64,000 nucleotides of DNA from Nitrospinia bacterium (lineage in GTDB: Bacteria > Nitrospinota > Nitrospinia > Nitrospinales > JAJDAT01), in assembly GCA_029261715.1 (NCBI GenBank), contig JAJDAT010000016.1, positions 1 to 64,000 of the forward strand. Reading direction: 5' to 3'. The notes under the pieces are model-generated. The model did no database searches. It was not told the origin of the DNA and worked only from the letters and a program-made list of their open reading frames with translations. This document shows, one piece after another, positions 1-64,000 of the stretch; position 1 is the stretch's first letter; each line of letters opens with the position of its first letter. The position numbers and the translations under genes are program-made.

Positions 1-1
1 A

Positions 2-34
2 CCTTACGAAATTCTTAAAGAAAAATTAAAATAG
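2..34 (+). CDS. Possible 3' end of a truncated upstream gene
   Basis: One frame open from the window edge reads PYEILKEKLK and then stops at TAG. The charged, Lys-rich tail is what many bacterial proteins end with, and the gene would converge on the flagellar genes that follow on the other strand. Ten codons are too few to assign a family, and the frame may be open by chance. Confidence 0.25.
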   Translation, partial: PYEILKEKLK

Positions 35-41
35 CTGCAGA

Positions 42-94
42 GTCTGTGAACCCTGTGTGTAAACTGCGAAGCAGTTTTCCACAAGTACACAGAC
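42..94. terminator. Nested stem-loop between convergent genes
   Basis: GTCTGTG (42-48) pairs perfectly with CACAGAC (88-94). Inside it AAACTGC (61-67) pairs with GCAGTTT (71-77) around a three-base loop, followed by a short T run. The position between two convergent coding ends fits a bidirectional terminator, but neither strand has a long U-tract, so this is a structural call rather than a firm terminator. Confidence 0.35.
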
Positions 95-207
95 AAAATA
101 AAAAACTGTCAACCTATGTTTGTTTCATCACAAGGATGACACGCTACGGGAATTGCCTTTAACAGAGGTTATTTCCGCTTCTTCCACAAACCCCTTTCTT
201 TTACAAT

Positions 208-492
208 TCAACTTTTCTTTTTCGAATAGTCTTTATTTAAATCATAAACGAAGGCAAGGAGTTCTGCGACAACTTGATAAACTGCAGGGGGGACTTCTTT
301 ATCAATATCGATTTGCGATAGAACCTGGACAAGATCCGCGTCTTGTTTTATAGGAACGCCATTCTCATTGGCGACAGCAATAATTTTTTCCGCTATATTA
401 CCGCTACCCTTTGCCGTTACTTTTGGCGACTTATCTTTAGCAGAGTCATACCTTAAAGCGACAGCAGATTTGGCATTCGATTTTTTCTTCAT
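208..492 (-). CDS. FlhB C-terminal-domain-like protein (YlqH/FhlB type)
   Basis: A 94-residue soluble protein resembling the cytoplasmic C-terminal domain of the flagellar export protein FlhB, without its membrane part. The recognisable stretch is AVALRYDSAKDKSPKVTAKG near residues 10-29, followed by AEKIIAVANENGVPI and a DADLVQVLSQIDIDKEVP segment, the usual pattern around the FlhB substrate-specificity domain. The autocleavage NPTH motif of true FlhB is absent, as in other stand-alone copies. Its start overlaps the stop of the FliK-like gene by four bases (ATGA), so the two are probably translationally coupled. In known systems FliK and the FlhB tail interact to switch export specificity, which fits this pairing. 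The exact role of free-standing copies is not established. Confidence 0.82.
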   Translation of the reverse strand: MKKKSNAKSAVALRYDSAKDKSPKVTAKGSGNIAEKIIAVANENGVPIKQDADLVQVLSQIDIDKEVPPAVYQVVAELLAFVYDLNKDYSKKKS

Positions 493-1967
493 GTTTTTAT
501 ATCCACCAACCGGGTAGATACTTCTTTTAATGCCTGATCGGTACTATCTTCCATTTCCATATCTTTTTTTTCTTTTACAGAAGAATTGACCGATGCGGAA
601 AACCCTAACTCTTCTAATTTCTTTTGCAAATCTGCGCTACCTGATTTGATAAGGTCTACAACATTACTATTTTCAGATGAAAAATCAGCGGCCAGATTAG
701 TTCCATTTAATTTGGCGTCAATCCTTATATCTCCAATGGCTGACAAGTTAAGCAAAAATACCATGTGAAAATCTTTTTTATCGCCGCTCTTCCCGCCCTC
801 TTCTCCCTCGCTATCTCTAATAAAAAGTTTGGCTGTCCTTGTTTCAGGTAATAATGGATCTGGTATTTGCAAAATCAATGGGTTTTGTTCTTGTTTAGAT
901 AACTGATTCGATAACTGCTGCAACTCTATATTATCCGACGCTAATTTAACTTGCTGGACGGTTTCCGAAACGGTTCGTTGCGTTGCAGGAGGTAATTGAT
1001 CGCCTTCTTTGGCCATGAACTTCTCTAGTTTGCCTTGAAGTTCTAAAAGTTGTCCTTTTAAATCTTTAGAGAGAATTGGTTTCCTATCAACAATTAAACC
1101 TTCGTCTACAGCTTGTTTAACTTTCGCTTCGTAATTAACTCCCGACCTATCAACTTGCTCTTTTAAACGAGTTCCATCGGGAGTGGTCTCCGTTCTCGGA
1201 ATTAATACCTTTAACGTATCCTTAAGCCTTTGAACTACATCAGAGTCGATTTTATATTTTCCTAAATCTGGATTCTTATTCAAAACACTTTCCAAGTTTG
1301 TCAACATCTTGCCCATATCCTGCTTTGCCGGCAAATAGGACTTTAAAGTAGTTCCATCTATCTTTGTCGTTTGATTTTCTGGGTTCAGGAGTTGAAAACT
1401 TATGCCTCCTTTACTAGAAGTCGCTTTGACTAAAACGTTATCTCCAATTCGAACGGGCTTGGATTGAGCGGGCAACTGCGCTTCGACTTCGGCATTTCCG
1501 ATTCGCACTCGAACTTTTCCCGAGTCCAGTATTTTTGTAGCGGTTCCTTCTGCAGTTTGACCTGGACGCAATCTTACCTGATTGCCTGTCGCAGACAATT
1601 CTGAAGAACTAGAAGATTGAGATAAGGAAATTTTTACAGAAGCTTCCGGCGAGGTTTTCTGCGTAGTATTTTTTGTAAGGGATTCAGTGTTGGGTTTTTC
1701 AGGCGAGATTTTCAAAATAACGCTGGGAGAAATAGTCTCCACTTTAGCCTGAATAGATTGGCCTTTGACTAAATTACCCGACGTTTCAACCGAGACTTTT
1801 TGACCGTTTAAATCTAATAAAGCTTTACCGCCTGTAAGAACCTCGGCTACTTTTCCTTCAATGGATTGACCAACTTTAAGCCCTTTAACTGTATCCAGTA
1901 ATTTGGCAAAAGTTTCATCTTTGGCAAGAATTTTAACTAAATTTTGTGGTAACTCGTTAATAAACAA
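489..1967 (-). CDS. fliK: FliK-like flagellar hook-length control protein
   Basis: A 492-residue protein with the plan of FliK. The N-terminal two thirds are hydrophilic and rich in Ser, Thr, Lys and Gln, with internally similar segments around residues 30-70 and 130-180 (GQSIEGKVAEVL and GQTAEGTATKIL). A compact C-terminal domain follows at about residues 370-465 (HMVFLLNLSAIGDIRIDAKL, then a DLQKKLEELGF segment), which matches the Flg_hook fold. FliK is secreted as a molecular ruler and tells FlhB to stop exporting hook subunits. The start is TTG at 1967, two bases after the preceding gene's stop. The neighbouring FlhB-tail gene and fliL support the assignment. The N-terminal part is too divergent to compare directly. 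Confidence 0.8.
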   Translation of the reverse strand: MFINELPQNLVKILAKDETFAKLLDTVKGLKVGQSIEGKVAEVLTGGKALLDLNGQKVSVETSGNLVKGQSIQAKVETISPSVILKISPEKPNTESLTKNTTQKTSPEASVKISLSQSSSSSELSATGNQVRLRPGQTAEGTATKILDSGKVRVRIGNAEVEAQLPAQSKPVRIGDNVLVKATSSKGGISFQLLNPENQTTKIDGTTLKSYLPAKQDMGKMLTNLESVLNKNPDLGKYKIDSDVVQRLKDTLKVLIPRTETTPDGTRLKEQVDRSGVNYEAKVKQAVDEGLIVDRKPILSKDLKGQLLELQGKLEKFMAKEGDQLPPATQRTVSETVQQVKLASDNIELQQLSNQLSKQEQNPLILQIPDPLLPETRTAKLFIRDSEGEEGGKSGDKKDFHMVFLLNLSAIGDIRIDAKLNGTNLAADFSSENSNVVDLIKSGSADLQKKLEELGFSASVNSSVKEKKDMEMEDSTDQALKEVSTRLVDIKT

Positions 1968-1969
1968 GT

Positions 1970-2485
1970 TTAGTCGTCGCCTTTCCTAAGGCTTAAAGCT
2001 AATTCAATTTCCCCTAAGGGCATTTTAGTTTTTTGAGAAATTTCTTCCGCTGAAAATCCTTTTTTCGCTAACATGAGCGCGTCGGCATAGCGATCGCCAT
2101 CGCCAAGAATTTTTCGCGCTTCCGGTCTTTTTTTCAATTCGGCGGCGACCATGTTTAGCTCTTCCATTGAAATGGATAAAACCTTCTTCTCTTCTTCTAT
2201 TCGATCCAATAAATCGGCAGTCTCATTTTTTTTAACTTCGACTCCCTTATTTATTTTATCGGAAACTTTCAACGCTTCCGTTACTAAAAGCTCTAAAGAA
2301 CCATGAAGTTCATTTAAATCTTTTAACCGATCAGTCCATTCTTGGCCTAAACGATTTTGCTCTTCGCGTGTTTGTTCAAATTCTTTTCGAAATTTGATTT
2401 CGTTTTTTAAATATAGGAAAGCAAAATAAAGCGCCCCCAAAAAAACTACATCTAAAATAAACTGGATAGTGGCGGCAATGCTCAT
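1970..2485 (-). CDS. Membrane-anchored coiled-coil protein, DUF2802/DUF6115-like
   Basis: 171 residues with one N-terminal membrane segment (about 8-26), then a long charged coiled coil (about 28-125). A short C-terminal helix-turn-helix-like tail at about 132-166 reads YADALMLAKKGFSAEEISQK and then MPLGEIELALSL. That tail is typical of DUF2802/DUF6115 proteins, which often sit in flagellar operons of delta-proteobacteria and Firmicutes. Here it lies between a small hypothetical gene and the fliK-like gene, all on one strand with tiny gaps, so a flagellar or motility-linked role is likely. No biochemical function is known to me. Confidence 0.7.
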   Translation of the reverse strand: MSIAATIQFILDVVFLGALYFAFLYLKNEIKFRKEFEQTREEQNRLGQEWTDRLKDLNELHGSLELLVTEALKVSDKINKGVEVKKNETADLLDRIEEEKKVLSISMEELNMVAAELKKRPEARKILGDGDRYADALMLAKKGFSAEEISQKTKMPLGEIELALSLRKGDD

Positions 2486-2495
2486 ATTGGGAATA

Positions 2496-2861
2496 TTAAG
2501 CCCGAAGGTTAATTCGGCCGCCGTGATTTTTTTCAGCTATGGCGGAGGGTGGCTCTTCCACAATTTCCTCTTCAACTTCAGCGGCGGTCTTCTTCTTAGC
2601 TCTAGATCTCAATCTGCCTTGTTTACCTTTTTCATCGGCTTTAGCGCCGTCTGCCTGATAGGAATCTTCAGCTTCTTGGACTTGATTTCTTTTTTGATCG
2701 ACAGCTTTATCGTTCTCTGACTCTAATTGCTGAGTTTGTACGCTTTGCTGCGGTTGAAGAGTTTGTTGAACTTTTTCGACATGGCTACCCATTTGTATAA
2801 CTTGTTGGGTATTGGATGGTTCTATTGTAGGCATGGTAGGAATCCTCACCTTAAATGGCAA
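2496..2861 (-). CDS. Small hydrophilic flagellar-operon protein, function unknown
   Basis: A 121-residue protein without membrane segments. It starts with a Pro/Thr-rich stretch (MPFKVRIPTMPTIEPSNTQQ), continues with a Gln-rich middle, has a basic patch (LRSRAKKK) near residue 85, and ends in an acidic then Gly/Arg tail (KNHGGRINLRA). It is probably largely disordered. It lies 10 bases upstream of the DUF2802-like gene and about 95 bases downstream of fliL, so it probably belongs to the same transcript. I recognise no family. A coding origin is supported by its place in a tight same-strand run more than by similarity. Confidence 0.6.
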   Translation of the reverse strand: MPFKVRIPTMPTIEPSNTQQVIQMGSHVEKVQQTLQPQQSVQTQQLESENDKAVDQKRNQVQEAEDSYQADGAKADEKGKQGRLRSRAKKKTAAEVEEEIVEEPPSAIAEKNHGGRINLRA

Positions 2862-2955
2862 TTATCTATTAATATACAACCATTTAAGGAATTATTCAAT
2901 CTGCGGTTTTTAATTGATTGGAGGGTGACCGTCTCTATAAATGATTGAATTAAAA

Positions 2956-3585
2956 TTATTTAACGACAAATTCAGTAAATAAAACGTCTTGAATAGTACC
3001 TGATCCACTTGCTAGTAAACTATTGGAAACGGTAACAATTTCTCTTTTAAGTCGTTCTTTAATTCTCAATTTATAGCGAAGGTATTCTTTTGGTTTTTTT
3101 CTTTTCAGGAGGCTATAAATATTTTCTCGGATCGTTTGAATATTTTTATCTAACTCCTTGTCGAGCTTTCTATTACTTAAAACAAAAAAAAGTTTTATGT
3201 TAACAAAACGGTCCTGCTGATCCCCAACCGTTTTAATCGGCAATAAAAAAGGTTCCAATTTATAAATATTAGCGTTGAGAATTTTTGGACCGTCTTCGGG
3301 TCCATCTTCATCCGTAATTTCAGGAACCGCAATTTCTTCTTGTTCTTCCTCAGTAATCTCAGGTTCTGAAAAAAGGAATGACGCCACAATGCCCAAAAAT
3401 ATAACTACTACGCCAATAATTACGTATAGCTTATACTTCTTAACATTGAAGATGAGTTTCTTAACAACGTCTTTAGACTGCGCTTCAGCTGCCTCGGCTT
3501 CGCCGAGCATTTTCTGAAGTTCTGCTGCCTCGTCTACTTCCGACTCGCCACCTTCGCCTTCAGGTTTTTCCTCTTCTTCTGCCAT
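2956..3585 (-). CDS. fliL: Flagellar basal body-associated protein FliL
   Basis: 209 residues. An acidic cytoplasmic N-terminus (1-48) precedes one membrane segment (about 52-70, YVIIGVVVIFLGIVASFLFS). A periplasmic domain follows, with the FliL pattern: YKLEPFLLPI, FVNIKLFFVLSN, an IRENIYSLLKRKKPKEYLR segment and the closing VQDVLFTEFVVK-like end (here IQDVLFTEFVVK). FliL surrounds the stator units and supports motor torque. The highly acidic N-terminus (EEEEKPEGEGGESEVDEAAE) is longer than in E. coli FliL. The gene follows coaE closely on the same strand. Confidence 0.9.
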   Translation of the reverse strand: MAEEEEKPEGEGGESEVDEAAELQKMLGEAEAAEAQSKDVVKKLIFNVKKYKLYVIIGVVVIFLGIVASFLFSEPEITEEEQEEIAVPEITDEDGPEDGPKILNANIYKLEPFLLPIKTVGDQQDRFVNIKLFFVLSNRKLDKELDKNIQTIRENIYSLLKRKKPKEYLRYKLRIKERLKREIVTVSNSLLASGSGTIQDVLFTEFVVK

Positions 3586-3608
3586 CTATTCCCTCATCTA
3601 AATTGTAG

Positions 3609-4226
3609 CTAGGATTTTAATTTCAATATTTCAACTAGCTCGGTATAAACTTTTTCGATCTCTAACTCTAAACTCTGAATATCATGACTGTTTTCTAAAA
3701 CATAATCGGCGAATTTAATTTTTTTGCTTAAAGGAGCCTGATTCTTAATACGTTTCAAAATTTCTTCTTTTGTTAAAGTATCTCTCTTTAGTAATCGCTC
3801 GATTCTCTCTTCATCAGAACACGTAACCACAATATTTTTATCCATATTACGGTAATTTCCTGACTCGATTAACAAAGCCGCATCTACAAAAACTAAAACT
3901 GGACCTTCTTTTTGACGTAAAACCTCGTATCGATTTTTTTCTTCTTCAAAAACTTTTGGGTGGAGAATATCTTCTAAAGCTTTTTTTTTTGACGGGTCGT
4001 CAAAAACGATACGGCTTAATTCTGGTCGATCTAATTGACCATCTTGTCGTATGACTTTCTCTCCAAAATGATCTTGAATTTCGCGTAAGGCAGGTTTACC
4101 AGGTTCTACTAATTCTCTACAAATTAAATCTGCATCTAAAATATAAGCGCCTTTTTTTTTAAACATTTTAGCGGCTGTCGATTTCCCCGATCCTATTCCG
4201 CCAGTCAAACCAATTAGTAAAGACAA
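3609..4226 (-). CDS. coaE: Dephospho-CoA kinase
   Basis: A 205-residue cytoplasmic kinase for the last step of coenzyme A synthesis (ATP-dependent 3'-phosphorylation of dephospho-CoA). The P-loop GLTGGIGSGKST is at residues 7-18. It is followed by the family signature ILDADLICRELVEPG at about 29-43 and LEDILHPKVF at about 84-93. The lid and base region VVTCSDEERIERLLKRD lies near 133-149. Length is normal. The start is TTG at 4226, directly before the MSLLIGLTGG stretch. It sits between the aminotransferase gene and fliL in the minus-strand run, a housekeeping gene within a partly flagellar operon. Confidence 0.95.
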   Translation of the reverse strand: MSLLIGLTGGIGSGKSTAAKMFKKKGAYILDADLICRELVEPGKPALREIQDHFGEKVIRQDGQLDRPELSRIVFDDPSKKKALEDILHPKVFEEEKNRYEVLRQKEGPVLVFVDAALLIESGNYRNMDKNIVVTCSDEERIERLLKRDTLTKEEILKRIKNQAPLSKKIKFADYVLENSHDIQSLELEIEKVYTELVEILKLKS

Positions 4227-4242
4227 AAACTAAGGCCTCCAA

Positions 4243-5118
4243 TTAATTTTGGAACGATGTCGCTCCTATATTTTCTAAAACTGAGCTATATAGTTTTATT
4301 AATTTTTTTGTTACAGGTCCAACTTTACCCTCGCCAATAAGCCTATTGTCGATGCGACAAACTGGCATAATTTTTTTAATACTTCCCGATATAAAAGTTT
4401 CTTCAACCCGGTCTAATTCTTCCGGCAACCATTTTCCTTCCTCAACTAAGATACCGTTTTCATTCGCCAGCTTTAAAATTACCTCTCTCGTAATGCCTGA
4501 AAGAATGCCGCAACCTAACGAAGGCGTTAGCAAAGCGCCATTCCTTACCATAAAAAAATTGCTCGTTGTGCATTCCGTTAAATAGCCGTCATTATTCAGC
4601 ATCAGGGCATCCTTAGCTCCACTTTTAATAGCCTCTATCTGAGCCAAAACATTGTTTAAATAATTCCCAGTTTTGATCCCCGGGTTAAGAGCGTCTTTAG
4701 AATTTCTCTTAATAGACACTAAAGAAATTCCGACGCCATCTTGATAATATTCCTCAGGGAAAGACTTCAAAGGAGTGACATAAAGCAATATATTTGGTTT
4801 ATGACAAGAAGATGGATCAATATCAATCTCGCCTTCGCCTCTCGTAACGATGATGCGGACATATGATTCTGGGTTCCCAGCTTCCTGAATCGTTCTACTT
4901 ATTTCCGTTTTAAATTGATCGTCAGTCCAGGGAATTTTTAATGCGATGGCGTTAGCAGATTGCCTTAATCTGTTTAAATGTTCGTTTAAAAAACAGGGAA
5001 GATTATTGTGTGTCGCTACAACTTCGTAAACGCTATCGCCAAAAAGAAAACCATGATCAAATGCGGAAACAGACGCGGTTTCTTCGATACATCCGTTAAA
5101 ATTTATTTTTATAGCCAT
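4243..5118 (-). CDS. Class IV PLP-dependent aminotransferase (branched-chain/D-amino acid type)
   Basis: A 291-residue fold-type IV aminotransferase. The PLP-binding lysine is K149 in NPGIKTGNYLNN. The AFDHGFLFGDSVYEV stretch at about 19-33 and the ALMLNNDGYLTECTTSNFF stretch near 171-189 are classic for IlvE, D-alanine aminotransferase and aminodeoxychorismate lyase. The family transfers amino groups between branched-chain or D-amino acids and 2-oxoglutarate. Substrate specificity cannot be settled from these motifs. The YEV and RGEG segments lean towards IlvE or DAAT rather than PabC. It lies between cvpA and coaE and may be co-transcribed with them. Confidence 0.85.
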   Translation of the reverse strand: MAIKINFNGCIEETASVSAFDHGFLFGDSVYEVVATHNNLPCFLNEHLNRLRQSANAIALKIPWTDDQFKTEISRTIQEAGNPESYVRIIVTRGEGEIDIDPSSCHKPNILLYVTPLKSFPEEYYQDGVGISLVSIKRNSKDALNPGIKTGNYLNNVLAQIEAIKSGAKDALMLNNDGYLTECTTSNFFMVRNGALLTPSLGCGILSGITREVILKLANENGILVEEGKWLPEELDRVEETFISGSIKKIMPVCRIDNRLIGEGKVGPVTKKLIKLYSSVLENIGATSFQN

Positions 5119-5169
5119 AGATAACTATCAATACACAAGAGGAAAGAAATAAAAACAGGAAGGCGGCTA

Positions 5170-5814
5170 TTATTTCTTCTGCTGAGCCGCTTTAAGAATA
5201 CTTTCTAATTGCTCCTTACTAAGTTGCGTATGGTTATCCTGTGGATTCTGGGAACCATTAGAGGGTTGAGCTAATTCTTGCAATTGCTTGAGAGACTCAG
5301 CTTTCTTTTTAATATTGTCAAAAACTTGATTTCCTTTATTCAAAGTTTCTTTAGAAAACATGTTTTGCTTCAAAAGCGCCGCTGATTGTCTCAAATAAGG
5401 AGCCGTTTTCGAACCTTCAGTAACTTTTTTGTCCAAATCAGGAAATAATTCTAAAATCATAACCCCTATGGATATAAAAAACACAGCCTTAACCACTCCC
5501 AATAATGCGCCAACAAATCTGTCAAACGTTGACATCCCGCTAGCGGCCAGCAAACCTTTAAACATTTTACCAATTAGTTTTACGACAATAGAAACCCCAA
5601 GAAATACCAAAAAGAAACCGACTATATTAGCCATGGTTTGGTTGGTAATAAATTCACTAAGATATCCAGCCGCTTCGGTATTAAACCGATTCGCGCAAAA
5701 GTATCCGGTAAAATAAGCCAACAAGGAAAAAATTTCGCGAATCATTCCTTTAAAAAAGGAAAACCCCAAACTCAACCCAATTACAATTAAAATACCGCTA
5801 TCAAAAGTTGACAT
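5170..5814 (-). CDS. cvpA: CvpA family membrane protein
   Basis: 214 residues. The first about 125 residues contain four hydrophobic segments with the CvpA pattern: GLSLGFSFFKGMIREIFSLL near 13-32, then ANIVGFFLVFLGVSIVV, FDRFVGALLGVVKAVFFIS and a conserved turn before it. The C-terminal 80 residues are hydrophilic, probably cytoplasmic and coiled. E. coli CvpA is linked to colicin V production and envelope tolerance; the molecular role is still unclear. The tail after residue 130 (Gln- and Lys-rich, ending AAQQKK) is longer than in minimal family members. Confidence 0.85.
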   Translation of the reverse strand: MSTFDSGILIVIGLSLGFSFFKGMIREIFSLLAYFTGYFCANRFNTEAAGYLSEFITNQTMANIVGFFLVFLGVSIVVKLIGKMFKGLLAASGMSTFDRFVGALLGVVKAVFFISIGVMILELFPDLDKKVTEGSKTAPYLRQSAALLKQNMFSKETLNKGNQVFDNIKKKAESLKQLQELAQPSNGSQNPQDNHTQLSKEQLESILKAAQQKK

Positions 5815-5846
5815 GGCAATGCCTTTAAATAATGACTATATGATTA

Positions 5847-8267
5847 TCAATTAAAGGAATTCGTTAATATTTTTCTAACATCCTTAATCGATCTATCCTG
5901 ATATAACGCTAAATAAATCAAATAATTTCTTAAAACACTTTTCACATAACCACGTGTTTCACGGTAAGGGATACTCTCGATAAACTCAAGAATATCCAAA
6001 TTCTTTCGAATTCTTTTCCAAGATCTAACCTTATGCGGTCCAGCATTATAAGCCGCTAACGCAAAAGGGATATTCCCCTCAAACTCTTTCAAAAGACGTT
6101 TAAGATACTCAACCCCAAGAGGAATATTAACTTTAGGGTCTTTTAAACTTTCTTCATCCGGTAAACTCAAATTTGAGGACCTCGCAACCTCCCTCGCAGT
6201 TTGAGGCAATAATTGCATGAGTCCCACTGCATTAGCTTTGGAAATAACGCCCTTCTGAAAAGCGCTTTCTTGACGAGATAAAGCTAAAGTCAAGAATGGG
6301 CTTAATTTTCCTTTTTTCGCATGTTTGGAAAACAGTTCCCAATAAACTTGAGGAAACAATGTTTTAGCTAAGTTTAAGGATATCATATCCTTATCCTCTC
6401 GGTCGATTATTTCCCAAATTAATCCAATCGATTCTTTATAGGATTGACTTTGAGAATATAGCCTCGCCAAATAAAATAAAAAACCGTTAGAAACATTATC
6501 AAAATCGTCTAAACGATTTAACTCACCCAACGCATAATTAAAAAACCCAATAGAAATTAAAACTTCCGCCCGATATAGTCTAATCTTGTTATTACCTTGG
6601 AATTCTTCGTCTCTATATTTCAAGAGTCCATAGTCTTTAGGGTCTATTGCATCCCCAATTCCTTTTCCTATTTTGGCTCGTCCAACGAAAGCATAAAAAC
6701 TAAATGGATGTTCCGCTATTAACTCTCTAAGGTAATGATCACGAGTCTCAAACCCTTGCATAGATTCAGCCGTCTCAGCTAACCAAAAATAAGAAGCCGA
6801 TAAAAAAGAAGTAGAAGCAGAAAATTCTTTCACTAACTCCTCAAAATGAGGACTTTTATAAAAAACAATGGCGCTCTTAAAACCTTCAATCGCTTCTTTT
6901 TTTCTATTCTGAAGTCGGTGAATCCAAGGAATTTTGAAAGCTGCGGCCCCGCTATAAACTCCATGAGGATAGGACACCACCAACCGCCGATAGAAACCTT
7001 GAGCCTTTGAAAATTCTTTTTTGTCTTCGAAGATTCTTCCCAGAAAAAACAAAGATTTATGAACAATCGGAATTTCCATAGGGAAGTTATCAACGATCAT
7101 GCGGTAACATTTCGCCGCCATCGTCGATCGGCCTCTTCTCCATAAAGAGAGAGCAAGTTCATTTAATTTTTCAGGAGGCAATAAGCTTGCCAAGCTTTGC
7201 GCATTTTTATTCCATGAATACTTGGACAAACGGTCGGACAATTTTTGAACGACAACATTTAATATTTTTGTTGAGTTTTGAGCGCCAGGGAAATTCGTCA
7301 GAATGAATTTTGATTTTTCTGAAAATTGAGAAAAAGAGAACATTTTCCAATTATTTAAAAACTCTTCGTCTAATTTCGAATCCCCCTTCTTATAGCTAAC
7401 GATTTCATCTTCTTTAATTTCAGATTTATGAACATCAGCCAATAGAATTTGAGAAGCTCGTTTATCCGCTCGAATTTCATTCTCGTATTTTGAAACAAAC
7501 TTTTTTATTTCCTCTTCTACGCCTGGGTCTAGAGTTTTCTTTGACGCTAACGTCGCAAATATATCTATAGCTTCGGGTATCCTATCTATAGTTTCATAGA
7601 GTTCAGATAATTCAATCAAAATAGAAGAATGTCTTTCGGAAGATTCAAACTTCCTCAGTAAAGATCGCCTATAAAACAAAATAGATTTCTCAAACTTTTT
7701 TTGAGCTGAATAAACACGCCCTTTTCTTCTTTCTAGTTCCGACAACTCTATTTCTAAAGTTTGAATAAATGGGCTATCCGGAAAGTTTTGAACGAGTTGC
7801 AATCTTAATTCTGCAGCTCGATCTAAATTCTTGATAGCCTTAGAATAATTCGCCTCTTTCAAATTCTTTTCGGCTAGTCGACTCAAAGATTGGCTCAAAA
7901 TCTCAATACTATAATCACCCAGAGGGAATTCATCTGAAATGGAATTATTTAATGTCTGAATCGCTAACTCAAACTCTCCTTTTTCAAGGTACAAATATCC
8001 TAAGGCTAAATTTATTGGCTCATTTAATTTTTGAGTAGACGCGGTTTTCTTTAACTTTAAAAACCGATTCAAGGTAGAGCTTTTTTCTGTTTTCGAAAGA
8101 TTTGTTAAATCTAAAATTTCTCCCGACTGGATAAAAGAATCTATCGAGAAATGATTTAATGTTGGATCCTTAAAAGTCTCTTCCGCACACAAGACAACAG
8201 GGAACAAGCTATAAAAAAACGCGACTAAAGCTATCAAGAATTTTAATTTGAGCGTTGGTTGTCGCAA
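5847..8267 (-). CDS. slt: Soluble lytic murein transglycosylase with TPR-like N-terminal region
   Basis: 806 residues. A signal peptide (1-27, cut near VLC-AEE) leads into a long helical region of TPR-like repeats (about 60-620), then a C-terminal transglycosylase SLT domain (about 650-780). The catalytic glutamate is E667 in LALSRQESAF. It is followed by ANAVGLMQLLPQTA and ALAAYNAGPHKV, the standard SLT motifs. The enzyme cleaves peptidoglycan in the periplasm to 1,6-anhydro products. It is longer than E. coli Slt70 (about 645 residues) because of extra helical repeats. It is the first gene of the minus-strand run that continues through cvpA. Confidence 0.92.
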   Translation of the reverse strand: MRQPTLKLKFLIALVAFFYSLFPVVLCAEETFKDPTLNHFSIDSFIQSGEILDLTNLSKTEKSSTLNRFLKLKKTASTQKLNEPINLALGYLYLEKGEFELAIQTLNNSISDEFPLGDYSIEILSQSLSRLAEKNLKEANYSKAIKNLDRAAELRLQLVQNFPDSPFIQTLEIELSELERRKGRVYSAQKKFEKSILFYRRSLLRKFESSERHSSILIELSELYETIDRIPEAIDIFATLASKKTLDPGVEEEIKKFVSKYENEIRADKRASQILLADVHKSEIKEDEIVSYKKGDSKLDEEFLNNWKMFSFSQFSEKSKFILTNFPGAQNSTKILNVVVQKLSDRLSKYSWNKNAQSLASLLPPEKLNELALSLWRRGRSTMAAKCYRMIVDNFPMEIPIVHKSLFFLGRIFEDKKEFSKAQGFYRRLVVSYPHGVYSGAAAFKIPWIHRLQNRKKEAIEGFKSAIVFYKSPHFEELVKEFSASTSFLSASYFWLAETAESMQGFETRDHYLRELIAEHPFSFYAFVGRAKIGKGIGDAIDPKDYGLLKYRDEEFQGNNKIRLYRAEVLISIGFFNYALGELNRLDDFDNVSNGFLFYLARLYSQSQSYKESIGLIWEIIDREDKDMISLNLAKTLFPQVYWELFSKHAKKGKLSPFLTLALSRQESAFQKGVISKANAVGLMQLLPQTAREVARSSNLSLPDEESLKDPKVNIPLGVEYLKRLLKEFEGNIPFALAAYNAGPHKVRSWKRIRKNLDILEFIESIPYRETRGYVKSVLRNYLIYLALYQDRSIKDVRKILTNSFN

Positions 8268-8351
8268 AAGAAAATCAGACTCCTTCCGGTATTAAAAAAA
8301 TAACTTTAATTTACAGTTTTAAACAAAATAAACCAATTAGCGAAGGTTAAA

Positions 8352-8457
8352 TTAAGGGTATCTCTAATAATTCAATATTTTTACTTACGGCAACTCGCAA
8401 GCCCTTACTTCATAAAGCTCACTCGTAGCCAAAAACAGTTTTTAGAGGTTCCCTTAA
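8352..8457. mobile_element. Possible MITE with 16-bp terminal inverted repeats
   Basis: TTAAGGGTATCTCTAA at 8352-8367 is matched in inverted orientation by TTAGAGGTTCCCTTAA at 8442-8457, with 13 of 16 positions complementary. The 106-bp unit holds no reading frame and lies between two genes. Ends of the type GGGAACCTCT resemble those of some IS5-like elements as I remember them. A TTAA at both outer ends could be part of the repeat or a target duplication. I see no second copy in the window, so mobility is inferred from structure alone. Confidence 0.4.
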
Positions 8458-8470
8458 AAATCTTTTAACT

Positions 8471-8989
8471 TCAGCCACTGTCCATTGATCTTACTAGTCG
8501 GTCGAAAATTATTCTTAAGGTAGACGTAAATTTTTCGGAATCGTTTTCAATGTGGCTTTTTAGTTCCTCGATATCCCAGAACTTTCCGTCGCTAATTTCG
8601 TCTGGAGCTAAAGTCATTTTTTCATCTGAAATACACTTATAAACGGAAACATGCTCCCACAACGTTTTTTCGGACGCAGAAAGCTTTATCCAAAAATCTA
8701 TTTTTGTTTTAATTCCTAATTCTTCCCACAGTTCTCTTGAAGCGCTTTCATCGTAATTTTCTCCAGAGTCAACGTGGCCGGAGGCAGAGCAATCCCAAAG
8801 ATCTGGGTTTTCGTCTTTTTGTAGCGACCTTTTTTGGAGAAACAATTTGTTTTCGGAGTTGAAAACTAAAATGTGAACCGAACGATGGATTAAACTTTTT
8901 TCATGGACTAACTTTCTTGAGGCCTGACCGATTATTCGATCTTCTTGATCAACGACATCAAAAACTTCCGACTGATTTAGAGCTACCAT
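8471..8989 (-). CDS. NUDIX hydrolase, isopentenyl-diphosphate isomerase-like subgroup
   Basis: 172 residues. The start EVFDVVDQEDRIIGQASRK is typical of the YfcD/Idi-like group. A Nudix box follows at about 69-91: GHVDSGENYDESASRELWEE, then LGI. This keeps the G-x5-E-x7-REUxEE pattern, so metal-dependent diphosphate hydrolysis (or isomerisation in Idi homologues) is expected. The substrate is unknown. The gene stands alone, with a possible MITE downstream and an inverted repeat upstream. Confidence 0.85.
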   Translation of the reverse strand: MVALNQSEVFDVVDQEDRIIGQASRKLVHEKSLIHRSVHILVFNSENKLFLQKRSLQKDENPDLWDCSASGHVDSGENYDESASRELWEELGIKTKIDFWIKLSASEKTLWEHVSVYKCISDEKMTLAPDEISDGKFWDIEELKSHIENDSEKFTSTLRIIFDRLVRSMDSG

Positions 8990-9021
8990 GAATTAAGGCT
9001 CGTTTTAAATCTGAAAAAATC

Positions 9022-9079
9022 GTTACTCGCAATCTAGATCAATTAAAATGCGCTAAAATGGGTTTCAATGGCGAGTAAC
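9022..9079. repeat. Inverted repeat between NUDIX and HPr-chimera genes
   Basis: GTTACTCGC at 9022-9030 and GCGAGTAAC at 9071-9079 are exact 9-base inverted copies separated by 40 bases. They lie between the NUDIX start and the stop of the next gene. There is no U-tract, so a terminator is not convincing; a protein-binding or element-end origin is possible. Confidence 0.3.
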
Positions 9080-9088
9080 CAGATAGTT

Positions 9089-10420
9089 TTATTTAGAAGA
9101 ATTTGTTAGAGCTTTTAAATACTCTAATCCGGCGGGAACTTCCTCGTTTTCGCAATAATTACTTTCCGCGAGAATTTTAATATCGTCTAAAGTTTTTTTA
9201 TCTCCTTCAAAGGTTACAATTTGGTAACCTTTATCGGCGATTAAACCTCCTGCCTGCAATAAACTCATGACCGACTTTAAACTAAACTTTTCATCGTCTA
9301 CTAGCAAAAAAGCGTCTTTATTGTGTTCTTTTGCGATTAATGTCAAATAAGTCGAAGGCCTAGCATGAAAGCCATGTGGCTGAGGAATTGGCAACTCGTA
9401 TCTAACTATTTCCAACGCGTTCGTTAAAATTTCTTCGCTCAACCTTGCTCCTTCTTGAATATAAGCTATGCTTAATTTAAATCCAAAGTTGATGATCGTT
9501 GAAAAAAGCGTATTTTTATCCACCAAACTAGCAATAGTTTCTTTACATCCTCCTTGCCTAATATCATCTTCATGTCTTTCATAAAAATGGCACAACCACA
9601 AAGAGATTTCTTGAAGATGCAACGCTAAAGACATGCATCCTCGGATATTTTTCAGGTCGGGAAAAGTATATTCAATCCTAGTGTTTTTAACATAGGTATC
9701 GTAATCCGACTGAACGCTATGAATAACATTAGAGTACATTCGAGAATTCTTCTCGTTAATAATTTCTGGGATTATTTTCCTTAATTGATCCATGTCTTCG
9801 GTAAATTCTATTTTTACCTCTTTAAGCATTTTTGCAACATTTCTAACTTTACCGCATAGATCGATGACTCGTTCTTGCTCGTCTTTTACTCTATCTTCAG
9901 AAATATTTTTTGGAAGTTTTTTATTACTTTGAAATTCAGGAAACTCGCTAGGCTTTACTCCTTCTCCTGGAACTTTCAGACCATTTACTTTTGCAGATTT
10001 TTCGATTTCTTCAAAAAGACTTAATATTGATTGATTTAAAAAAATTAAGGTTTTATCAGCTCCGGAATAAAACTCTTTCTCGACTTCGCCCGATACAAGA
10101 AGGTTGTAGAACGGATATCGGTCAAGTAAATGCCTAATCAAAAAAGCGCAAATCCCTAAATTTCTGATAGAAGCGACGTATTCAGAAAAATTTACCCAGG
10201 TTTTGTTCTCGCGCGCCCCATGTTCATCCAAAAAGCTTTCTAAAAATTCCGCTTCTTGGACTAAATGTGAATAAAACTTTTTAGAAATGTCAGAGCCATC
10301 TCCAACATACGCTTTAAGCGAATTCATACTGCGAAAAAAACTAAGACTCCTATCTTGAACAAACGGTAAAAAATCTTCTTCAGCAATAAATTGTATTAAC
10401 GATTCGGGTTCTGACGTCAT
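9089..10420 (-). CDS. HPr-domain protein with large N-terminal region of unknown function
   Basis: 443 residues. The C-terminal about 95 residues form an HPr fold. GFHARPS carries the phosphorylatable histidine H352, and SLKSVMSLLQAG carries a serine (S383) at the place of the HPr Ser46 regulatory site. The first about 340 residues are mostly helical and charged (for example VIDLCGKVRNVAKMLKEVKI and ENILTNALEIVRYELP-like helices) and match nothing I know. Ordinary HPr is about 88 residues and acts in the sugar phosphotransferase system. No Enzyme I or other PTS gene is visible nearby, so a regulatory phosphorelay is more likely than sugar transport. The gene starts 13 bases after the HNH gene's stop. 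Confidence 0.75.
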   Translation of the reverse strand: MTSEPESLIQFIAEEDFLPFVQDRSLSFFRSMNSLKAYVGDGSDISKKFYSHLVQEAEFLESFLDEHGARENKTWVNFSEYVASIRNLGICAFLIRHLLDRYPFYNLLVSGEVEKEFYSGADKTLIFLNQSILSLFEEIEKSAKVNGLKVPGEGVKPSEFPEFQSNKKLPKNISEDRVKDEQERVIDLCGKVRNVAKMLKEVKIEFTEDMDQLRKIIPEIINEKNSRMYSNVIHSVQSDYDTYVKNTRIEYTFPDLKNIRGCMSLALHLQEISLWLCHFYERHEDDIRQGGCKETIASLVDKNTLFSTIINFGFKLSIAYIQEGARLSEEILTNALEIVRYELPIPQPHGFHARPSTYLTLIAKEHNKDAFLLVDDEKFSLKSVMSLLQAGGLIADKGYQIVTFEGDKKTLDDIKILAESNYCENEEVPAGLEYLKALTNSSK

Positions 10421-10433
10421 AAATTTTTCTCAA

Positions 10434-10970
10434 TCAATTAACAAGTTGTCTTAATTTTTTTGGTAAATATTTATTCCAACATTCCAGGTGAGATTTGGGA
10501 GCGGGAGGAACGGATAACGAAAAAAAATAAAAATCTGGTTTTATCGGTTTCTTAGCTAAATAAAAACCAATTTCTTCTGGAGTTTTATTCGACTTCTTTA
10601 AATTACAAGGTTTACATGCAACAACTACATTGTTCCAGGTAGTTTTTCCTCCTCTGGACTTCGGAATAATATGATCAATTGTTAAGGATTGGGAAGTTTC
10701 AGAACAATATTGACAAGTAAAATTATCTCTTTTCAGGATATTTTTTTTACTGAAAGATATGCTCTTCCCGGATTTTTTACGAACCATTTTTAATACTCGT
10801 ATAACCGTGGGAAGCGCAAATGACGCATTGGGAGATTTAACTTGGTAACCGTCTACCTCCAACCCTTCTGCACGACCAGACAAAACCATTATAAGGGCTC
10901 TTTTAGCATTACAAAATTGCAAAGGTTCGTAGGAATAATTTAAAACCAAAATTTTAAACGATTCCAACAT
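10434..10970 (-). CDS. HNH endonuclease
   Basis: 178 residues. An N-terminal segment (ILVLNYSYEPLQFCNAKRAL, then a VLSGRAEGLE stretch) is typical of small stand-alone bacterial HNH proteins. The nuclease motif lies at about 88-140: a CQYC zinc knuckle, LTIDHIIPKSRGGKTTWNN with the catalytic His, then CKPCNLKKSNKTPEE with the second CxxC. Such proteins are very widespread, and their cellular job is unclear (DNA repair or nicking has been proposed). The gene is probably co-transcribed with the HPr chimera 13 bases downstream. Confidence 0.9.
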   Translation of the reverse strand: MLESFKILVLNYSYEPLQFCNAKRALIMVLSGRAEGLEVDGYQVKSPNASFALPTVIRVLKMVRKKSGKSISFSKKNILKRDNFTCQYCSETSQSLTIDHIIPKSRGGKTTWNNVVVACKPCNLKKSNKTPEEIGFYLAKKPIKPDFYFFSLSVPPAPKSHLECWNKYLPKKLRQLVN

Positions 10971-11181
10971 AATGGCCTATTCCTAATTTAAGTCGCTAAA
11001 ACTATTAAATTAAAAGGGGAAAGATCTTGCCATGCAATCGCATATTTGATTATGCGAATAAACGAAACTCAATATTTAAGAGAGTTTACTCTTTAGATAA
11101 TCAGAGTGTCAACTCGATTCACTGTTGAATAGTCTATATGTAAACCCAAAAAAACTTAATAAAAAAGGGATAGAAAACCTA

Positions 11182-11865
11182 TTATCGAATCGCCAAATAC
11201 CAACGACTTAAAACTTTTGGCGGAAACCCTATAATAAAAAGGCTGGCAATAAGCCAATTCCGCAAAGTAGCAAAGATGATTCCTTCAGACAACCAACGGC
11301 GGGCAGAAGTAGAAGCTTTTTCATCAAGAATCGCAATTTTACCTTCTTTTCTTAATCTCTGGAAAAAGTCCATATCTTCGCAGATAGGTAAATTTTTATA
11401 GCCCTGTATCCGACTGAATACTGCTTTTTGAACAAAAATTCCCTGGTCTCCATAAGTAACGCCCAAATATTTTGAACGTAATGTCGCCACTGTCGAAATA
11501 AGCTTTAAAGAACGCTTGGAGGACGCAATATCCAGACTAAACGCTCCGCCTATGAATTCTCCAGAGGACATTGTTTGGACCATTTTTTTATAACCGTTTA
11601 ATTCGACGATACTATCCGCATGAAGAAACCATAGAACGTCTCCAGCGGCAACCTCAGCCGCCGCATTCATCTGGGCGGCCCTGCCTTTTGGGGCCGCAAC
11701 CATTTTTATGTCCATTTTTTTGACAATGGCGCGCGTTTCATCATTGCTACCGCCATCGCTAACGATTATTTCGTAAGGGCCAAAGCTTTGAACCTTTAAC
11801 AAAGTCTGTTCAATAACGCTCGACTCGTTAAATGCTGGAACAATTACAGATAGTCTTAAACTCAT
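11182..11865 (-). CDS. Family 2 glycosyltransferase (TIGR04283-like)
   Basis: A 227-residue GT-A glycosyltransferase. It opens with LSVIVPAFNESSVIEQTL. EIIVSDGGSNDETRAI carries the first nucleotide-binding Asp, and LWFLHADSIVE near 75-85 carries the metal-binding DxD-equivalent (HAD). GAFSLDI and YGDQGIFVQKAVF are typical of the TIGR04283 group, some of which are linked to arsenosugar synthesis. A hydrophobic stretch near 205-220 may anchor it to the membrane. The usual TIGR04282 partner is not next to it, so the acceptor is unknown. Confidence 0.85.
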   Translation of the reverse strand: MSLRLSVIVPAFNESSVIEQTLLKVQSFGPYEIIVSDGGSNDETRAIVKKMDIKMVAAPKGRAAQMNAAAEVAAGDVLWFLHADSIVELNGYKKMVQTMSSGEFIGGAFSLDIASSKRSLKLISTVATLRSKYLGVTYGDQGIFVQKAVFSRIQGYKNLPICEDMDFFQRLRKEGKIAILDEKASTSARRWLSEGIIFATLRNWLIASLFIIGFPPKVLSRWYLAIR

Positions 11866-12146
11866 GAACTTAGGAAAAAGATAGTTATTGCGTTAGCGAC
11901 AAGTTAGAAAGCTAATAAAAAAAGTAAACCATAAGGATGAATTAATTGCAATAAACTTAGGAGAGGTTTATAAACTCACTCGCGGATCTTCAATATTGAA
12001 TAAAAACCGTATTTCCATCAAAAATTTGGACAAAAAACTATTTTAAAGAAATCAACGCTCAACGCCGATTTATATAAAGGAGTACTGCCAAAAAAAATTT
12101 AGAAATGTTATATTATAAGATTAAAAAAATCTTACCTTAAGTTAGA

Positions 12147-12947
12147 ATGCTTGCTCATTTTATCGATTCAAAATCCTTTCAATGCGGTTATTTCGACGAT
12201 CGCCAATCTTTCTTCGAAGAATATCTTTTAGAGGATATTTCTGAGACCGAATTTGAATACCTATTATCAAATGGAATGCGGCACTTCGGAGACTATTTTT
12301 TCCGTCCTCGATGCAACGGCTGCCACGATTGTATTCCTATAAGAATTCGCCCCGAGACATTTACTATGTCAAGATCGAATAAACGAACTGTCAAAAAATG
12401 CGAAGGTATCAAAATAAAAGTTGGCCCTCCTAAATTCACCGAAAAAAAGTTTGAGCTTTATCTGGAACACAAAAAAAGATTCCCGTCTTTACAAGACGAT
12501 GTCGAAGATATAGATAATTTTTCAGTTTCCTTTTATCAAAGCGTTCCTTTTGGGATTGAATTCGAATATCACTACGATGGGGAACTTGTGGGAGTCGCGC
12601 TGGGAGATTTTACTAGAAACACATTTTCCGCTGTCTATACTTTCTATAAAAACCCTCATCCTCAAATGAGTCTTGGCGTTTTTAGTATTTTAAAACAGAT
12701 TCAATTTTCCAGGGAATGCGGGATAAAGTTTTTTTATCTAGGTTACTTTATTTTAAAAAGCAGGTCTTTAAACTATAAAGCCAATTTTAAGCCCAATGAG
12801 GTTTTTATCAACAATGAGTGGGTCCCCTATAAATCCGATAATGGCGAGACTTTAGTCTCAAACGAATTATTAAATTGGAAAAATTCGGAGTTTTTAATTA
12901 AAGAAACTCAAAGAGAAGAGTTTCGAGGCGATATGAGAGTTAGATAA
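12147..12947 (+). CDS. bpt: Arginyltransferase-family protein (Bpt/Ate type)
   Basis: A 266-residue aminoacyl-tRNA-protein transferase. The N-terminal domain has C13 (QCGYFDDRQS) and the cluster RPRCNGCHDC (C56, C59, C62) that is conserved in bacterial Bpt and eukaryotic Ate1. The C-terminal GNAT-like part includes YHYDGELVGVALGDF, FYKNPHPQMSLGVFSIL and FFYLGYFI. Bacterial Bpt adds leucine to N-terminal Asp or Glu, and Ate1 adds arginine, which marks proteins for degradation. Which amino acid is used here cannot be told from sequence. The gene is isolated on the plus strand. The genome also encodes a UBact-proteasome, so two tagging routes coexist. Confidence 0.88.
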   Translation: MLAHFIDSKSFQCGYFDDRQSFFEEYLLEDISETEFEYLLSNGMRHFGDYFFRPRCNGCHDCIPIRIRPETFTMSRSNKRTVKKCEGIKIKVGPPKFTEKKFELYLEHKKRFPSLQDDVEDIDNFSVSFYQSVPFGIEFEYHYDGELVGVALGDFTRNTFSAVYTFYKNPHPQMSLGVFSILKQIQFSRECGIKFFYLGYFILKSRSLNYKANFKPNEVFINNEWVPYKSDNGETLVSNELLNWKNSEFLIKETQREEFRGDMRVR

Positions 12948-13089
12948 CTTCGAAATACATAAGGTAAAGCCAAAGAACTATGCATACGTTAACAATAACA
13001 CCTGCGTGAAAAATCCAATTGAAGGATTTACTATATTTAAATTTATAATCCACTTAACTCTCCCCTCATTTTTTAGTAGTTATTTCCCG

Positions 13090-13887
13090 CTAGTCCATCA
13101 CTAAAGTTTTTAATCTCTTTGCCAATGGCCCCGGCCTAATTGTTTTTCTAACTGGGCGATCAATGAGATTCAAACTCATATAAAGTCTTTCAAGTTTTGG
13201 GAAAATATTTCCTTCCGCAATCAACTTTCCCCCAGCGTCCCGAATTTCATTCCTCCAAATACTTAAGACTTTCAAGGATTTAAAACTTTCAGATTTAGCG
13301 ATAGCAGTAAACCCTTCATCTCCTATTTTATTCGAACAAAGATAAAGGTTTGTTAAATTTATTAAAGTTTCAGTAGACGCTAGCTCTAAAGCCCCTTTAT
13401 CCCCCATCTGTGTAGAATCTAAATGCAAAGCGCTTAATTTTGGCAGTTTATCCGATTTAGCTAAATATTGAACCCCCTCGTGCCCAAGAGGATTCGAATC
13501 AAGAAAAAGCGTTTCTAAACAACTTAAATTATCCGATTCAGCAATCGCTTTGGCTCCAAGCGAATTAATTTTATTTGCCTCTAACATTAAACAAATTAAA
13601 TTTTTTGCTAAACCTGATTCAACTAAAGCTTTTATCCCGTCCTCTCCAGATTCCCCAATATTATTATGGTTCAAGTAAATATGGGTGATCTTATCGGATA
13701 TTTTACATTGAGCAAAAATCTTAATGTCTTCGTCGCTTAGACCATTATCACTTAAGTAAATCTTTTCTAAAGTCGGAATAGGTTCTAATTTGGCAAGTTT
13801 TTCTAGCTCAACCCTGCCAATACCCTGGTTTTCCAAATCAAGGAGAGTTCCATCCTCGCTCAATTGTTTTTTTACTAGTTCTTCCAT
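13090..13887 (-). CDS. Leucine-rich repeat protein, ribonuclease-inhibitor-like
   Basis: 265 residues. From about residue 33 onward it consists of repeats of about 27-29 residues, each with an LxxLxLxxNxIGDEGxxAIAxS core (for example NLTNLYLCSNKIGDEGFTAI and KLSALHLDSTQMGDKGALEL). This spacing is the RNI/NLR type of LRR seen in eukaryotic ribonuclease inhibitor and in some bacterial proteins. There is no signal peptide or membrane segment, so it is probably cytoplasmic and binds another protein. No partner domain is fused, and the neighbouring genes give no hint of the target. Confidence 0.85.
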   Translation of the reverse strand: MEELVKKQLSEDGTLLDLENQGIGRVELEKLAKLEPIPTLEKIYLSDNGLSDEDIKIFAQCKISDKITHIYLNHNNIGESGEDGIKALVESGLAKNLICLMLEANKINSLGAKAIAESDNLSCLETLFLDSNPLGHEGVQYLAKSDKLPKLSALHLDSTQMGDKGALELASTETLINLTNLYLCSNKIGDEGFTAIAKSESFKSLKVLSIWRNEIRDAGGKLIAEGNIFPKLERLYMSLNLIDRPVRKTIRPGPLAKRLKTLVMD

Positions 13888-14042
13888 AAAATTTTTTCGC
13901 CGATATTTGATCTATAAAAATAAACCAGACGTTTTAGCCTCATGACTAATGACGTAGAGGTTTTCTTAAATTATTATTAAAAAGTTTTTATATTTTTGAA
14001 TTATATCAGTAAATATATTAAACCGTCTTCAAAAATTCAAAT

Positions 14043-17000
14043 TCACTCACTTCCATAACCTCCGCCTCCAGGAGTCAGAATTCGGATGGCATCTCCTGTT
14101 TTAGCGGTTTTTTGGTTTTTCCCGCCAAAATCCTCAATAGTTCCAGAGTTTGATATCCAAAGGTTTTTTCCCATTTCCCCATTGCCTCCGCCATTTAAAC
14201 CATAAGGAGGGTACACTCTTCTTTCAGATAAGATTGCCACATTCATGGGGCTTAAGAATTCGATCTCACGGATCAAACCATCTCCACCGCAGTATTTTCC
14301 ATTCCCTCCAGAGCCTGATCTATAAGCAAACTCTCTTAATAAAACAGGGTATCTAAATTCTAATATTTCAGGGTCCGTTATCCTGGTGTTAGTCATATGA
14401 GTGTGCACACCCGACTGACCACTCCACCCTGGACCAGCGCCTGCTCCACCGCCAATAGTTTCATAATAGCCAAATTCGTCATTACCAAATGTAAGATTAT
14501 TCATGCACCCCTGAGAACCCGCCAATGCTTCAAACGACTTTAAAATCACGTCGGTTATCCTTTGAGACGTCAAAACATTCCCTCCGCAAACTGCGGCTCC
14601 ATCCTTAGGGTTTAAAATAGACCCCTCCGGTATCAATATTTTAATAGGAATGAGAAAACCTTCATTTAACGGAATTTCTTCTTGGATTAAGCAACGTAAA
14701 CAATAAAGAATTGCAGAAAAAGTTACCGCCTTGGGAGCGTTAAAATTTTCTCGCACCTGAGAAGTTGTTTCCGTGAAATCAAATACGGCAGATCCACTTT
14801 TTTTATCAATTTGTAATTGTAGAGAAATTTTAGAACTATCATCCATATATTCAACTGAATAACCGTCATTCAACCCTGTCCAATCCTTTAACAATGCTCT
14901 AACTGAATCGGCAGAATTCTTCTGAATCAGATCCATATACCTACTAACCGTTTCAAACGAATTTTCTTCAACTAATTTCCCTAATAATTCTTTTCCTCGC
15001 CGATTTGCAGCGACTTGAGCCTTAAGATCGGAAATATTATCTTTTAAGGCCCTTGTTCCAAAGGTATTGCTACTTCCCGATAATATTTTAGAAATTTCTT
15101 CTTCACGGAAAGATCCACTTTCAACTAACTTAAAAAACTTTATCGCTATTCCTTCGTCTTCCAATCTAGTCGAGAATGGGGGCATCGAGCCGGGAGAAAT
15201 TCCTCCAACATCAGAATGATGACCTCTATTGGCTGCATAAAACTTAGGAACCCCATTATAAAAAATAGGAGTAACCACTGTTATGTCTGGTAAATGGCTT
15301 CCTCCCATTTCTGGGTGATTCGATAACCAGACATCTCCTTCTTTAACGTCATTCCCAAAAGATTCTACTAATTTTCGGACTGTCTCCCCCATAGCTCCTA
15401 GATGAACTGGTAAATGAGGAGCGTTTGCCACAAGATTGCCCTTACCATCGAAGATAGCGCAAGAGAAATCTCTTCTTTCTTTAATATTGGTAGAAGTTGC
15501 AGTTTTTTCAAGAATACGTCCCATTTGTTCAGCTATTGCCATAAAACGGTGCCCATACAACGATAGTAAAACTGGGTTTTCTGCGGAGTCATCAATGTCC
15601 TGAGAAACCTTTGATACATTTATTTCGACATCTCCAAACTCCGTTATCACGGCTGTACAAAAGGGGTCTATAACAATAGTAGAAGATGAATCGATAATAA
15701 TAGCCGGCCCACTTATATTTTCACCAACGCCCATAGCATGAAGTTGAAAAATAGGCGTTGGTTTCCATTCGTTATCAAAAAAACAATCTACTGTATCAAT
15801 AGGTTCAGAAGCGCTTGAACTGAAGGGAATTTTTCTTTGAACAATATTAGGAGAGTGGCCGATAGCTCGAACAACAATTTCATCTATCAAAATTTCTCTA
15901 TCTTCTAATTGAAATCCCATCTCTCTGGAATGCCAATTTAAAAATTTTTCTTTTATATCTTTTGATTCTGAAAAAAGAAGGGCTTTCGAAGTATCAGTAT
16001 CTTGATATCTTAAAACCAAATACGCTTGAATCTGAATTTGATTTTCGCTAAACCCTTGCCCTTTAATAATTGCGCTTGCTTCCGTCCTTAAACGTTCTAT
16101 ATCCTCCGACAAATGAGAAAGATCTTTTAATTTATAAGCTACTGGCTGACGAATTTCTTCGAAAACATCAGCCAATCCCATACCGAAGGCAGAAAGAATT
16201 CCCGCAAAACGATGAACAAAGATTTTTTCAATACCCAAGATTTTTGCAACAGCGCAAGCGTGCTGCCCTGCCGCCCCTCCAAAACAAGCTAAAACATGAT
16301 CCGACACGTCAAAACCTTTTTCAGAAGTAACTTCTCGAATCGCCCGCGCCATTGCTTCATTTGCAACCTGAACAAAACCTGCAGCAACCTCTTCTACGCT
16401 ATAAAGATGAATTCCTTTTTTGACGTTGTGTTCATTTACTGTTTCTACAATTTGTTTAATAGCAACTCTAGCCGCCCCTTTATCCAAAGGTTGATCGGAG
16501 TTTGGACCAAAAATATTTGGAAAATGATCTGGCAATAATCTTCCCAAAATCAAATTAGCGTCGGTTAAAGCGGCATGTCCATCTTTTCCATAACAAACTG
16601 GACCTGGGTTTGCCCCGGCTGAATCTGGTCCAACAACAAACAAACCATTTTTAAAATAAAGTCGCGAACCTCCGCCAGCAGCTATCGTTTTAATTTTTAA
16701 ATGAGACGTTTGCAAATGTACCGCTGAAATTTCCGACTCATCCATCCATTCAAATTCTCCATCAAACCTAGAGACATCAGTTGACGTTCCCCCCATATCA
16801 AAGCCTATAAGTGGCTTTTCTGGATACCGCTCTCTACCAGTTAAGGCGTATCCAACAACGCCTCCAGCAGGTCCCGAATAAATTGATCGACTGCCAGAAA
16901 AACGGCTGGCGTCAACTAACCCTCCGTCGGACTGCATAAACCAGATTGGAAGAGCTTCATCTTGAAACTTGGAACGAAACTCTTTCACGTATTTTTGGAT

Positions 17001-17729
17001 AATAGGATTAAGATAAGCTTCGACGCTTGCAGTCTGCCCTCTGTCGACAAGCTTAATTTTAGGCGACACCGAATGGGATAAAGCAATGTTTGAAAATCCT
17101 ATTTCCTTAGCTAACTTTTCTATTTCCAATTCATGTTTTGGAAATGCATAGGAATGAATACAAACTACGGCAATACTCGTAATACCTTCTCCCCATATTT
17201 CTAATAAGTCGGATTTTAATCGATCAAGATCTAAAGGTTGGATTACTTTATAAAATCGACCTGTCTGCGATAAATAAGCGTCTCCGTTCTCTTCTTCAGG
17301 TTGTAAAAGTCTAACCCGTTCATTTACCTCGACAACTTTTTCATAAAATGGCTCGGGTATTTGAATTTTTAAATCAAAAATATCGGGACGATTTTGCTTT
17401 CCAATACGTAAAAGGTCCTTAAAACCTTTAGTGATAACAACAGCAGAACGAACCCCTTTCCTTTCAAGCAAAGCGTTAGTTGCTAGTGTAGTTCCCATTC
17501 GAATCCACTCTATCGAACTTGAAGATTGAAAAGGTTTCCCAAGACGATCCATAATTCTGCGAATTCCTTCGATGGGAGCGTCCGAGTATTTTTCGGGATT
17601 TTCAGAGAGGAGTTTTTCTACCATGAACCCAGGGGATTCTGGAATCTCGGCATATACATCGGTAAAGGTTCCTCCTCTATCAATCGCAAAGCGGATTTGC
17701 GCCGATTTAAAAGTCTGGGAGGATTCCAT
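14043..17729 (-). CDS. 5-oxoprolinase (fused hydantoinase A/B)
   Basis: 1228 residues, the full length of the ATP-dependent OPLAH type, which opens 5-oxoproline to glutamate. The HyuA half has RFAIDRGGTFTDVYAE at the start and GFDMGGTSTDVSRFDGEF near 307-324. TTLATNALLERKG lies near 79-91 and CFGGAAGQHACAVAK near 485-499. The HyuB half begins near 720 and has DFSCAIFDGKGNLVANAPHL and GGSHLPDITVV, ending with ILTPGGGGYG. Both halves are intact and in one frame. The gene is large and stands alone between the LRR and MBL genes, probably for recycling pyroglutamate from peptides or glutathione-like compounds. Confidence 0.92.
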   Translation of the reverse strand: MESSQTFKSAQIRFAIDRGGTFTDVYAEIPESPGFMVEKLLSENPEKYSDAPIEGIRRIMDRLGKPFQSSSSIEWIRMGTTLATNALLERKGVRSAVVITKGFKDLLRIGKQNRPDIFDLKIQIPEPFYEKVVEVNERVRLLQPEEENGDAYLSQTGRFYKVIQPLDLDRLKSDLLEIWGEGITSIAVVCIHSYAFPKHELEIEKLAKEIGFSNIALSHSVSPKIKLVDRGQTASVEAYLNPIIQKYVKEFRSKFQDEALPIWFMQSDGGLVDASRFSGSRSIYSGPAGGVVGYALTGRERYPEKPLIGFDMGGTSTDVSRFDGEFEWMDESEISAVHLQTSHLKIKTIAAGGGSRLYFKNGLFVVGPDSAGANPGPVCYGKDGHAALTDANLILGRLLPDHFPNIFGPNSDQPLDKGAARVAIKQIVETVNEHNVKKGIHLYSVEEVAAGFVQVANEAMARAIREVTSEKGFDVSDHVLACFGGAAGQHACAVAKILGIEKIFVHRFAGILSAFGMGLADVFEEIRQPVAYKLKDLSHLSEDIERLRTEASAIIKGQGFSENQIQIQAYLVLRYQDTDTSKALLFSESKDIKEKFLNWHSREMGFQLEDREILIDEIVVRAIGHSPNIVQRKIPFSSSASEPIDTVDCFFDNEWKPTPIFQLHAMGVGENISGPAIIIDSSSTIVIDPFCTAVITEFGDVEINVSKVSQDIDDSAENPVLLSLYGHRFMAIAEQMGRILEKTATSTNIKERRDFSCAIFDGKGNLVANAPHLPVHLGAMGETVRKLVESFGNDVKEGDVWLSNHPEMGGSHLPDITVVTPIFYNGVPKFYAANRGHHSDVGGISPGSMPPFSTRLEDEGIAIKFFKLVESGSFREEEISKILSGSSNTFGTRALKDNISDLKAQVAANRRGKELLGKLVEENSFETVSRYMDLIQKNSADSVRALLKDWTGLNDGYSVEYMDDSSKISLQLQIDKKSGSAVFDFTETTSQVRENFNAPKAVTFSAILYCLRCLIQEEIPLNEGFLIPIKILIPEGSILNPKDGAAVCGGNVLTSQRITDVILKSFEALAGSQGCMNNLTFGNDEFGYYETIGGGAGAGPGWSGQSGVHTHMTNTRITDPEILEFRYPVLLREFAYRSGSGGNGKYCGGDGLIREIEFLSPMNVAILSERRVYPPYGLNGGGNGEMGKNLWISNSGTIEDFGGKNQKTAKTGDAIRILTPGGGGYGSE

Positions 17730-17770
17730 TAATTTGAGAAAATTTTGGTGAGGTTTTAAAACAAAAAAAT

Positions 17771-18748
17771 TTAGGAAGCGTTTAAATCAACCGTTTTCCC
17801 TTCGCAAGCGACGAAAACTTCCAAATTCGATCCTTTACCAACCTTTTTTAGATATTTCTCAGCGAGCTGAAATACATCCATAATCTTAAAATCACTATAG
17901 GTAGGCTCATGATGATATAGAGCTAATTGACGAACATTCGCTTCTAAGGCTATATCAATGCCGATAAATGCCGAGCTATGCCCCCAATCTTCTTTGAACT
18001 CTATACCTTCCATAAAAGTATATTGCGCGTCGAATACGACTAAATCGGCGTCTTTAAAAAAATCAATAACGGATTGTAAAGCCTGTGGACCAATATTTTT
18101 ATATTCCGAATCGGTTGCGTAAATAAAAGATTTACCATTGTAATCAATTCGAAACGCGTATGAACCTCCCGGATGGTAATTCTTTTTCCAAGAAATCTTA
18201 GTGTCGCCAATTGTCAAATCAGAAACTTCATTTAAATCTGTAAAAGAGATCTCCGATGGAAAAATACTAAACGGAACAGGAAAAAATTCAGGCCGTTGAT
18301 GACCTGCCAGACGGTCTTCTAGATCGTCATGCCCCCCGTAAAACTTAAAGCGGTTGCCTTTAATATAAAAAGGAACAAAAAATGGAATCCCCAATATATG
18401 ATCATAATGAGTATGACTTACAAAAATATGCGCTTCTCCACCGCCTTTACCAAATTCTTGCCCCATCCAGTGCAACCCTAATTCTCGTAAACCAGAACCA
18501 CAATCAAAAACAAAATTTTTTCCCGCAACAGACGCTTGAACGCACGAAGAATTCCCTCCAATGATTCCGCCAACCTCAACCGGCAAACTATTCACAAATG
18601 CATTACGTGAATCTTCATTCTGAATATCGCTTGGCTCAATACGTTCAACAACGGCTAACATTTTTTCTTTCATTTTTTCGGGAGTAATCGGAGTCGGGAT
18701 AGAACCTCTTACTCCTCGAAAAGTTATTTCAAAATCTTTTTCAGCCAT
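17771..18748 (-). CDS. MBL-fold metallohydrolase
   Basis: 325 residues. The zinc motif HxHxDH is present as SHTHYDHILG (H112, H114, D116, H117). The start has the EITFRGVRGSIPTP pattern, followed by VFDCGSGLRELG. Later ligands are probably in YHPGGSYAFRI, IYATDSEY, DWGHSSAF and YHHEPTYSD. This is the PhnP/cAMP-phosphodiesterase-like branch that cleaves phosphodiesters, or acts as a signalling phosphodiesterase. The two HDOD genes immediately upstream on the same strand suggest a signalling context, but the substrate is unknown. Confidence 0.88.
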   Translation of the reverse strand: MAEKDFEITFRGVRGSIPTPITPEKMKEKMLAVVERIEPSDIQNEDSRNAFVNSLPVEVGGIIGGNSSCVQASVAGKNFVFDCGSGLRELGLHWMGQEFGKGGGEAHIFVSHTHYDHILGIPFFVPFYIKGNRFKFYGGHDDLEDRLAGHQRPEFFPVPFSIFPSEISFTDLNEVSDLTIGDTKISWKKNYHPGGSYAFRIDYNGKSFIYATDSEYKNIGPQALQSVIDFFKDADLVVFDAQYTFMEGIEFKEDWGHSSAFIGIDIALEANVRQLALYHHEPTYSDFKIMDVFQLAEKYLKKVGKGSNLEVFVACEGKTVDLNAS

Positions 18749-18769
18749 AGGATTTCTTTAATCTTTGGA

Positions 18770-19609
18770 TTATTTTTCAAATATGGAAGAAACCTGTTCT
18801 AAGCTATTTTCTACTTCTTCTTTTATCACGTTCATTCTTTCTTCAGAAATGCCTAAAATTTGCGAAAAATCAGGTTCTTCTTCACTGCATTTAGGACCAA
18901 CCCCATTGGAAACTTTTTGATGATTTAGCAATACATTTGATAATGCGACAACTTCTTGCGATCCTTGCTTTAAGGGTCGATGATGTTCATGAACTAAAGA
19001 GATAACTCCAGGAGCTATAGGCCACCACTTTTCGATATATTTAGCGCCTACCTCGGCATGATCAATCCCAAAACTTTCAACTTCTAAAACTTCTAAAGAT
19101 TGATCCGCATCATTCGTTTTCGCTAAAAACTCCGAATATTCTTTTGGAAAAAAATTCAGAAAAACTAATATTCCAATATCATGCATCAATCCAGCTAAAT
19201 ATGCATTTTCGCGAGATTCATCGCTTTGTTCAAAAAATTCACTTAAGGACTTGGAACAAACTGCGGAGGCAAATGAGTGTTTCCAAAATGATACTTGGTT
19301 AATAGCTTTTGTTCTTGATGAAACCTTTGGTATTTCTAAAGTATAAGCTAGATCTAAAACCATTTTTAAACCCAATCTACCTAAGGCATTATCCAAGTCT
19401 TCCGCTTTGTCTCTACCGCCTCCTATAAAAACGCTATTTGCTAATTTCATCAGTCTACCGGATAAAACTGGCTCGGTTTTTATCAAGTCCGAAATATCGG
19501 CGATACAAGAGTCTGGGTCGTCTATTATTTGTTCTAATTTTATAAGGATGTCTGGTAGTGGAGGTAAGTTTTGTTGTGTATTTACCGCTTCCAATATTTT
19601 ATCTCGCAT
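18770..19609 (-). CDS. HDOD-domain protein (copy 1)
   Basis: 279 residues. The N-terminal HDOD segment has LPPLPDILIKLEQIIDDPDS, then ISDLIKTEPVLSGRLMKLAN. The HD-like core shows AYLAGLMHDIGILVFLNFFP near 141-160 and LVHEHHRP near 206-213. HDOD domains are degenerate HD domains that usually act as signal-output scaffolds in chemotaxis, motility or cyclic-di-GMP pathways rather than as hydrolases. It is a close paralogue of the next gene (same length, long identical stretches) and lies 21 bases upstream of the MBL gene. No receiver or GGDEF domain is attached. Confidence 0.88.
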   Translation of the reverse strand: MRDKILEAVNTQQNLPPLPDILIKLEQIIDDPDSCIADISDLIKTEPVLSGRLMKLANSVFIGGGRDKAEDLDNALGRLGLKMVLDLAYTLEIPKVSSRTKAINQVSFWKHSFASAVCSKSLSEFFEQSDESRENAYLAGLMHDIGILVFLNFFPKEYSEFLAKTNDADQSLEVLEVESFGIDHAEVGAKYIEKWWPIAPGVISLVHEHHRPLKQGSQEVVALSNVLLNHQKVSNGVGPKCSEEEPDFSQILGISEERMNVIKEEVENSLEQVSSIFEK

Positions 19610-19713
19610 ATAGAGCTTTTATAGTTATTACTTTATTAATCCAAAACCAGAGAATACGGGATTGAAGACTTTTATCTGCAAAAATTATAAGAGCATAAGC
19701 TTGAAAACAAAAG

Positions 19714-20553
19714 TTAATTTCCTCCAAACAAAGAACTTAATTCTCCAATAGAATTCGAGGTTTGTTCTTTCAATTCTTCTAATTCAACCTCTGAAGCACC
19801 TATAATTTCAGCAAAATTCAGTTCTTCACTAATCGCTGGCCCCACTTTATTTTGATAACCAAGCGCATTCACAAAACTATTCGCCAAACCCAAAACATTT
19901 TTTGCGTCGACATCAAACGGCTCATGGCGCCTTTTTATTTGATCCACTACCGACTCTGAAACCGGCCACCATTTTTCAATATATTTAGCTCCTAACTCAA
20001 CATGATTGATTCCAAAACTTTCAGTTTCAAGTTCTTCCAATGGCTTTTCTTCATCAACAACCTTCTTCAAAAAATCTCCATACTCTTTAGGAATGTTATG
20101 AAAAAAAACTAAAATCCCGACATCATGCATTAATCCAGCTAAATACGCATTTTCTCGCTGGTCTTCATCTTGCGAAAAAAGTTTGCTTAGAGCGCGCGAA
20201 CAAATTGCCGTTCCAAATGCATGCTGCCAAAAAGCGCTTTGATTAATAACCTTATTCCCTGAAGAAATTTTGGGTAATTCAACGGTATAGGCCAAATCAA
20301 GCACCATTTTTAAACCCAATCGCCCAATAGCATTATCCAGGTCTTCCGCTTTTTCTCTTCCGCCGCCAATAAACACGCTATTTGCAAGCCTCATCAAATT
20401 TCCCGATAAAACAGGTTCCGTGTATATCAGACTAGAAATATCAGAAATACAGGTGTCTGGATCGTATACCTTTTGTTCAATTTTCGATAGAACTTCAGGC
20501 AAAGGAGGTAAGTTCTCTTCTTTATTAATAATTGCTAAAATTTTTTCACGCAT
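19714..20553 (-). CDS. HDOD-domain protein (copy 2)
   Basis: 279 residues, like its neighbour. Shared blocks include LANSVFIGGG, KAEDLDNA and RLGLKMVLDLAYT. The HD-like core AYLAGLMHDVGILVF is present, but the later HEHHRP of copy 1 is KRRHEPFD here. The tandem arrangement and equal length indicate a gene duplication followed by divergence. It is probably the first gene of the HDOD-HDOD-MBL run, because a divergent gap of about 200 bases separates it from rlpA. Function is inferred only from the domain. Confidence 0.88.
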   Translation of the reverse strand: MREKILAIINKEENLPPLPEVLSKIEQKVYDPDTCISDISSLIYTEPVLSGNLMRLANSVFIGGGREKAEDLDNAIGRLGLKMVLDLAYTVELPKISSGNKVINQSAFWQHAFGTAICSRALSKLFSQDEDQRENAYLAGLMHDVGILVFFHNIPKEYGDFLKKVVDEEKPLEELETESFGINHVELGAKYIEKWWPVSESVVDQIKRRHEPFDVDAKNVLGLANSFVNALGYQNKVGPAISEELNFAEIIGASEVELEELKEQTSNSIGELSSLFGGN

Positions 20554-20757
20554 AACTTTCTAGTTATCTATAAATAATTCAAATAGTTAAGAGAAAAATG
20601 ATATCTGATTTTTGTTGACCTTAAATTAAACAAAATCTACAATACATAATTAAAATAAGCTTATTTTACAACAATTTACATAAATTATAAACTGCTTCCT
20701 TATCAATAAAGTCAAGTTTTTACTATTTACTGGTTCCCATAAACTTTTTTCAACTTT

Positions 20758-21513
20758 ATGACCACAATTTTTTCTAAGAGAAATTCCCTTAAAAAGCTTT
20801 TTCTGGTTAATATTGCTGTTTTTTTACTCTTCTTTTCAATGAGTTGCTCAAAAAAAAGACTTACGCCAGTTAAGTTTCATCCTTCTCCTCAAAAGGTCAA
20901 AACAACACCTAGTCGCCCCTATCGAGTATTAGGAAAAACCTATTACCCAATTTCTTCTTCAAAAAATTTTACTCAAAAGGGGATAGCCTCTTGGTATGGA
21001 CCCAAATTTCATGGTAAGTTGACGTCTAATAAGGAGCGCTATGATATGTACCAGTTGACTGCCGCACATAAAACGCTTCCTTTTGATACAAGAGTGCGAG
21101 TCACAAACTTAGAAAATGGTCTAGCAGTCCTTGTTCGGATAAATGATAGAGGCCCTTTCGTTGGTGATAGGATTATAGATCTTAGTCTTGCCGCAGCAAA
21201 AAAACTGGCTATGCTTGAAAGTGGCACTGCATCCGTTGAACTAAGAGCGGAATATTATCCCAACCCAACCAATAAAACTGAGCAACAATCGGCTAATAAG
21301 TTTGGAGTACAAGTTGGTTTTTTTAGAGAAATCCAAAACGCAAAAAACTTAAAAGATCAAACTAAAGAAAGTTTTGTGCAAAAGTTTAATTCTAACGGTG
21401 ACCAGTTTTATCGCGTCGTTGTTGGAAAGTATAACCATTTTGATCAAGCTTGGAATCACTTGAATAAACTTAAATCTAATGGTTTTGCAAAAGCTTTTAT
21501 AATTGATTATTAA
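20758..21513 (+). CDS. rlpA: RlpA-like septal ring lytic transglycosylase with SPOR domain
   Basis: 251 residues. A lipoprotein signal ends at C30 (FFSMSC-S). A double-psi beta-barrel domain follows at about 68-160, with KGIASWYGPKFHGKLTSN, LPFDTRVRVTNL and VRINDRGPFVGDRIIDLS. The Asp of NDRGPF is the conserved catalytic residue of RlpA. A SPOR peptidoglycan-binding domain lies at about 178-250 (FGVQVGFFREIQNAKNLKDQ). RlpA cuts glycan strands stripped of peptides at the division septum. The lipobox places it in the outer membrane. It probably has its own promoter in the gap shared with the divergent HDOD gene. Confidence 0.92.
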   Translation: MTTIFSKRNSLKKLFLVNIAVFLLFFSMSCSKKRLTPVKFHPSPQKVKTTPSRPYRVLGKTYYPISSSKNFTQKGIASWYGPKFHGKLTSNKERYDMYQLTAAHKTLPFDTRVRVTNLENGLAVLVRINDRGPFVGDRIIDLSLAAAKKLAMLESGTASVELRAEYYPNPTNKTEQQSANKFGVQVGFFREIQNAKNLKDQTKESFVQKFNSNGDQFYRVVVGKYNHFDQAWNHLNKLKSNGFAKAFIIDY

Positions 21514-21572
21514 CATTCATTAGACGACTCTGATAAAGGTCGTTGATAAATAATTTTAGGAGTTTCATTAAG

Positions 21573-22061
21573 ATGCGTCTGCCCGTTTTGGATAAATTAG
21601 AAAAAGAGTTAATGGAATCCGAGCGAGAATTGAAAGTCGATATTCCAAAAGCCTTAAAAATTGCTACCGATATGGGAGATCTTAGCGAAAACGCAGAATA
21701 TAAAGCCGCTAAAGAAAGGCAAATGCTTTTAGAAGCCCGAATTTCTATACTTCAAAAACGGGTATCAGAAATAACGTCTTTGAATATCAATAGAATCCCA
21801 AATGACAGAACTGGTTTAGGCAGTAAAATAGACCTTAAAAACCTAGAGTCTGGCGAATCGAAAAGCTTTGAATTAGTGTTTCCAGAAGAAGTTTCACCCG
21901 AAGAAGGAAAAATTTCTCCAGGTTCCCCTATAGGTAAATCGCTCTTGGGAAAGCAAGAAGGAGACGAAGTTCAGATTACCATTGCCGGAGAGTCGACCCT
22001 TTATGAATTAAGAAGTTTAAAAACAATTCACGAAGTACTTAAAGAATCAAAAGAATCATAA
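21573..22061 (+). CDS. greA: Transcription elongation factor GreA-like
   Basis: 162 residues from the ATG at 21573, chosen because AGGAG lies at 21558-21562 with proper spacing and the protein then begins MRLPVLDKLEKELMESERE. The N-terminal coiled coil carries MGDLSENAEYKAAKERQ, the tip with acidic residues that enter the RNA polymerase secondary channel. The C-terminal FKBP-like domain has SPIGKSLLGKQEGDEVQI. Gre factors restart backtracked polymerase by stimulating transcript cleavage. The C-terminal domain is somewhat divergent (the loop NRIPNDRTGLG). The stop shares one base with the start of trmB, so the two are coupled. Confidence 0.88.
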   Translation: MRLPVLDKLEKELMESERELKVDIPKALKIATDMGDLSENAEYKAAKERQMLLEARISILQKRVSEITSLNINRIPNDRTGLGSKIDLKNLESGESKSFELVFPEEVSPEEGKISPGSPIGKSLLGKQEGDEVQITIAGESTLYELRSLKTIHEVLKESKES

Positions 22062-22690
22062 TGGCCGCTAAAGCATTAATTTCATTCAACGAGATTTCTT
22101 CTAGCCATCCGTTGTTTTCTAATTTAGATATCGCTCCGGATTGGGACCAAATATTCCCTAATAAATATCCAATGAAACTTGAAATAGGTTTTGGTAACGG
22201 TAGCTTTATTATTGATATGGCAATGAGGGAACCTAGAACAAACTTTGTCGGTCTAGATATGTACCACAAAGGAATTCGTAAAACGATTACACGCGCAGAA
22301 AAACGACTTATTGAAAATATTCATATTGTTTATGGAGACGCTAGGTATAGAACTCAGAGCGCATTTAAAGACGCTACATTAGAAGCAATTTATATAAATT
22401 TTCCCGACCCGTGGCCCAAAAAACGCCATATTAAAAGACGCCTTATTACGGCGAGTTTCGTTGAAACCTTATCAAACAAGTTGACTCCTTCGGGAGAACT
22501 TAGAATAGCTACAGACTGCGAAACCTATGCCAGAGATATGCTGACTTTCCTTGAAAACTCTTCGTTAGAAAATAAAGCAGGTTCTTTTAAGTTTAGCGAA
22601 TGTCGAGAGAATATACCTCAATCTAAATATGAGAAAAATTATTTAAAAGAAGGTAAAAAAATATACTATTTAGACTATATAAAAAGATAA
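22061..22690 (+). CDS. trmB: tRNA (guanine-N7-)-methyltransferase
   Basis: A 209-residue class I SAM methyltransferase that makes m7G46 in the tRNA variable loop. The SAM-binding motif is LEIGFGNGSFI near 39-49, followed by NFVGLDMYHKGI. The TrmB signature IYINFPDPWPKKRHIKRRL is at about 110-128. RIATDCETYARDM lies near 148-160. The length matches the family. The start overlaps the greA stop by one base. Confidence 0.95.
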   Translation: MAAKALISFNEISSSHPLFSNLDIAPDWDQIFPNKYPMKLEIGFGNGSFIIDMAMREPRTNFVGLDMYHKGIRKTITRAEKRLIENIHIVYGDARYRTQSAFKDATLEAIYINFPDPWPKKRHIKRRLITASFVETLSNKLTPSGELRIATDCETYARDMLTFLENSSLENKAGSFKFSECRENIPQSKYEKNYLKEGKKIYYLDYIKR

Positions 22691-22744
22691 AATAGACTTG
22701 GTCAAAAAATGTTCTTAAGAATATAATTGAATCCAACGATTTTT

Positions 22745-22756
22745 AGGAGGCCTCCT
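22745..22756 (+). promoter_or_regulatory. Strong Shine-Dalgarno inside a perfect 12-base palindrome
   Basis: AGGAGGCCTCCT ends on the first base of the TTG start of the LpxC fusion gene. AGGAGG (22745-22750) has good spacing to TTG at 22756 and decides that start. The palindrome is exact, so the ribosome site could pair with itself (AGGA/TCCT) or be bound by a dimeric regulator. Whether this has any function is not shown. Confidence 0.5.
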
Positions 22757-24786
22757 TGCCCAAAGAACGCATTTTAGTTGTCGACGACGAAAAAAATATC
22801 GTGAGTTCCCTTTATGGAATCCTATCCGACGAAGGTTATGATGTTTCATCCGCAGAAGATGGATTAGAAGCTCTGGAAAGAATTCAGAACGATCCACCAG
22901 ATTTAGTTTTATTGGATATCTGGATCCCTGGAATGGACGGAATTGAAGTCTTGAGAACTATCAAAACCTATCAAAAAGAATTACCGGTTCTCATTATGTC
23001 AGGGCATGCTTCTATAGATACTGCCGTGCGAGCAACGAAATTGGGCGCTATTGATTTCGTCGAAAAACCTTTTTCACTCGACCAAATTACTCAAGCAGTT
23101 GCTAATGGACTCAAAGAAGGTAAAGGAATTCCTAAACAAAGCGGCGTTGACTTCGCAGATAAAATGGATCGAATACTCCGTTTTCAAATGATGATCGACG
23201 TAAAAAAAGGAGTTAAGAACGCTTCTAAAAATTCGCGACCTATTTTATTAATTGGCGATAAGGGCACTGGCAAAGAGTTAGTCGCACAAACGATACACAG
23301 GCAAAGTAAACAAAATGATCGTCCTTTCATCAAACTAAATTGCGCTGTCAGACGCATGCAAGATATTCAAGCGCAATTATTCTGCTCAACAAAAAAGAAT
23401 GGCGATTCTTCGCAAAATCTCCCTGGAACCAAAGAAAAAGCTGTTTTTCTAAGCAACATTGAATCTTTATCCAAGGGACTACAAGAAAAACTAGCTCTCG
23501 CTTTAAAAAATCAAACCGTAAAAAAGAACGATACAATTTTAGACTTTCTTCCAATTCGAATATTCGCTTCAACATCTAAGAATCTCGAAACTCTTGTTAA
23601 AAAAGGTCAATTAAATAAAGATCTCTACGACATCTTTGCTAAAGACACAATACAAATTCCATCGTTACGAGAGCACTCTGAAGCCATCCCAGAATTGATT
23701 GAAAATTATTTTGAATCCTGGGAAAAAAATGGAAATCCAAAACCAACAATAAAAGAAGACGCCATCAAAACTCTCTGCAATTATGATTGGCCTGGAAATA
23801 TTAAAGAATTAAAAGAGGTTTTGGAGCAAATCTGGTTACCTGGAACTGGAAATAAAATAATAAACCTTCAAGACTTACCTCCCTACATTAGAGTTTCAAA
23901 CTTTTCGGATTCAGAGAATAAAGCTGAGATAAAACCAAAAAACGGAAAGAAAAAATCACTTAATCAGAGAACTCTGAAAAGAAGCGTAGTTTTATGTGGA
24001 AGTGGACTCCATTCAGGGATTAAGACTGGCTTAATTTTACAACCACTTCCCGCTGGAAGTGGAATTGTCTTTGGCGATATAACTACTGGAGAAACTATTC
24101 AAGCTAAGTTGAATAACGTCCAATCTACTAATTATTCAACTTGTCTTCAAAAAGGACTTGTATCAATAGCGACCATTGAACATATTATGGCAGTACTTCA
24201 TATGTATCGCATAACTAATCTATTGATAAAAATTGGTGACGAAGCCCCTGTAATGGATGGCTCCGCTAAAGATTTTTGCCAATTAATCGAAGATGGCGGA
24301 TTTGAAGATCAGGACGATTTTTACGAAGAGTTGATTGTTGATAAAACTTATATCTTTGGCTCCCCAGATAGCGGTAAACCTTATATCTCTATAGAACCTT
24401 CCGATACATTCTGCGCAAGTTACCATATGGATTATCCCGCGCCAATTGGAGTTCAAGATTATACTTACGAATTTTTTGGTTCCGAAAGCTTCAAAGCAGA
24501 AATAGCTCCGGCTAGAACTTTTGGCTTTTTAGAAGATGTCGCACAATTAACCAAAATGGGATTTGCTTGTGGCGGCAAATTGGATAATTTTATCTTGCTC
24601 GGCGATAAAAAGGTATTGAACACGGAACTGAGGTTTCACGACGAATTTGCACGTCATAAAATTCTTGATATTATCGGCGATTTCTACCTATTGGGTAAAC
24701 CCATTCGAGGAAAAATTAAGGCGTTTAAATCTGGGCACACTGAAAATGTTGGATTGATGAAGCAAATACAAACTAGCTTATGTTAA
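22756..24786 (+). CDS. lpxC: Fusion of response-regulator receiver, degenerate sigma54-type AAA+ domain and LpxC deacetylase
   Basis: 676 residues from a TTG start. Residues 4-120 are an intact receiver: D10/D11, phospho-acceptor D54 (LLDIWIPGMDG), S82 and K104. Residues 135-375 are an NtrC-type AAA+ module. It keeps Walker A (GDKGTGKE, 167-174) and WPGN (345-348), but GAFTGA is missing, Walker B Asp-Glu is replaced (AVFLSNIESL), and the arginine-finger region is lost (DLYDIFAKDT). Residues 405-676 are LpxC, which removes acetate from UDP-3-O-acyl-GlcNAc, the committed step of lipid A synthesis. Its catalytic residues are present: E475-H476, H634, D638 and H661. The DNA-binding helix-turn-helix is replaced by LpxC, so it should not act as a transcription factor. 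Phosphorylation control of LpxC is inferred. Confidence 0.93.
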   Translation: MPKERILVVDDEKNIVSSLYGILSDEGYDVSSAEDGLEALERIQNDPPDLVLLDIWIPGMDGIEVLRTIKTYQKELPVLIMSGHASIDTAVRATKLGAIDFVEKPFSLDQITQAVANGLKEGKGIPKQSGVDFADKMDRILRFQMMIDVKKGVKNASKNSRPILLIGDKGTGKELVAQTIHRQSKQNDRPFIKLNCAVRRMQDIQAQLFCSTKKNGDSSQNLPGTKEKAVFLSNIESLSKGLQEKLALALKNQTVKKNDTILDFLPIRIFASTSKNLETLVKKGQLNKDLYDIFAKDTIQIPSLREHSEAIPELIENYFESWEKNGNPKPTIKEDAIKTLCNYDWPGNIKELKEVLEQIWLPGTGNKIINLQDLPPYIRVSNFSDSENKAEIKPKNGKKKSLNQRTLKRSVVLCGSGLHSGIKTGLILQPLPAGSGIVFGDITTGETIQAKLNNVQSTNYSTCLQKGLVSIATIEHIMAVLHMYRITNLLIKIGDEAPVMDGSAKDFCQLIEDGGFEDQDDFYEELIVDKTYIFGSPDSGKPYISIEPSDTFCASYHMDYPAPIGVQDYTYEFFGSESFKAEIAPARTFGFLEDVAQLTKMGFACGGKLDNFILLGDKKVLNTELRFHDEFARHKILDIIGDFYLLGKPIRGKIKAFKSGHTENVGLMKQIQTSLC

Positions 24787-25170
24787 TAAAAAATTCTAAA
24801 ACTGCCTAGAAGCGCCATTTTTTTCAAAAAATCTTTTTCTGTTTGTAATCCACATTTTACGATCCCCAAATCGAATATCAATATTGGTTTATCGCCCATT
24901 CTCACCTAATTAAAGTCTCTTGAATAAAGCATAGTGCGGTTTCATTCTAAGCAAAAAGCTTCAAACTTTTTGAAAGAATTAGACAATATACTCTCTAAGA
25001 AAAACTTGGCTTACTTAAGTAAGTATTTCATTGATCTAATTAAAATTAACAGCTAGGATAAATCTAATACATTTTTAATCCTGAAACGCGTTTATCCTTC
25101 CGAAAAATTGTTTTAAAACTCTATTACCAAAACAAAAATCGCGAATCATTTAATAAGGATTGGCTAAAAA
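24787..25170. other. 384-bp gap upstream of the TonB receptor gene
   Basis: AT-rich spacer between the LpxC fusion and the receptor gene. I see no reading frame with coding character and no recognisable riboswitch or Fur-box sequence. It should contain the receptor promoter, but no clear -35/-10 pair stood out. Confidence 0.5.
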
Positions 25171-27201
25171 ATGAAATTTAACAACAAGAATCTTAAACAT
25201 GTTTTTTTGTTGTGGTTTGCATGGATGTTAATAATTGGTAGTTCTCCTGTTTATGGAAAAAACGATCTAGAGCTAACAACCCTAAAAGATCTTTCATTAG
25301 ACGAACTCCTAGATATAAAAGTTACATCAGTCGCGAAGAAAGAACAGCGACTTTTTAAAGCCGCTTCGGCAATTTACGTAATCACAAACGAAGATATTCG
25401 CCGCTCAGGCCATACCACCATCGCAGAAGCCTTAAGAATGGTACCAGGAATGCAAGTCGCTCACATAGACTCAAATACCTGGGCTGTCACATCACGCGGT
25501 TTAAATTCTCGCTTTGCAAGTAAGCTTTTGGTGATGATTGATGGAAGATCTGTTTATTCTCAGATTTTTTCAGGAGTATATTGGGACGAAGTTGACGTTG
25601 CTTTGAAAGATATCGATAGGATTGAGGTCATTCGAGGACCAGGTGGAACTATATGGGGAGCAAATGCCGTAAATGGAGTGATCAATATAATCACCAAAAA
25701 CTCAAAAGACACACAAGGCGGTTTTATTAGCGCTGGCGCAGGCAATCAAGAACTAGGCTTTGGAACTTTCCGATATGGTGAAAAAATAGATCAAAATAAA
25801 AGTTTTAGAGTTTATGGAAAATATTATGAAAGAGACGAATTTGGAGAACGATTAGGAAACACGCCTGCCGACAGCTGGGATGCGTTTCGAGGTGGCTTTA
25901 GGATGGATTGGGAAGTTTCTGAAAAGTCTTCATTAACCTTTCAAGGCGACTATTACAATGGTGAGTCTGGAGAAAAAGCCGATAATAATGTTGTCTCATT
26001 CTCATTTCCTGGAACCGCAAGCTTCGACCGCGAGGTACAAATAGATGGAGTTAACTTTTTAACCCGTTGGAAAAAAATAATTTCCGAAACTTCGGATATG
26101 GAGCTTCAGTTCTACTTTAACCGGCAAAAACGCGACGGTAGTCCTATAACTGAATTTATTTTGGATACTTACGATCTAGAGTTTCAACATAGGTTTCTCT
26201 TAACTCAAAAACAAGAAATTACCTGGGGTTTAGGGCAACGTTATGTAAAAGACTCTTTTTCAAATAGCTTAGCTCTTCAGTTTGATCCTCTTAGTAGATG
26301 GAACTATCGTTTAGGAACTTTCATTCAGGATGAAATCACTCTTATTCCCGATAACCTTCGACTAATATTAGGATCCAAGTTCTCGGAAAATAACTATACA
26401 GGATTTGAATTTCAACCCAGTGGTAGGCTTTTATGGACCCCAAATGATCGTCATACTGTTTGGGGAGCTGTTTCCCGAGCGGTTAGAACTCCTTCACGCG
26501 CAGAAGATACTATTCGTCTAAATGGATCGGTTCTTCCAGGACCTACTGTTGCCGCTTTTATAGGAACTCATAATTTTGAATCTGAGGACTTACTGGCCTA
26601 TGAAGCTGGATATCGATTTAGACCTTCCAGCAAACTATTTTTTGATCTAAGCCTTTTCTACAATAAATACGAAAATCTTAACTCTAGAGAACCAGGCTCT
26701 CCTTTCATTGAAACTTCTCCAAGCCCAGCGCATGCAGTGCTTCCATTTTTTGTCGAAAATCAAAGCTCTGGAGAAACCTACGGCTTGGAATTTGACGTTA
26801 AATGGAAGCCAAAAAACTGGTGGCAACTGAGTGCCGGTTTTAATTGGTTAGAAGTTTCCTTAAACCTAGATCCTGGAAGCCAAGCTATTTCCACATTAGC
26901 TGCAGAAGGCAACGACCCCGAATTTCAGGCAAATATAAGATCACAATTAGACCTTCCACATAATTTCGAATTTGATACAGCATTTTATTACGTCGACAAC
27001 CTAGAAAGATTTAAGGTACCTAGCTATATACGAGCCGATTTGCGCTTAGGCTGGCATCCTACCGAAAACTGGGACGTTAGCGTAGTAGTTCAGAACTTAC
27101 AAGATTCTGAGCATTTGGAGTCCGGCGAGGAATCCACTAGGTTATTGTCATTAACAGAAGTTCAACGTTCAGTGTATGGAAAAATAACCTGGAAGTTTTA
27201 G
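25171..27201 (+). CDS. TonB-dependent outer-membrane receptor
   Basis: 676 residues. A signal peptide (about 1-29) precedes LSLDELLDIKVTSVAKKEQ, the usual N-terminal segment of this receptor subfamily. The plug domain follows at about 60-170: ITNEDIRRSGHTTIAEALRM, LLVMIDGRSVY, DIDRIEVIRGPGGTIWGANA and NGVINIITK. The remainder is a beta-barrel rich in aromatic strands, ending YGKITWKF with the terminal Phe needed for outer-membrane assembly. Such receptors import siderophores, vitamins or carbohydrates, and the substrate cannot be told from sequence. The next gene encodes a YfiR-family protein, a frequent partner of this receptor type. Confidence 0.93.
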   Translation: MKFNNKNLKHVFLLWFAWMLIIGSSPVYGKNDLELTTLKDLSLDELLDIKVTSVAKKEQRLFKAASAIYVITNEDIRRSGHTTIAEALRMVPGMQVAHIDSNTWAVTSRGLNSRFASKLLVMIDGRSVYSQIFSGVYWDEVDVALKDIDRIEVIRGPGGTIWGANAVNGVINIITKNSKDTQGGFISAGAGNQELGFGTFRYGEKIDQNKSFRVYGKYYERDEFGERLGNTPADSWDAFRGGFRMDWEVSEKSSLTFQGDYYNGESGEKADNNVVSFSFPGTASFDREVQIDGVNFLTRWKKIISETSDMELQFYFNRQKRDGSPITEFILDTYDLEFQHRFLLTQKQEITWGLGQRYVKDSFSNSLALQFDPLSRWNYRLGTFIQDEITLIPDNLRLILGSKFSENNYTGFEFQPSGRLLWTPNDRHTVWGAVSRAVRTPSRAEDTIRLNGSVLPGPTVAAFIGTHNFESEDLLAYEAGYRFRPSSKLFFDLSLFYNKYENLNSREPGSPFIETSPSPAHAVLPFFVENQSSGETYGLEFDVKWKPKNWWQLSAGFNWLEVSLNLDPGSQAISTLAAEGNDPEFQANIRSQLDLPHNFEFDTAFYYVDNLERFKVPSYIRADLRLGWHPTENWDVSVVVQNLQDSEHLESGEESTRLLSLTEVQRSVYGKITWKF

Positions 27202-27266
27202 TAACTAAGATCCACCGAAAAAACCTGACCTATAGCCTCAATAATTATTTTCATTAAGAGTCGCTT

Positions 27267-27803
27267 TTGAAAAAAATATTTATTTTCTTAATTATTTTAA
27301 TTTCGTTTTCTCTACAAACCTTCCCAAACGAGTCCTTTGGGGGTATTCGAGAAGATAAAGTTCAGGCCGCTTTTATTTATAAATTCATCCAATTTATTGA
27401 ATGGCCAACTGAAATTGAAAAGGAATCAAATAAATTTAAAATTGGTATTTATGGGAAATCCAATATGGAGGAGCTTCTCCAAACCTTTTCTGGAGAAAAA
27501 GTAAATGGACGTTTTCTTGAAATCCATCCTGTAAAAAATTTAAACGATCTCAAAAAATGTCATATCATTTTTATAAGTCCTTCAGAAGCTAGCAAGCTAA
27601 ATGAAATCTTAGAAGCATTAAACGGCTCGAGCATTTTGACTATAAGTAGAATGAAAGATTTTGCTCTGAAAGGAGGTATGATCAATTTTTATGTTAATGA
27701 AGAACGTGTTCGTTTTGAGATAAACCCAGAGCCAGCAAGAAACGCTGGCTTAAAAATTAGTTCCAAATTGCTAAAAGTATCTAAAGTCATCCGAACGCCA
27801 TAA
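27267..27803 (+). CDS. YfiR family periplasmic protein (DUF4154)
   Basis: 178 residues from a TTG start. A signal peptide (about 1-25) is followed by the family pattern VQAAFIYKFIQFIEWP, KIGIYGKSNMEELL and HIIFISPSEASKLNEIL, then ILTISRMKDFALKGGMINFY near 120-140 and NPEPARNAGLKISSKLLKVS at the end. YfiR in Pseudomonas is a periplasmic repressor of the diguanylate cyclase YfiN. Here it follows a TonB receptor gene by about 65 bases, an arrangement often completed by a GGDEF or kinase gene, which is missing here. Confidence 0.88.
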   Translation: MKKIFIFLIILISFSLQTFPNESFGGIREDKVQAAFIYKFIQFIEWPTEIEKESNKFKIGIYGKSNMEELLQTFSGEKVNGRFLEIHPVKNLNDLKKCHIIFISPSEASKLNEILEALNGSSILTISRMKDFALKGGMINFYVNEERVRFEINPEPARNAGLKISSKLLKVSKVIRTP

Positions 27804-27902
27804 ACGTAAAACAACTTCATATTTTTTAGCTCACAAAAAAATCAACAGTTCATTTTGAAATTCAATTTATAGGCGAGATTATTTTAAATAATATAGCTAA
27901 TT

Positions 27903-28961
27903 TCAAAGAAGTTGTTTCTGCTCTATAAACTTTTTAATTTCTACAGACAGTAATTTTGAGCCTTCTGGAGACATATGATAATGGTCAATATAAAGCTTTT
28001 TAGACTCTTCCAGGCTATAAGACTCTTTAGTCTTTTCTAAAAAATCTAACGTAATATAATCTGTTTCGCCAAGCCACGTTTTAAAAGCTAACCAATTATT
28101 TTTAAAATAATATGGCGTCGAATCGATAACATGTCTTGCATAATTTACAGGATCCCTCTCTCTCGCCTCTTCTAAAAAATTCAGAATGGATTTTTTGTCA
28201 TCAAAGTTACTCTGAGACGGCCACAGAATATAAAATAATTTCGAATTATTAGCTTCAGCTAATTCATTAATTTCACTAAATAACCTCATAACAAGCTTTT
28301 TTATTTGGGCTGGAGGTATATTCTGAGTTGAGCAATATTTATCTCTTAAAGAAGCAAATGGACTTTTTTGCAAAAACCAAGAAGTAGAAAATAAATTAGG
28401 ACAAGAAAAACGAGAAATTCTTGGTTCAAAAGTTTTTAGCTCCCCTTCTTCAATCTTAAATAAGGGTTTTGAGTACCCATAACTAACATTTGTCTGTGTA
28501 TTCCTTATATCATTGCCGGTACAAATCATCACACCGATTAACTTGGGCTTTAATTGACTTATGAATTTTTTCAACCGAAGGAAATATTGACCAATCCCAT
28601 AACCGCCTACGCCTAAATTCAAAACTTGATAATCTGGAATTTCCTGGTCTAAATAATAAGCAGTAGTTTCATTATCTTGAATACCCAGCCCATACATAAC
28701 AGAATCTCCAACAAGAAGGATCTTTTCCTTTCCAGAATTTACTTTTTCAGACCTTAACCCCATTGAGTTGGTTGTATAAGTAATATCTTTTTTTACAATT
28801 ACTTTACTTGGGAAATTAGACCAGCCAAGCTCTTCGTCATACATTTTTAAACGATCAGCGTCTCTTGTAATAAAATTGAAGCCTTCGATTCCTCCTATCA
28901 ACACTATTAGGAAAACTGGAACAATCAAAATCATAAATAAATATTTAAACGAAGATTTCAT
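27903..28961 (-). CDS. SGNH/GDSL-like hydrolase, membrane anchored (paralogue A)
   Basis: 352 residues. One N-terminal membrane segment (about 8-27) is followed by an SGNH fold: LLVGDSVMYGLG (block I with the catalytic Ser) near 82-93, NLGVGGYGIGQY with the conserved Gly, ICTGNDIRNT with the Asn, and IDHYHMSPEGSKLL near the end with the Asp and His. It resembles the protein at 41.7 kb along its whole length (TYTTNSMGLRS against AYTTNSLGFRS; SYGYSKPLFKIEEGELK against SYGMSKPFFAFENGELK). Such proteins often deacetylate or esterify surface polysaccharides, but the substrate is unknown. Confidence 0.8.
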   Translation of the reverse strand: MKSSFKYLFMILIVPVFLIVLIGGIEGFNFITRDADRLKMYDEELGWSNFPSKVIVKKDITYTTNSMGLRSEKVNSGKEKILLVGDSVMYGLGIQDNETTAYYLDQEIPDYQVLNLGVGGYGIGQYFLRLKKFISQLKPKLIGVMICTGNDIRNTQTNVSYGYSKPLFKIEEGELKTFEPRISRFSCPNLFSTSWFLQKSPFASLRDKYCSTQNIPPAQIKKLVMRLFSEINELAEANNSKLFYILWPSQSNFDDKKSILNFLEEARERDPVNYARHVIDSTPYYFKNNWLAFKTWLGETDYITLDFLEKTKESYSLEESKKLYIDHYHMSPEGSKLLSVEIKKFIEQKQLL

Positions 28962-29662
28962 AATTTAAGGAGGGAGTTACCTAGCTTTAAAAGAGTCAAA
29001 TAATGAGGTTGGCAAATTAAACAATTTAAACCTTTGTTGGAAGAGCTATATTTTAAAAATCTCCTGGGTTACTTTGCACATATTTAAGAAGGTATTACAA
29101 AACTTATCAATATTATATAAAATACAATTTATTCTCAAGGTTAAAGGTTTTTATATTATCGTTTCATTCTTTTGAATTTTTCCAACTACTCCTTTAAAAC
29201 AAATCTGACAAAAACTAATCAAATTTAATTATCTAGTTATTAAAGCTTAACAGTATTCAATCTAATCTTAATAAATCTATAAGGCATACAAAGATCCTTG
29301 AGGTTTTTACCGGTTTTTGATATTTTCATTGAGATTTAAAATGGCAAAATCAGCGAGATAGACAATATTAGGTTTGCCAGTCTCCTCCCCAACTCACACA
29401 TGTCGGATAAAAACTTAGCCAAAACATGCAACACAAGGTTCTACCAGCTAAAGTCATCCCAAGAACAAATCATTTGTGGACTTTTGGTCAATACAATGCG
29501 TTCTTGACAACAAAAATATGCCTACGCAACAAAAAACTAAGGTAAATTCATATCAAACGAAAATTCAAACTACGTATTAAATATTAACTTTTGTAATTAA
29601 AACGTGTGGCTAAAAAAACTTGGAGAAAAGCTAAAGTTCCGCTGAATGTACTTCTTTAATCC
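28962..29662. other. 701-bp gap without a supported gene
   Basis: AT-rich divergent region between two outward-facing genes. The longest sensible frame I found is 39 codons from ATG 29426, without a ribosome site or recognisable family. No tRNA, clear hairpin or repeat was seen. It is long for this genome, so it may hold decayed sequence or an unrecognised RNA. Confidence 0.5.
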
Positions 29663-30283
29663 ATGATATTTCAGAAACAAACTTATTCTAAAGAACTGAA
29701 CTTTAATATGGGAATTTGGGCGATCATTTTTAATCTAACCAGGAAAAGAGTATTATTTCTTTTTTTTCTTTTACCTTTTTTTCTATGGAACTGCGGAACT
29801 TCAGAACAAACAGCTTCGCCGCCTCCACCTCCGCCTTCTTCAAAAACCAATCTACTCCCGTATCATTATATTTTAGGGAACGAATTATTTGGTTTCCAGT
29901 CATTCGACAAAGCAGCTGAAGAATATGAAAAAGTTTTAGAAATAAATCCTAACTATCCACCTGCAATTCAAAATTTAGCAAATACGTATTTAAAATTACA
30001 AAAACACAAACAAGCGATAAAAAACTGGAAAAAGCTATTAACAATACTAAAAGATGAGAGAAAAAAAATAGATATTTATTTTAATCTTGGCATTGCTTCA
30101 TTTGAGGAAAAAAAACGGGAGGACGCTGTATTTTATACATTTAAGGCCTTACAGCTATCTATACAATATGGAAACCTTAGGATTAATACATACGCTAAAG
30201 ACAACTTAAAATCTTTTAAAGAATTCTATAAACTAACCGACCCTGAAATGATCGATATCATCAAAAACTTTAAAGAAACCTAA
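29663..30283 (+). CDS. Small TPR-containing lipoprotein
   Basis: 206 residues from ATG 29663; ATG 29708 (MGIWAIIFNLTRKR) would also give a complete lipoprotein signal. The hydrophobic stretch ends at LWNC-G, a lipobox. A proline run (PPPPPPSS) leads to about three TPR units (LLPYHYILGNELFGFQSFDK, AAEEYEKVLEINPNYPPAIQ and NLANTYLKLQKHKQAIKNWK). It is expected to be anchored in the outer membrane and to mediate protein contacts, like PilF or NlpI. No partner genes are adjacent. Confidence 0.75.
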   Translation: MIFQKQTYSKELNFNMGIWAIIFNLTRKRVLFLFFLLPFFLWNCGTSEQTASPPPPPPSSKTNLLPYHYILGNELFGFQSFDKAAEEYEKVLEINPNYPPAIQNLANTYLKLQKHKQAIKNWKKLLTILKDERKKIDIYFNLGIASFEEKKREDAVFYTFKALQLSIQYGNLRINTYAKDNLKSFKEFYKLTDPEMIDIIKNFKET

Positions 30284-30333
30284 GCTAAAATTAAAAGGCT
30301 AAAAGGAATTGGTGCCGTTCTTAACTCAGAAAC

Positions 30334-31422
30334 TTAAGGAGAAGATGGTAATTCTAACTTTAAAAATTCTCCTGTATTTAAATCTATTAAAAATTGGTTT
30401 TCCCAATCAGTTCGAAAATGATCTAGCAAGGGAGAATATGTTTTAACAGTCACTTTTTTCGTTTTTGGGTAAAACTTCATCAATCTTAAATAACCATTTC
30501 CGCCATTTTCCTCCCACTGATAATTAGCTCCAACCTGAAAAACTGGATTTCCATTAACTCCTTTGCTTATTAGTTTTCCAGGACCTTTGGAGTGACCGCT
30601 AAATACGAACATAATATTTTTATGTTTTTTTGCAAGTCTTTCCCAAATAACATCTCCGTCATTCGCCCAAATTTCCTTACTCAAATACTCATATTCCTTG
30701 GAATGATAAGGAACTTCTTTAAGTTTGGGAGAATATTTATCTCCAGCTTTTAAACGTTTAGGTCCTTTTGCCATATAAGCATGGGTCACAATAATTGCCG
30801 TTTTCTCTGAATACTTTTCAACAATTTTATTAGCCCAATCTAGAACTTTGTCTCTAGGGCCATACTCTAAAGCCAATACTATATATTCAACTCTGCCAAA
30901 ATTAAAAAAATAGTACGCATTCTCGATTTTTCCTTTTTCGTAAATCCCGCCAAACCAAGGTAACTTATTAAAACGACTTGCAGGAACTCTTTTATTAAAT
31001 AACTGATAGGATTCCGTATAGGTTGCGGATCCAGGGTCTACTAATTCTGAGATATCATGATTTCCTGCAGTTAAAACGAGAGGAACTAAGCCATTTAAAT
31101 AATCCAGGCTGCTTAAAGCTGCATCCCAAAGAGAATTGACCGAAATATCAACAATATCTCCAAGGTGAAGTGTTAATACAATGTTTTCATCGATTATATG
31201 GTCCGCTATCCATTGAGTTTGAGAATCAAAGATATGAGCTCGAGCAATACCAGAAAAATTTTTGTACTTTTGGGTATCTGGTAATAAAGCAATTGTAAAA
31301 GGTCTGTCGACACTTTGTAATGAAGAGGCTAAAACAAGTTCTCTCTGGGATAACAAAATAAAAACAAAAAAACAAAAAACGACAAAATTCTTTATTGGGT
31401 TTTGGAACAATTGACAAATCAT
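30334..31422 (-). CDS. Secreted calcineurin-like metallophosphoesterase
   Basis: 362 residues. A signal peptide (about 1-32) is followed by the phosphoesterase blocks IALLPDTQKY, LTLHLGDIVDI, VLTAGNHDIS and VTHAYM, then MFVFSGHSKGPGKL. These supply the Asp, Asn and His ligands for two metal ions. The LPDTQ start is typical of periplasmic or cell-surface members. The substrate (nucleotide, phospholipid or phosphoprotein) is unknown. It shares its strand with the YwqK-repeat gene upstream. Confidence 0.88.
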   Translation of the reverse strand: MICQLFQNPIKNFVVFCFFVFILLSQRELVLASSLQSVDRPFTIALLPDTQKYKNFSGIARAHIFDSQTQWIADHIIDENIVLTLHLGDIVDISVNSLWDAALSSLDYLNGLVPLVLTAGNHDISELVDPGSATYTESYQLFNKRVPASRFNKLPWFGGIYEKGKIENAYYFFNFGRVEYIVLALEYGPRDKVLDWANKIVEKYSEKTAIIVTHAYMAKGPKRLKAGDKYSPKLKEVPYHSKEYEYLSKEIWANDGDVIWERLAKKHKNIMFVFSGHSKGPGKLISKGVNGNPVFQVGANYQWEENGGNGYLRLMKFYPKTKKVTVKTYSPLLDHFRTDWENQFLIDLNTGEFLKLELPSSP

Positions 31423-31467
31423 TTAAGACTTCTCTATTAATTTATGAATATTCAACGCCATTTTCTT

Positions 31468-32640
31468 TTATTTGGCTCCTTTAACTTTCTTATTCTCGAA
31501 TATATTTTCGCTCAAAACTTCTCCATTTGCCGAATATACAATCGCTTTGCTCAAAAAATCATTTTTAAAAAAAAGAACGTTTTTTACCTTTCCATCAATA
31601 GAATAGCCAGTAGTAATTCCATCTTTCTTGCCACCTCGAAAACTTCCGGAAGCTCGAACATTACCATTTCGAAAATAGTCTTTAATGACTCCTTCTAACT
31701 TATTGTTTACGAATCGCCATTCAAAGTGAAGCATTCCCTCAGGGTAATATTCATATGCTGTCCCCTGTTTCTGATTATCAACAACTTGAGCTATGGATCT
31801 TATATTTCCAACCGGGGAAAAATCAATTAAAAAACCATCCGCTTTTCCTTTTTTCCAAACTTGAATCGTATTTAAGCTCCCACTTTCGTAATAAGAGTAC
31901 AATACGCCATCTACAACATTCCAACTCCGAACCAACTCAAGCTTTTTATTTCCATTTTTAAAATAAGTAGTTTCCGGCCCATGTTTAGCATGATGGTCGT
32001 GCATACCTTTTTTTTTCAATTCGCCAGTTTCATAATATTCTGTCCATTCTCCAAACAAGTTCCCTTCAACATAATTTTTGATCGTGTGAACTTGACCAGA
32101 GTCATAAAAAACTTTGAACGCCCCATTCATCAGATTATTTTCATAATTAATCTCTCGAGTCACTATACCATTCTGATTGTAAAACTGGCCTATTCCATGC
32201 ACATTATTATCCTTAAAAATTCTATCTGAAAACTTTTGTGCAGTAGGATAAAAAGCCACAAAATGTCCATTTAGTTTTCCGTTTTTAAAGCTTGACTCCG
32301 AAAGTATTTTTCCATTATCAAAAAAGGCTTTGCTTAAACCTTCCCGCTTTCCTTTAACATATTTTGAACTTCTTCTTAATTTTCCACTTTGATTAAAATA
32401 GCGTGTCTCTCCGTCCAAAACTCCATCTTTAAAGTCCCATTCTGCAATAGGCTTTCCATCCGGACTAAATAAACGACTACGTCCATTTAACTTTCCATTT
32501 TCCCATTTTTCAATTTTATGAATTTTGCCGTTTGGATACTTAAACTTTATTTCTTCGGCGTAAGCCGACTCGACAGCAAAGAATAGGACGAAAACCAACC
32601 AAATTTTCTTATTAATTTTTCCCAAAACTTTCGACCTCAA
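31468..32640 (-). CDS. YwqK/MORN-like repeat protein, secreted
   Basis: 390 residues. A signal peptide (about 1-28) is followed by some 14 repeats of about 22-24 residues with a GxxxGExxxYYxxGxLxxxxxYKNGKLNG consensus, for example YFNQSGKLRRSSKYVKGKRE and YYETGELKKKGMHDHHAKHG. These are the MORN_2/YwqK repeats. Some family members are annotated as antitoxins, but this long secreted array without a toxin gene next to it is more likely a surface or envelope protein. The repeats vary, so it is not a recent expansion. Confidence 0.82.
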   Translation of the reverse strand: MRSKVLGKINKKIWLVFVLFFAVESAYAEEIKFKYPNGKIHKIEKWENGKLNGRSRLFSPDGKPIAEWDFKDGVLDGETRYFNQSGKLRRSSKYVKGKREGLSKAFFDNGKILSESSFKNGKLNGHFVAFYPTAQKFSDRIFKDNNVHGIGQFYNQNGIVTREINYENNLMNGAFKVFYDSGQVHTIKNYVEGNLFGEWTEYYETGELKKKGMHDHHAKHGPETTYFKNGNKKLELVRSWNVVDGVLYSYYESGSLNTIQVWKKGKADGFLIDFSPVGNIRSIAQVVDNQKQGTAYEYYPEGMLHFEWRFVNNKLEGVIKDYFRNGNVRASGSFRGGKKDGITTGYSIDGKVKNVLFFKNDFLSKAIVYSANGEVLSENIFENKKVKGAK

Positions 32641-32717
32641 ATAGTAAAAAGTTTAAATAACTGAAGTCAAACTTAATAATAAATATAATCCACATATTAT
32701 CAAAACTATTACCTTTT

Positions 32718-34436
32718 TTAAGCCCCCTTCTTCACTATTTTTGCCCAACTATCGCGAAGAGTTACAGTGCGATTAAAGACAAGACAATCACTTGTAGAAA
32801 TGGACGAATCAAAGCAAAAATAGCCAAGTCTTAAAAACTGATAATGATTGTGTATTCTGTTAGTAGCCATCGAAAGCTCAATCCTACAATCACCTAAAAC
32901 TTCAACAGAATCTGGATTTAGAACTTCCTTAATTTCTGGATTCTTTTTTTCGTCGCCTGGATTGGATATCGAAAATAGATTTTCATACAATCGCACTTCT
33001 GCCTTTTCACAATGTTTTGCAGAAACCCAATGAAGGGTCCCTTTGACTTTACGACTAACACCCGTGCCACTTTTTGTCTCCGGGTCATATGAACACCTTA
33101 GCTCAACAACTTCGCCAGTTTGAGGATCTTTAATCGCTCTTTCACATTTAATAATATAAGCATGCTTTAAACGAACCTCTTTTCCTGGGGTCAAACGAAA
33201 AAACTTCTTTGGAGGATCCTCCATAAAATCGTCGCGTTCGACAAAAATTTCTCGACAAAAAGGAATTTTTCGCTTACCCATACTAGGATCCTCGGGATTA
33301 TTTTCAGCTTCTAATTCTTCCGTTTTTTCTTCTGGATAATTTTCAATAACTACCTTGAGAGGCCTTAACACTGCCATCACTCTAGCCGATCGCTTGTTTA
33401 AATCTTCGCGTATACAATGCTCTAGTAAAGGCATTTCCACCGTACCTGCGCTTTTAGCCACTCCAATACGTTCACAAAAATCGCGAATCGACTCAGGAGT
33501 ATAACCTCTCCTTCTTAACCCCGAAATAGTCGGCATTCTAGGGTCGTCCCAACCGCTCACGTGATTTCCTTGAACAAGTTGCAAAAGTTTGCGTTTGCTT
33601 AACACAGTATAATCAATATTCAATCGCGCAAACTCAATCTGCTGAGGCCGATATACTCCTAACTCGTTTAAAATCCAGTCATATAAGGGCCTATGATCCT
33701 CAAATTCCAAGGTACAAATAGAATGAGTTACGTTTTCCATAGAATCCGAAAGACAATGCGCAAAATCGTACATTGGATATATGCTCCACGTTCTTCCTGT
33801 TCTATGATGATTGGCTTTTAATATTCGATATATAACAGGATCTCGCATATTAAGGTTGCCCGAGTGCATATCAATCTTTGCGCGTAATGATTTTGCTCCT
33901 TCTTCAAATTCACCTTTTTTCATTCTCTCAAAAAGATCTAAGTTTTCTTCTACCGCACGGTTTCGAAAAGGACTTTCTTTCCCTGGCTCAGTCAACGTTC
34001 CGCGGTACTCTCTAATTTCTTCAGGGTTTAAGTCGTCCACATAGGCCTTCCCTAACTTTATTAATTGAACTGCAAATTGATACAATCGATCAAAGTAGTC
34101 GGAAGTAAAAAAAAGTCTATCGCCCCAATCAAACCCTAGCCACTCAACGTCGTTCTTAATCGATTCGACAAAAGCGGTATCTTCTTTAGACGGATTCGTA
34201 TCATCCATTCTAAGGTTACATAACCCATTAAACTCTATGGATATACCAAAGTTTAAGCAGATCGATTTAGCATGGCCTATATGCAAATATCCATTTGGTT
34301 CCGGAGGGAATCGGGTATGGACTCTCCCCTCAAACTTTCCGGTTTCCAAATCGTCTTTAATTATATTTTGAATAAAATGGGAAGGACTTACAACTTCGTT
34401 GGTATCCTCTATATCATTATTTTTATTGCTTTTCAT
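32718..34436 (-). CDS. glnS: Glutaminyl-tRNA synthetase
   Basis: 572 residues, class I synthetase. The HIGH motif is in [18 protein letters not shown] near 42-59, and the KMSKS equivalent is [11 protein letters not shown] near 273-283. [13 protein letters not shown] and [20 protein letters not shown] are GlnRS signatures, and the C-terminal anticodon-binding beta-barrels follow from about 350 ([20 protein letters not shown]). A genome with GlnRS can charge tRNA-Gln directly. The length is normal. A short extra N-terminal stretch (about 15 residues) precedes [19 protein letters not shown]. Confidence 0.96.
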
Positions 34437-34768
34437 TTTTTAAAAAGTCCTTTAAATCAACAAACTGCAGGGCAAATTGTAATATAACATCGCCCTCATA
34501 TTTTCGGAAGGTTTCATCACTAAATCTCTTTCTAACTATTAAAATCATGGCCTAACCAATCATTTAAAGATCACATCAGTTTAATAAATTAAGAAAACGC
34601 CAATAATATGAAAAAACCAAATTGCTATTTATAATAATATCTTTTCAGTTATAAAAAATTTCGCCTTTTCCTCTTAAGGCTAGTATGATAAAAGGCACTT
34701 CGTCTTTCTAAGCTTTAGTAGCACTCTATCCTTAAGTTCATAAACAACTATTTTCAAACTCCCTTTAA
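34437..34768. other. 332-bp divergent gap
   Basis: Very AT-rich spacer between glnS and the exchanger gene, which point away from each other. It must hold both promoters. I see no reading frame, repeat or T-box-like structure that I could support. Confidence 0.5.
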
Positions 34769-35710
34769 ATGCTATTTGACATCTTTTTGATCACTACCGG
34801 AATAGTCCTTCTTTATTACGGAGGCGACTTTTTAGTTACCGGAAGTATTCGAGTCGCAAAACAATTCAAGCTAAGTCCATTTGTCATCGGGGCAACTATT
34901 GTTGGCTTTGGAACTTCCGCCCCAGAACTATCAGTAAGCATTTTTGCATCTTTAAAAGGATCGCCAGAGGTAGCGCTGGGTAATGCTTTAGGAAGCAATA
35001 TTGCCAATATTTGTCTTGTTCTGGGTATAACCGCTCTAATTAAACCCATTCCAATCAATCTCGAACTAATAAATAAAGAAACGCCTAAGTTTCTTTTTTC
35101 CGCTTTTTTAATTTTAGCTTTTGCCTGGGACCGTTCCTTAAGTCGATTGGAAGGAATAATTCTTATTTTCCTACTTGGGGTATTCATGTGGCAAACATTT
35201 TCTAATAATATTTCAGAAGAATCTGAAACTGAAGAAGAAATAGGATTATTTGCAGATAAAGGACTTCCCGCTCAATTTGGACTTATACTAGGAGGTTTGA
35301 TATTATTAGTGTCCGGCGCAGATTGGCTAGTCGAAGGCTCGGTTAATATTGCCCGTCTTCTAGGACTGAGTGAATGGTTAATTGGAATATCCATTGTAGC
35401 CATCGGAACGAGCTTACCTGAAATTGTTTCATCAGCTATTGCCAGCTCCCGAGGTCATGGAGATTTATCGATAGGAAACGTTTACGGAAGTAATATTTTT
35501 AACATCCATATGGTTCTTGGCTTTGCTTCAGTAATACATCCTTTAAACATTCAAGAGAGAATTGAACCCGATCTCATAATCGCTACAGGTTTAACATGTA
35601 TGCTGGTTATTCTATTTAAATTTAACACTAAACTTTCCAAGGCAAATGGATTCTTTTTGCTTGCATGTTATTTTAGTTATATTTCTGTAAAAGCCCTAAA
35701 ACTGATCTAA
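34769..35710 (+). CDS. Calcium/sodium antiporter (YrbG family)
   Basis: 313 residues with about ten membrane segments in two inverted halves. Each half has the alpha-repeat signature: IVGFGTSAPELSVSIFASLK near 45-64 and VAIGTSLPEIVSSAIASSRG near 210-229, followed by ALGNALGSNIANICLVLG-like and GNVYGSNIFNIHMVLG stretches. These Glu and Asn residues bind the ions. The family exchanges Na+ or K+ for Ca2+ across the inner membrane. It converges with the bactofilin-TPR gene, with only seven bases between stops. Confidence 0.92.
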   Translation: MLFDIFLITTGIVLLYYGGDFLVTGSIRVAKQFKLSPFVIGATIVGFGTSAPELSVSIFASLKGSPEVALGNALGSNIANICLVLGITALIKPIPINLELINKETPKFLFSAFLILAFAWDRSLSRLEGIILIFLLGVFMWQTFSNNISEESETEEEIGLFADKGLPAQFGLILGGLILLVSGADWLVEGSVNIARLLGLSEWLIGISIVAIGTSLPEIVSSAIASSRGHGDLSIGNVYGSNIFNIHMVLGFASVIHPLNIQERIEPDLIIATGLTCMLVILFKFNTKLSKANGFFLLACYFSYISVKALKLI

Positions 35711-35717
35711 AATAGCC

Positions 35718-37706
35718 TTAACCATTTACTGGCTTAGGTTTTACGTTTTTAAATTTCCACAGTTGTTGCTTGTAATAAGTTTCACTTGGATCAAGTTTGA
35801 TAGCCATTCTTATAGTAGCCACGGCTTGCTCTATATCACCCTTCACATAATATATTTCCGAAAGAGTATCAACATACCCAGGCTTTTTCGGAAATGCCTC
35901 CAACGTTTTGTTTGATAAGACTAAAGCCTCTTCTAGATTTATCCTCTTTTTGGCAAATAACCAAGCTAAACGGTTCATCGAATCGTAATAGTCAGATTTT
36001 AGTTCCATAGCTTTTTTGCAATATCCAATTGCAACGGTATAGTATCCTTTTTTGCTATAAACATTACAAAGCGCATAAGTCAATTCATGATTCTTAGGGG
36101 CAAAGCTAGAAGCTTGCTTCAAGGTATCCACAGCTTTATCTAGCTCTTTCTGACCAATGAAAGATTCTGCCAAAAGTAAGTAATAGTTGGGGTTTTGAGT
36201 AAATAAGTTCGTCGCTTCTGTCAACTCTCTTGTAGAATTTTCAAATTCGTTCATCGAGAAATAAACTTTTCCCATTTCAAATAAGATTTTATGATTTTGA
36301 GGGTCAAGCTTTTTAGCTGACTCTAAAGCGCTAATGGCCTCATCCCATTTTTCTTCTTGATTTAAAATTCGACCCAATTGAAAAAAATCTTCCCAACTTT
36401 CTGGTTTTAAGTTAATGGCTTCTCGAAAAGCCGCTTTTGCTTTTTGATTTTGTTTTTTATCGAGATAAATTTTTCCTAATTGAGAATGGATTCCAGCATT
36501 TTTTGGCTCTAAGTTTTGAGCAGCTTTATAATGCCGAAACGATTCATCCAAAGAACCTTTTTGAAAATACCAGTCAGCCAACCGAATTTGTGCTTCAAAA
36601 TTTTCAGGAAACATCCCAACTACTTTTTTAAACGATTTAATAGCATCGCTTTCTCGGTTCATATCTAAAAGAAGTTCCCCAAGCGTTAAGTGAATTATTG
36701 GATCATCTTTATTTATCTTCACAGCTTGATTTAAAACTTCTAAGGCTCGTTCTTTTTCGCCTTTTTGGCTTAACAACCGTCCTAATTCTCTTAAAGCCTC
36801 ATAATAGTCAGGTTTAAGCTTAATCGATCTTTTATAATTCTCAATCGCTTCGCTTAGATTCCCTAGCTTAGTTTCTAAGGCGCCTAACCCATGATATCCT
36901 TCGTAACTATTCGGATCAGTTTTAAGAAGAGATTGGAAGGCTAACTTAGCCTCGCCTAGACTGCCTTTTAAAGACAAGGTTTTAGCTAAATACATCTGGT
37001 AAGAGCTTTTAGACGGGCTTAACTCTATGGATCTTTTGAAGTGATTAAGAGCCTGATCGAAATTCTCTCGACCTAATTGAACTTTGCCTAATCCGAAAAA
37101 GACTTCTGGATTTTCTTTTGAAACCTTAAGAGCTTTTTGAAATTCATTTTCGGCCTCTGTATATTTTTTCTTTTCAAGTAAAGTAAACGCTTGATCGATT
37201 TTATCTTCCAAATTATCAGACTTTATAAAGCTGGGGGAAAAATAAATCGTAGCGCAAATAGCTAAAACAACTAGAGCTACTAACTTTTTTGAACTTCCCC
37301 CTCGAGAGCGGTTAGATCTAACGGCTTTTTTAGCTTCTTTTTCCGCTAAAACTTCTAAATCGGCGTCTGAAACGCTATCTTTGGTGGCGGGAAGAGTTTC
37401 AACCATCTTACAACTACCCTCAAAATTGGAGCCTTCGTCAATGACCAAATGGTAAGTTGTAATATCACCAACCAAGCTGCTTTCATTAGCTAAAGAGACT
37501 TTATTTTCAGCAATAATATTTCCGCGAACTTTTCCCATATTTGTTACGGTATGGGTTTTGATATCTCCGAAAACCATTCCGGATTTCCCTACCATAAAAT
37601 GATCTGACGAATAAATCTCTCCTTCTAATTCTCCGTCAAAATGGACGATTCCTTTCACCCATAAGGTACCACTAAGCTTCACACCCGACTCAATATAGGA
37701 ATCCAT
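35718..37706 (-). CDS. Bactofilin domain fused to a membrane segment and TPR array
   Basis: 662 residues. The N-terminal about 100 residues are a bactofilin-type beta-helix (GTLWVKGIVHFDGELEGEIY, then HFMVGKSGMVFGDIKT and KVRGNIIAENKVSLA). Residues 101-140 are a charged linker, and one hydrophobic segment lies at about 143-160 (LVALVVLAICATIYFSPSFI). From about 175 to 650 there are roughly 13 TPR units (for example NPEVFFGLGKVQLGRENFDQ). Bactofilins polymerise without nucleotide on the inner membrane. Here the topology would put the bactofilin in the cytoplasm and the TPR array in the periplasm. The fusion may link a cytoskeletal scaffold to envelope assembly. The role is inferred. Confidence 0.85.
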   Translation of the reverse strand: MDSYIESGVKLSGTLWVKGIVHFDGELEGEIYSSDHFMVGKSGMVFGDIKTHTVTNMGKVRGNIIAENKVSLANESSLVGDITTYHLVIDEGSNFEGSCKMVETLPATKDSVSDADLEVLAEKEAKKAVRSNRSRGGSSKKLVALVVLAICATIYFSPSFIKSDNLEDKIDQAFTLLEKKKYTEAENEFQKALKVSKENPEVFFGLGKVQLGRENFDQALNHFKRSIELSPSKSSYQMYLAKTLSLKGSLGEAKLAFQSLLKTDPNSYEGYHGLGALETKLGNLSEAIENYKRSIKLKPDYYEALRELGRLLSQKGEKERALEVLNQAVKINKDDPIIHLTLGELLLDMNRESDAIKSFKKVVGMFPENFEAQIRLADWYFQKGSLDESFRHYKAAQNLEPKNAGIHSQLGKIYLDKKQNQKAKAAFREAINLKPESWEDFFQLGRILNQEEKWDEAISALESAKKLDPQNHKILFEMGKVYFSMNEFENSTRELTEATNLFTQNPNYYLLLAESFIGQKELDKAVDTLKQASSFAPKNHELTYALCNVYSKKGYYTVAIGYCKKAMELKSDYYDSMNRLAWLFAKKRINLEEALVLSNKTLEAFPKKPGYVDTLSEIYYVKGDIEQAVATIRMAIKLDPSETYYKQQLWKFKNVKPKPVNG

Positions 37707-37955
37707 TACGCCATCCCGAAATAATTATTAGCATCAATTTTATTAAATTCTAGCAAAATAACTAAAAATAAACAACTTAAGCCACACAAACATTGGATCG
37801 TTCACTCCAATATTCAAGCTATAAATATTCGTTAGGACCTAGATAAAGTTTTAATTATACGTTGATTATCTATAAGATTATTGTTAACTTAACCGTTTTT
37901 GAGCTTACTTTGATCCTCATTCTTACTATCATGTCCTAATAATTAAGAGAGTTAA

Positions 37956-38678
37956 ATGCAAAGAAATAGCGGTAGAAAACCAAATCAACTGAGACAAATA
38001 AAAATAACCAAGAATTATATTAAACATCCAGACGGATCTGTTTTAATTCAGGCAGGCAATACGAAAGTTATTTGCTCCGCTAACGTTGAAGAGAAAGTTC
38101 CGTCTTTTTTACGCGATAAAAAAACTGGCTGGCTTACTGCAGAATATTCAATGATGCCAAGTTCCACACATACCCGAAGCCCTAGAGAAGCCGCTAGAGG
38201 AAAACTTTCCGGAAGAACTCAAGAAATTCAACGCCTAATTGGACGATCACTCCGCGCGGTTATCGATATGAAACTCCTAGGCGAACGTACAATTTGGATA
38301 GATTGCGATGTTATACAAGCGGATGGAGGCACTCGATGCGCTTCCATAACCGGAGCGTTTGTAGCTCTTTGTCTGGCTCTAAAAAAACTAAAAAAACTAA
38401 AATTAATTAAAGAAATCCCCATAAAAGACTTTGTTGCAGCAGTCAGCGTTGGGATGTATGAAGGTAAAGTCATTTTAGACCTTGATTATAGCGAAGACTC
38501 CAAAGCCGAAGTCGATATGAATGTAATCAAAACGGGAGCGGGTAAATTCGTTGAAGTACAGGGCACTGCTGAGAGCGATCCATTCGACGATAAACAAATG
38601 AAGGGAATGTTGGATTTTGCCAACAAGGGCATTCAAGAACTAGTTGCTATTCAAAAAAAGGCAATTGGACCAATATGA
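37956..38678 (+). CDS. rph: Ribonuclease PH
   Basis: 240 residues. The family pattern is complete: [76 protein letters not shown] and [20 protein letters not shown], with [14 protein letters not shown] near the active site. The enzyme trims tRNA 3' ends by phosphorolysis. Length is normal for the family (about 238). Confidence 0.96.
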
Positions 38679-38709
38679 ACAATCAGGTAATTAGATTTGT
38701 ATTTTCTAT

Positions 38710-39363
38710 TTATCTAGAATTTTTCACACCGACTCTAGAACAAAACTCGTTTAGACAACAACTTCCACAATAGGGAGAAACGGGTTTACAGCAGTTTTGT
38801 CCAAAAGTAACCAAATGTTGATTCCAGTCTTTCCAATACCGTTTTGGTAACTTTTTGCGTAGAACTTCTTCTGTTTCGTCTGGATTCTTGGTTTTAATAT
38901 ACCCCCACCGATTTACTATACGATGCACATGCGCATCCACACAGATTCCTAACTTGTCATAGCCCAATGTTAAAACCATGTTGGCCGTCTTTCGCCCCAC
39001 TCCTCTAAGAGACAAGAGCTCTTCCATCTCTTCGGGAGGCTGCCCTTGATATCTATCGATAAGAACTTCGCTTAAACTTTTCAGGTTATTCGCTTTTTCC
39101 TGAAAAAATGCTACAGGATATATAGCCTCTTTAATCTGAGACTCTTTAAGCTTCGCTAAACTTTTCGCGTCCTTTCCCAGCTTTATCAATTTGTTAAATG
39201 CAGATTCGGCTACAGGATCTCGGGTTCTAAGACTTAAAATAGCTCCCACTAAAATCCAAAATGGTTTCTGAGATTTGCTCAACCGGATTGCAAATGGAAC
39301 AGTCCAGTCTTTACCTGCTTTTTTTATTTGGCGAACTGCGAGAGGAATGGGAAAGACTTCCAT
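38710..39363 (-). CDS. nth: Endonuclease III
   Basis: 217 residues. The helix-hairpin-helix LRGVGRKTANMVL carries the catalytic K125, and CVDAHVHRIVNRWG carries D143. The C-terminal 4Fe-4S loop has the C-x6-C-x2-C-x5-C spacing (C192, C199, C202, C208). The enzyme removes oxidised pyrimidines and nicks the abasic site. The usual LSAQATD or LSQRTRD motif is LSLRTRD here. It converges with rph and lies just downstream of a small membrane-protein gene. Confidence 0.93.
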   Translation of the reverse strand: MEVFPIPLAVRQIKKAGKDWTVPFAIRLSKSQKPFWILVGAILSLRTRDPVAESAFNKLIKLGKDAKSLAKLKESQIKEAIYPVAFFQEKANNLKSLSEVLIDRYQGQPPEEMEELLSLRGVGRKTANMVLTLGYDKLGICVDAHVHRIVNRWGYIKTKNPDETEEVLRKKLPKRYWKDWNQHLVTFGQNCCKPVSPYCGSCCLNEFCSRVGVKNSR

Positions 39364-39377
39364 CAGTTAAAAATAAA

Positions 39378-39662
39378 TTAAGGGTTAGTCTGAGTAAATG
39401 AACGGATAACAGCCGAAACTCCAGATAGCAAAATCATAATAAATCCAACAATGGCAAAAAAGTTTGAGACAAACTCTTTGTGAGCCTTTCTAATTTCCCT
39501 GATTACCACCGATTCATTCAATAAACCTTCTTGCCCATCTTCTATATCATCAAGAGGAATATCCATAACTTTGGCTAAACCTAGCAATTCTTGAAAACGC
39601 TTTTCCGGATCAGAAACCTTTTGGATTTCATTCAATTTAGAAGGAATTTTAAATTTCTTCAC
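39378..39662 (-). CDS. Small single-pass membrane protein, unknown
   Basis: 94 residues. A charged N-terminal half (FKIPSKLNEIQKVSDPEKRF, then ELLGLAKVMDIPLDDIEDG) precedes one membrane segment at about 68-86 (FFAIVGFIMILLSGVSAVIR) and a short tail. No family was recognised. It is 14 bases upstream of nth, so the two may share a transcript. Confidence 0.6.
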   Translation of the reverse strand: MKKFKIPSKLNEIQKVSDPEKRFQELLGLAKVMDIPLDDIEDGQEGLLNESVVIREIRKAHKEFVSNFFAIVGFIMILLSGVSAVIRSFTQTNP

Positions 39663-39717
39663 GACAAACTACTCTACTATTATTTATGTTGATAAAATTT
39701 CTAAACTTTTATTTTGA

Positions 39718-41043
39718 TCAATTTGAAGGCTGAGTGATTTTTTTATTCAGATACTCAAACATTGCGTCAGCGAACACCTTATTGCCTACTTCATTTAAAT
39801 GAGGATCATATTTCCACGTTAACGACCTTCCTTGATCCTTTGACCGGTTTAGCTTTTCATAAATTGGAATATATCCATAATTCGAAACGTTGGAAAGCTC
39901 ATTTAACCAATTAGACGCCAACCGTATGGGTGGAATAGAGTCGTTATGAAATTGAAAAGAATCCATCACAATAAAATCTTTTTTCAAATCTAAAACCTGA
40001 TTTCCCAACATTTTTAAAGTCTTTAAATTGACCAAATTAGTCGTCATCCACGAAGGAAAGTTTTTTTTGTCGCCCGCTCCATAATAAATTCCAACTTCCT
40101 CTTCATGTTTATTAAAGAACTTACTAATACTTCTTCTTAAATTAGACATTAGATCTAAAAGAAAAGACTTTTTATCTACTTCCAAACTTCTTTTTCCATT
40201 CATTTCCTTTTTGATAAATTCTTTTTGTTGATCCACAAACTTTTGAAAGTCCTTAGGAATAAAAATTTGAAATGGCAACTCATCAATATAAGAAATTCGA
40301 TCCGTTCTTGCTTTTAATCTTTGAAATTCTTCGCGCTTAATATATAAAAAATCATTAACAAAGTTTTCCCCTTCTTCAACCGACAAAGCTTCGGGGCGTC
40401 CTGTTTTTAGAGTAACAACCGGCCTAATATCTAAACACTTTTTTTCTCCCAGATCATTGATTCCAAAGAATTCTCTTTGACACCAGGTAGTTGAGATAGT
40501 CCTCAAATAATTCTTTTCAAAAATATATACAAAAACAAAATCCGGCTTAAATTTAGAAACGTAACTGGTCCAGTTTAGTAGTATTTGATCAATTCCATAT
40601 CCTGGGACTCCAAAATTAAGCACTTCATACTTATAACCATTGGTGTTCAATTCATTATTCAATCTTTTTTCTAACAATTGACCAGCCGTCTTTTCAAATT
40701 CTAACTGTCGTGCGGCAATCATAGAATCACCTAATAACGCTATGCGTACTGTTTTTGCTCCTTTTTCTATCGTTCTTTCAAAATCCCTGAATCCATGTGA
40801 GTTGATTTTAACTTTAGAACTAAATTCTCTGGCATACCAGTGATGGCCAGTAATAATGTGTTCTGAGCTTGGGATGAACCTCCAACCCAAAATAGGGTGT
40901 GGCTCAAATGGAATGACTTTATAGGAAGGATGAAAATAGACATATATCTGCCCACAAACCTCAATAAAGGCGGCAACAATCAAAAAAATGAAAATATTAA
41001 CGGCTATTAATTTAAATAGAATTTGTGGTTTGCGTTCGTCCAT
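39718..41043 (-). CDS. SGNH-like hydrolase, membrane anchored (paralogue B)
   Basis: 441 residues. One N-terminal membrane segment (about 10-29) precedes the SGNH blocks IALLGDSMIAARQLEF, LNFGVPGYGIDQIL and the end YDPHLNEVGNKVFADAM with the catalytic Asp and His. The middle region (about 230-350) is longer and more basic than in the two other copies and has no close match to them. HPILGWRFIPSSEHII corresponds to the LGW stretch of the others. It is probably an envelope or extracellular acyl hydrolase or acetyl-transfer protein; the substrate is unknown. Confidence 0.75.
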   Translation of the reverse strand: MDERKPQILFKLIAVNIFIFLIVAAFIEVCGQIYVYFHPSYKVIPFEPHPILGWRFIPSSEHIITGHHWYAREFSSKVKINSHGFRDFERTIEKGAKTVRIALLGDSMIAARQLEFEKTAGQLLEKRLNNELNTNGYKYEVLNFGVPGYGIDQILLNWTSYVSKFKPDFVFVYIFEKNYLRTISTTWCQREFFGINDLGEKKCLDIRPVVTLKTGRPEALSVEEGENFVNDFLYIKREEFQRLKARTDRISYIDELPFQIFIPKDFQKFVDQQKEFIKKEMNGKRSLEVDKKSFLLDLMSNLRRSISKFFNKHEEEVGIYYGAGDKKNFPSWMTTNLVNLKTLKMLGNQVLDLKKDFIVMDSFQFHNDSIPPIRLASNWLNELSNVSNYGYIPIYEKLNRSKDQGRSLTWKYDPHLNEVGNKVFADAMFEYLNKKITQPSN

Positions 41044-41078
41044 ATCAGCCTAAAAGTAAAAATTTCGTTTTTTTATCC

Positions 41079-41400
41079 AGCTAACTTCAGATCATCAATC
41101 ATCCATATAGAGATCGACCCTCCAAAACCCCGTTGTCTTTCCTCATTGAAATGAGAGCCTCCCTTCCACCGGAGACGAACACCATTCATTTCGGCTTCTA
41201 AAAGAGGCGTTGACACATCAATATATTCGTAGCCTTTAAATTCCACATTTTTTTATAAGAAGCATTCTCAAAGGAGATTTTTTTAACGTTTGATCAAAAT
41301 AACTTTGGGGTCCTTTTCAGAGGCATCTTTAAAAACATCTTTAATTTTATTATTTATTAATCGACGCATTCTATGCATTGATTTTGCTAAAAATAAATCC
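41079..41400 (-). pseudogene. Decayed coding remnant within a 694-bp gap
   Basis: On the minus strand, three short open stretches follow one another in changing frames. The last, ending at 41079-41081, reads LLEAEMNGVRLRWKGG and then FGGSISIWMIDDLKLAG before a stop. The upstream ones read MHRMRRLINNKIKDVFKDAS and KISFENASYKK. Their protein-like character and the intervening stops and shifts near A7 runs suggest a frameshifted relic rather than a working gene. No family is recognised. The rest of the gap (41401-41737) shows nothing. Confidence 0.35.
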
Positions 41401-41737
41401 AACACACATAAAAAGTAAATATTCTCGATAGTCAAAATACTTTAAATAAAGCAGAATAGTTCAATGAAACGTTTTAGTAGATCCTAACACAAGAAGATTT
41501 ATCAGAAGATCGACATACCAACTAAAGGACGTTATACTCCTTATCTAATACATATACCACATTCCATATGTTTAAAAGATTAGATTGCCTCATACTATCA
41601 GAACCAGAGAAATTCAATCAAACTACCGGAAAAACACTACGCCCCTGTCTCCTTAAATTCTATCGCAAAATAGTTAACAGGAAAGAAGATACGATGGAAC
41701 GCTTTGCTTTTAAACTTAAGAGAACTGTTCTAAATAG

Positions 41738-42787
41738 ATGATTCAAGCTTCAAATATCTATCCCAACAAAAAGTTTATTGCCTTTACTGCTGCTCTAACG
41801 GCGCTAGCATCATGTATTTGTATTTTTCTTATCGACTCTTATTTTATATTCAACAGAAAATGGGGTTGCGAGCTGTGTCAATTCGACGCTGAATTGGGCT
41901 GGAGTATCATGAGAAACAAAAAAGTTTCCAATGGGAAAGTAGCCTATACAACAAATTCATTGGGGTTTCGATCTAAAGAAGTAGATCTATCCAAAAAACA
42001 TATTCTAGTTCTTGGAGATTCTGTCGCCTTCGGGGTAGGCGTTAACAACGATCAAACGACTTCCTATTATTTGGAACAAAAATTAAAAGGCCATCAAGTC
42101 TTAACTTTAGCGGCTCCGGGGTATGGCATAGACCAATACTATTTAAACCTACAAAAAAATATCTCGAAAACAAACTCAAAGGTCATTGTAGTCGTAATTT
42201 ATACGGGAAACGATTTAGACGATACAAGAAAAGATAGTTCATACGGAATGAGCAAACCGTTTTTCGCCTTCGAAAATGGAGAATTGAAAAACATAAATCC
42301 CAAATTATCGCGATTATCGTGTCAAAACTTTTTAACGGGAAGCAGAATCATAAAATTCATTATCCCAAACCAGATCAAAAATCAATTCTGTAAATCGAGA
42401 GTATTCAATCAAAACCAAGCGTCCTCTCAAATTGCGGCGTTATTAGAAAAAATTGAGCGCTTATCGGCTACGCATTATTCAAAAGTATTATTCGTACTGT
42501 CCCCATCCCTCATTGCAGTAAAGTCAGTGCAATGTGAATTAAAAAACTCGCCCGATAAATGTAGTCAGTTCGACAAAGGATTCCAGTTGTATTACCTATA
42601 TTTCCGAAAACTATTAGAATTAAAAAAATACCCTTACATTGATCACTTGCAAAATCTTATTTGGGTGGGAGAAAAAACTGAACTTGCCCCCCTTTTTAAT
42701 GACAACGGAAAAGACATTCATCATTATTCCCCCTCAGGCAATGAAATTTTAGCAAAATCTATTTATGAACATATCAAAAAACTTTGA
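41738..42787 (+). CDS. SGNH/GDSL-like hydrolase, membrane anchored (paralogue C)
   Basis: 349 residues, clearly homologous along its length to the protein encoded at 27.9-29.0 kb. One N-terminal membrane segment (about 14-35) is followed by LGWSIMRNKKV, ILVLGDSVAFGVGVNNDQTT (Ser in GDS), LAAPGYGIDQYY, VIYTGNDLDDTRKD (Asn) and DIHHYSPSGNEILA (Asp/His). Extra cysteines CELCQFD lie near 39-45. The fold and catalytic set point to an acyl-ester hydrolase facing the periplasm. It is divergently oriented to copy B across the gap that holds a decayed gene. Confidence 0.8.
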   Translation: MIQASNIYPNKKFIAFTAALTALASCICIFLIDSYFIFNRKWGCELCQFDAELGWSIMRNKKVSNGKVAYTTNSLGFRSKEVDLSKKHILVLGDSVAFGVGVNNDQTTSYYLEQKLKGHQVLTLAAPGYGIDQYYLNLQKNISKTNSKVIVVVIYTGNDLDDTRKDSSYGMSKPFFAFENGELKNINPKLSRLSCQNFLTGSRIIKFIIPNQIKNQFCKSRVFNQNQASSQIAALLEKIERLSATHYSKVLFVLSPSLIAVKSVQCELKNSPDKCSQFDKGFQLYYLYFRKLLELKKYPYIDHLQNLIWVGEKTELAPLFNDNGKDIHHYSPSGNEILAKSIYEHIKKL

Positions 42788-43058
42788 CCCCGCCATCCCT
42801 TTCAAATAGAAATTTTCGTAAAAAACCTTCGTTGAATTCAAAACAAAAAATGGAAATCAAAGTCAAAACGAAAAACACCCTACGACACAACACGTATCGA
42901 TGAAATACCCGTGGTATACGCATTTATAAAAATAGAAGAATAGATGTTGCGCGAGAACGTTGGGGAGAAGAAGTAAAAGAAGCGGTTTAGCAACTATGTA
43001 GAAACAAAAGATTCTTCAGCTTTTTTTTGCGTGGTATCAAATACCATTTATTTTCTCA

Positions 43059-43298
43059 TCATTCTGGTAATGGGTATTTAACACCTCTTTTTTCACAAAA
43101 TTCTTTCAGAGTGTAATCCAATGGACCCTCTTTTTTCCCCAATTGGAGATAATCGTAATACGTTTCTGCAAATGCTTTAAAACCTTTCCGTCTTAATATC
43201 TTAATCTCCCTGGCTTCTTCCGTAGTCAATTTAAACGCTTCACAAGAATTATTCAATGCATCTTGCACCCAACTATCTTCTGACTTTGACTGACTCAC
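43059..43298 (-). CDS. Small hypothetical protein
   Basis: 79 residues without membrane segments, rich in charged residues (LTTEEAREIKILRRKGFKAF and LQLGKKEGPLDYTLKEFCEK). It has no family that I recognise. Its length, balanced composition and start spacing are plausible for a real gene. The preceding 271-bp gap (42788-43058) contains fragments such as RRIDVARERWGEEVKEAV in a frame with nearby stops, possibly a decayed gene. Confidence 0.5.
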   Translation of the reverse strand: MSQSKSEDSWVQDALNNSCEAFKLTTEEAREIKILRRKGFKAFAETYYDYLQLGKKEGPLDYTLKEFCEKRGVKYPLPE

Positions 43299-43385
43299 TG
43301 GTAATTCGTCCTCTTATTCGTTGTTATATAGATCTCGTTTCAATATAGCTTGACTCCGATGAACCCTAAAAAATAAATTATTAAT

Positions 43386-43709
43386 TCAGGCGAAGAAAAA
43401 AACTGCAATAAATGACGGAAAAAGCTGAGGCACTTGATGATAAAGAATTCCCAATACACCTAATTCCACCACTCCCATGATCCATATCCATTTCAGTGAG
43501 TAAATGGATATATGATTCTCATAGCATTTCCATTTACTGGTAACGGCAAAGAAAATTCCAACATAGATCAGTGCAAAAAACAGTGTCAGTAATATAGCGC
43601 CAAATCCCCCCCAACGGAACATCGCCAATAGAATATATTTCATACCAATCAAGGCGATTAACGATACCAACAAAAAGATAAGAATAAAAACAATCAGTCT
43701 GTTCATCAC
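43386..43709 (-). CDS. Small polytopic membrane protein, unknown
   Basis: 107 residues with about four hydrophobic segments (LIVFILIFLLVSLIALIGM near 5-23, then AILLTLFFALIYVGIFFAV, WIWIMGVVELGVLGILY and FPSFIAVFFFA). No conserved motif is visible. It lies just downstream of the tRNA-Arg terminator hairpin on the same strand, but the terminator probably separates them. Confidence 0.6.
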   Translation of the reverse strand: MMNRLIVFILIFLLVSLIALIGMKYILLAMFRWGGFGAILLTLFFALIYVGIFFAVTSKWKCYENHISIYSLKWIWIMGVVELGVLGILYHQVPQLFPSFIAVFFFA

Positions 43710-43757
43710 GAGTTTTAAAATGGTGGAATCAGAGTAGGATCAAGATGGAAAAATAAA

Positions 43758-43790
43758 AAGGGTTTGCAAGACAGCATCTTGCAAACCCTT
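43758..43790 (-). terminator. Rho-independent terminator downstream of tRNA-Arg
   Basis: A perfect 14-bp stem, AAGGGTTTGCAAGA with TCTTGCAAACCCTT, closes a five-base loop (CAGCA). On the minus strand it is followed by TTTTTATTTTT, a good U-tract. It lies about ten bases after the tRNA 3' end. Confidence 0.9.
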
Positions 43791-43798
43791 GATATTAT

Positions 43799-43875
<77 letters not shown>

Positions 43876-43956
43876 ACTCTTTAAAATCTAATTTATTCTT
43901 GGACACATTATAAGTTTTTAGAGACTCTTTTTAAAGAAAATTAAAAGGTTAAATTT

Positions 43957-44346
43957 TTATTTATTTAAAAAAATAAGCCCTAACCTGATCCCTAAAAAAA
44001 CAGCCAATAACGTTAAAATTATTGTCCCGCCAACATTCATAAAAAATAACGCTAAATCTTTCCGCTCTAACAATCGATACGAATCATAACTAAAGGTAGA
44101 CATCGTAGTAAAACCGCCAAGTAAACCAATCGTCAAAAATAACCGGGCATCTTCACTCAAAATCTCTTTATATTCCATCACCGAAATAATAAATCCTAAG
44201 CAAAAACTCCCAATGACATTCACCACTAATGTCCCAAGAGGGAAAGCGGTTCCAAATCCTTCGATCCATACTTTAACTAAATATCTTAAAACAGATCCAA
44301 CAAAGCCTCCAACACCGACATAAAGCAATGTAACTATTGATGGCAC
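43957..44346 (-). CDS. crcB: Fluoride exporter CrcB (Fluc)
   Basis: 129 residues with four membrane segments. Signature stretches are GGFVGSVLRYLVKVWIEG near 13-30, GTLVVNVIGSFCLGF near 38-52 and GLLGGFTTMSTFSYDS near 74-89, which include the pore-lining Asn and Phe residues. The protein is a dimeric fluoride channel in the inner membrane. A fluoride riboswitch was looked for upstream but none was evident; the gene starts 20 bases from the caspase-like gene's stop. Confidence 0.93.
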   Translation of the reverse strand: MPSIVTLLYVGVGGFVGSVLRYLVKVWIEGFGTAFPLGTLVVNVIGSFCLGFIISVMEYKEILSEDARLFLTIGLLGGFTTMSTFSYDSYRLLERKDLALFFMNVGGTIILTLLAVFLGIRLGLIFLNK

Positions 44347-44365
44347 AATATATAAAACCTAAAGA

Positions 44366-45496
44366 TTAATAAAGAGTTTCTGGATCATCGGACATAACTA
44401 TTTCATTGGCCCCTGTAATTGTATGTTCTATTATTGGCGATGGCAAACTGGCGCTTTCTAATTCGTCTGGCCAATTTAATGTTACTTCTCCTCTTTGAGA
44501 AAAAACATTATTCTGATCCTCTTCTGCTTTTGGCTTAGGCTCTTCAACCTCTATTTCTTTTTGAAGATCAGGTTCCTCCATACCTCTTTTTTTTGAGGAT
44601 GCTAAAGGAAAAACTAACGTACCCTGATTAAGAGCGTACCCTTCTAGTTTTCCATAAACCATTTCCACCTGTCCCCAAAGTCCTTCAGCGATACCGTTGT
44701 TTAAATGGGTGACTAATTCCAAGGTCGTTAAAGCTCCGTCTTGCCATAAATCTGCGGAACCCTTCAACGCATCAATCAGGCCTTCTCGGATTCTATGGTC
44801 GTCTTTGTTTAGAGAATTAATTAAAATAACTTCTCGACTCGGCTCAAACTCATTAGCCGTTAGAGGCTCCATGTAAAACTGTTCGCTTTTTTGTAATGAA
44901 AACCCCTTTGAACAACCCTCAAAAATCGACAAGACATGCTTAGCTCCCAATTTCCGCAAATAATGATCTAATCTATATAAGCTGAGAGCATTTTCTCTAA
45001 ACCACACAGGATTCTTTTCTAAACCGGGCGCATCTGCGGGGATAAGGTATTCCGCGTTGCTCACTCCATATTTCGTTTTTATTCCGCCACAATGTCCGGC
45101 AAAATAAACTAAAACTCTACTATTTACATACCTGCCGTATTCATTGAAAAAACTCAAAAATGATTGATGAAACTCATAGCCCTTTGGGTCGACTAAAGTA
45201 ACAACATCAAAACCAAGATTTTCAAGAACGCCAGTTAAGTTCTTTTCAAACTCTTTTAAACCGGATATAGGAGTCCAGGGTAAATTATATTGACCAGTCA
45301 AAACAACAAAAGCAGAACTTTTTTCGTATCGACCAATTTCTTGCCCAGAAGAATCTTGAAGAACTAATGGTTGGGCTGAAATTGAATCAGAGGCCCAAAT
45401 CACTGTTAAAAACAGATAAAAAACAATAAATATCCGATTTCGGATAAAAAGTAAGCTATTCTTAGTTTTTAAAAAAAGTTCGCTGGAAAACTTCAA
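44366..45496 (-). CDS. Caspase-like (peptidase C14) secreted protein
   Basis: 376 residues. A signal or anchor segment lies at about 20-41. The C14 core at about 60-290 has RVLVYFAGHCGG with catalytic H135 and VLSIFEGCSKGFS with catalytic C195, in the positions of the caspase His-Cys dyad. FEGC replaces the common DAC(R/Y) motif, so the basic-residue specificity of metacaspases is uncertain. The C-terminal 90 residues are acidic and low in complexity (QKEIEVEEPKPKAEED). Known bacterial relatives range from proteases to degenerate scaffolds. A periplasmic or extracellular site is inferred. Confidence 0.78.
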   Translation of the reverse strand: MKFSSELFLKTKNSLLFIRNRIFIVFYLFLTVIWASDSISAQPLVLQDSSGQEIGRYEKSSAFVVLTGQYNLPWTPISGLKEFEKNLTGVLENLGFDVVTLVDPKGYEFHQSFLSFFNEYGRYVNSRVLVYFAGHCGGIKTKYGVSNAEYLIPADAPGLEKNPVWFRENALSLYRLDHYLRKLGAKHVLSIFEGCSKGFSLQKSEQFYMEPLTANEFEPSREVILINSLNKDDHRIREGLIDALKGSADLWQDGALTTLELVTHLNNGIAEGLWGQVEMVYGKLEGYALNQGTLVFPLASSKKRGMEEPDLQKEIEVEEPKPKAEEDQNNVFSQRGEVTLNWPDELESASLPSPIIEHTITGANEIVMSDDPETLY

Positions 45497-45749
45497 TTGT
45501 TTAAGTTCCGTATTAATAAGCGCGTAAAAAAAGCATCTCGATTTAGATGGCTTTCAAGAAATTGAACGATTTAGTATATGGAAACTCAAAAAACAAAGTT
45601 CGGGAGTTTCAAATTGACCGGTTGAATATACGAATTTTTAGAACGGAAGTAAAGAAGTGAAAATTCAAATTTTAAACGACTCCATATATTATCTATGTAG
45701 GCGTTTGACTAATTATCAAAATCAAGATCTGATGATAAAACTAAGTAGA

Positions 45750-46766
45750 TTATTTCTCTGCGTAATGAAACATTTGATCTATGCACCGTTTGGCACGGTC
45801 AATAGTTTCGGAAGGAATTTCCACTGTATCTTGCGACCTTGGGCTCTCTAATACTCTTAACACATCGTTAAGGGAATTAGATTTCATATAACGGCAGAGA
45901 ATGCAGGATCCTACAAAAACTTTTTCAGGATGTTCCGCTCTCAAAACATCTGTCAAACCGCATTCCGTTAACAAAAAGAACTTCTCAGCATTTGATTCCG
46001 CAACCCGGTTTAACATCATCGAAGTGCTACCTATAAAATCGGCTTTTTGAACAACTGATGGGCTACATTCTGGGTGCACTAAAACCTCTGTCCCTGGATG
46101 GCTAGTGCGTATTAAATCAATGCTTTCAGGCTGGTATTCTTCATGAACGTAACAAACGCCGTCATAAACTTTTAAGTTCTTTTTAATTCCTTTTTCGTCT
46201 AAGTAACTTTTTACGTTTTCTCCCATAAGACGATCTGGCAAAAAATAAATATTATCGTTTTCTATGTTTTCGATAATTTTATAAACATTAGACGAGGTTA
46301 CGCAAACATCGCATTCGGCTTTCACTTCAGCGGTTGTGTTTATATAGCAAACGAATGTGTAATCAGGATATTTTTGCCTAAGTCTTACAACATCGCCCGC
46401 CTGCACGCTTTCTGCGAGGGAACAACCGCCATTTGTATTAGGATTTAATACTTCCTTTTCTGGATTTAAAATCTTTGCCGTTTGCGACATAAAATCTACA
46501 GCAGCAAAAACAATAACTTCGGCGTCAGACTTCAAAGCCGCCTTGGCCAACCCATAAGAATCTCCAGTATAATCCGCTACTCCATACAGAATTTCAGGCG
46601 CAACATAATTATGAGCTAAAACAATCGCGTTTCGCTCTTTTTTGAGGTCTTCTATCCGCTGGATAGTCGGCATCAAACTTTCGCACCGTTCCTCAGTGAA
46701 TTCACAAATGGGATTCACGACGCGAACATTTTTCAATTTTTCATACAGCGATTTTGCAGTTACCAT
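45750..46766 (-). CDS. nadA: Quinolinate synthase
   Basis: 338 residues. The enzyme condenses iminoaspartate with dihydroxyacetone phosphate using a 4Fe-4S cluster, an early step of NAD synthesis. Motifs: NAIVLAHNYVAPEI near 41-54, VADYTGDSYGLAK, FVCYINTTAEVKAECDVC followed by VTSSN, VYDGVCYVHEEYQP, LVHPECSPSV, and the end region VGSCILCRYMKSNSL. The cluster cysteines are probably in VCVTSSN, ECSP or GVCYVHE, and CILCRYM. The length fits the longer (non-E. coli) branch. Confidence 0.93.
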   Translation of the reverse strand: MVTAKSLYEKLKNVRVVNPICEFTEERCESLMPTIQRIEDLKKERNAIVLAHNYVAPEILYGVADYTGDSYGLAKAALKSDAEVIVFAAVDFMSQTAKILNPEKEVLNPNTNGGCSLAESVQAGDVVRLRQKYPDYTFVCYINTTAEVKAECDVCVTSSNVYKIIENIENDNIYFLPDRLMGENVKSYLDEKGIKKNLKVYDGVCYVHEEYQPESIDLIRTSHPGTEVLVHPECSPSVVQKADFIGSTSMMLNRVAESNAEKFFLLTECGLTDVLRAEHPEKVFVGSCILCRYMKSNSLNDVLRVLESPRSQDTVEIPSETIDRAKRCIDQMFHYAEK

Positions 46767-46872
46767 AACCTTGGCGTTTAAAAAGAATGCCTGTATTTAT
46801 TTAGATCTGTTTATTTTCAAATTATTCATGGCGAAGCGTTAACTCTATTTCCCTGATCTTCCCTTCAATCTA

Positions 46873-47325
46873 TTAATTAGAACACTCTCTACTTAGCAAT
46901 TGATCCAAACGATTCGCAAAAGTTTTTCGGTCGCGTTGACTTAATGCTGGCGGTCCGCCTGTCTCTATTCCGCTAGATCGCAGATTGTCCATAAAATCTC
47001 TAATATTTAATCGAGCTCTAATATTTTCGGTTGAATGCAATTCGCCTCTTGGGTCAAGTGCATGACCTCCTTTTTCAATCACTTCCGCCGCTAAAGGAAT
47101 ATCGGCTGTAATAACAAGATCGCCAACGCTAAGCCTTTTCACTATTTCATTGTCGGCAACATCCAAACCAGAACCTACTTGAATCGTTTTAATGTTAGGA
47201 GAGCTAGGTACGCGCATACGTTGGTTGGCGACAAGCGTTAGCTCCAATCCAGTTCGATCTGCCGCTTTAAATAAAATATTTTTGATCACGACAGGGCATG
47301 CATCTGCGTCTACCCAAATTTTCAT
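46873..47325 (-). CDS. YaiI/YqxD family protein (DUF188)
   Basis: 150 residues. The signatures are [20 protein letters not shown], the [20 protein letters not shown] block (here [13 protein letters not shown]) and [20 protein letters not shown]. This family has a PIN-like fold and may be a nuclease, but its function is not established. The gene stands alone, with a gap of about 227 bases downstream of pafA in which I see nothing. Confidence 0.88.
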
Positions 47326-47552
47326 TTCATATCACTTCTGCTGTATCCATAATAAACGCTTGGGTTTTAGCTTATGCTGGTTTTGTAAATCTTGATGAGA
47401 AGCCCTCCGAAAATCCAGTTTTCAACCCAATCAATTTCTATTTTTATCCTAATAAATTGCACGAATAACGTCAATCAAACATTAGTCGTAAAAATTAATT
47501 CAGGGGCTATTAAAATAGCGAAAGTATTTTTTTTTTGAATGCTAAGAAAGGC

Positions 47553-49016
47553 CTAAGGCTCTATTCCATCCCCGTGGGCGGGTTCACGAATATCTAATCT
47601 ACCAACAATTTCTTTAATTTCATCTTTATAAGAAACAAAAGGATCTAACATTAAAAAAGGTTCGTCTTTATTCAACCTAAATCCAATCCAATCGATCAAA
47701 TAACTAGCAGGACATTCTAAAAGAGATTTTACCAACTCTCCGCGACCCGAGGCTCTAGTGCCTCTTGGGGCAGTCAACATAGATCGCTCAACAGCTTCGT
47801 CGCTTGTTTTCCTTCTAGCGTCGCCGTTTTCTTCTAACCCCCAAAACAACCCATCATTCTTATTGAGGTTGTGGTACTCCAAATCTAAACTTTTTAACCA
47901 AGGATCATGCCAGGGAAGATCTTCTTCTTTTCTAAACTCGTTGAGCATCCAATATTTTGCCGCCCAATCAACACGGTCCAAAACCGCTTCTGGTCCCCCT
48001 TTAGAAAGGTCGTTAAGAACTGATTCCCACTCGGTCAAAATCCAATCGGTTTCATAACCAGAACCGGCCAAATGTTTTTTTGCCGTTTCCATAATTTCCC
48101 ACTGCAACTCTAGCGCAGTCGAAGGCTTGCCGTTGGATAAAGTAATTTCCCATTTAAAACTAGGATCTCGCGAAATCTTCCGCATCGTTCCAACTGCGTC
48201 TTCTAGTATCCATTCCGCACGCCCAGCGCCAATCTCAATAAGATCCATCATTAAAATGGTGGTTCCCATTTTCAAGGCATTGGAAAATTCATTCATATTC
48301 GAATCGCCAACTAACAAATGAACTCGGCGAAATCTTCCTGGGTCGGACAATGGTTCGTCGCGGGTATTTACAATAGCTCGGTTGTATTGAACCCAGCGGT
48401 AAAATTCATTGGGTATATGATCCGCGCGTTGAGAAATTTGAAAATCAACGTGTTCTTCTTTGCTGTCGTCAACACCAGCTTCCGCCCAATCTCTGAATGG
48501 ATGTGGATTACATGCGCCAATGCGACCCGCGCCGCAAAAGATTTGGCGAGTCACTAAAAAGGAAGAAAGTAATCTTAAATTTTCTCGGTTTTCGAACTTA
48601 AAGTCTCTGCTTACTAAATAATTTTCGTGGCAACCGAATGTCGCATTAGTTTCTAGATCAACGTTATTTTTAATAATAGCGACTTTATCTTGCCAACCAA
48701 GGCTTTCAACGGCTTCTTGCACCAACATATCACCGCCTCGGTCGTAAGTTACCAAGTCCACCAAATTAGAACATTCAGGGCTTGCGTACTCCAAATGCCC
48801 CATATCCAAATAAATTCTTCCGCCATTGGTCAAAAAACCGCCGTTTCCAGGAGGTTCGTCATTTGCGCGGTAATGCTGATCTAATAAACCTTTCTTTCCA
48901 ACATCAAAGATATAATCTTTTAATTGTAAGGCGACATCTACGGGGCCGTATTTAAAATCTTTATCTTTAATGAGAAGGCCGTACTCGGTTTCAATTCCAA
49001 AAATGCGCTGTTTCAT
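47553..49016 (-). CDS. pafA: UBact/Pup-protein ligase PafA
   Basis: 487 residues of the carboxylate-amine ligase family. GIETEYGLLIKD at 7-18 carries the Mg/ATP glutamates. NGGRIYLDMGHLEYASPEC at 64-82 carries the catalytic Asp D71. The long insertion typical of Dop is absent after EYG, so this is the ligase and the upstream paralogue is Dop. It phosphorylates the C-terminal Glu of UBact and links it to substrate lysines. It is the last gene of the operon, and its start overlaps the prcA stop by four bases. Confidence 0.93.
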   Translation of the reverse strand: MKQRIFGIETEYGLLIKDKDFKYGPVDVALQLKDYIFDVGKKGLLDQHYRANDEPPGNGGFLTNGGRIYLDMGHLEYASPECSNLVDLVTYDRGGDMLVQEAVESLGWQDKVAIIKNNVDLETNATFGCHENYLVSRDFKFENRENLRLLSSFLVTRQIFCGAGRIGACNPHPFRDWAEAGVDDSKEEHVDFQISQRADHIPNEFYRWVQYNRAIVNTRDEPLSDPGRFRRVHLLVGDSNMNEFSNALKMGTTILMMDLIEIGAGRAEWILEDAVGTMRKISRDPSFKWEITLSNGKPSTALELQWEIMETAKKHLAGSGYETDWILTEWESVLNDLSKGGPEAVLDRVDWAAKYWMLNEFRKEEDLPWHDPWLKSLDLEYHNLNKNDGLFWGLEENGDARRKTSDEAVERSMLTAPRGTRASGRGELVKSLLECPASYLIDWIGFRLNKDEPFLMLDPFVSYKDEIKEIVGRLDIREPAHGDGIEP

Positions 49017-49756
49017 ATTTTCTCACAGGAGGCTTTAAGTCGATCAACCTCAGCATCCGTTAAAGTACGCACTATAGATTTTCTAGCAGTTTTATAATTT
49101 AAAACGGCTGTTTCTAAAACCCAATCATCCAAAATTTTCTTCATAGTTTCAGGGATTCCGTTTTCTTCGCTTTCGATTTTATCCATCCCTTCCTTCCAAA
49201 GTTTACAGGCTTCTACTAAAGCCTCCTCCAAAGGAAGATTTGAAAACTCTACTTCGCTTAACTGCTTTTCTACAAAGCTCGTTAATTTAGAGTCCCCTCC
49301 AATAACCGTTCCACGAGTAAATGTTTCCCAATGTCCATCGTAATTAACGCGAAAAAATTTTGCTTTGCCTTTGCCGTCCACTTCAACTAACGCCATTTGC
49401 ACCAGATATGGACCGCGCATTACTTCTTCAAAGTTTTGTTTTAAAGCGGGGGCTAACCCAAATTGAAGCAGCCTTCCAAGCACGACATCTTGAACAGACC
49501 GATTAAATCCTTCCAAATGAGACATATCTAATAGAGTCATTCTCATTTTTTCGATATCGGCAGGGTGGCCCATAGCTCCCATAGCAATACGGTCATAAAT
49601 TTCGTAAATTTTCCCGGATTGCGGCCCTATGGCCATTAAAAAAGCGCCTTCATTAAACGGAATGGCCAAAACGGGATAAGCTTTTTTTAATTTTTCTTGG
49701 ACATAACTATGTCTAGCGGAAACAGCCTCAGTCCAGCGATAGGGTTCATCAAACAT
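49013..49756 (-). CDS. prcA: Proteasome alpha subunit
   Basis: 247 residues. MFDEPYRWTEAVSARHSYVQ at the start and a FNEGAFLMAIG/IYEIYDRIAMGAMGHPADI core match bacterial proteasome alpha subunits, with no catalytic Thr. Alpha rings form the gate and dock the ATPase ring. The tail after about 200 (VLNYKTARKSIVRTLTDAEV) differs from actinobacterial PrcA. The gene overlaps the prcB stop by eight bases. Confidence 0.93.
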   Translation of the reverse strand: MFDEPYRWTEAVSARHSYVQEKLKKAYPVLAIPFNEGAFLMAIGPQSGKIYEIYDRIAMGAMGHPADIEKMRMTLLDMSHLEGFNRSVQDVVLGRLLQFGLAPALKQNFEEVMRGPYLVQMALVEVDGKGKAKFFRVNYDGHWETFTRGTVIGGDSKLTSFVEKQLSEVEFSNLPLEEALVEACKLWKEGMDKIESEENGIPETMKKILDDWVLETAVLNYKTARKSIVRTLTDAEVDRLKASCEKI

Positions 49757-50561
49757 TAATGTGTCTCTTCATAGATTTTTCAAAAATTACGGCGATCTCT
49801 TTTTCATCCATAAATTGATAACCTTCGGGCGAAATAAAAGAAATGATAGGATAAATATTATCTTCAGGTCGGGCCTTCCCCGTAGCGGTGTCAAAATGCG
49901 CAGCCGTGTGGAGGAGTCGCATCGCTAACTCTGCGGCTTCTTCCCTATTTCTTTCGGAAAGTCGCTTTGCTCCCCACATATCTTCGTACTCCAAAACTCC
50001 TTTTACCATAGGAGAACCAGAACCTGTAACCGTGTGGGTGGTTATTTGAAATTCAGCGCCTAAAAGATCATAAAAATGAATGGAAGGTTTTCCTTTTTCC
50101 TGGTCATACAGCGCAAAAATCGGACTTACCGCGCCAACGCCTTGCATCGCCATTCCAACGTTTTCTTTTAATAACCTCGAAAGCGCTCGGATCTTCCCTT
50201 CAGAGCTCAAGGGTTGCAATTGGGACCGGCGATAGTATTCAAAATTATGAGATAACACTCGCGCCATCTCAAAAGCCGTTGCCGGCGCTCCAGCAATAGC
50301 CATAACAGAGTAATCGTCAATTGGAATTACTTTATCGCAATGCTCATACATGATGCTGTTGCCAGCAGTAGCTCTGCGATCTCCAGCGACTATAACTCCG
50401 TCCGCAAAATGAAAAGCTAAAATTGTCGTCCCATGAATCAATTCTGATGAATCGAGTTTATTGGTCTGTCCCAGATTATTAGACGGTAAAGAATATCCTG
50501 ATTTTTGCAACAACTCTAAAAAATCTCCCGGCGTAGACAACTGGTTTTCTAATATCTTCAC
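49749..50561 (-). CDS. prcB: Proteasome beta subunit (proteolytic)
   Basis: 270 residues with a GTG start. A propeptide of 44 residues ends in LIHG, and cleavage would expose T45 (TTILAFHFADGVIVAGDRRA). In mature numbering Thr1, Asp17 (D61) and Lys33 (K77) are all in place, so the subunit should be active. The GTG start overlaps the UBact stop (GTGA). It forms the central rings of the 20S core that degrade UBact-tagged proteins. Confidence 0.95.
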   Translation of the reverse strand: MKILENQLSTPGDFLELLQKSGYSLPSNNLGQTNKLDSSELIHGTTILAFHFADGVIVAGDRRATAGNSIMYEHCDKVIPIDDYSVMAIAGAPATAFEMARVLSHNFEYYRRSQLQPLSSEGKIRALSRLLKENVGMAMQGVGAVSPIFALYDQEKGKPSIHFYDLLGAEFQITTHTVTGSGSPMVKGVLEYEDMWGAKRLSERNREEAAELAMRLLHTAAHFDTATGKARPEDNIYPIISFISPEGYQFMDEKEIAVIFEKSMKRHINV

Positions 50562-50728
50562 TCGCCCGTCCGTTGCTTATATTTTTCAGATTGTTTAGGA
50601 TCGACTTTGCGCATCCGCTTCAAAATATTATCTTTTCCAGGCGACGAAACGTCGGGTTTTTTAGGCCCATCATCGCGTTTTTCTGACGGCGCGTCTTTTT
50701 TCTCTTCCCTTCGTAATGGATCGCTCAT
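50558..50728 (-). CDS. ubact: Prokaryotic ubiquitin-like protein UBact (Pup-like)
   Basis: A 56-residue protein that begins MSDPLRREEKKDAPSEKRDD, continues with a Lys/Pro-rich stretch and ends NILKRMRKVDPKQSEKY, then KQRTGE. It is basic, probably disordered, and ends in Gly-Glu. The RTGE end matches the R-(T/S)-G-(E/Q) terminus described for UBact proteins of Gram-negative bacteria. The Glu terminus means it is ready for ligation by PafA without Dop deamidation. It overlaps dop by four bases (ATGA) and prcB by four (GTGA). Position, size and terminus together make the call firm. Confidence 0.93.
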   Translation of the reverse strand: MSDPLRREEKKDAPSEKRDDGPKKPDVSSPGKDNILKRMRKVDPKQSEKYKQRTGE

Positions 50729-52206
50729 GCAAACCGCTCCTTTTCCAATTTTAAAGCTTCGTAAACTTCTTCGGTAGTGATTACCCGAGTTAAATCGCTA
50801 TAACTTCCATCCTTATATTCTACGCCAGTCCAATGAATATTTTTAATAGAATCTGCGCAATGTTCTACAGCCTTGCCTCGAATCATAGCGCGCGATCCAT
50901 CAGGAGGCGCATCCATCGCTTGGGTTACTTTTTCTTCTGGAAAAAATTGAGGGATTCTACCCTCTTCCTCTAATCCTCGAAAAAGCCCACGTTCAGGATC
51001 TATATTATGATACTCCAAATCAAGGCTCTTCATCCAGGGATCGTCCCATCCCAAGTTCTCAGCCTCCATAAATTCGCCAAAAAGCTCTTTTTTAATGGCC
51101 CAGTCTATACGATCCGAAAGTTTTTCGGGAAAATTTTTGAGGTCGTTTAAAGTTCTCTCCCACTCCTTAAGTATCCAATCCCAATCTTCCCGTTGTCCAG
51201 AGCAAAAAGCTTGAGCCTTTTCCAAATAAAACTCCTGAATTTCCAACGGAGAAATGAACTTGCCATTCTTTCGTTTTAATGGAATAGTCCCCGTCAAATC
51301 TCGCGAAACTTCCTTTATGTCCCACACCGGCTCAGATAATTCCGGAACAGCCCCTAACTTGTCTTCCCCAATAAGGGTTAATACCAACTGGGTGGTCCCA
51401 ACTTTTAATGCCGTTGCATATGGCGACATATTAGCGTCGCCCAAAATCAAATGAAGACGTCGATATTTATCGGAAGCGGCATGCGGTTCGTCCCGCGTAT
51501 TTACTATTGGCCTTTGAGTCATTGTTTCAATACTCAAAAGGCATTCAATAAAATCAGCTCTTTGAGATAACTGCAACTTTTCAAAAGGCGCCAACTCTTT
51601 GCACTCGGTTCCAACTTTCCCAGATCCCGCATACAACTGACGCGTCACTAAAAAAGGAACTAAGCCGTCAACCCACTGTTGAAAAGACAACGCTCGGGGT
51701 ATCAGGTAATTATCATGCGTTCCATAACTGTGGCCAATGTAGTCGGTATTATTTTTGAATAGTTGTATAGAGTCTTCGCCTAGCGCTTTATTGCGTAACC
51801 GTGCGCATTCCGCGACAATGTATTCGCCTGCCCGGTCGTGAGCGACCAAATCAAAAATATTCGCGCATTCCGGCGTGCTGTATTCTGGGTGAGTATGATC
51901 GTTATAAAACCGCGATCCATTGGTCAAAACCCGGTCACACTTCATATCCCAATATGAATAGGGCCTTTTACGATCTTCTTTACAAAACTCGTCTTCTTCT
52001 TCATCCTGAGCAAGACGCTCAACAGAAAACCCACGTTGATCTGTATGCGTTCGCTCTCTAAAGTAAGCCCAAAGCTGGAACACGCTTTTTTGTTCGCAGG
52101 CCTTCAATAAAGCCATAGACTCTTCTACCGGATCGGAATCTTCAATGTTTTCTCGAATGATCCCGTATTCCGTTTCAATTCCCATCAAGGGAACAATATC
52201 GTTCAT
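50725..52206 (-). CDS. dop: Depupylase/deUBactylase Dop
   Basis: 493 residues, paralogous to PafA. GIETEYGIIREN at 9-20 and LTNGSRFYNDHTHPEYSTPE at 94-113 carry the glutamate ligands and catalytic D103. A Dop-specific insertion of about 40 residues lies between them (about 45-88, including ERTHTDQRGFSVERLAQ and many acidic residues). Dop hydrolyses the isopeptide bond between UBact and substrates, and in other bacteria also deamidates a Gln-ended Pup; that step is not needed here. The start overlaps the ARC gene stop by four bases. Confidence 0.93.
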   Translation of the reverse strand: MNDIVPLMGIETEYGIIRENIEDSDPVEESMALLKACEQKSVFQLWAYFRERTHTDQRGFSVERLAQDEEEDEFCKEDRKRPYSYWDMKCDRVLTNGSRFYNDHTHPEYSTPECANIFDLVAHDRAGEYIVAECARLRNKALGEDSIQLFKNNTDYIGHSYGTHDNYLIPRALSFQQWVDGLVPFLVTRQLYAGSGKVGTECKELAPFEKLQLSQRADFIECLLSIETMTQRPIVNTRDEPHAASDKYRRLHLILGDANMSPYATALKVGTTQLVLTLIGEDKLGAVPELSEPVWDIKEVSRDLTGTIPLKRKNGKFISPLEIQEFYLEKAQAFCSGQREDWDWILKEWERTLNDLKNFPEKLSDRIDWAIKKELFGEFMEAENLGWDDPWMKSLDLEYHNIDPERGLFRGLEEEGRIPQFFPEEKVTQAMDAPPDGSRAMIRGKAVEHCADSIKNIHWTGVEYKDGSYSDLTRVITTEEVYEALKLEKERFA

Positions 52207-53813
52207 ATCATAGAGCGTGTGAGGGTCTGATCCGTAGCATCGTCGGATTCTTTAGGTCGTCTAATTCGAGCTACGCTTTGAGAGTCGAAATCCAAAAGTT
52301 GGAGCCAATCTTCCATATTTGGATCTGCGGGGAAAATGCTTCCTTCCACAAATTCTTTTTCTATAGCCGAAGTTAAGTCCTCTGGCTTAAGTGTTAATTC
52401 TTCTCCAGCAATAGCTCGTTCAATGGCGATTTCTTTGGCGCGTTTAACCACATTTTCTAAAATGGCTCCCGAGACAAAATCATGCCAGTAGAGCCTTTTC
52501 ATGTCGCCATTCTTTAAAGAAAGAGTCAAAACATTTTGCTTAGAATCTTTTGAAAAGAGAGTTTCCAAAGCAGGCTTTATCATCTCATCCACGTTGGGCT
52601 TCTCAAGCGGCAACTTTTCAGATAAATAAATTTTTAGTATGTCTTCACAACCTTGTCGATCCGGACGCGACACTTTAATTTTCCTGTCAATTCTTCCAGG
52701 TCGTAGAATAGCCGGGTCAATTAAGTCTGGCCTGTTTGTGGCTAAAATTACCACGGCATCTCGCAGAGATTGCACACCGTCCATTTCAGCGCAAAACATG
52801 GGCACTAAAGTATTTGAAATATTATTGCCTCGCATAGCTTGCCGCGTTCCTAAAACAGATTCGGCTTCGTCGATAAAAATAAAAGGCATTTGCCCTTCCT
52901 CGCGATACTCCCGGGCCTTTTGAAAAATTTCGCGGACCTTTCTTTCAGATTCACCCAACCACATATTTAAAATTTCAGGACCTTTTACATGGATGAAGCG
53001 ACCTTGGATGTCTTTGCCACCCTCTTTGCCTAGCTTGTTAACTATTTCCGTTAATATGGCTTTTCCAACCAGGGTTTTACCGCATCCTGGAGGACCATAA
53101 AAAAGAAACCCTCTAGGCAACTCGTATTCCATTTTCTTGATGATATCTCCGTGCAAAATGGGATACTCAATAACTTTACGAACTTCGTTAACGGCTTTTT
53201 CTTGGCCGCCTACCTTATTCCACTCTACCGGCTTGAAATCATCTTCGACTAATTTATTGGACTGCCGCTTTGGCAATTTACCGATGATTACTTTTTGCGA
53301 AGGGTCTAAATAAACTTCGTCCCCCTCCTTAAATGAATCAACTTCCAATCCCTCTTTAACGTAAACCATCGATTCAGCAGTGCCTACACCTGTAGAAACT
53401 AACCACTGTCCATTTTCTAATTTACAAGAGAGCTTAGACATTGGGCCTTGTTCGGGCATCGTCAGTTTTGAGATTATGGCAAAACCTTCGTTTAAGGCTA
53501 CCAAATCGCCTATCTTCAATTCTTCCTCGATTTCAGGAGAAACAGCCGCCTGGTATTCTTGCCCACCAACAGACAACCTTAGTAAATCTCCCTCGCCTGA
53601 GCCTAAAACAACGCCAATTCTATGCGCAGGAGATTTCAGCTTATCAATAGTTTCCTCTAACGTTTTAATTTTCAACGTTAATCGCTGTGCTTCTTGCTGA
53701 GAATGAAGCAAAGCGTCGCGCAAATCAAAAATCTTAGCTTGGAGTTCCGGCTGTGCCTCCGTTTCCTCCAATATTCTTTCAATCAGTTCAAATATATGAG
53801 TCGAATCGCCCAT
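52203..53813 (-). CDS. arc: Proteasome-activating AAA+ ATPase (ARC/Mpa)
   Basis: 536 residues. A coiled coil (about 8-60) that should bind UBact precedes two OB-type barrels (about 65-185). The AAA+ domain (about 195-450) has Walker A YGPPGCGKTL (G240-T247), Walker B FIFIDEAES (311-319) and ATNRPDLIDPAILRPGRIDR. The hexamer unfolds tagged proteins and feeds them to the 20S core. The C-terminus (DDATDQTLTRSMI) lacks the QYL-type HbYX motif that docks Mpa to the alpha ring. It is the first gene of the operon and faces a divergent gene across 261 bases. Confidence 0.93.
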   Translation of the reverse strand: MGDSTHIFELIERILEETEAQPELQAKIFDLRDALLHSQQEAQRLTLKIKTLEETIDKLKSPAHRIGVVLGSGEGDLLRLSVGGQEYQAAVSPEIEEELKIGDLVALNEGFAIISKLTMPEQGPMSKLSCKLENGQWLVSTGVGTAESMVYVKEGLEVDSFKEGDEVYLDPSQKVIIGKLPKRQSNKLVEDDFKPVEWNKVGGQEKAVNEVRKVIEYPILHGDIIKKMEYELPRGFLFYGPPGCGKTLVGKAILTEIVNKLGKEGGKDIQGRFIHVKGPEILNMWLGESERKVREIFQKAREYREEGQMPFIFIDEAESVLGTRQAMRGNNISNTLVPMFCAEMDGVQSLRDAVVILATNRPDLIDPAILRPGRIDRKIKVSRPDRQGCEDILKIYLSEKLPLEKPNVDEMIKPALETLFSKDSKQNVLTLSLKNGDMKRLYWHDFVSGAILENVVKRAKEIAIERAIAGEELTLKPEDLTSAIEKEFVEGSIFPADPNMEDWLQLLDFDSQSVARIRRPKESDDATDQTLTRSMI

Positions 53814-53972
53814 TAAGTTTCCTTGTTTGAATTGGGATTGTGTTTATTTTATGACCATTAAAAATAAAAGGTCAAGACAATTGTCTTAGGTTCTATTGTA
53901 ACAAAAATCAAAAAAATTCTTTTTTTTCAATAGATTTATATTGTATAGCTCAAAAAACCCGTAGTCATCTCT

Positions 53973-53990
53973 AACTACTATATAATAGTT
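53973..53990. promoter_or_regulatory. Near-perfect palindrome overlapping a TATAAT in the divergent gap
   Basis: AACTACTATATAATAGTT has half-sites AACTACTAT and AACTATTAT (8 of 9 match). It contains TATAAT at 53981-53986, a possible plus-strand -10 box, although the -35 region is poor. It lies in the 261-bp gap between ARC and the 54-kb gene and could be an operator for either. Confidence 0.3.
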
Positions 53991-54074
53991 GCTTGACGCG
54001 TTAATTACGTGATAAAAATGGGAGTAAGATCAACCTGGCAATAAGATTTACCTCTAATAAGACCACTAATTTTT

Positions 54075-55373
54075 ATGGGTTCCCGTAAAATTCAAAATAG
54101 ACCACATATAGAAAAATGCGTTCTTAGCTTCAGTCACGACAAGTTTCCATCTAGAGCGGAAGCGGATGAAGTTAGCATCAATAAGGCAAAAAGGGAAATA
54201 GCAGCCGGAAAAAAGGGAATTAGTCATCTCATTTTAAGAGCGGAAAACGAAGAAATTGACCGACTAAAATTTCTTTTCCCCATTTGCGGCATTCCCATCA
54301 TGTGCTATGCGCTGGCCAACGCTCTAAATTCCAGTCTAAAAGAAATTGCAGTTATTGGTTCACCCGAAGTGCGTACAATTCTAGACGCTTATTTGGAAAA
54401 CATAGGCAACCAAGGTAAAAAAGTCGTTTTTATTGACGAAGACAACGACAACCCAAGCCTGGTTCGCGCCATGACATTAGGCCGCGACGCACTCCAACCT
54501 AACTCGGACGAATTGACTCTATTTCAACCGGGCGACCTCCCATTTATGTACGACGTGGAAAAAGTTGTCCAGGATAACGATATTGCTAACAATAATTTGA
54601 TTTTATGGCTCAACTCGCGCAACACAATGTTTCCAGAAATCGAGACAAACTCGGATTCAGAATTTGTTGTCAGAAATTATCATTACAGAGCCATCGACGA
54701 AGAAGCCGATTTATTATTTGATATAAAAGAACCTAATATATATCCCATCAACTTTAGTTCAGTAGAGCCCGATATTATCGATCTACTGCACCAAACGCGA
54801 AAAGACGGAAATATTTTTCAAGCGTTGTTGCTTAAGACATTGAAACATCCACGTCGCCTCATGAGAATGTTGCCTGTCTTTGCGCAAGAAGCTATGTCAT
54901 TTAGATCGTCTGCCGCTCGGCATCGACCTGACGACAACTATCAATTCGGGATGCACAAAGATATGTTTGATCGCGGCGCTTCTATTTTACTCAACACGCA
55001 AGTCACTTCTAAATTCCACGATGACCCCGCGTTTGTAGCCGATGTAGACGCTTTAGAAGACTGGGAAGATTACGAAGAAATCATTCTGTACGCCGAGGCG
55101 AATCATGGCGAAGATGGTTTATCCGCCGTTCATCCCTATGGACAAGCGCTAGGACAGTTTAAAGAAAAGGTCATGCCGCAATTAAAAACTCAAATTCCTC
55201 TCTATCGCGATTTTCCAAGTTACATGAATTCGCTCTATCAATCTCTCCAAATGGACAGGCAACCTTTCGACGAATCGGGACAATACATCACTCGAAACTC
55301 TGAACAAGAAAAAACCAAAGCGGCTTTCCATTGGTACAGCGAAAAAACCAAAAGCCTTCTACAATATACATAG
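54075..55373 (+). CDS. Nucleotidyltransferase-like (GT-A fold) protein, unknown substrate
   Basis: 432 residues without signal or membrane segments. The N-terminal part resembles a Rossmann-type NTP transferase: FPICGIPIMCYALANALNS near 75-93, EIAVIGSPEVRTILDAYLEN, and later FQPGDLPFMYD, which recalls the GD(L/T)P metal site of sugar-nucleotidyl transferases. The usual N-terminal GGxGTR loop is not seen, so activity is uncertain. The C-terminal half (about 250-432) is acidic and matches nothing I know. It is divergent from the proteasome operon, and a link is possible but unproved. Confidence 0.6.
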   Translation: MGSRKIQNRPHIEKCVLSFSHDKFPSRAEADEVSINKAKREIAAGKKGISHLILRAENEEIDRLKFLFPICGIPIMCYALANALNSSLKEIAVIGSPEVRTILDAYLENIGNQGKKVVFIDEDNDNPSLVRAMTLGRDALQPNSDELTLFQPGDLPFMYDVEKVVQDNDIANNNLILWLNSRNTMFPEIETNSDSEFVVRNYHYRAIDEEADLLFDIKEPNIYPINFSSVEPDIIDLLHQTRKDGNIFQALLLKTLKHPRRLMRMLPVFAQEAMSFRSSAARHRPDDNYQFGMHKDMFDRGASILLNTQVTSKFHDDPAFVADVDALEDWEDYEEIILYAEANHGEDGLSAVHPYGQALGQFKEKVMPQLKTQIPLYRDFPSYMNSLYQSLQMDRQPFDESGQYITRNSEQEKTKAAFHWYSEKTKSLLQYT

Positions 55374-55420
55374 CTCGTTTTAAAAGCGACAACCTCTAAT
55401 CCTGTTCCAAATTTAATGTA

Positions 55421-56425
55421 ATGATGAAGAAACGCCCAACCTTAAGAACATTTGTTCTTCTTTCAATTCTTTTACATTTAATATTTGCAATATCTCACAT
55501 GCTTTATCCAAAGGTTCCTCCTCCTGTCGATAAAAAAGAACCTATCAAGGTAAAGTTCCAAGCTCCTAAAAAACCTGAGGTACCCGCGTTTATAGAAACT
55601 TCTAAACCGAAAAAAATTGAACCTCCAAAAACTTCAGATTTTGTATCAAAATATAATAGCGTCGCTCACTCTCCGACAAAAATACACGAAACGCCTAAAC
55701 AAAAAAGTCGGAAAACAATTATCCCTAAACTAGTTCCGAGGAAACCCGCTCCGACACCAGCTCCATCTCAGAAGCCGAAACTAGCCAAAAAACCGAAAAA
55801 GGTTATTAAGAAAACGCCTAAGCCTCCTAAAAAGGTAGTGAAGAAAAAAGCTCCCAAAGTTCCCGAGAAAAAGATTGAGACAAAAAGAAAAATAAAAGCT
55901 CCAGAAGCAAAACCAAGGATGGAAATTACTGACAGATTAATTGAACCTCCTCAGCAACCGAGACAACAAATAAAATCGCCTGAACTGCCACAATCCCAAA
56001 GCTTATTAGCAATGATAGACGGGATAGATCCGGAAAAATATGCATCGATAGACACGGGTGAAGACGAGGATTCAGGCGACGAGGAAGAAGTTTCGTTAAA
56101 TACGACAGAAATTAAATACGCCGATTATATGGCGCGTATAAAACATCAAATTGAAAAAGTGTGGACATACCCAGAGCAAGCCGCAAGAAAAGGTATTAGC
56201 GGTGAAATAACATTAAGGTTCAAACTATCTAAAGACGGAAATTTGCTGAGCGTTCGTATGCTTGATAGCTCCGGAACTAAAATATTAGACGTCGCGGCCA
56301 TCAAAGCGGTAAAAGGCGCGGCGCCCTATTACCCATTCCCTGCAACCATAACAACCAAAAAACTCGTCATCACCGCTTCCTTCATTTACAGTCCTTCCTA
56401 TGGCAATCCTTACGCTTACAGGTAA
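55421..56425 (+). CDS. TonB-family energy-transducing protein
   Basis: 334 residues. A single N-terminal membrane segment (about 9-27) is followed by a very Lys/Pro-rich periplasmic linker (about 35-190, with PKKVIKKTPKPPKKVVKKKA-like runs). The C-terminal TonB domain (about 235-330) has YADYMARIKHQIEKVWTYPE, ISGEITLRFKLSKDGNLLSV and AAIKAVKGAAPYYPFP. It transfers proton-motive energy to outer-membrane receptors or, in TolA-like roles, to the envelope. No exbBD genes are next to it. Confidence 0.9.
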   Translation: MMKKRPTLRTFVLLSILLHLIFAISHMLYPKVPPPVDKKEPIKVKFQAPKKPEVPAFIETSKPKKIEPPKTSDFVSKYNSVAHSPTKIHETPKQKSRKTIIPKLVPRKPAPTPAPSQKPKLAKKPKKVIKKTPKPPKKVVKKKAPKVPEKKIETKRKIKAPEAKPRMEITDRLIEPPQQPRQQIKSPELPQSQSLLAMIDGIDPEKYASIDTGEDEDSGDEEEVSLNTTEIKYADYMARIKHQIEKVWTYPEQAARKGISGEITLRFKLSKDGNLLSVRMLDSSGTKILDVAAIKAVKGAAPYYPFPATITTKKLVITASFIYSPSYGNPYAYR

Positions 56426-56587
56426 ATTTGACGTGAGTTAAGGACGCTGTAAAGAAAATTCATGTAATCTGCATGAGCCTTAAAAATTCCTTACCCAATT
56501 TAAAAAGATACTCCCCGTAAAAATTTTTGATAAAAAATAATTGGAACTAAGAATGAGGCCATTAGAGTTTTTAGAGAATTTTAAACA

Positions 56588-58153
56588 GTGATAAATTTTC
56601 TAAATAATTATTTTTATAATTACAAACTAATTTGTCTCACATTTGTTGTCGCAATTGTTATTTCTATTGCAGGTTATTATAAATTCGTAACACATCATAC
56701 AAGCCTCCCTGTTGGGTGCGATGAATTTGGCTACCTACAATTAGCGGATTACATATCAAACGGAAATGTGCTGAATGATCACAATCATTTTCCTTTTCTA
56801 AATGATTTGTCATCTCATTTAAAAGATACCGGTATAAAATATAAAGATTATGCCTGGTTGATAACGCCACACTGCCATCACATTGACAAATATTCAGGAA
56901 AAAAAATAAATCAGTATCCGTTAGGGACATCGGTCGTTTTAAGTTTTTTTAGTAAAGAAATAAGACCTCAAATGTTCCCTATATTGGTATTTCTACTATT
57001 TTTAATACCAGCTTATATCTCTCTGTTAGTTTTAAAATTTGAGAAAGAACAAATTTTAAAATCTTTAATATTTCTTATAGCTATTGTCATCTATGGAAGT
57101 TTCAATAACCCGTTCGAATGGCATTTAACTCATGTAAACTCTGTCGCAGTAACGTTCGGAATATTATTTTCCTCAGGAATTTTAATTCGGAAGCGCCCCG
57201 TAATCGCAGTTTTCCTCATCGCTCTTTCAATAAATTTCAGATTAGCAAATATCATATTATTACCAGTAGCATTTCTGTTTTATATAGATTTCAAAAAAGA
57301 TAAACCCACACGAACTCTATTTAAGCTATCCAAATTATCGATAATAGCTTTAGTGTCGGGACCTTTATTATATTTGGTATATGTTTATAATTTGACGGGA
57401 AGATTTTTTCATACAACTTATTCAGCTATAGATCAGGTGGCAAAATCCAATATAGGACTTCTTTCTTCAAACTTTAATTTTTATGTGAATTTAAAAAGTG
57501 ATTGGTTTTTAGTCCAGTTAATAGCGCTAATTTTTTTATTCATATTTTTTGCAAAAAAATGGGTGACTGCCAAGGAATTAATCCTTGTTTTATCCATGGT
57601 TTTTATAAATTATATTTTCTATCTTTTTCATAATGTTGCACAGGATTATTATCCTTATGCCACCTCTATAGTAATATTTGGATTCATCTTTCTAATTTTA
57701 GCCAATAAAATACCCAGTTTCATAACTTTTGAAAAATACACCTTAAACATCTTAATAATAATTTTAGTTGTTGCAGGGCTTTATTATAAGCTTGACCAAC
57801 CTAAGAGTAATGATTATGTCTCTACATATAAATCAGAGGCAAAAAAATACGAAAAATGTTTTGGAGATTACGATGTAGTCTGGTCTGAATTTAGAAGCGG
57901 CACTGTTGAATATGTGACAGATACCGCTGGATTTAGACTTCGATGGGGGACGGAGGAAAGCATTGTTGAAACAATGAAGTGGTTAATAAAAAATCAGTTG
58001 CGACAAGTATTGTGGATAACAGATTTAAATACTGGAGATTTCCCAATTAAGGTAAGCGAAACAATGCTTAAGAAGCTGTTAGATGGGAATAAATTTAAAT
58101 ACAGTAAGCATGAATGTGAAGATTTAGGCGAAATGATTACCATTTCAAACTAA
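56588..58153 (+). CDS. Polytopic membrane protein, possible glycosyltransferase-like
   Basis: 521 residues from a GTG start. About ten membrane segments are predicted by eye (LICLTFVVAIVISIAGYY near 14-31; PILVFLLFLIPAYISLLVLK; LIFLIAIVIYGSF; AVFLIALSINFRLANIILLP; LVQLIALIFLFIFFA; FINYIFYLFHNVAQDYYPYA, and others). The loop after the first segment (CDEFGYLQLADYISNG) has the Asp-rich layout seen in lipid-linked GT-C glycosyltransferases. A soluble domain follows residue 415. The overall plan suggests that class, but no definite motif was identified. Confidence 0.6.
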   Translation: MINFLNNYFYNYKLICLTFVVAIVISIAGYYKFVTHHTSLPVGCDEFGYLQLADYISNGNVLNDHNHFPFLNDLSSHLKDTGIKYKDYAWLITPHCHHIDKYSGKKINQYPLGTSVVLSFFSKEIRPQMFPILVFLLFLIPAYISLLVLKFEKEQILKSLIFLIAIVIYGSFNNPFEWHLTHVNSVAVTFGILFSSGILIRKRPVIAVFLIALSINFRLANIILLPVAFLFYIDFKKDKPTRTLFKLSKLSIIALVSGPLLYLVYVYNLTGRFFHTTYSAIDQVAKSNIGLLSSNFNFYVNLKSDWFLVQLIALIFLFIFFAKKWVTAKELILVLSMVFINYIFYLFHNVAQDYYPYATSIVIFGFIFLILANKIPSFITFEKYTLNILIIILVVAGLYYKLDQPKSNDYVSTYKSEAKKYEKCFGDYDVVWSEFRSGTVEYVTDTAGFRLRWGTEESIVETMKWLIKNQLRQVLWITDLNTGDFPIKVSETMLKKLLDGNKFKYSKHECEDLGEMITISN

Positions 58154-58337
58154 ATTCTAATCGTAATTATTATTGGAAAACTCTTATCTCATTATTAAAA
58201 ATGAGTTTAGATTTGAGTAAGATGGTTATTTTCCATCCATAAACTTTGCTTCCGAGTGCCAGGGAAGACAATATAAAGAAAAACCATTGATTTTTTTCAT
58301 CAAAAACGTTTAAATGATCGTCTTTCCAAAAGCCTAG

Positions 58338-58412
<75 letters not shown>

Positions 58413-58507
58413 TTATTTCAGTGACTTAGAAGAGAACATAATGGAGCAATAAATTCCAGGCTACAATATGGGCTAACGTTTTTGGATTTTTTGGTCAATT
58501 TTTTGAA

Positions 58508-58575
58508 AGCAACGGACTTCTAATCCGTAGGTCGGCGGTGTCACTCCTTAAGTACAATTCCGCCCGTCGGCTCCA
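58508..58575 (+). pseudogene. Chimeric tRNA remnant (tRNA-Arg anticodon part plus tRNA-Thr 3' part)
   Basis: AGCAACGGACTTCTAATCCG and the next seven bases (58508-58534) match 27 bases of the tRNA-Arg(TCT) at 43.8 kb. From 58526 on, the sequence instead matches the tRNA-Thr 3' half, ending CCGCCCGTCGGCTCCA at 58575. A stretch of about 14 bases (GTCACTCCTTAAG and flanking) interrupts the T loop. The acceptor 5' strand and D arm are missing, so it cannot be a tRNA. Similarity to the tRNA-Thr downstream flank continues a few bases past CCA. Confidence 0.85.
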
Positions 58576-58641
58576 GTAATTTCAATGTTGTGTCCAAAAA
58601 ATTAGGCAAAACACTATAAACCAATAAATCCGAGACTAGCC

Positions 58642-60261
58642 ATGACTAAACAGAAAGCCACAGGAGCCAATCTCGGATTTGAAGATAAATTATGGAACGC
58701 CGCCGATAAGCTTCGCGGTACCATGGACGCGGCGGAATACAAGCACGTAGTTCTTGGCCTCATTTTTCTCAAATACATTTCAGATTCTTTCCTCGAAAAA
58801 TTCAACGAACTAAAGAAAAAAAAATTCGCAGACCCGGAGGACCGAGACGAATACATGGCGGAAAACGTTTTTTGGGTGCCGCCAGAATCGCGGTGGGACT
58901 ATCTACAAAAACGAGCCAAAGATCCAAAAATAGGACAACTAATAGACAGCGCCTTGGCGGCTATCGAACGAGACAACCCGCCGCTTAAAGGAGCGCTTCC
59001 CAAAGATTATGGCAGACCCGCCCTCGATAAATCCCGACTGGGTTCCATAATAGATTTGATCGCGACCATTGGCCTAGGCGACAAAGAGAGTCGAAAGCAA
59101 GATATCCTGGGGCGCGTATATGAATATTTTCTATCTAAGTTTGCAGAAAAGGAAGGCAAAGGCGGCGGCGAGTTTTATACCCCTCAAAGCGTGGTCAAAC
59201 TGTTAGTGGAAATGATAGAGCCGTATAAGGGAAGAGTGTTTGATCCCTGTTGCGGTTCCGGCGGCATGTTTGTGCAGGCTGTTCGATTTGTGCAGGCGCA
59301 TTCCAACGGCAATGGGGATGGAACAAAGGCCCTGCGTAATATTTCAATCTACGGGCAGGAATCTAACCATACCACTTGGTGTCTCGCCAGAATGAACTTG
59401 GCCATTCGCGGTATCGACGCCGACGTGAAATGGGGCGACTCGTTTTTAAAAAATGAGCAAAAGGATCTTCGCGCCGACTTCATCTTGGCAAATCCGCCTT
59501 TCAATATGGAGGACTGGGGGTTTTCCAAAATTAAAGAAGACGTGCGCTGGAAGTATGGAACGCCTCCAACGGGAGGAGCGCGTAAGCAAAAGGACGGCAC
59601 GGTCGTTCATGTAGACGGCGGCAACGCCAACTACGCCTGGATTCAGCATTTCATTCATCATCTTTCGCCAAACGGCACAGCCGGATTTGTTTTGGCCAAC
59701 GGCTCCATGTCCACCAACACCTCCAACGAAGGGGAAATCCGTAAATCCATAATCGATGCCGATCTGGTGGACTGCATGATCGCTCTACCCGGTCAATTGT
59801 TTTACACCACACAGATTCCCGTGTGCCTGTGGTTTTTAACTCGTTCAAAAAAAGAAGACAATAAGCGCGGATATCGAAAACGAAAAGGCGAAACATTGTT
59901 TATCGACGCTCGGAAGTTTGGAACGCTCATAGATCGCGTTCACCGTGACTTGTCAGAAGAAGAGATCGTCGAAATTGCCAGAACCTATCACGCCTGGCGT
60001 GGCGAAAAGAAAGACGGTAAGTATGAAGATAAACCCGGCTTTTGCAAATCGGCGACCTTTGACGATATCAAATCCCATCATTATGTGTTGACCCCCGGAC
60101 GCTATGTCGGCGCGGAAGCGATTGAAGACGACGGCATCCCATTTGAAGAAAAAATGGCCGAGTTGTCGGACAAGCTCTATCAACAGATGCGCGAATCGCA
60201 GGAACTGGACGCCACAATAAGGAAAAACCTGGATTATTTAGGGTACGGTGAAAAATCATGA
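58642..60261 (+). CDS. hsdM: Type I restriction-modification methyltransferase subunit HsdM
   Basis: 539 residues. The N-terminal helical domain is about 10-140. The N6-adenine methyltransferase core has [17 protein letters not shown] near 175-191, SAM motif [10 protein letters not shown] at 201-210, and catalytic NPPF at 284-287 ([14 protein letters not shown]). The C-terminal region is [20 protein letters not shown]. It pairs with HsdS to methylate a bipartite site and with HsdR to cut unmodified DNA. GC content is visibly higher than in the genes to the left. Its stop overlaps the next start (ATGA). Confidence 0.95.
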
Positions 60262-60674
60262 TCGAATACGATAAATTTCAAAAATCGCTCAAAAACCTGG
60301 AATCCCAACACGAGCATTACCGGACCCTTGATCCGAGTTTGCCCGAATTTATACAAGAAGGAATGGCGGAATCAGTGATCCAACGTTTTGAAATTTGCTT
60401 TGATACTCTGTGGAAGATATTGAAACTGTATCTAAAAGAAGAAATCGGTCTTGCCGAGGTACCAGGCGGCCCCAAACCTCTCCTTCGAGTAGCAAACGAA
60501 AACGATCTATTTTCATCCAATGTCGAACAATGGATGAAATACCTCGAAGCGCGCAACAGCACGTCCCATGATTACAGCGGCGAAAAAGCTCAAATCTGTC
60601 TTGCGCTGATGGGCGACTTTATAGACGACGCCATCGGCCTTTACCAAACCATGAGCGGTGAAACATGGGAGTGA
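60258..60674 (+). CDS. HEPN-domain protein (HI0074/HepT-like), substrate-binding partner of an NTase
   Basis: 138 residues, all helical. The pattern [19 protein letters not shown] near 44-62 and [17 protein letters not shown] near 95-111 is that of the HI0074-type HEPN family. The motif RX4HXY is intact (R99, H104, Y106). In characterised HepT/MntA pairs, such a protein is a toxin RNase, and the partner MntA inactivates it by adding AMP to the motif Tyr. The gene overlaps hsdM by four bases and the hsdS fusion by ten. Here the MNT partner is fused to the next gene, so the toxin sits within the restriction operon. Confidence 0.88.
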
Positions 60675-62359
60675 CTCCATCTGTTGACATCTCAACTGAT
60701 CAGCGGAAGATTGTTCTCGATCTGCTAAAAACGTATATTCCGAATACCAAAGTATGGGCCTACGGTTCCCGCGTTAAATGGACATCCCGACCCCAATCCG
60801 ATTTGGACATGGCGGTTTTTACAACTCCCGAACAAATAAAACAAGTTTCCAATCTCAAAGACGCTTTCGAAGAAAGCGACCTGCCGTTCCGGGTCGATCT
60901 GTTTGTGTGGGATGAAGTGCCGGAACAGTTCCATAAAAATATAGAAGCGGAGCATGTGGTGTTGCAGGAGAAAGAGGAAAGAGTTTTTGAGGGCAGGTGG
61001 AAGTATATCCGATTAGGTGATTGTGGGAAATGGCTTTCCGGCGGAACTCCATCAAAAACTAATTCCAGTTATTGGAACGGAAATATTCCTTGGATTAGCG
61101 CCCGCTCTATGCAAGGCTCTCGTTATGCCGATTCAAATTTAAAAGTAACGGAGCTTGGAGCTGAAAATGGAACCCGTCGTATTCCGATTAATACAATTCT
61201 TTTACTAGTGCGTGGAAGTATTTTACATCAAAGGATACCAGTTGGTATTACAACGAGAGAAGTAACATTTAATCAAGATGTCAAAGCGCTCATTCCATCA
61301 GATGATTTTGATCCACAATTTTTGCTCTATTGGTTTTTAGCAAACGAATTATTTCTTCTTTCAAAAGTTGACAATACCGGGATTGGCGCTGGAAAGTTAT
61401 CCACTGACATATTATTTGATTTGCAGGTTCCTGTTCCATCTCTGCGCGAACAAAGAGCTATAGCACATATTCTTGGTACTCTTGACGATAAAATTGAGCT
61501 CAATCGTAATATGAACGAAACGTTGGAGGCGATGGCCCAGGCGTTATTCAAAAGTTGGTTTGTGGACTTTGATCCCGTCATCGACAACGCGTTGGCCTCT
61601 GGAAAGCCGATTCCAGAAGGATTAAAAAAACAAGCTTCTATTCGAGAAAGTTTGGGCGACGCTCGCAAACCGCTACCACAAGAAATTCAAGAACTCTTTC
61701 CCGACGAGTTCGAACACAACGAAGAATTAGGCTGGATTCCAAAGGGGTGGGAGACAGATATTCTGGGAAATATAACATCTGAATTACGCCGTGGAATCTC
61801 GCCTAAATATATAGAACAAAGTGGAGTCAGAGTCATCAACCAGCGATGCATTAGGAACCATATAATTGACTTTTCACTAACTCGAAGGAACGACCCCAAT
61901 TTAAGAAAAGTCGGTGGGAGATATTTGGAAATCGGTGATGTTCTGATAAATTCAACAGGTGTTGGAACATTAGGAAGAATGGCTCAAGTTTTAGAGCTTG
62001 AGGAACCTACAGTGGTTGATTCACATATAACTGTTCTTCGACCAAATATAAATTTTTTTAAACCCTTTATTTTTGGCCGGTTATTATTGTCAATTGAATT
62101 AAAAGTTGAATCCATGGGGGAAGGGAGTACTGGTCAAACCGAATTAGGAAGTAGAAGTTTGTCCAACATAAGAATAATAAAACCGAAAATTAATTGTCAG
62201 TCATTTATTGAAAGTTATTTTTATAGACAAGCTGAGAAAATCGCAAGGAATCAAAAACAAATTTCAGTGCTTTCCAATTTAAGGGACACTCTTCTTCCTA
62301 AACTCCTTTCGGGGGAGCTTCGTATCTCTGAAGTGGAGAAATTTGTGGAGGCGATATGA
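60665..62359 (+). CDS. hsdS: Fusion of an MNT nucleotidyltransferase with type I specificity subunit HsdS
   Basis: 564 residues. Residues 10-108 are a minimal nucleotidyltransferase: G34-S35 (AYGSRV), D46 and D48 (SDLDMAVF), and D78 (RVDLFVWDE). The catalytic triad is complete. After a short linker, HsdS begins at about 112 (WKYIRLGDCGKWLSGGTP). Two target-recognition domains lie at about 112-270 and 360-530, separated by the conserved helical spacer LNRNMNETLEAMAQALFKSW. The frame is open across the junction, without a stop. HsdS sets the DNA sequence that the complex recognises. The N-terminal domain would be the antitoxin of the preceding HEPN gene, and that link is inferred from family knowledge. 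Confidence 0.92.
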   Translation: MGVTPSVDISTDQRKIVLDLLKTYIPNTKVWAYGSRVKWTSRPQSDLDMAVFTTPEQIKQVSNLKDAFEESDLPFRVDLFVWDEVPEQFHKNIEAEHVVLQEKEERVFEGRWKYIRLGDCGKWLSGGTPSKTNSSYWNGNIPWISARSMQGSRYADSNLKVTELGAENGTRRIPINTILLLVRGSILHQRIPVGITTREVTFNQDVKALIPSDDFDPQFLLYWFLANELFLLSKVDNTGIGAGKLSTDILFDLQVPVPSLREQRAIAHILGTLDDKIELNRNMNETLEAMAQALFKSWFVDFDPVIDNALASGKPIPEGLKKQASIRESLGDARKPLPQEIQELFPDEFEHNEELGWIPKGWETDILGNITSELRRGISPKYIEQSGVRVINQRCIRNHIIDFSLTRRNDPNLRKVGGRYLEIGDVLINSTGVGTLGRMAQVLELEEPTVVDSHITVLRPNINFFKPFIFGRLLLSIELKVESMGEGSTGQTELGSRSLSNIRIIKPKINCQSFIESYFYRQAEKIARNQKQISVLSNLRDTLLPKLLSGELRISEVEKFVEAI

Positions 62360-62389
62360 TGAGGTGTTTATTTTATTAGATCGAGGCGC

Positions 62390-62408
62390 CCCTTCGACAA
62401 GCTCAGGG
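62390..62408. repeat. Short dispersed-type repeat CCCTTCGACAAGCTCAGGG
   Basis: The 19-base CCCTTCGACAAGCTCAGGG lies in the hsdS-hsdR gap and is partly self-complementary (CCCT/AGGG ends). I recall this sequence as a recurrent intergenic element in various bacterial genomes, but only one copy is in this window. The rest of the 259-bp gap holds no gene that I can support. Confidence 0.4.
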
Positions 62409-62618
62409 TGACAATTCATTTAAATCTAAGGCGGAACTTCGCCGATATTAAAATATCGCCGCTGAATGATACGCGATGGGGGATGGCTGTAAACAAAGTC
62501 GATCTTTGCTTTGCAGAGATTAGTATTTAGGTAGTAAGTGGTGGTCGCATTTCGAGAGCCTCAATGTGACATTTTTTTAATTAGTTTCTCAATCAATTCT
62601 CAAACGATGGCGTGAGAA

Positions 62619-64000
62619 GTGGCAAAAATAACCGAAAATATTTTGGAAGAAACCGCTCTGGGTTGGTTGAAAGAATTAGGCTATACCATTCTACACGGCC
62701 CGGACATTTCCCCGGATACCTCCGACCGCGATTCCCAGAAGCTGAGTCAGGAGCGGGACAGTTACCGACAGGTTTTTCTTTTGCAACGGTTAAAAGAAGC
62801 GCTTTCTCGTATCAATCCAGACGTTCCCGAATCTGGCATTGAGGAAGCTATCCGAAAAATCACGGTCGCTGCATCCCCTGATGTTATCGTTAACAACCGT
62901 TCTTTCCATAGATTCTTGACCGATGGCGTTGATGTTGAAATAGCCTCCGATGGCGAATATGGCGGCAATCGTCATATCAAAGTGTGGCTCCTGGATCTCG
63001 AAAACGTTGAGAACAACGATTGGATAGCGTTGAACCAGTTTACGGTCGTTGAAAATAATAAAAATAGGCGAGCCGATGTAGTCGTTTTCGTTAACGGCAT
63101 TCCTCTTGCCGTGATGGAGTTGAAAAATCCCGCCGATGAAAAAGCAACCATTAAAAGCGCGTTCAACCAGCTTCAAACTTATAAGAAAGATATTCCCTCT
63201 CTATTTGTACCCAGCGAAATTTTAGTGATTTCGGACGGTATCCAGGCGAGAACGGGTACGCTCACTAGCGACTGGGATCGCTTCATGCCGTGGCGTACGC
63301 TTGATGGAATCGACCTTGCCGCAAAGGGTATCCCTGAACTGGAAGTGACTATTCGCGGACTGTTTGAACCCAGACGCTTTTTGGATTATATCCTTAACTT
63401 TATGGTTTTTGAGGACGACGGTTCCACAATCAAAAAGAAAGCCGCCGCCTACCATCAGTATTGGGCAGTGAACAAGGCTTTGTCCTGCACCTTTTCCGCC
63501 TGCGGAATTGACGCCGATCAATCCAAACTAATTGGTCGGTTTCCTGAATTCTCCGACTCCATCAAGGTGCAAGAACCCGAAGAAAGCTATGGCCCCGGTA
63601 CCGATCATTTTGGCGGCAGGCGTATTGGCGTGGTCTGGCATACGCAAGGAAGCGGTAAAAGTTTGTCTATGACTTTTTACGCCGGAAAAGTCATCCGTCA
63701 TCCGGATATGGGAAATCCTACACTGGTGGCGATCACGGACAGAAACGATTTGGACGATCAGTTATTTGGCACCTTCGCTAACTGCAAGGATTTGTTGAGA
63801 CAAACACCGGTTCAGGCCGGTAGTCGGTTACACCTGAGAGAGCTTTTGCAAGTCGCGTCGGGCGGTGTCGTTTTTACGACGATTCAAAAATTCATGCCCG
63901 ATCAGAAAGGCGCTGAGCATCCAATTCTCTCTGAGAGAAAAAATATTGTGGTTATAGCCGACGAAGCGCATCGCAGTCAGTATGACTTCATTGACGGCTT
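62619..64000 (+). CDS. hsdR: Type I restriction endonuclease subunit HsdR (5' part)
   Basis: 460 codons from GTG 62619 to the window edge, with no stop; an ATG at 62607 is followed by an immediate TGA. The protein starts VAKITENILEETALGWLKEL. The nuclease domain has RRADVVVFVNGIPLAVMELK, with D153 and the E167-x-K169 motif. The helicase motor begins later, with Walker A WHTQGSGKSLS near 341 and the DEAH box VIADEAHRSQYDF at 448-451. HsdR translocates and cuts DNA when HsdM/HsdS find unmethylated sites. The C-terminal helicase part lies outside the window. Confidence 0.95.
   Translation, partial: MAKITENILEETALGWLKELGYTILHGPDISPDTSDRDSQKLSQERDSYRQVFLLQRLKEALSRINPDVPESGIEEAIRKITVAASPDVIVNNRSFHRFLTDGVDVEIASDGEYGGNRHIKVWLLDLENVENNDWIALNQFTVVENNKNRRADVVVFVNGIPLAVMELKNPADEKATIKSAFNQLQTYKKDIPSLFVPSEILVISDGIQARTGTLTSDWDRFMPWRTLDGIDLAAKGIPELEVTIRGLFEPRRFLDYILNFMVFEDDGSTIKKKAAAYHQYWAVNKALSCTFSACGIDADQSKLIGRFPEFSDSIKVQEPEESYGPGTDHFGGRRIGVVWHTQGSGKSLSMTFYAGKVIRHPDMGNPTLVAITDRNDLDDQLFGTFANCKDLLRQTPVQAGSRLHLRELLQVASGGVVFTTIQKFMPDQKGAEHPILSERKNIVVIADEAHRSQYDFIDG

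Follow-up and report, generated by a model that had tools for sequence, protein, structure and literature searches.

A response regulator of apparent NtrX descent fused to LpxC in Nitrospinota: a probable direct link between a sensor kinase and outer-membrane synthesis

The window, the whole 64,000-nucleotide stretch of a Nitrospinia genome analyzed here (contig JAJDAT010000016.1, positions 1 to 64,000, forward strand), carries at 22756-24786 (+) an open reading frame that starts at TTG and encodes a single 676-aa protein. In this chain, an intact receiver (REC) is followed by a degenerate NtrX-type AAA+ domain and by a catalytically intact LpxC, whose reaction commits the cell to outer-membrane construction. 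A scan for promoters and terminators remained at chance level. Directly 3' of the fusion locus lie genes for a TonB-dependent receptor and then for a YfiR/HmsC-like (DUF4154) protein (25171-27803, +); on the other side, two adjacent paralogous HDOD-domain genes (18770-19609 and 19714-20553, both on the minus strand) appear to be a tandem duplication. The fusion gene has the following features:

22745..22750, + strand: AGGAGG Shine-Dalgarno sequence, just 5' of the TTG start (sequence)
22756..24786, + strand: ntrX::lpxC fusion gene, 676 aa, the genome's sole lpxC (open reading frame, genome search, Pfam)
22771..23100, + strand: receiver domain, aa 6-115 (Pfam and alignment)
22915-22917, + strand: codon of the phospho-acceptor D54 (alignment)
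23185..23667, + strand: degenerate NtrX-type AAA+ domain, aa 144-304; Walker A kept, GAFTGA, Walker B acids and arginine finger lost (Pfam, motif check)
23668..23919, + strand: AAA+ lid with WPGN, aa 305-388 (Pfam, motif check)
23908..23964, + strand: linker of low predicted order, aa 385-403, at the place of a Fis-like helix-turn-helix (HTH) in relatives (domain annotation, model)
23965..24768, + strand: LpxC deacetylase domain, aa 404-671; catalytic and zinc residues intact (Pfam, alignment)

Pfam finds Response_reg at residues 6-115 (E 1e-32), Sigma54_activat at 144-292 (E 9e-24), AAA_lid_14 at 305-388 (E 2e-16) and LpxC at 404-671 (E 6e-79). The first-pass annotation, made from this stretch of DNA alone, had read the protein as an intact receiver with D54 and K104, an AAA+ module stripped of most of its motifs, and an LpxC with all catalytic residues, and these readings stand: D54, K104, S82 and D11 of the receiver are invariant in an alignment of 63 related fusions, as are the eight LpxC residues E475, H476, T588, H634, K635, D638, D642 and H661, and a motif check agrees on the AAA+ domain, in which Walker A (GDKGTGKE) and WPGN are kept, GAFTGA and the arginine finger are absent, and Walker B reads AVFLSN, its acids lost. 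The LpxC domain scores 265.8 bits against a cut-off of 27 (PF03331) and 236.6 against 187.25 (TIGR00325); its best match among solved structures is Pseudomonas aeruginosa LpxC, with which E475, H476, H634, D638, H661 and other residues line up, and Foldseek confirms the LpxC fold. By every sequence test, the fusion is an LpxC.

Is it also the only one? The first-pass annotation had named a separate, ordinary lpxC supplying the activity, with the fusion inactive, as a finding that would speak against its reading; a PF03331 search of this 5.33-Mb, 97%-complete genome returns the fusion and no second copy. LpxB is present as well, and its presence together with the sole-copy status of the fusion argues for deacetylase activity. 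The earlier guess that similar fusions may occur in related genomes proved too modest: the fusion is the sole LpxC in almost every Nitrospinota genome, in three further phyla, in Desulfomonile and in other lineages. LpxC is found in 65 of 77 Nitrospinota genomes, exactly one in each, nearly always as a frame of 660-800 aa; of the shorter frames inspected, some run into the end of a contig and others have no AAA+ domain. In the three further phyla, where fusions were called by open frame (and by domain content for the fetched loci), every genome with an LpxC has it in fused form (4/4, 20/20 and 2/2), and the fusion recurs in two Desulfomonile genomes and in two labeled Deltaproteobacteria (OFTM157, bin116). 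An assembly artefact is rejected because the same joined frame is present in dozens of independent genomes, including the single-contig G009, G047 and G057. In an LpxC tree (a quick search without bootstrap), all 75 fused sequences group together as one clade, to the exclusion of 19 stand-alone enzymes (SH-aLRT 100, stem 0.84); a single origin of the fusion is therefore most likely. One fusion, at L181 (G304), has about 170 additional residues N-terminal of the receiver (837-aa ORF within a 962-aa open frame).

Where does the N-terminal half come from? The fused REC and AAA+ domains form one clade nested within the regulators that adjoin NtrY, the NtrX group, and their best match among solved structures is PDB 5m7n, deposited as a nitrogen assimilation regulatory protein, which we take to be NtrX of Brucella. 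The protein shares with NtrX the receiver, the AAA+ fold, the WPGN lid, the partner NtrY and the clade, but departs from it in its lost GAFTGA, Walker B and arginine finger, in its enzyme output, in its score (255.1 against the NCBIfam NtrX cut-off of 600) and in the absence of a C-terminal Fis-type HTH, for which Pfam and local HMM annotation give no match. Because both the cut-off and the HTH are wanting, it falls outside the NtrX transcription regulators as defined; its sequence marks it as a response regulator in manner of action, derived from NtrX, and not as a sigma-54 activator. Eight other REC-AAA+ regulators of this genome were tested as candidate NtrX proteins, and all fall outside the NtrX/fused group. 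Elsewhere, stand-alone NtrX proteins that adjoin ntrY and lack GAFTGA occur at L081:7989-9350, where lpxC lies 5' of ntrY, and at L072:3005-4366; these are possible intermediates toward the degenerate AAA+ of the fusions.

The relatives form a natural deletion series. Domain architectures, assigned by local HMM annotation of all loci and confirmed by Pfam for L050, L052 and L086, range from REC-AAA-HTH-LpxC (many Nitrospinales, f9 and two other phyla) through REC-AAA-LpxC (the window protein and others) and REC-HTH-LpxC (L052, 508 aa) to a bare REC-LpxC (L050/L051, about 450 aa; L086, 447 aa; L096, 419 aa). On the tree, the AAA+ domain was lost at least three times: in L096, in L086, and in L050/L051 and L052, the last two possibly separate losses. 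The HTH was lost several times, and in no case have REC and LpxC been separated. This pattern corrects the earlier view that LpxC replaced the HTH: LpxC was rather added 3' of an HTH that many relatives still have, and loss of the HTH came afterwards. Because AAA+ and HTH have gone repeatedly and REC never, the series points to the first two as dispensable and to the receiver as not.

Selection on the domains follows the same line. Among 27 pairs with all three domains, median dN/dS is 0.042 for REC, 0.13 for AAA+ and 0.043 for LpxC, and AAA+ has the highest dN in 27/27; some pairs are near synonymous saturation and they are not fully independent, though the order is uniform. The receiver thus evolves as slowly as the catalytic domain, and the AAA+ about three times faster. 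Stand-alone regulators show no such relaxation of the AAA+, which matches REC in conservation (it is the less conserved of the two in only 4 of 18 pairs); the faster change is thus peculiar to the fusion. All 69 fusions lack GAFTGA, which speaks against any sigma-54 activation, and the Walker B DE pair is retained in two of them. Within Nitrospinota, 43 of 43 AAA+ domains keep the Walker A lysine and none keeps the Walker B glutamate; given this invariant lysine and a dN/dS of 0.13, the domain does not look simply like debris there, and in the lineage of the window the protein may still be modulated by a bound nucleotide. The first-pass annotation had suggested that the phosphorylated receiver could affect LpxC by way of a nucleotide-binding AAA+ domain. 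The first part of this proposal, signal control through the receiver, gains indirect support from a REC that is never lost, is selected as strongly as LpxC and has a conserved candidate kinase; the second is not supported as a general mechanism, for a domain that evolves faster and is lost on at least three branches, with REC and LpxC still joined, is unlikely, on this comparative evidence, to be what connects the two in general.

The candidate kinase is NtrY. The gene immediately 5' of the fusion is ntrY in the early-branching Nitrospinota f5, f7 and f9 and at most loci sampled from the other phyla, with a 4-bp overlap in f7; it encodes NtrY_N (PF19312, above its cut-off), HAMP, PAS, HisKA and HATPase domains. 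NtrY is found in 65 of 77 Nitrospinota genomes and is nearly always single (30 of 31 good genomes). The cognate kinase that the first-pass annotation wished to see found has thus a candidate in the window's own genome, on contig C5 (L236:6888-9200, minus strand), with NtrY_N at 31.5 bits against a cut-off of 23.2 and the same HAMP, PAS, HisKA and HATPase domains by Pfam; the assignment is by Pfam NtrY_N, as no NCBIfam model scores above its cut-off. This ntrY is unlinked to the fusion, so in this genome the pairing is argued from orthology and from the lack of a further NtrX. Throughout Nitrospinales, the window's order (L236, L237-L246), ntrY is single-copy and has remained at its old, conserved mutS-SDR-DUF4390-ntrY locus, with no response regulator in its neighborhood, and the fusion lies behind greA-trmB, with rlpA further 5'. 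The SDR gene encodes an SDR epimerase; across phyla, DUF4390 accompanies ntrY, and it may be part of the sensing apparatus. On its 3' side, the fusion often has one or more of purN, lolA (outer-membrane lipoprotein transport) and rseP (envelope proteolysis), as in L045, L046, L050, L052, L056 and L060, a block lost in the window.

Lineages that lack the fusion hint at how it arose. Among 39 loci with NtrY and sufficient upstream sequence, a stand-alone lpxC lies just 5' of ntrY(-ntrX) in seven, in one case overlapping by 4 bp; these belong to Syntrophobacterales, Rokubacteria and unclassified Deltaproteobacteria. The fusion is then the same gene set with lpxC relocated to the 3' end of ntrX. 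On balance, we lean toward a scenario in which NtrYX first acted on the transcription of a neighboring lpxC, until a single event, deep in the evolution of bacteria, joined regulator and target enzyme and made the control direct and post-translational.

If the receiver and the enzyme are never lost and the presumed cognate kinase is retained, what do they do together? Most simply, NtrY, a membrane histidine kinase, would phosphorylate D54, and the phosphorylated receiver would control, post-translationally, the LpxC of the same chain. NtrY is very likely the kinase, and there is a good chance that phosphorylation controls LpxC post-translationally in some way; that control acts on catalysis, rather than on stability or location, is only slightly favored. 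The whole account, from a sole LpxC in an ntrX-lpxC fusion through NtrY and D54 to control of LpxC by REC, we regard as fairly likely. AlphaFold models, one of them of a short form, show well-folded domains (mean pLDDT 84.8 and 83.1) connected by flexible segments, with a 47-residue disordered linker in the short form; the predicted monomers have no confident REC-LpxC interface (pTM 0.50, and 0.75 for the short form). Residues conserved specifically in the fused proteins were set aside as a guide to such an interface, since the sets compared differ in divergence.

The receiver could instead govern how much LpxC there is or where it is, by RssB-like regulated proteolysis or by recruitment to the membrane beside NtrY. 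The genetic evidence on REC and NtrY fits such control equally well, and E. coli regulates the amount of LpxC, not its activity, through FtsH (PMC12444477, PMC6339880). The fusion stops a few residues past the LpxC domain and so lacks an E. coli-type C-terminal tail, a point also counted for this reading. A search for the LapB zinc ribbon (PF18073) matches RadA-like frames too, so that LapB is not separable from RadA. We consider control of amount or place rather unlikely, yet the strongest competitor of control over catalysis. Less probable still is that REC-AAA is a structural or expression partner whose phospho-signal never reaches LpxC: flexible interdomain linkers would suit it, and LpxC-FabZ fusions are common without any signaling (NCBIfam PRK13188; fused frames L040-L042), but a passive partner leaves unexplained why D54, K104, S82 and D11 are invariant in 63 sequences, why dN/dS of REC equals that of the enzyme, and why a single NtrY is retained without a neighboring regulator. 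We judge it highly improbable that the protein has remained a regulator of transcription in which the LpxC domain senses substrate or moonlights: many relatives keep a Fis-like HTH and NtrX proteins bind DNA (PMC7240162), but the window protein has no HTH, repeated losses have removed it elsewhere, even L047, the best-preserved relative, has no HTH_8 match at E 1e-3, and the loss of GAFTGA noted above is universal among the fusions.

Control of LpxC by a receiver acting within the same chain has partial parallels. CheB and the GGDEF and EAL proteins are response regulators with enzyme outputs, in which REC controls a tethered enzyme; the likeness is in the tether, but those are signaling enzymes, whereas LpxC is a biosynthetic enzyme normally required for growth, and no LpxC-like biosynthetic output domain on a response regulator was found in the open-licence literature searched. 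LpxC-FabZ (PRK13188) is likewise an LpxC in a fusion, but FabZ is a second enzyme placed C-terminally, not a signaling switch. Relative to ordinary LpxC (PF03331, TIGR00325), the window's domain is complete, keeps all catalytic residues and exceeds the curated cut-offs, but sits behind a response regulator and in a deep clade of its own. Response regulators have been linked to lpxC before: lpxC is the single target of DVU2934 in Desulfovibrio vulgaris, and in Syntrophobacter fumaroxidans it immediately precedes the operon of the orthologous regulator (PMC3333781); deletion of ntrYX in Rhodobacter sphaeroides raises the lpxC transcript 8.8-fold and about doubles LPS, an effect judged indirect (PMC7240162). 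In those cases, a separate protein acts on transcription; here, regulator and enzyme are one polypeptide. Neither a receiver nor a fusion appears in a 2025 review on how lipid A is regulated (PMC12444477), and no paper on a receiver-LpxC fusion was found in the open-licence literature, which is weak evidence of novelty; sequence databases may list the architecture uncommented. New here are (i) the NtrX identity of the N-terminal half, with NtrY linkage in early-branching relatives and a single-copy NtrY in the window's order; (ii) the stand-alone lpxC 5' of ntrY-ntrX in related lineages; and (iii) the natural deletion series of the fusion.

So far, LpxC has been known to be controlled in its amount, by FtsH/LapB proteolysis, or in its transcription. 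With the sole LpxC fused to an NtrX receiver, and with NtrY retained by the genomes concerned, a sensed signal probably switches outer-membrane synthesis directly, the output of this response regulator being a committed biosynthetic enzyme. The deletion series would record a transcription factor becoming the regulatory domain of an enzyme, and its short REC-LpxC forms offer a compact test of a receiver governing a tethered biosynthetic enzyme. Because LpxC is an antibiotic target, a natural allosteric handle on it would be of practical interest. If the account is true, outer-membrane synthesis would, across whole phyla, be under a new mode of control: a phospho-switch within LpxC itself, served by a sensor kinase that is identified.
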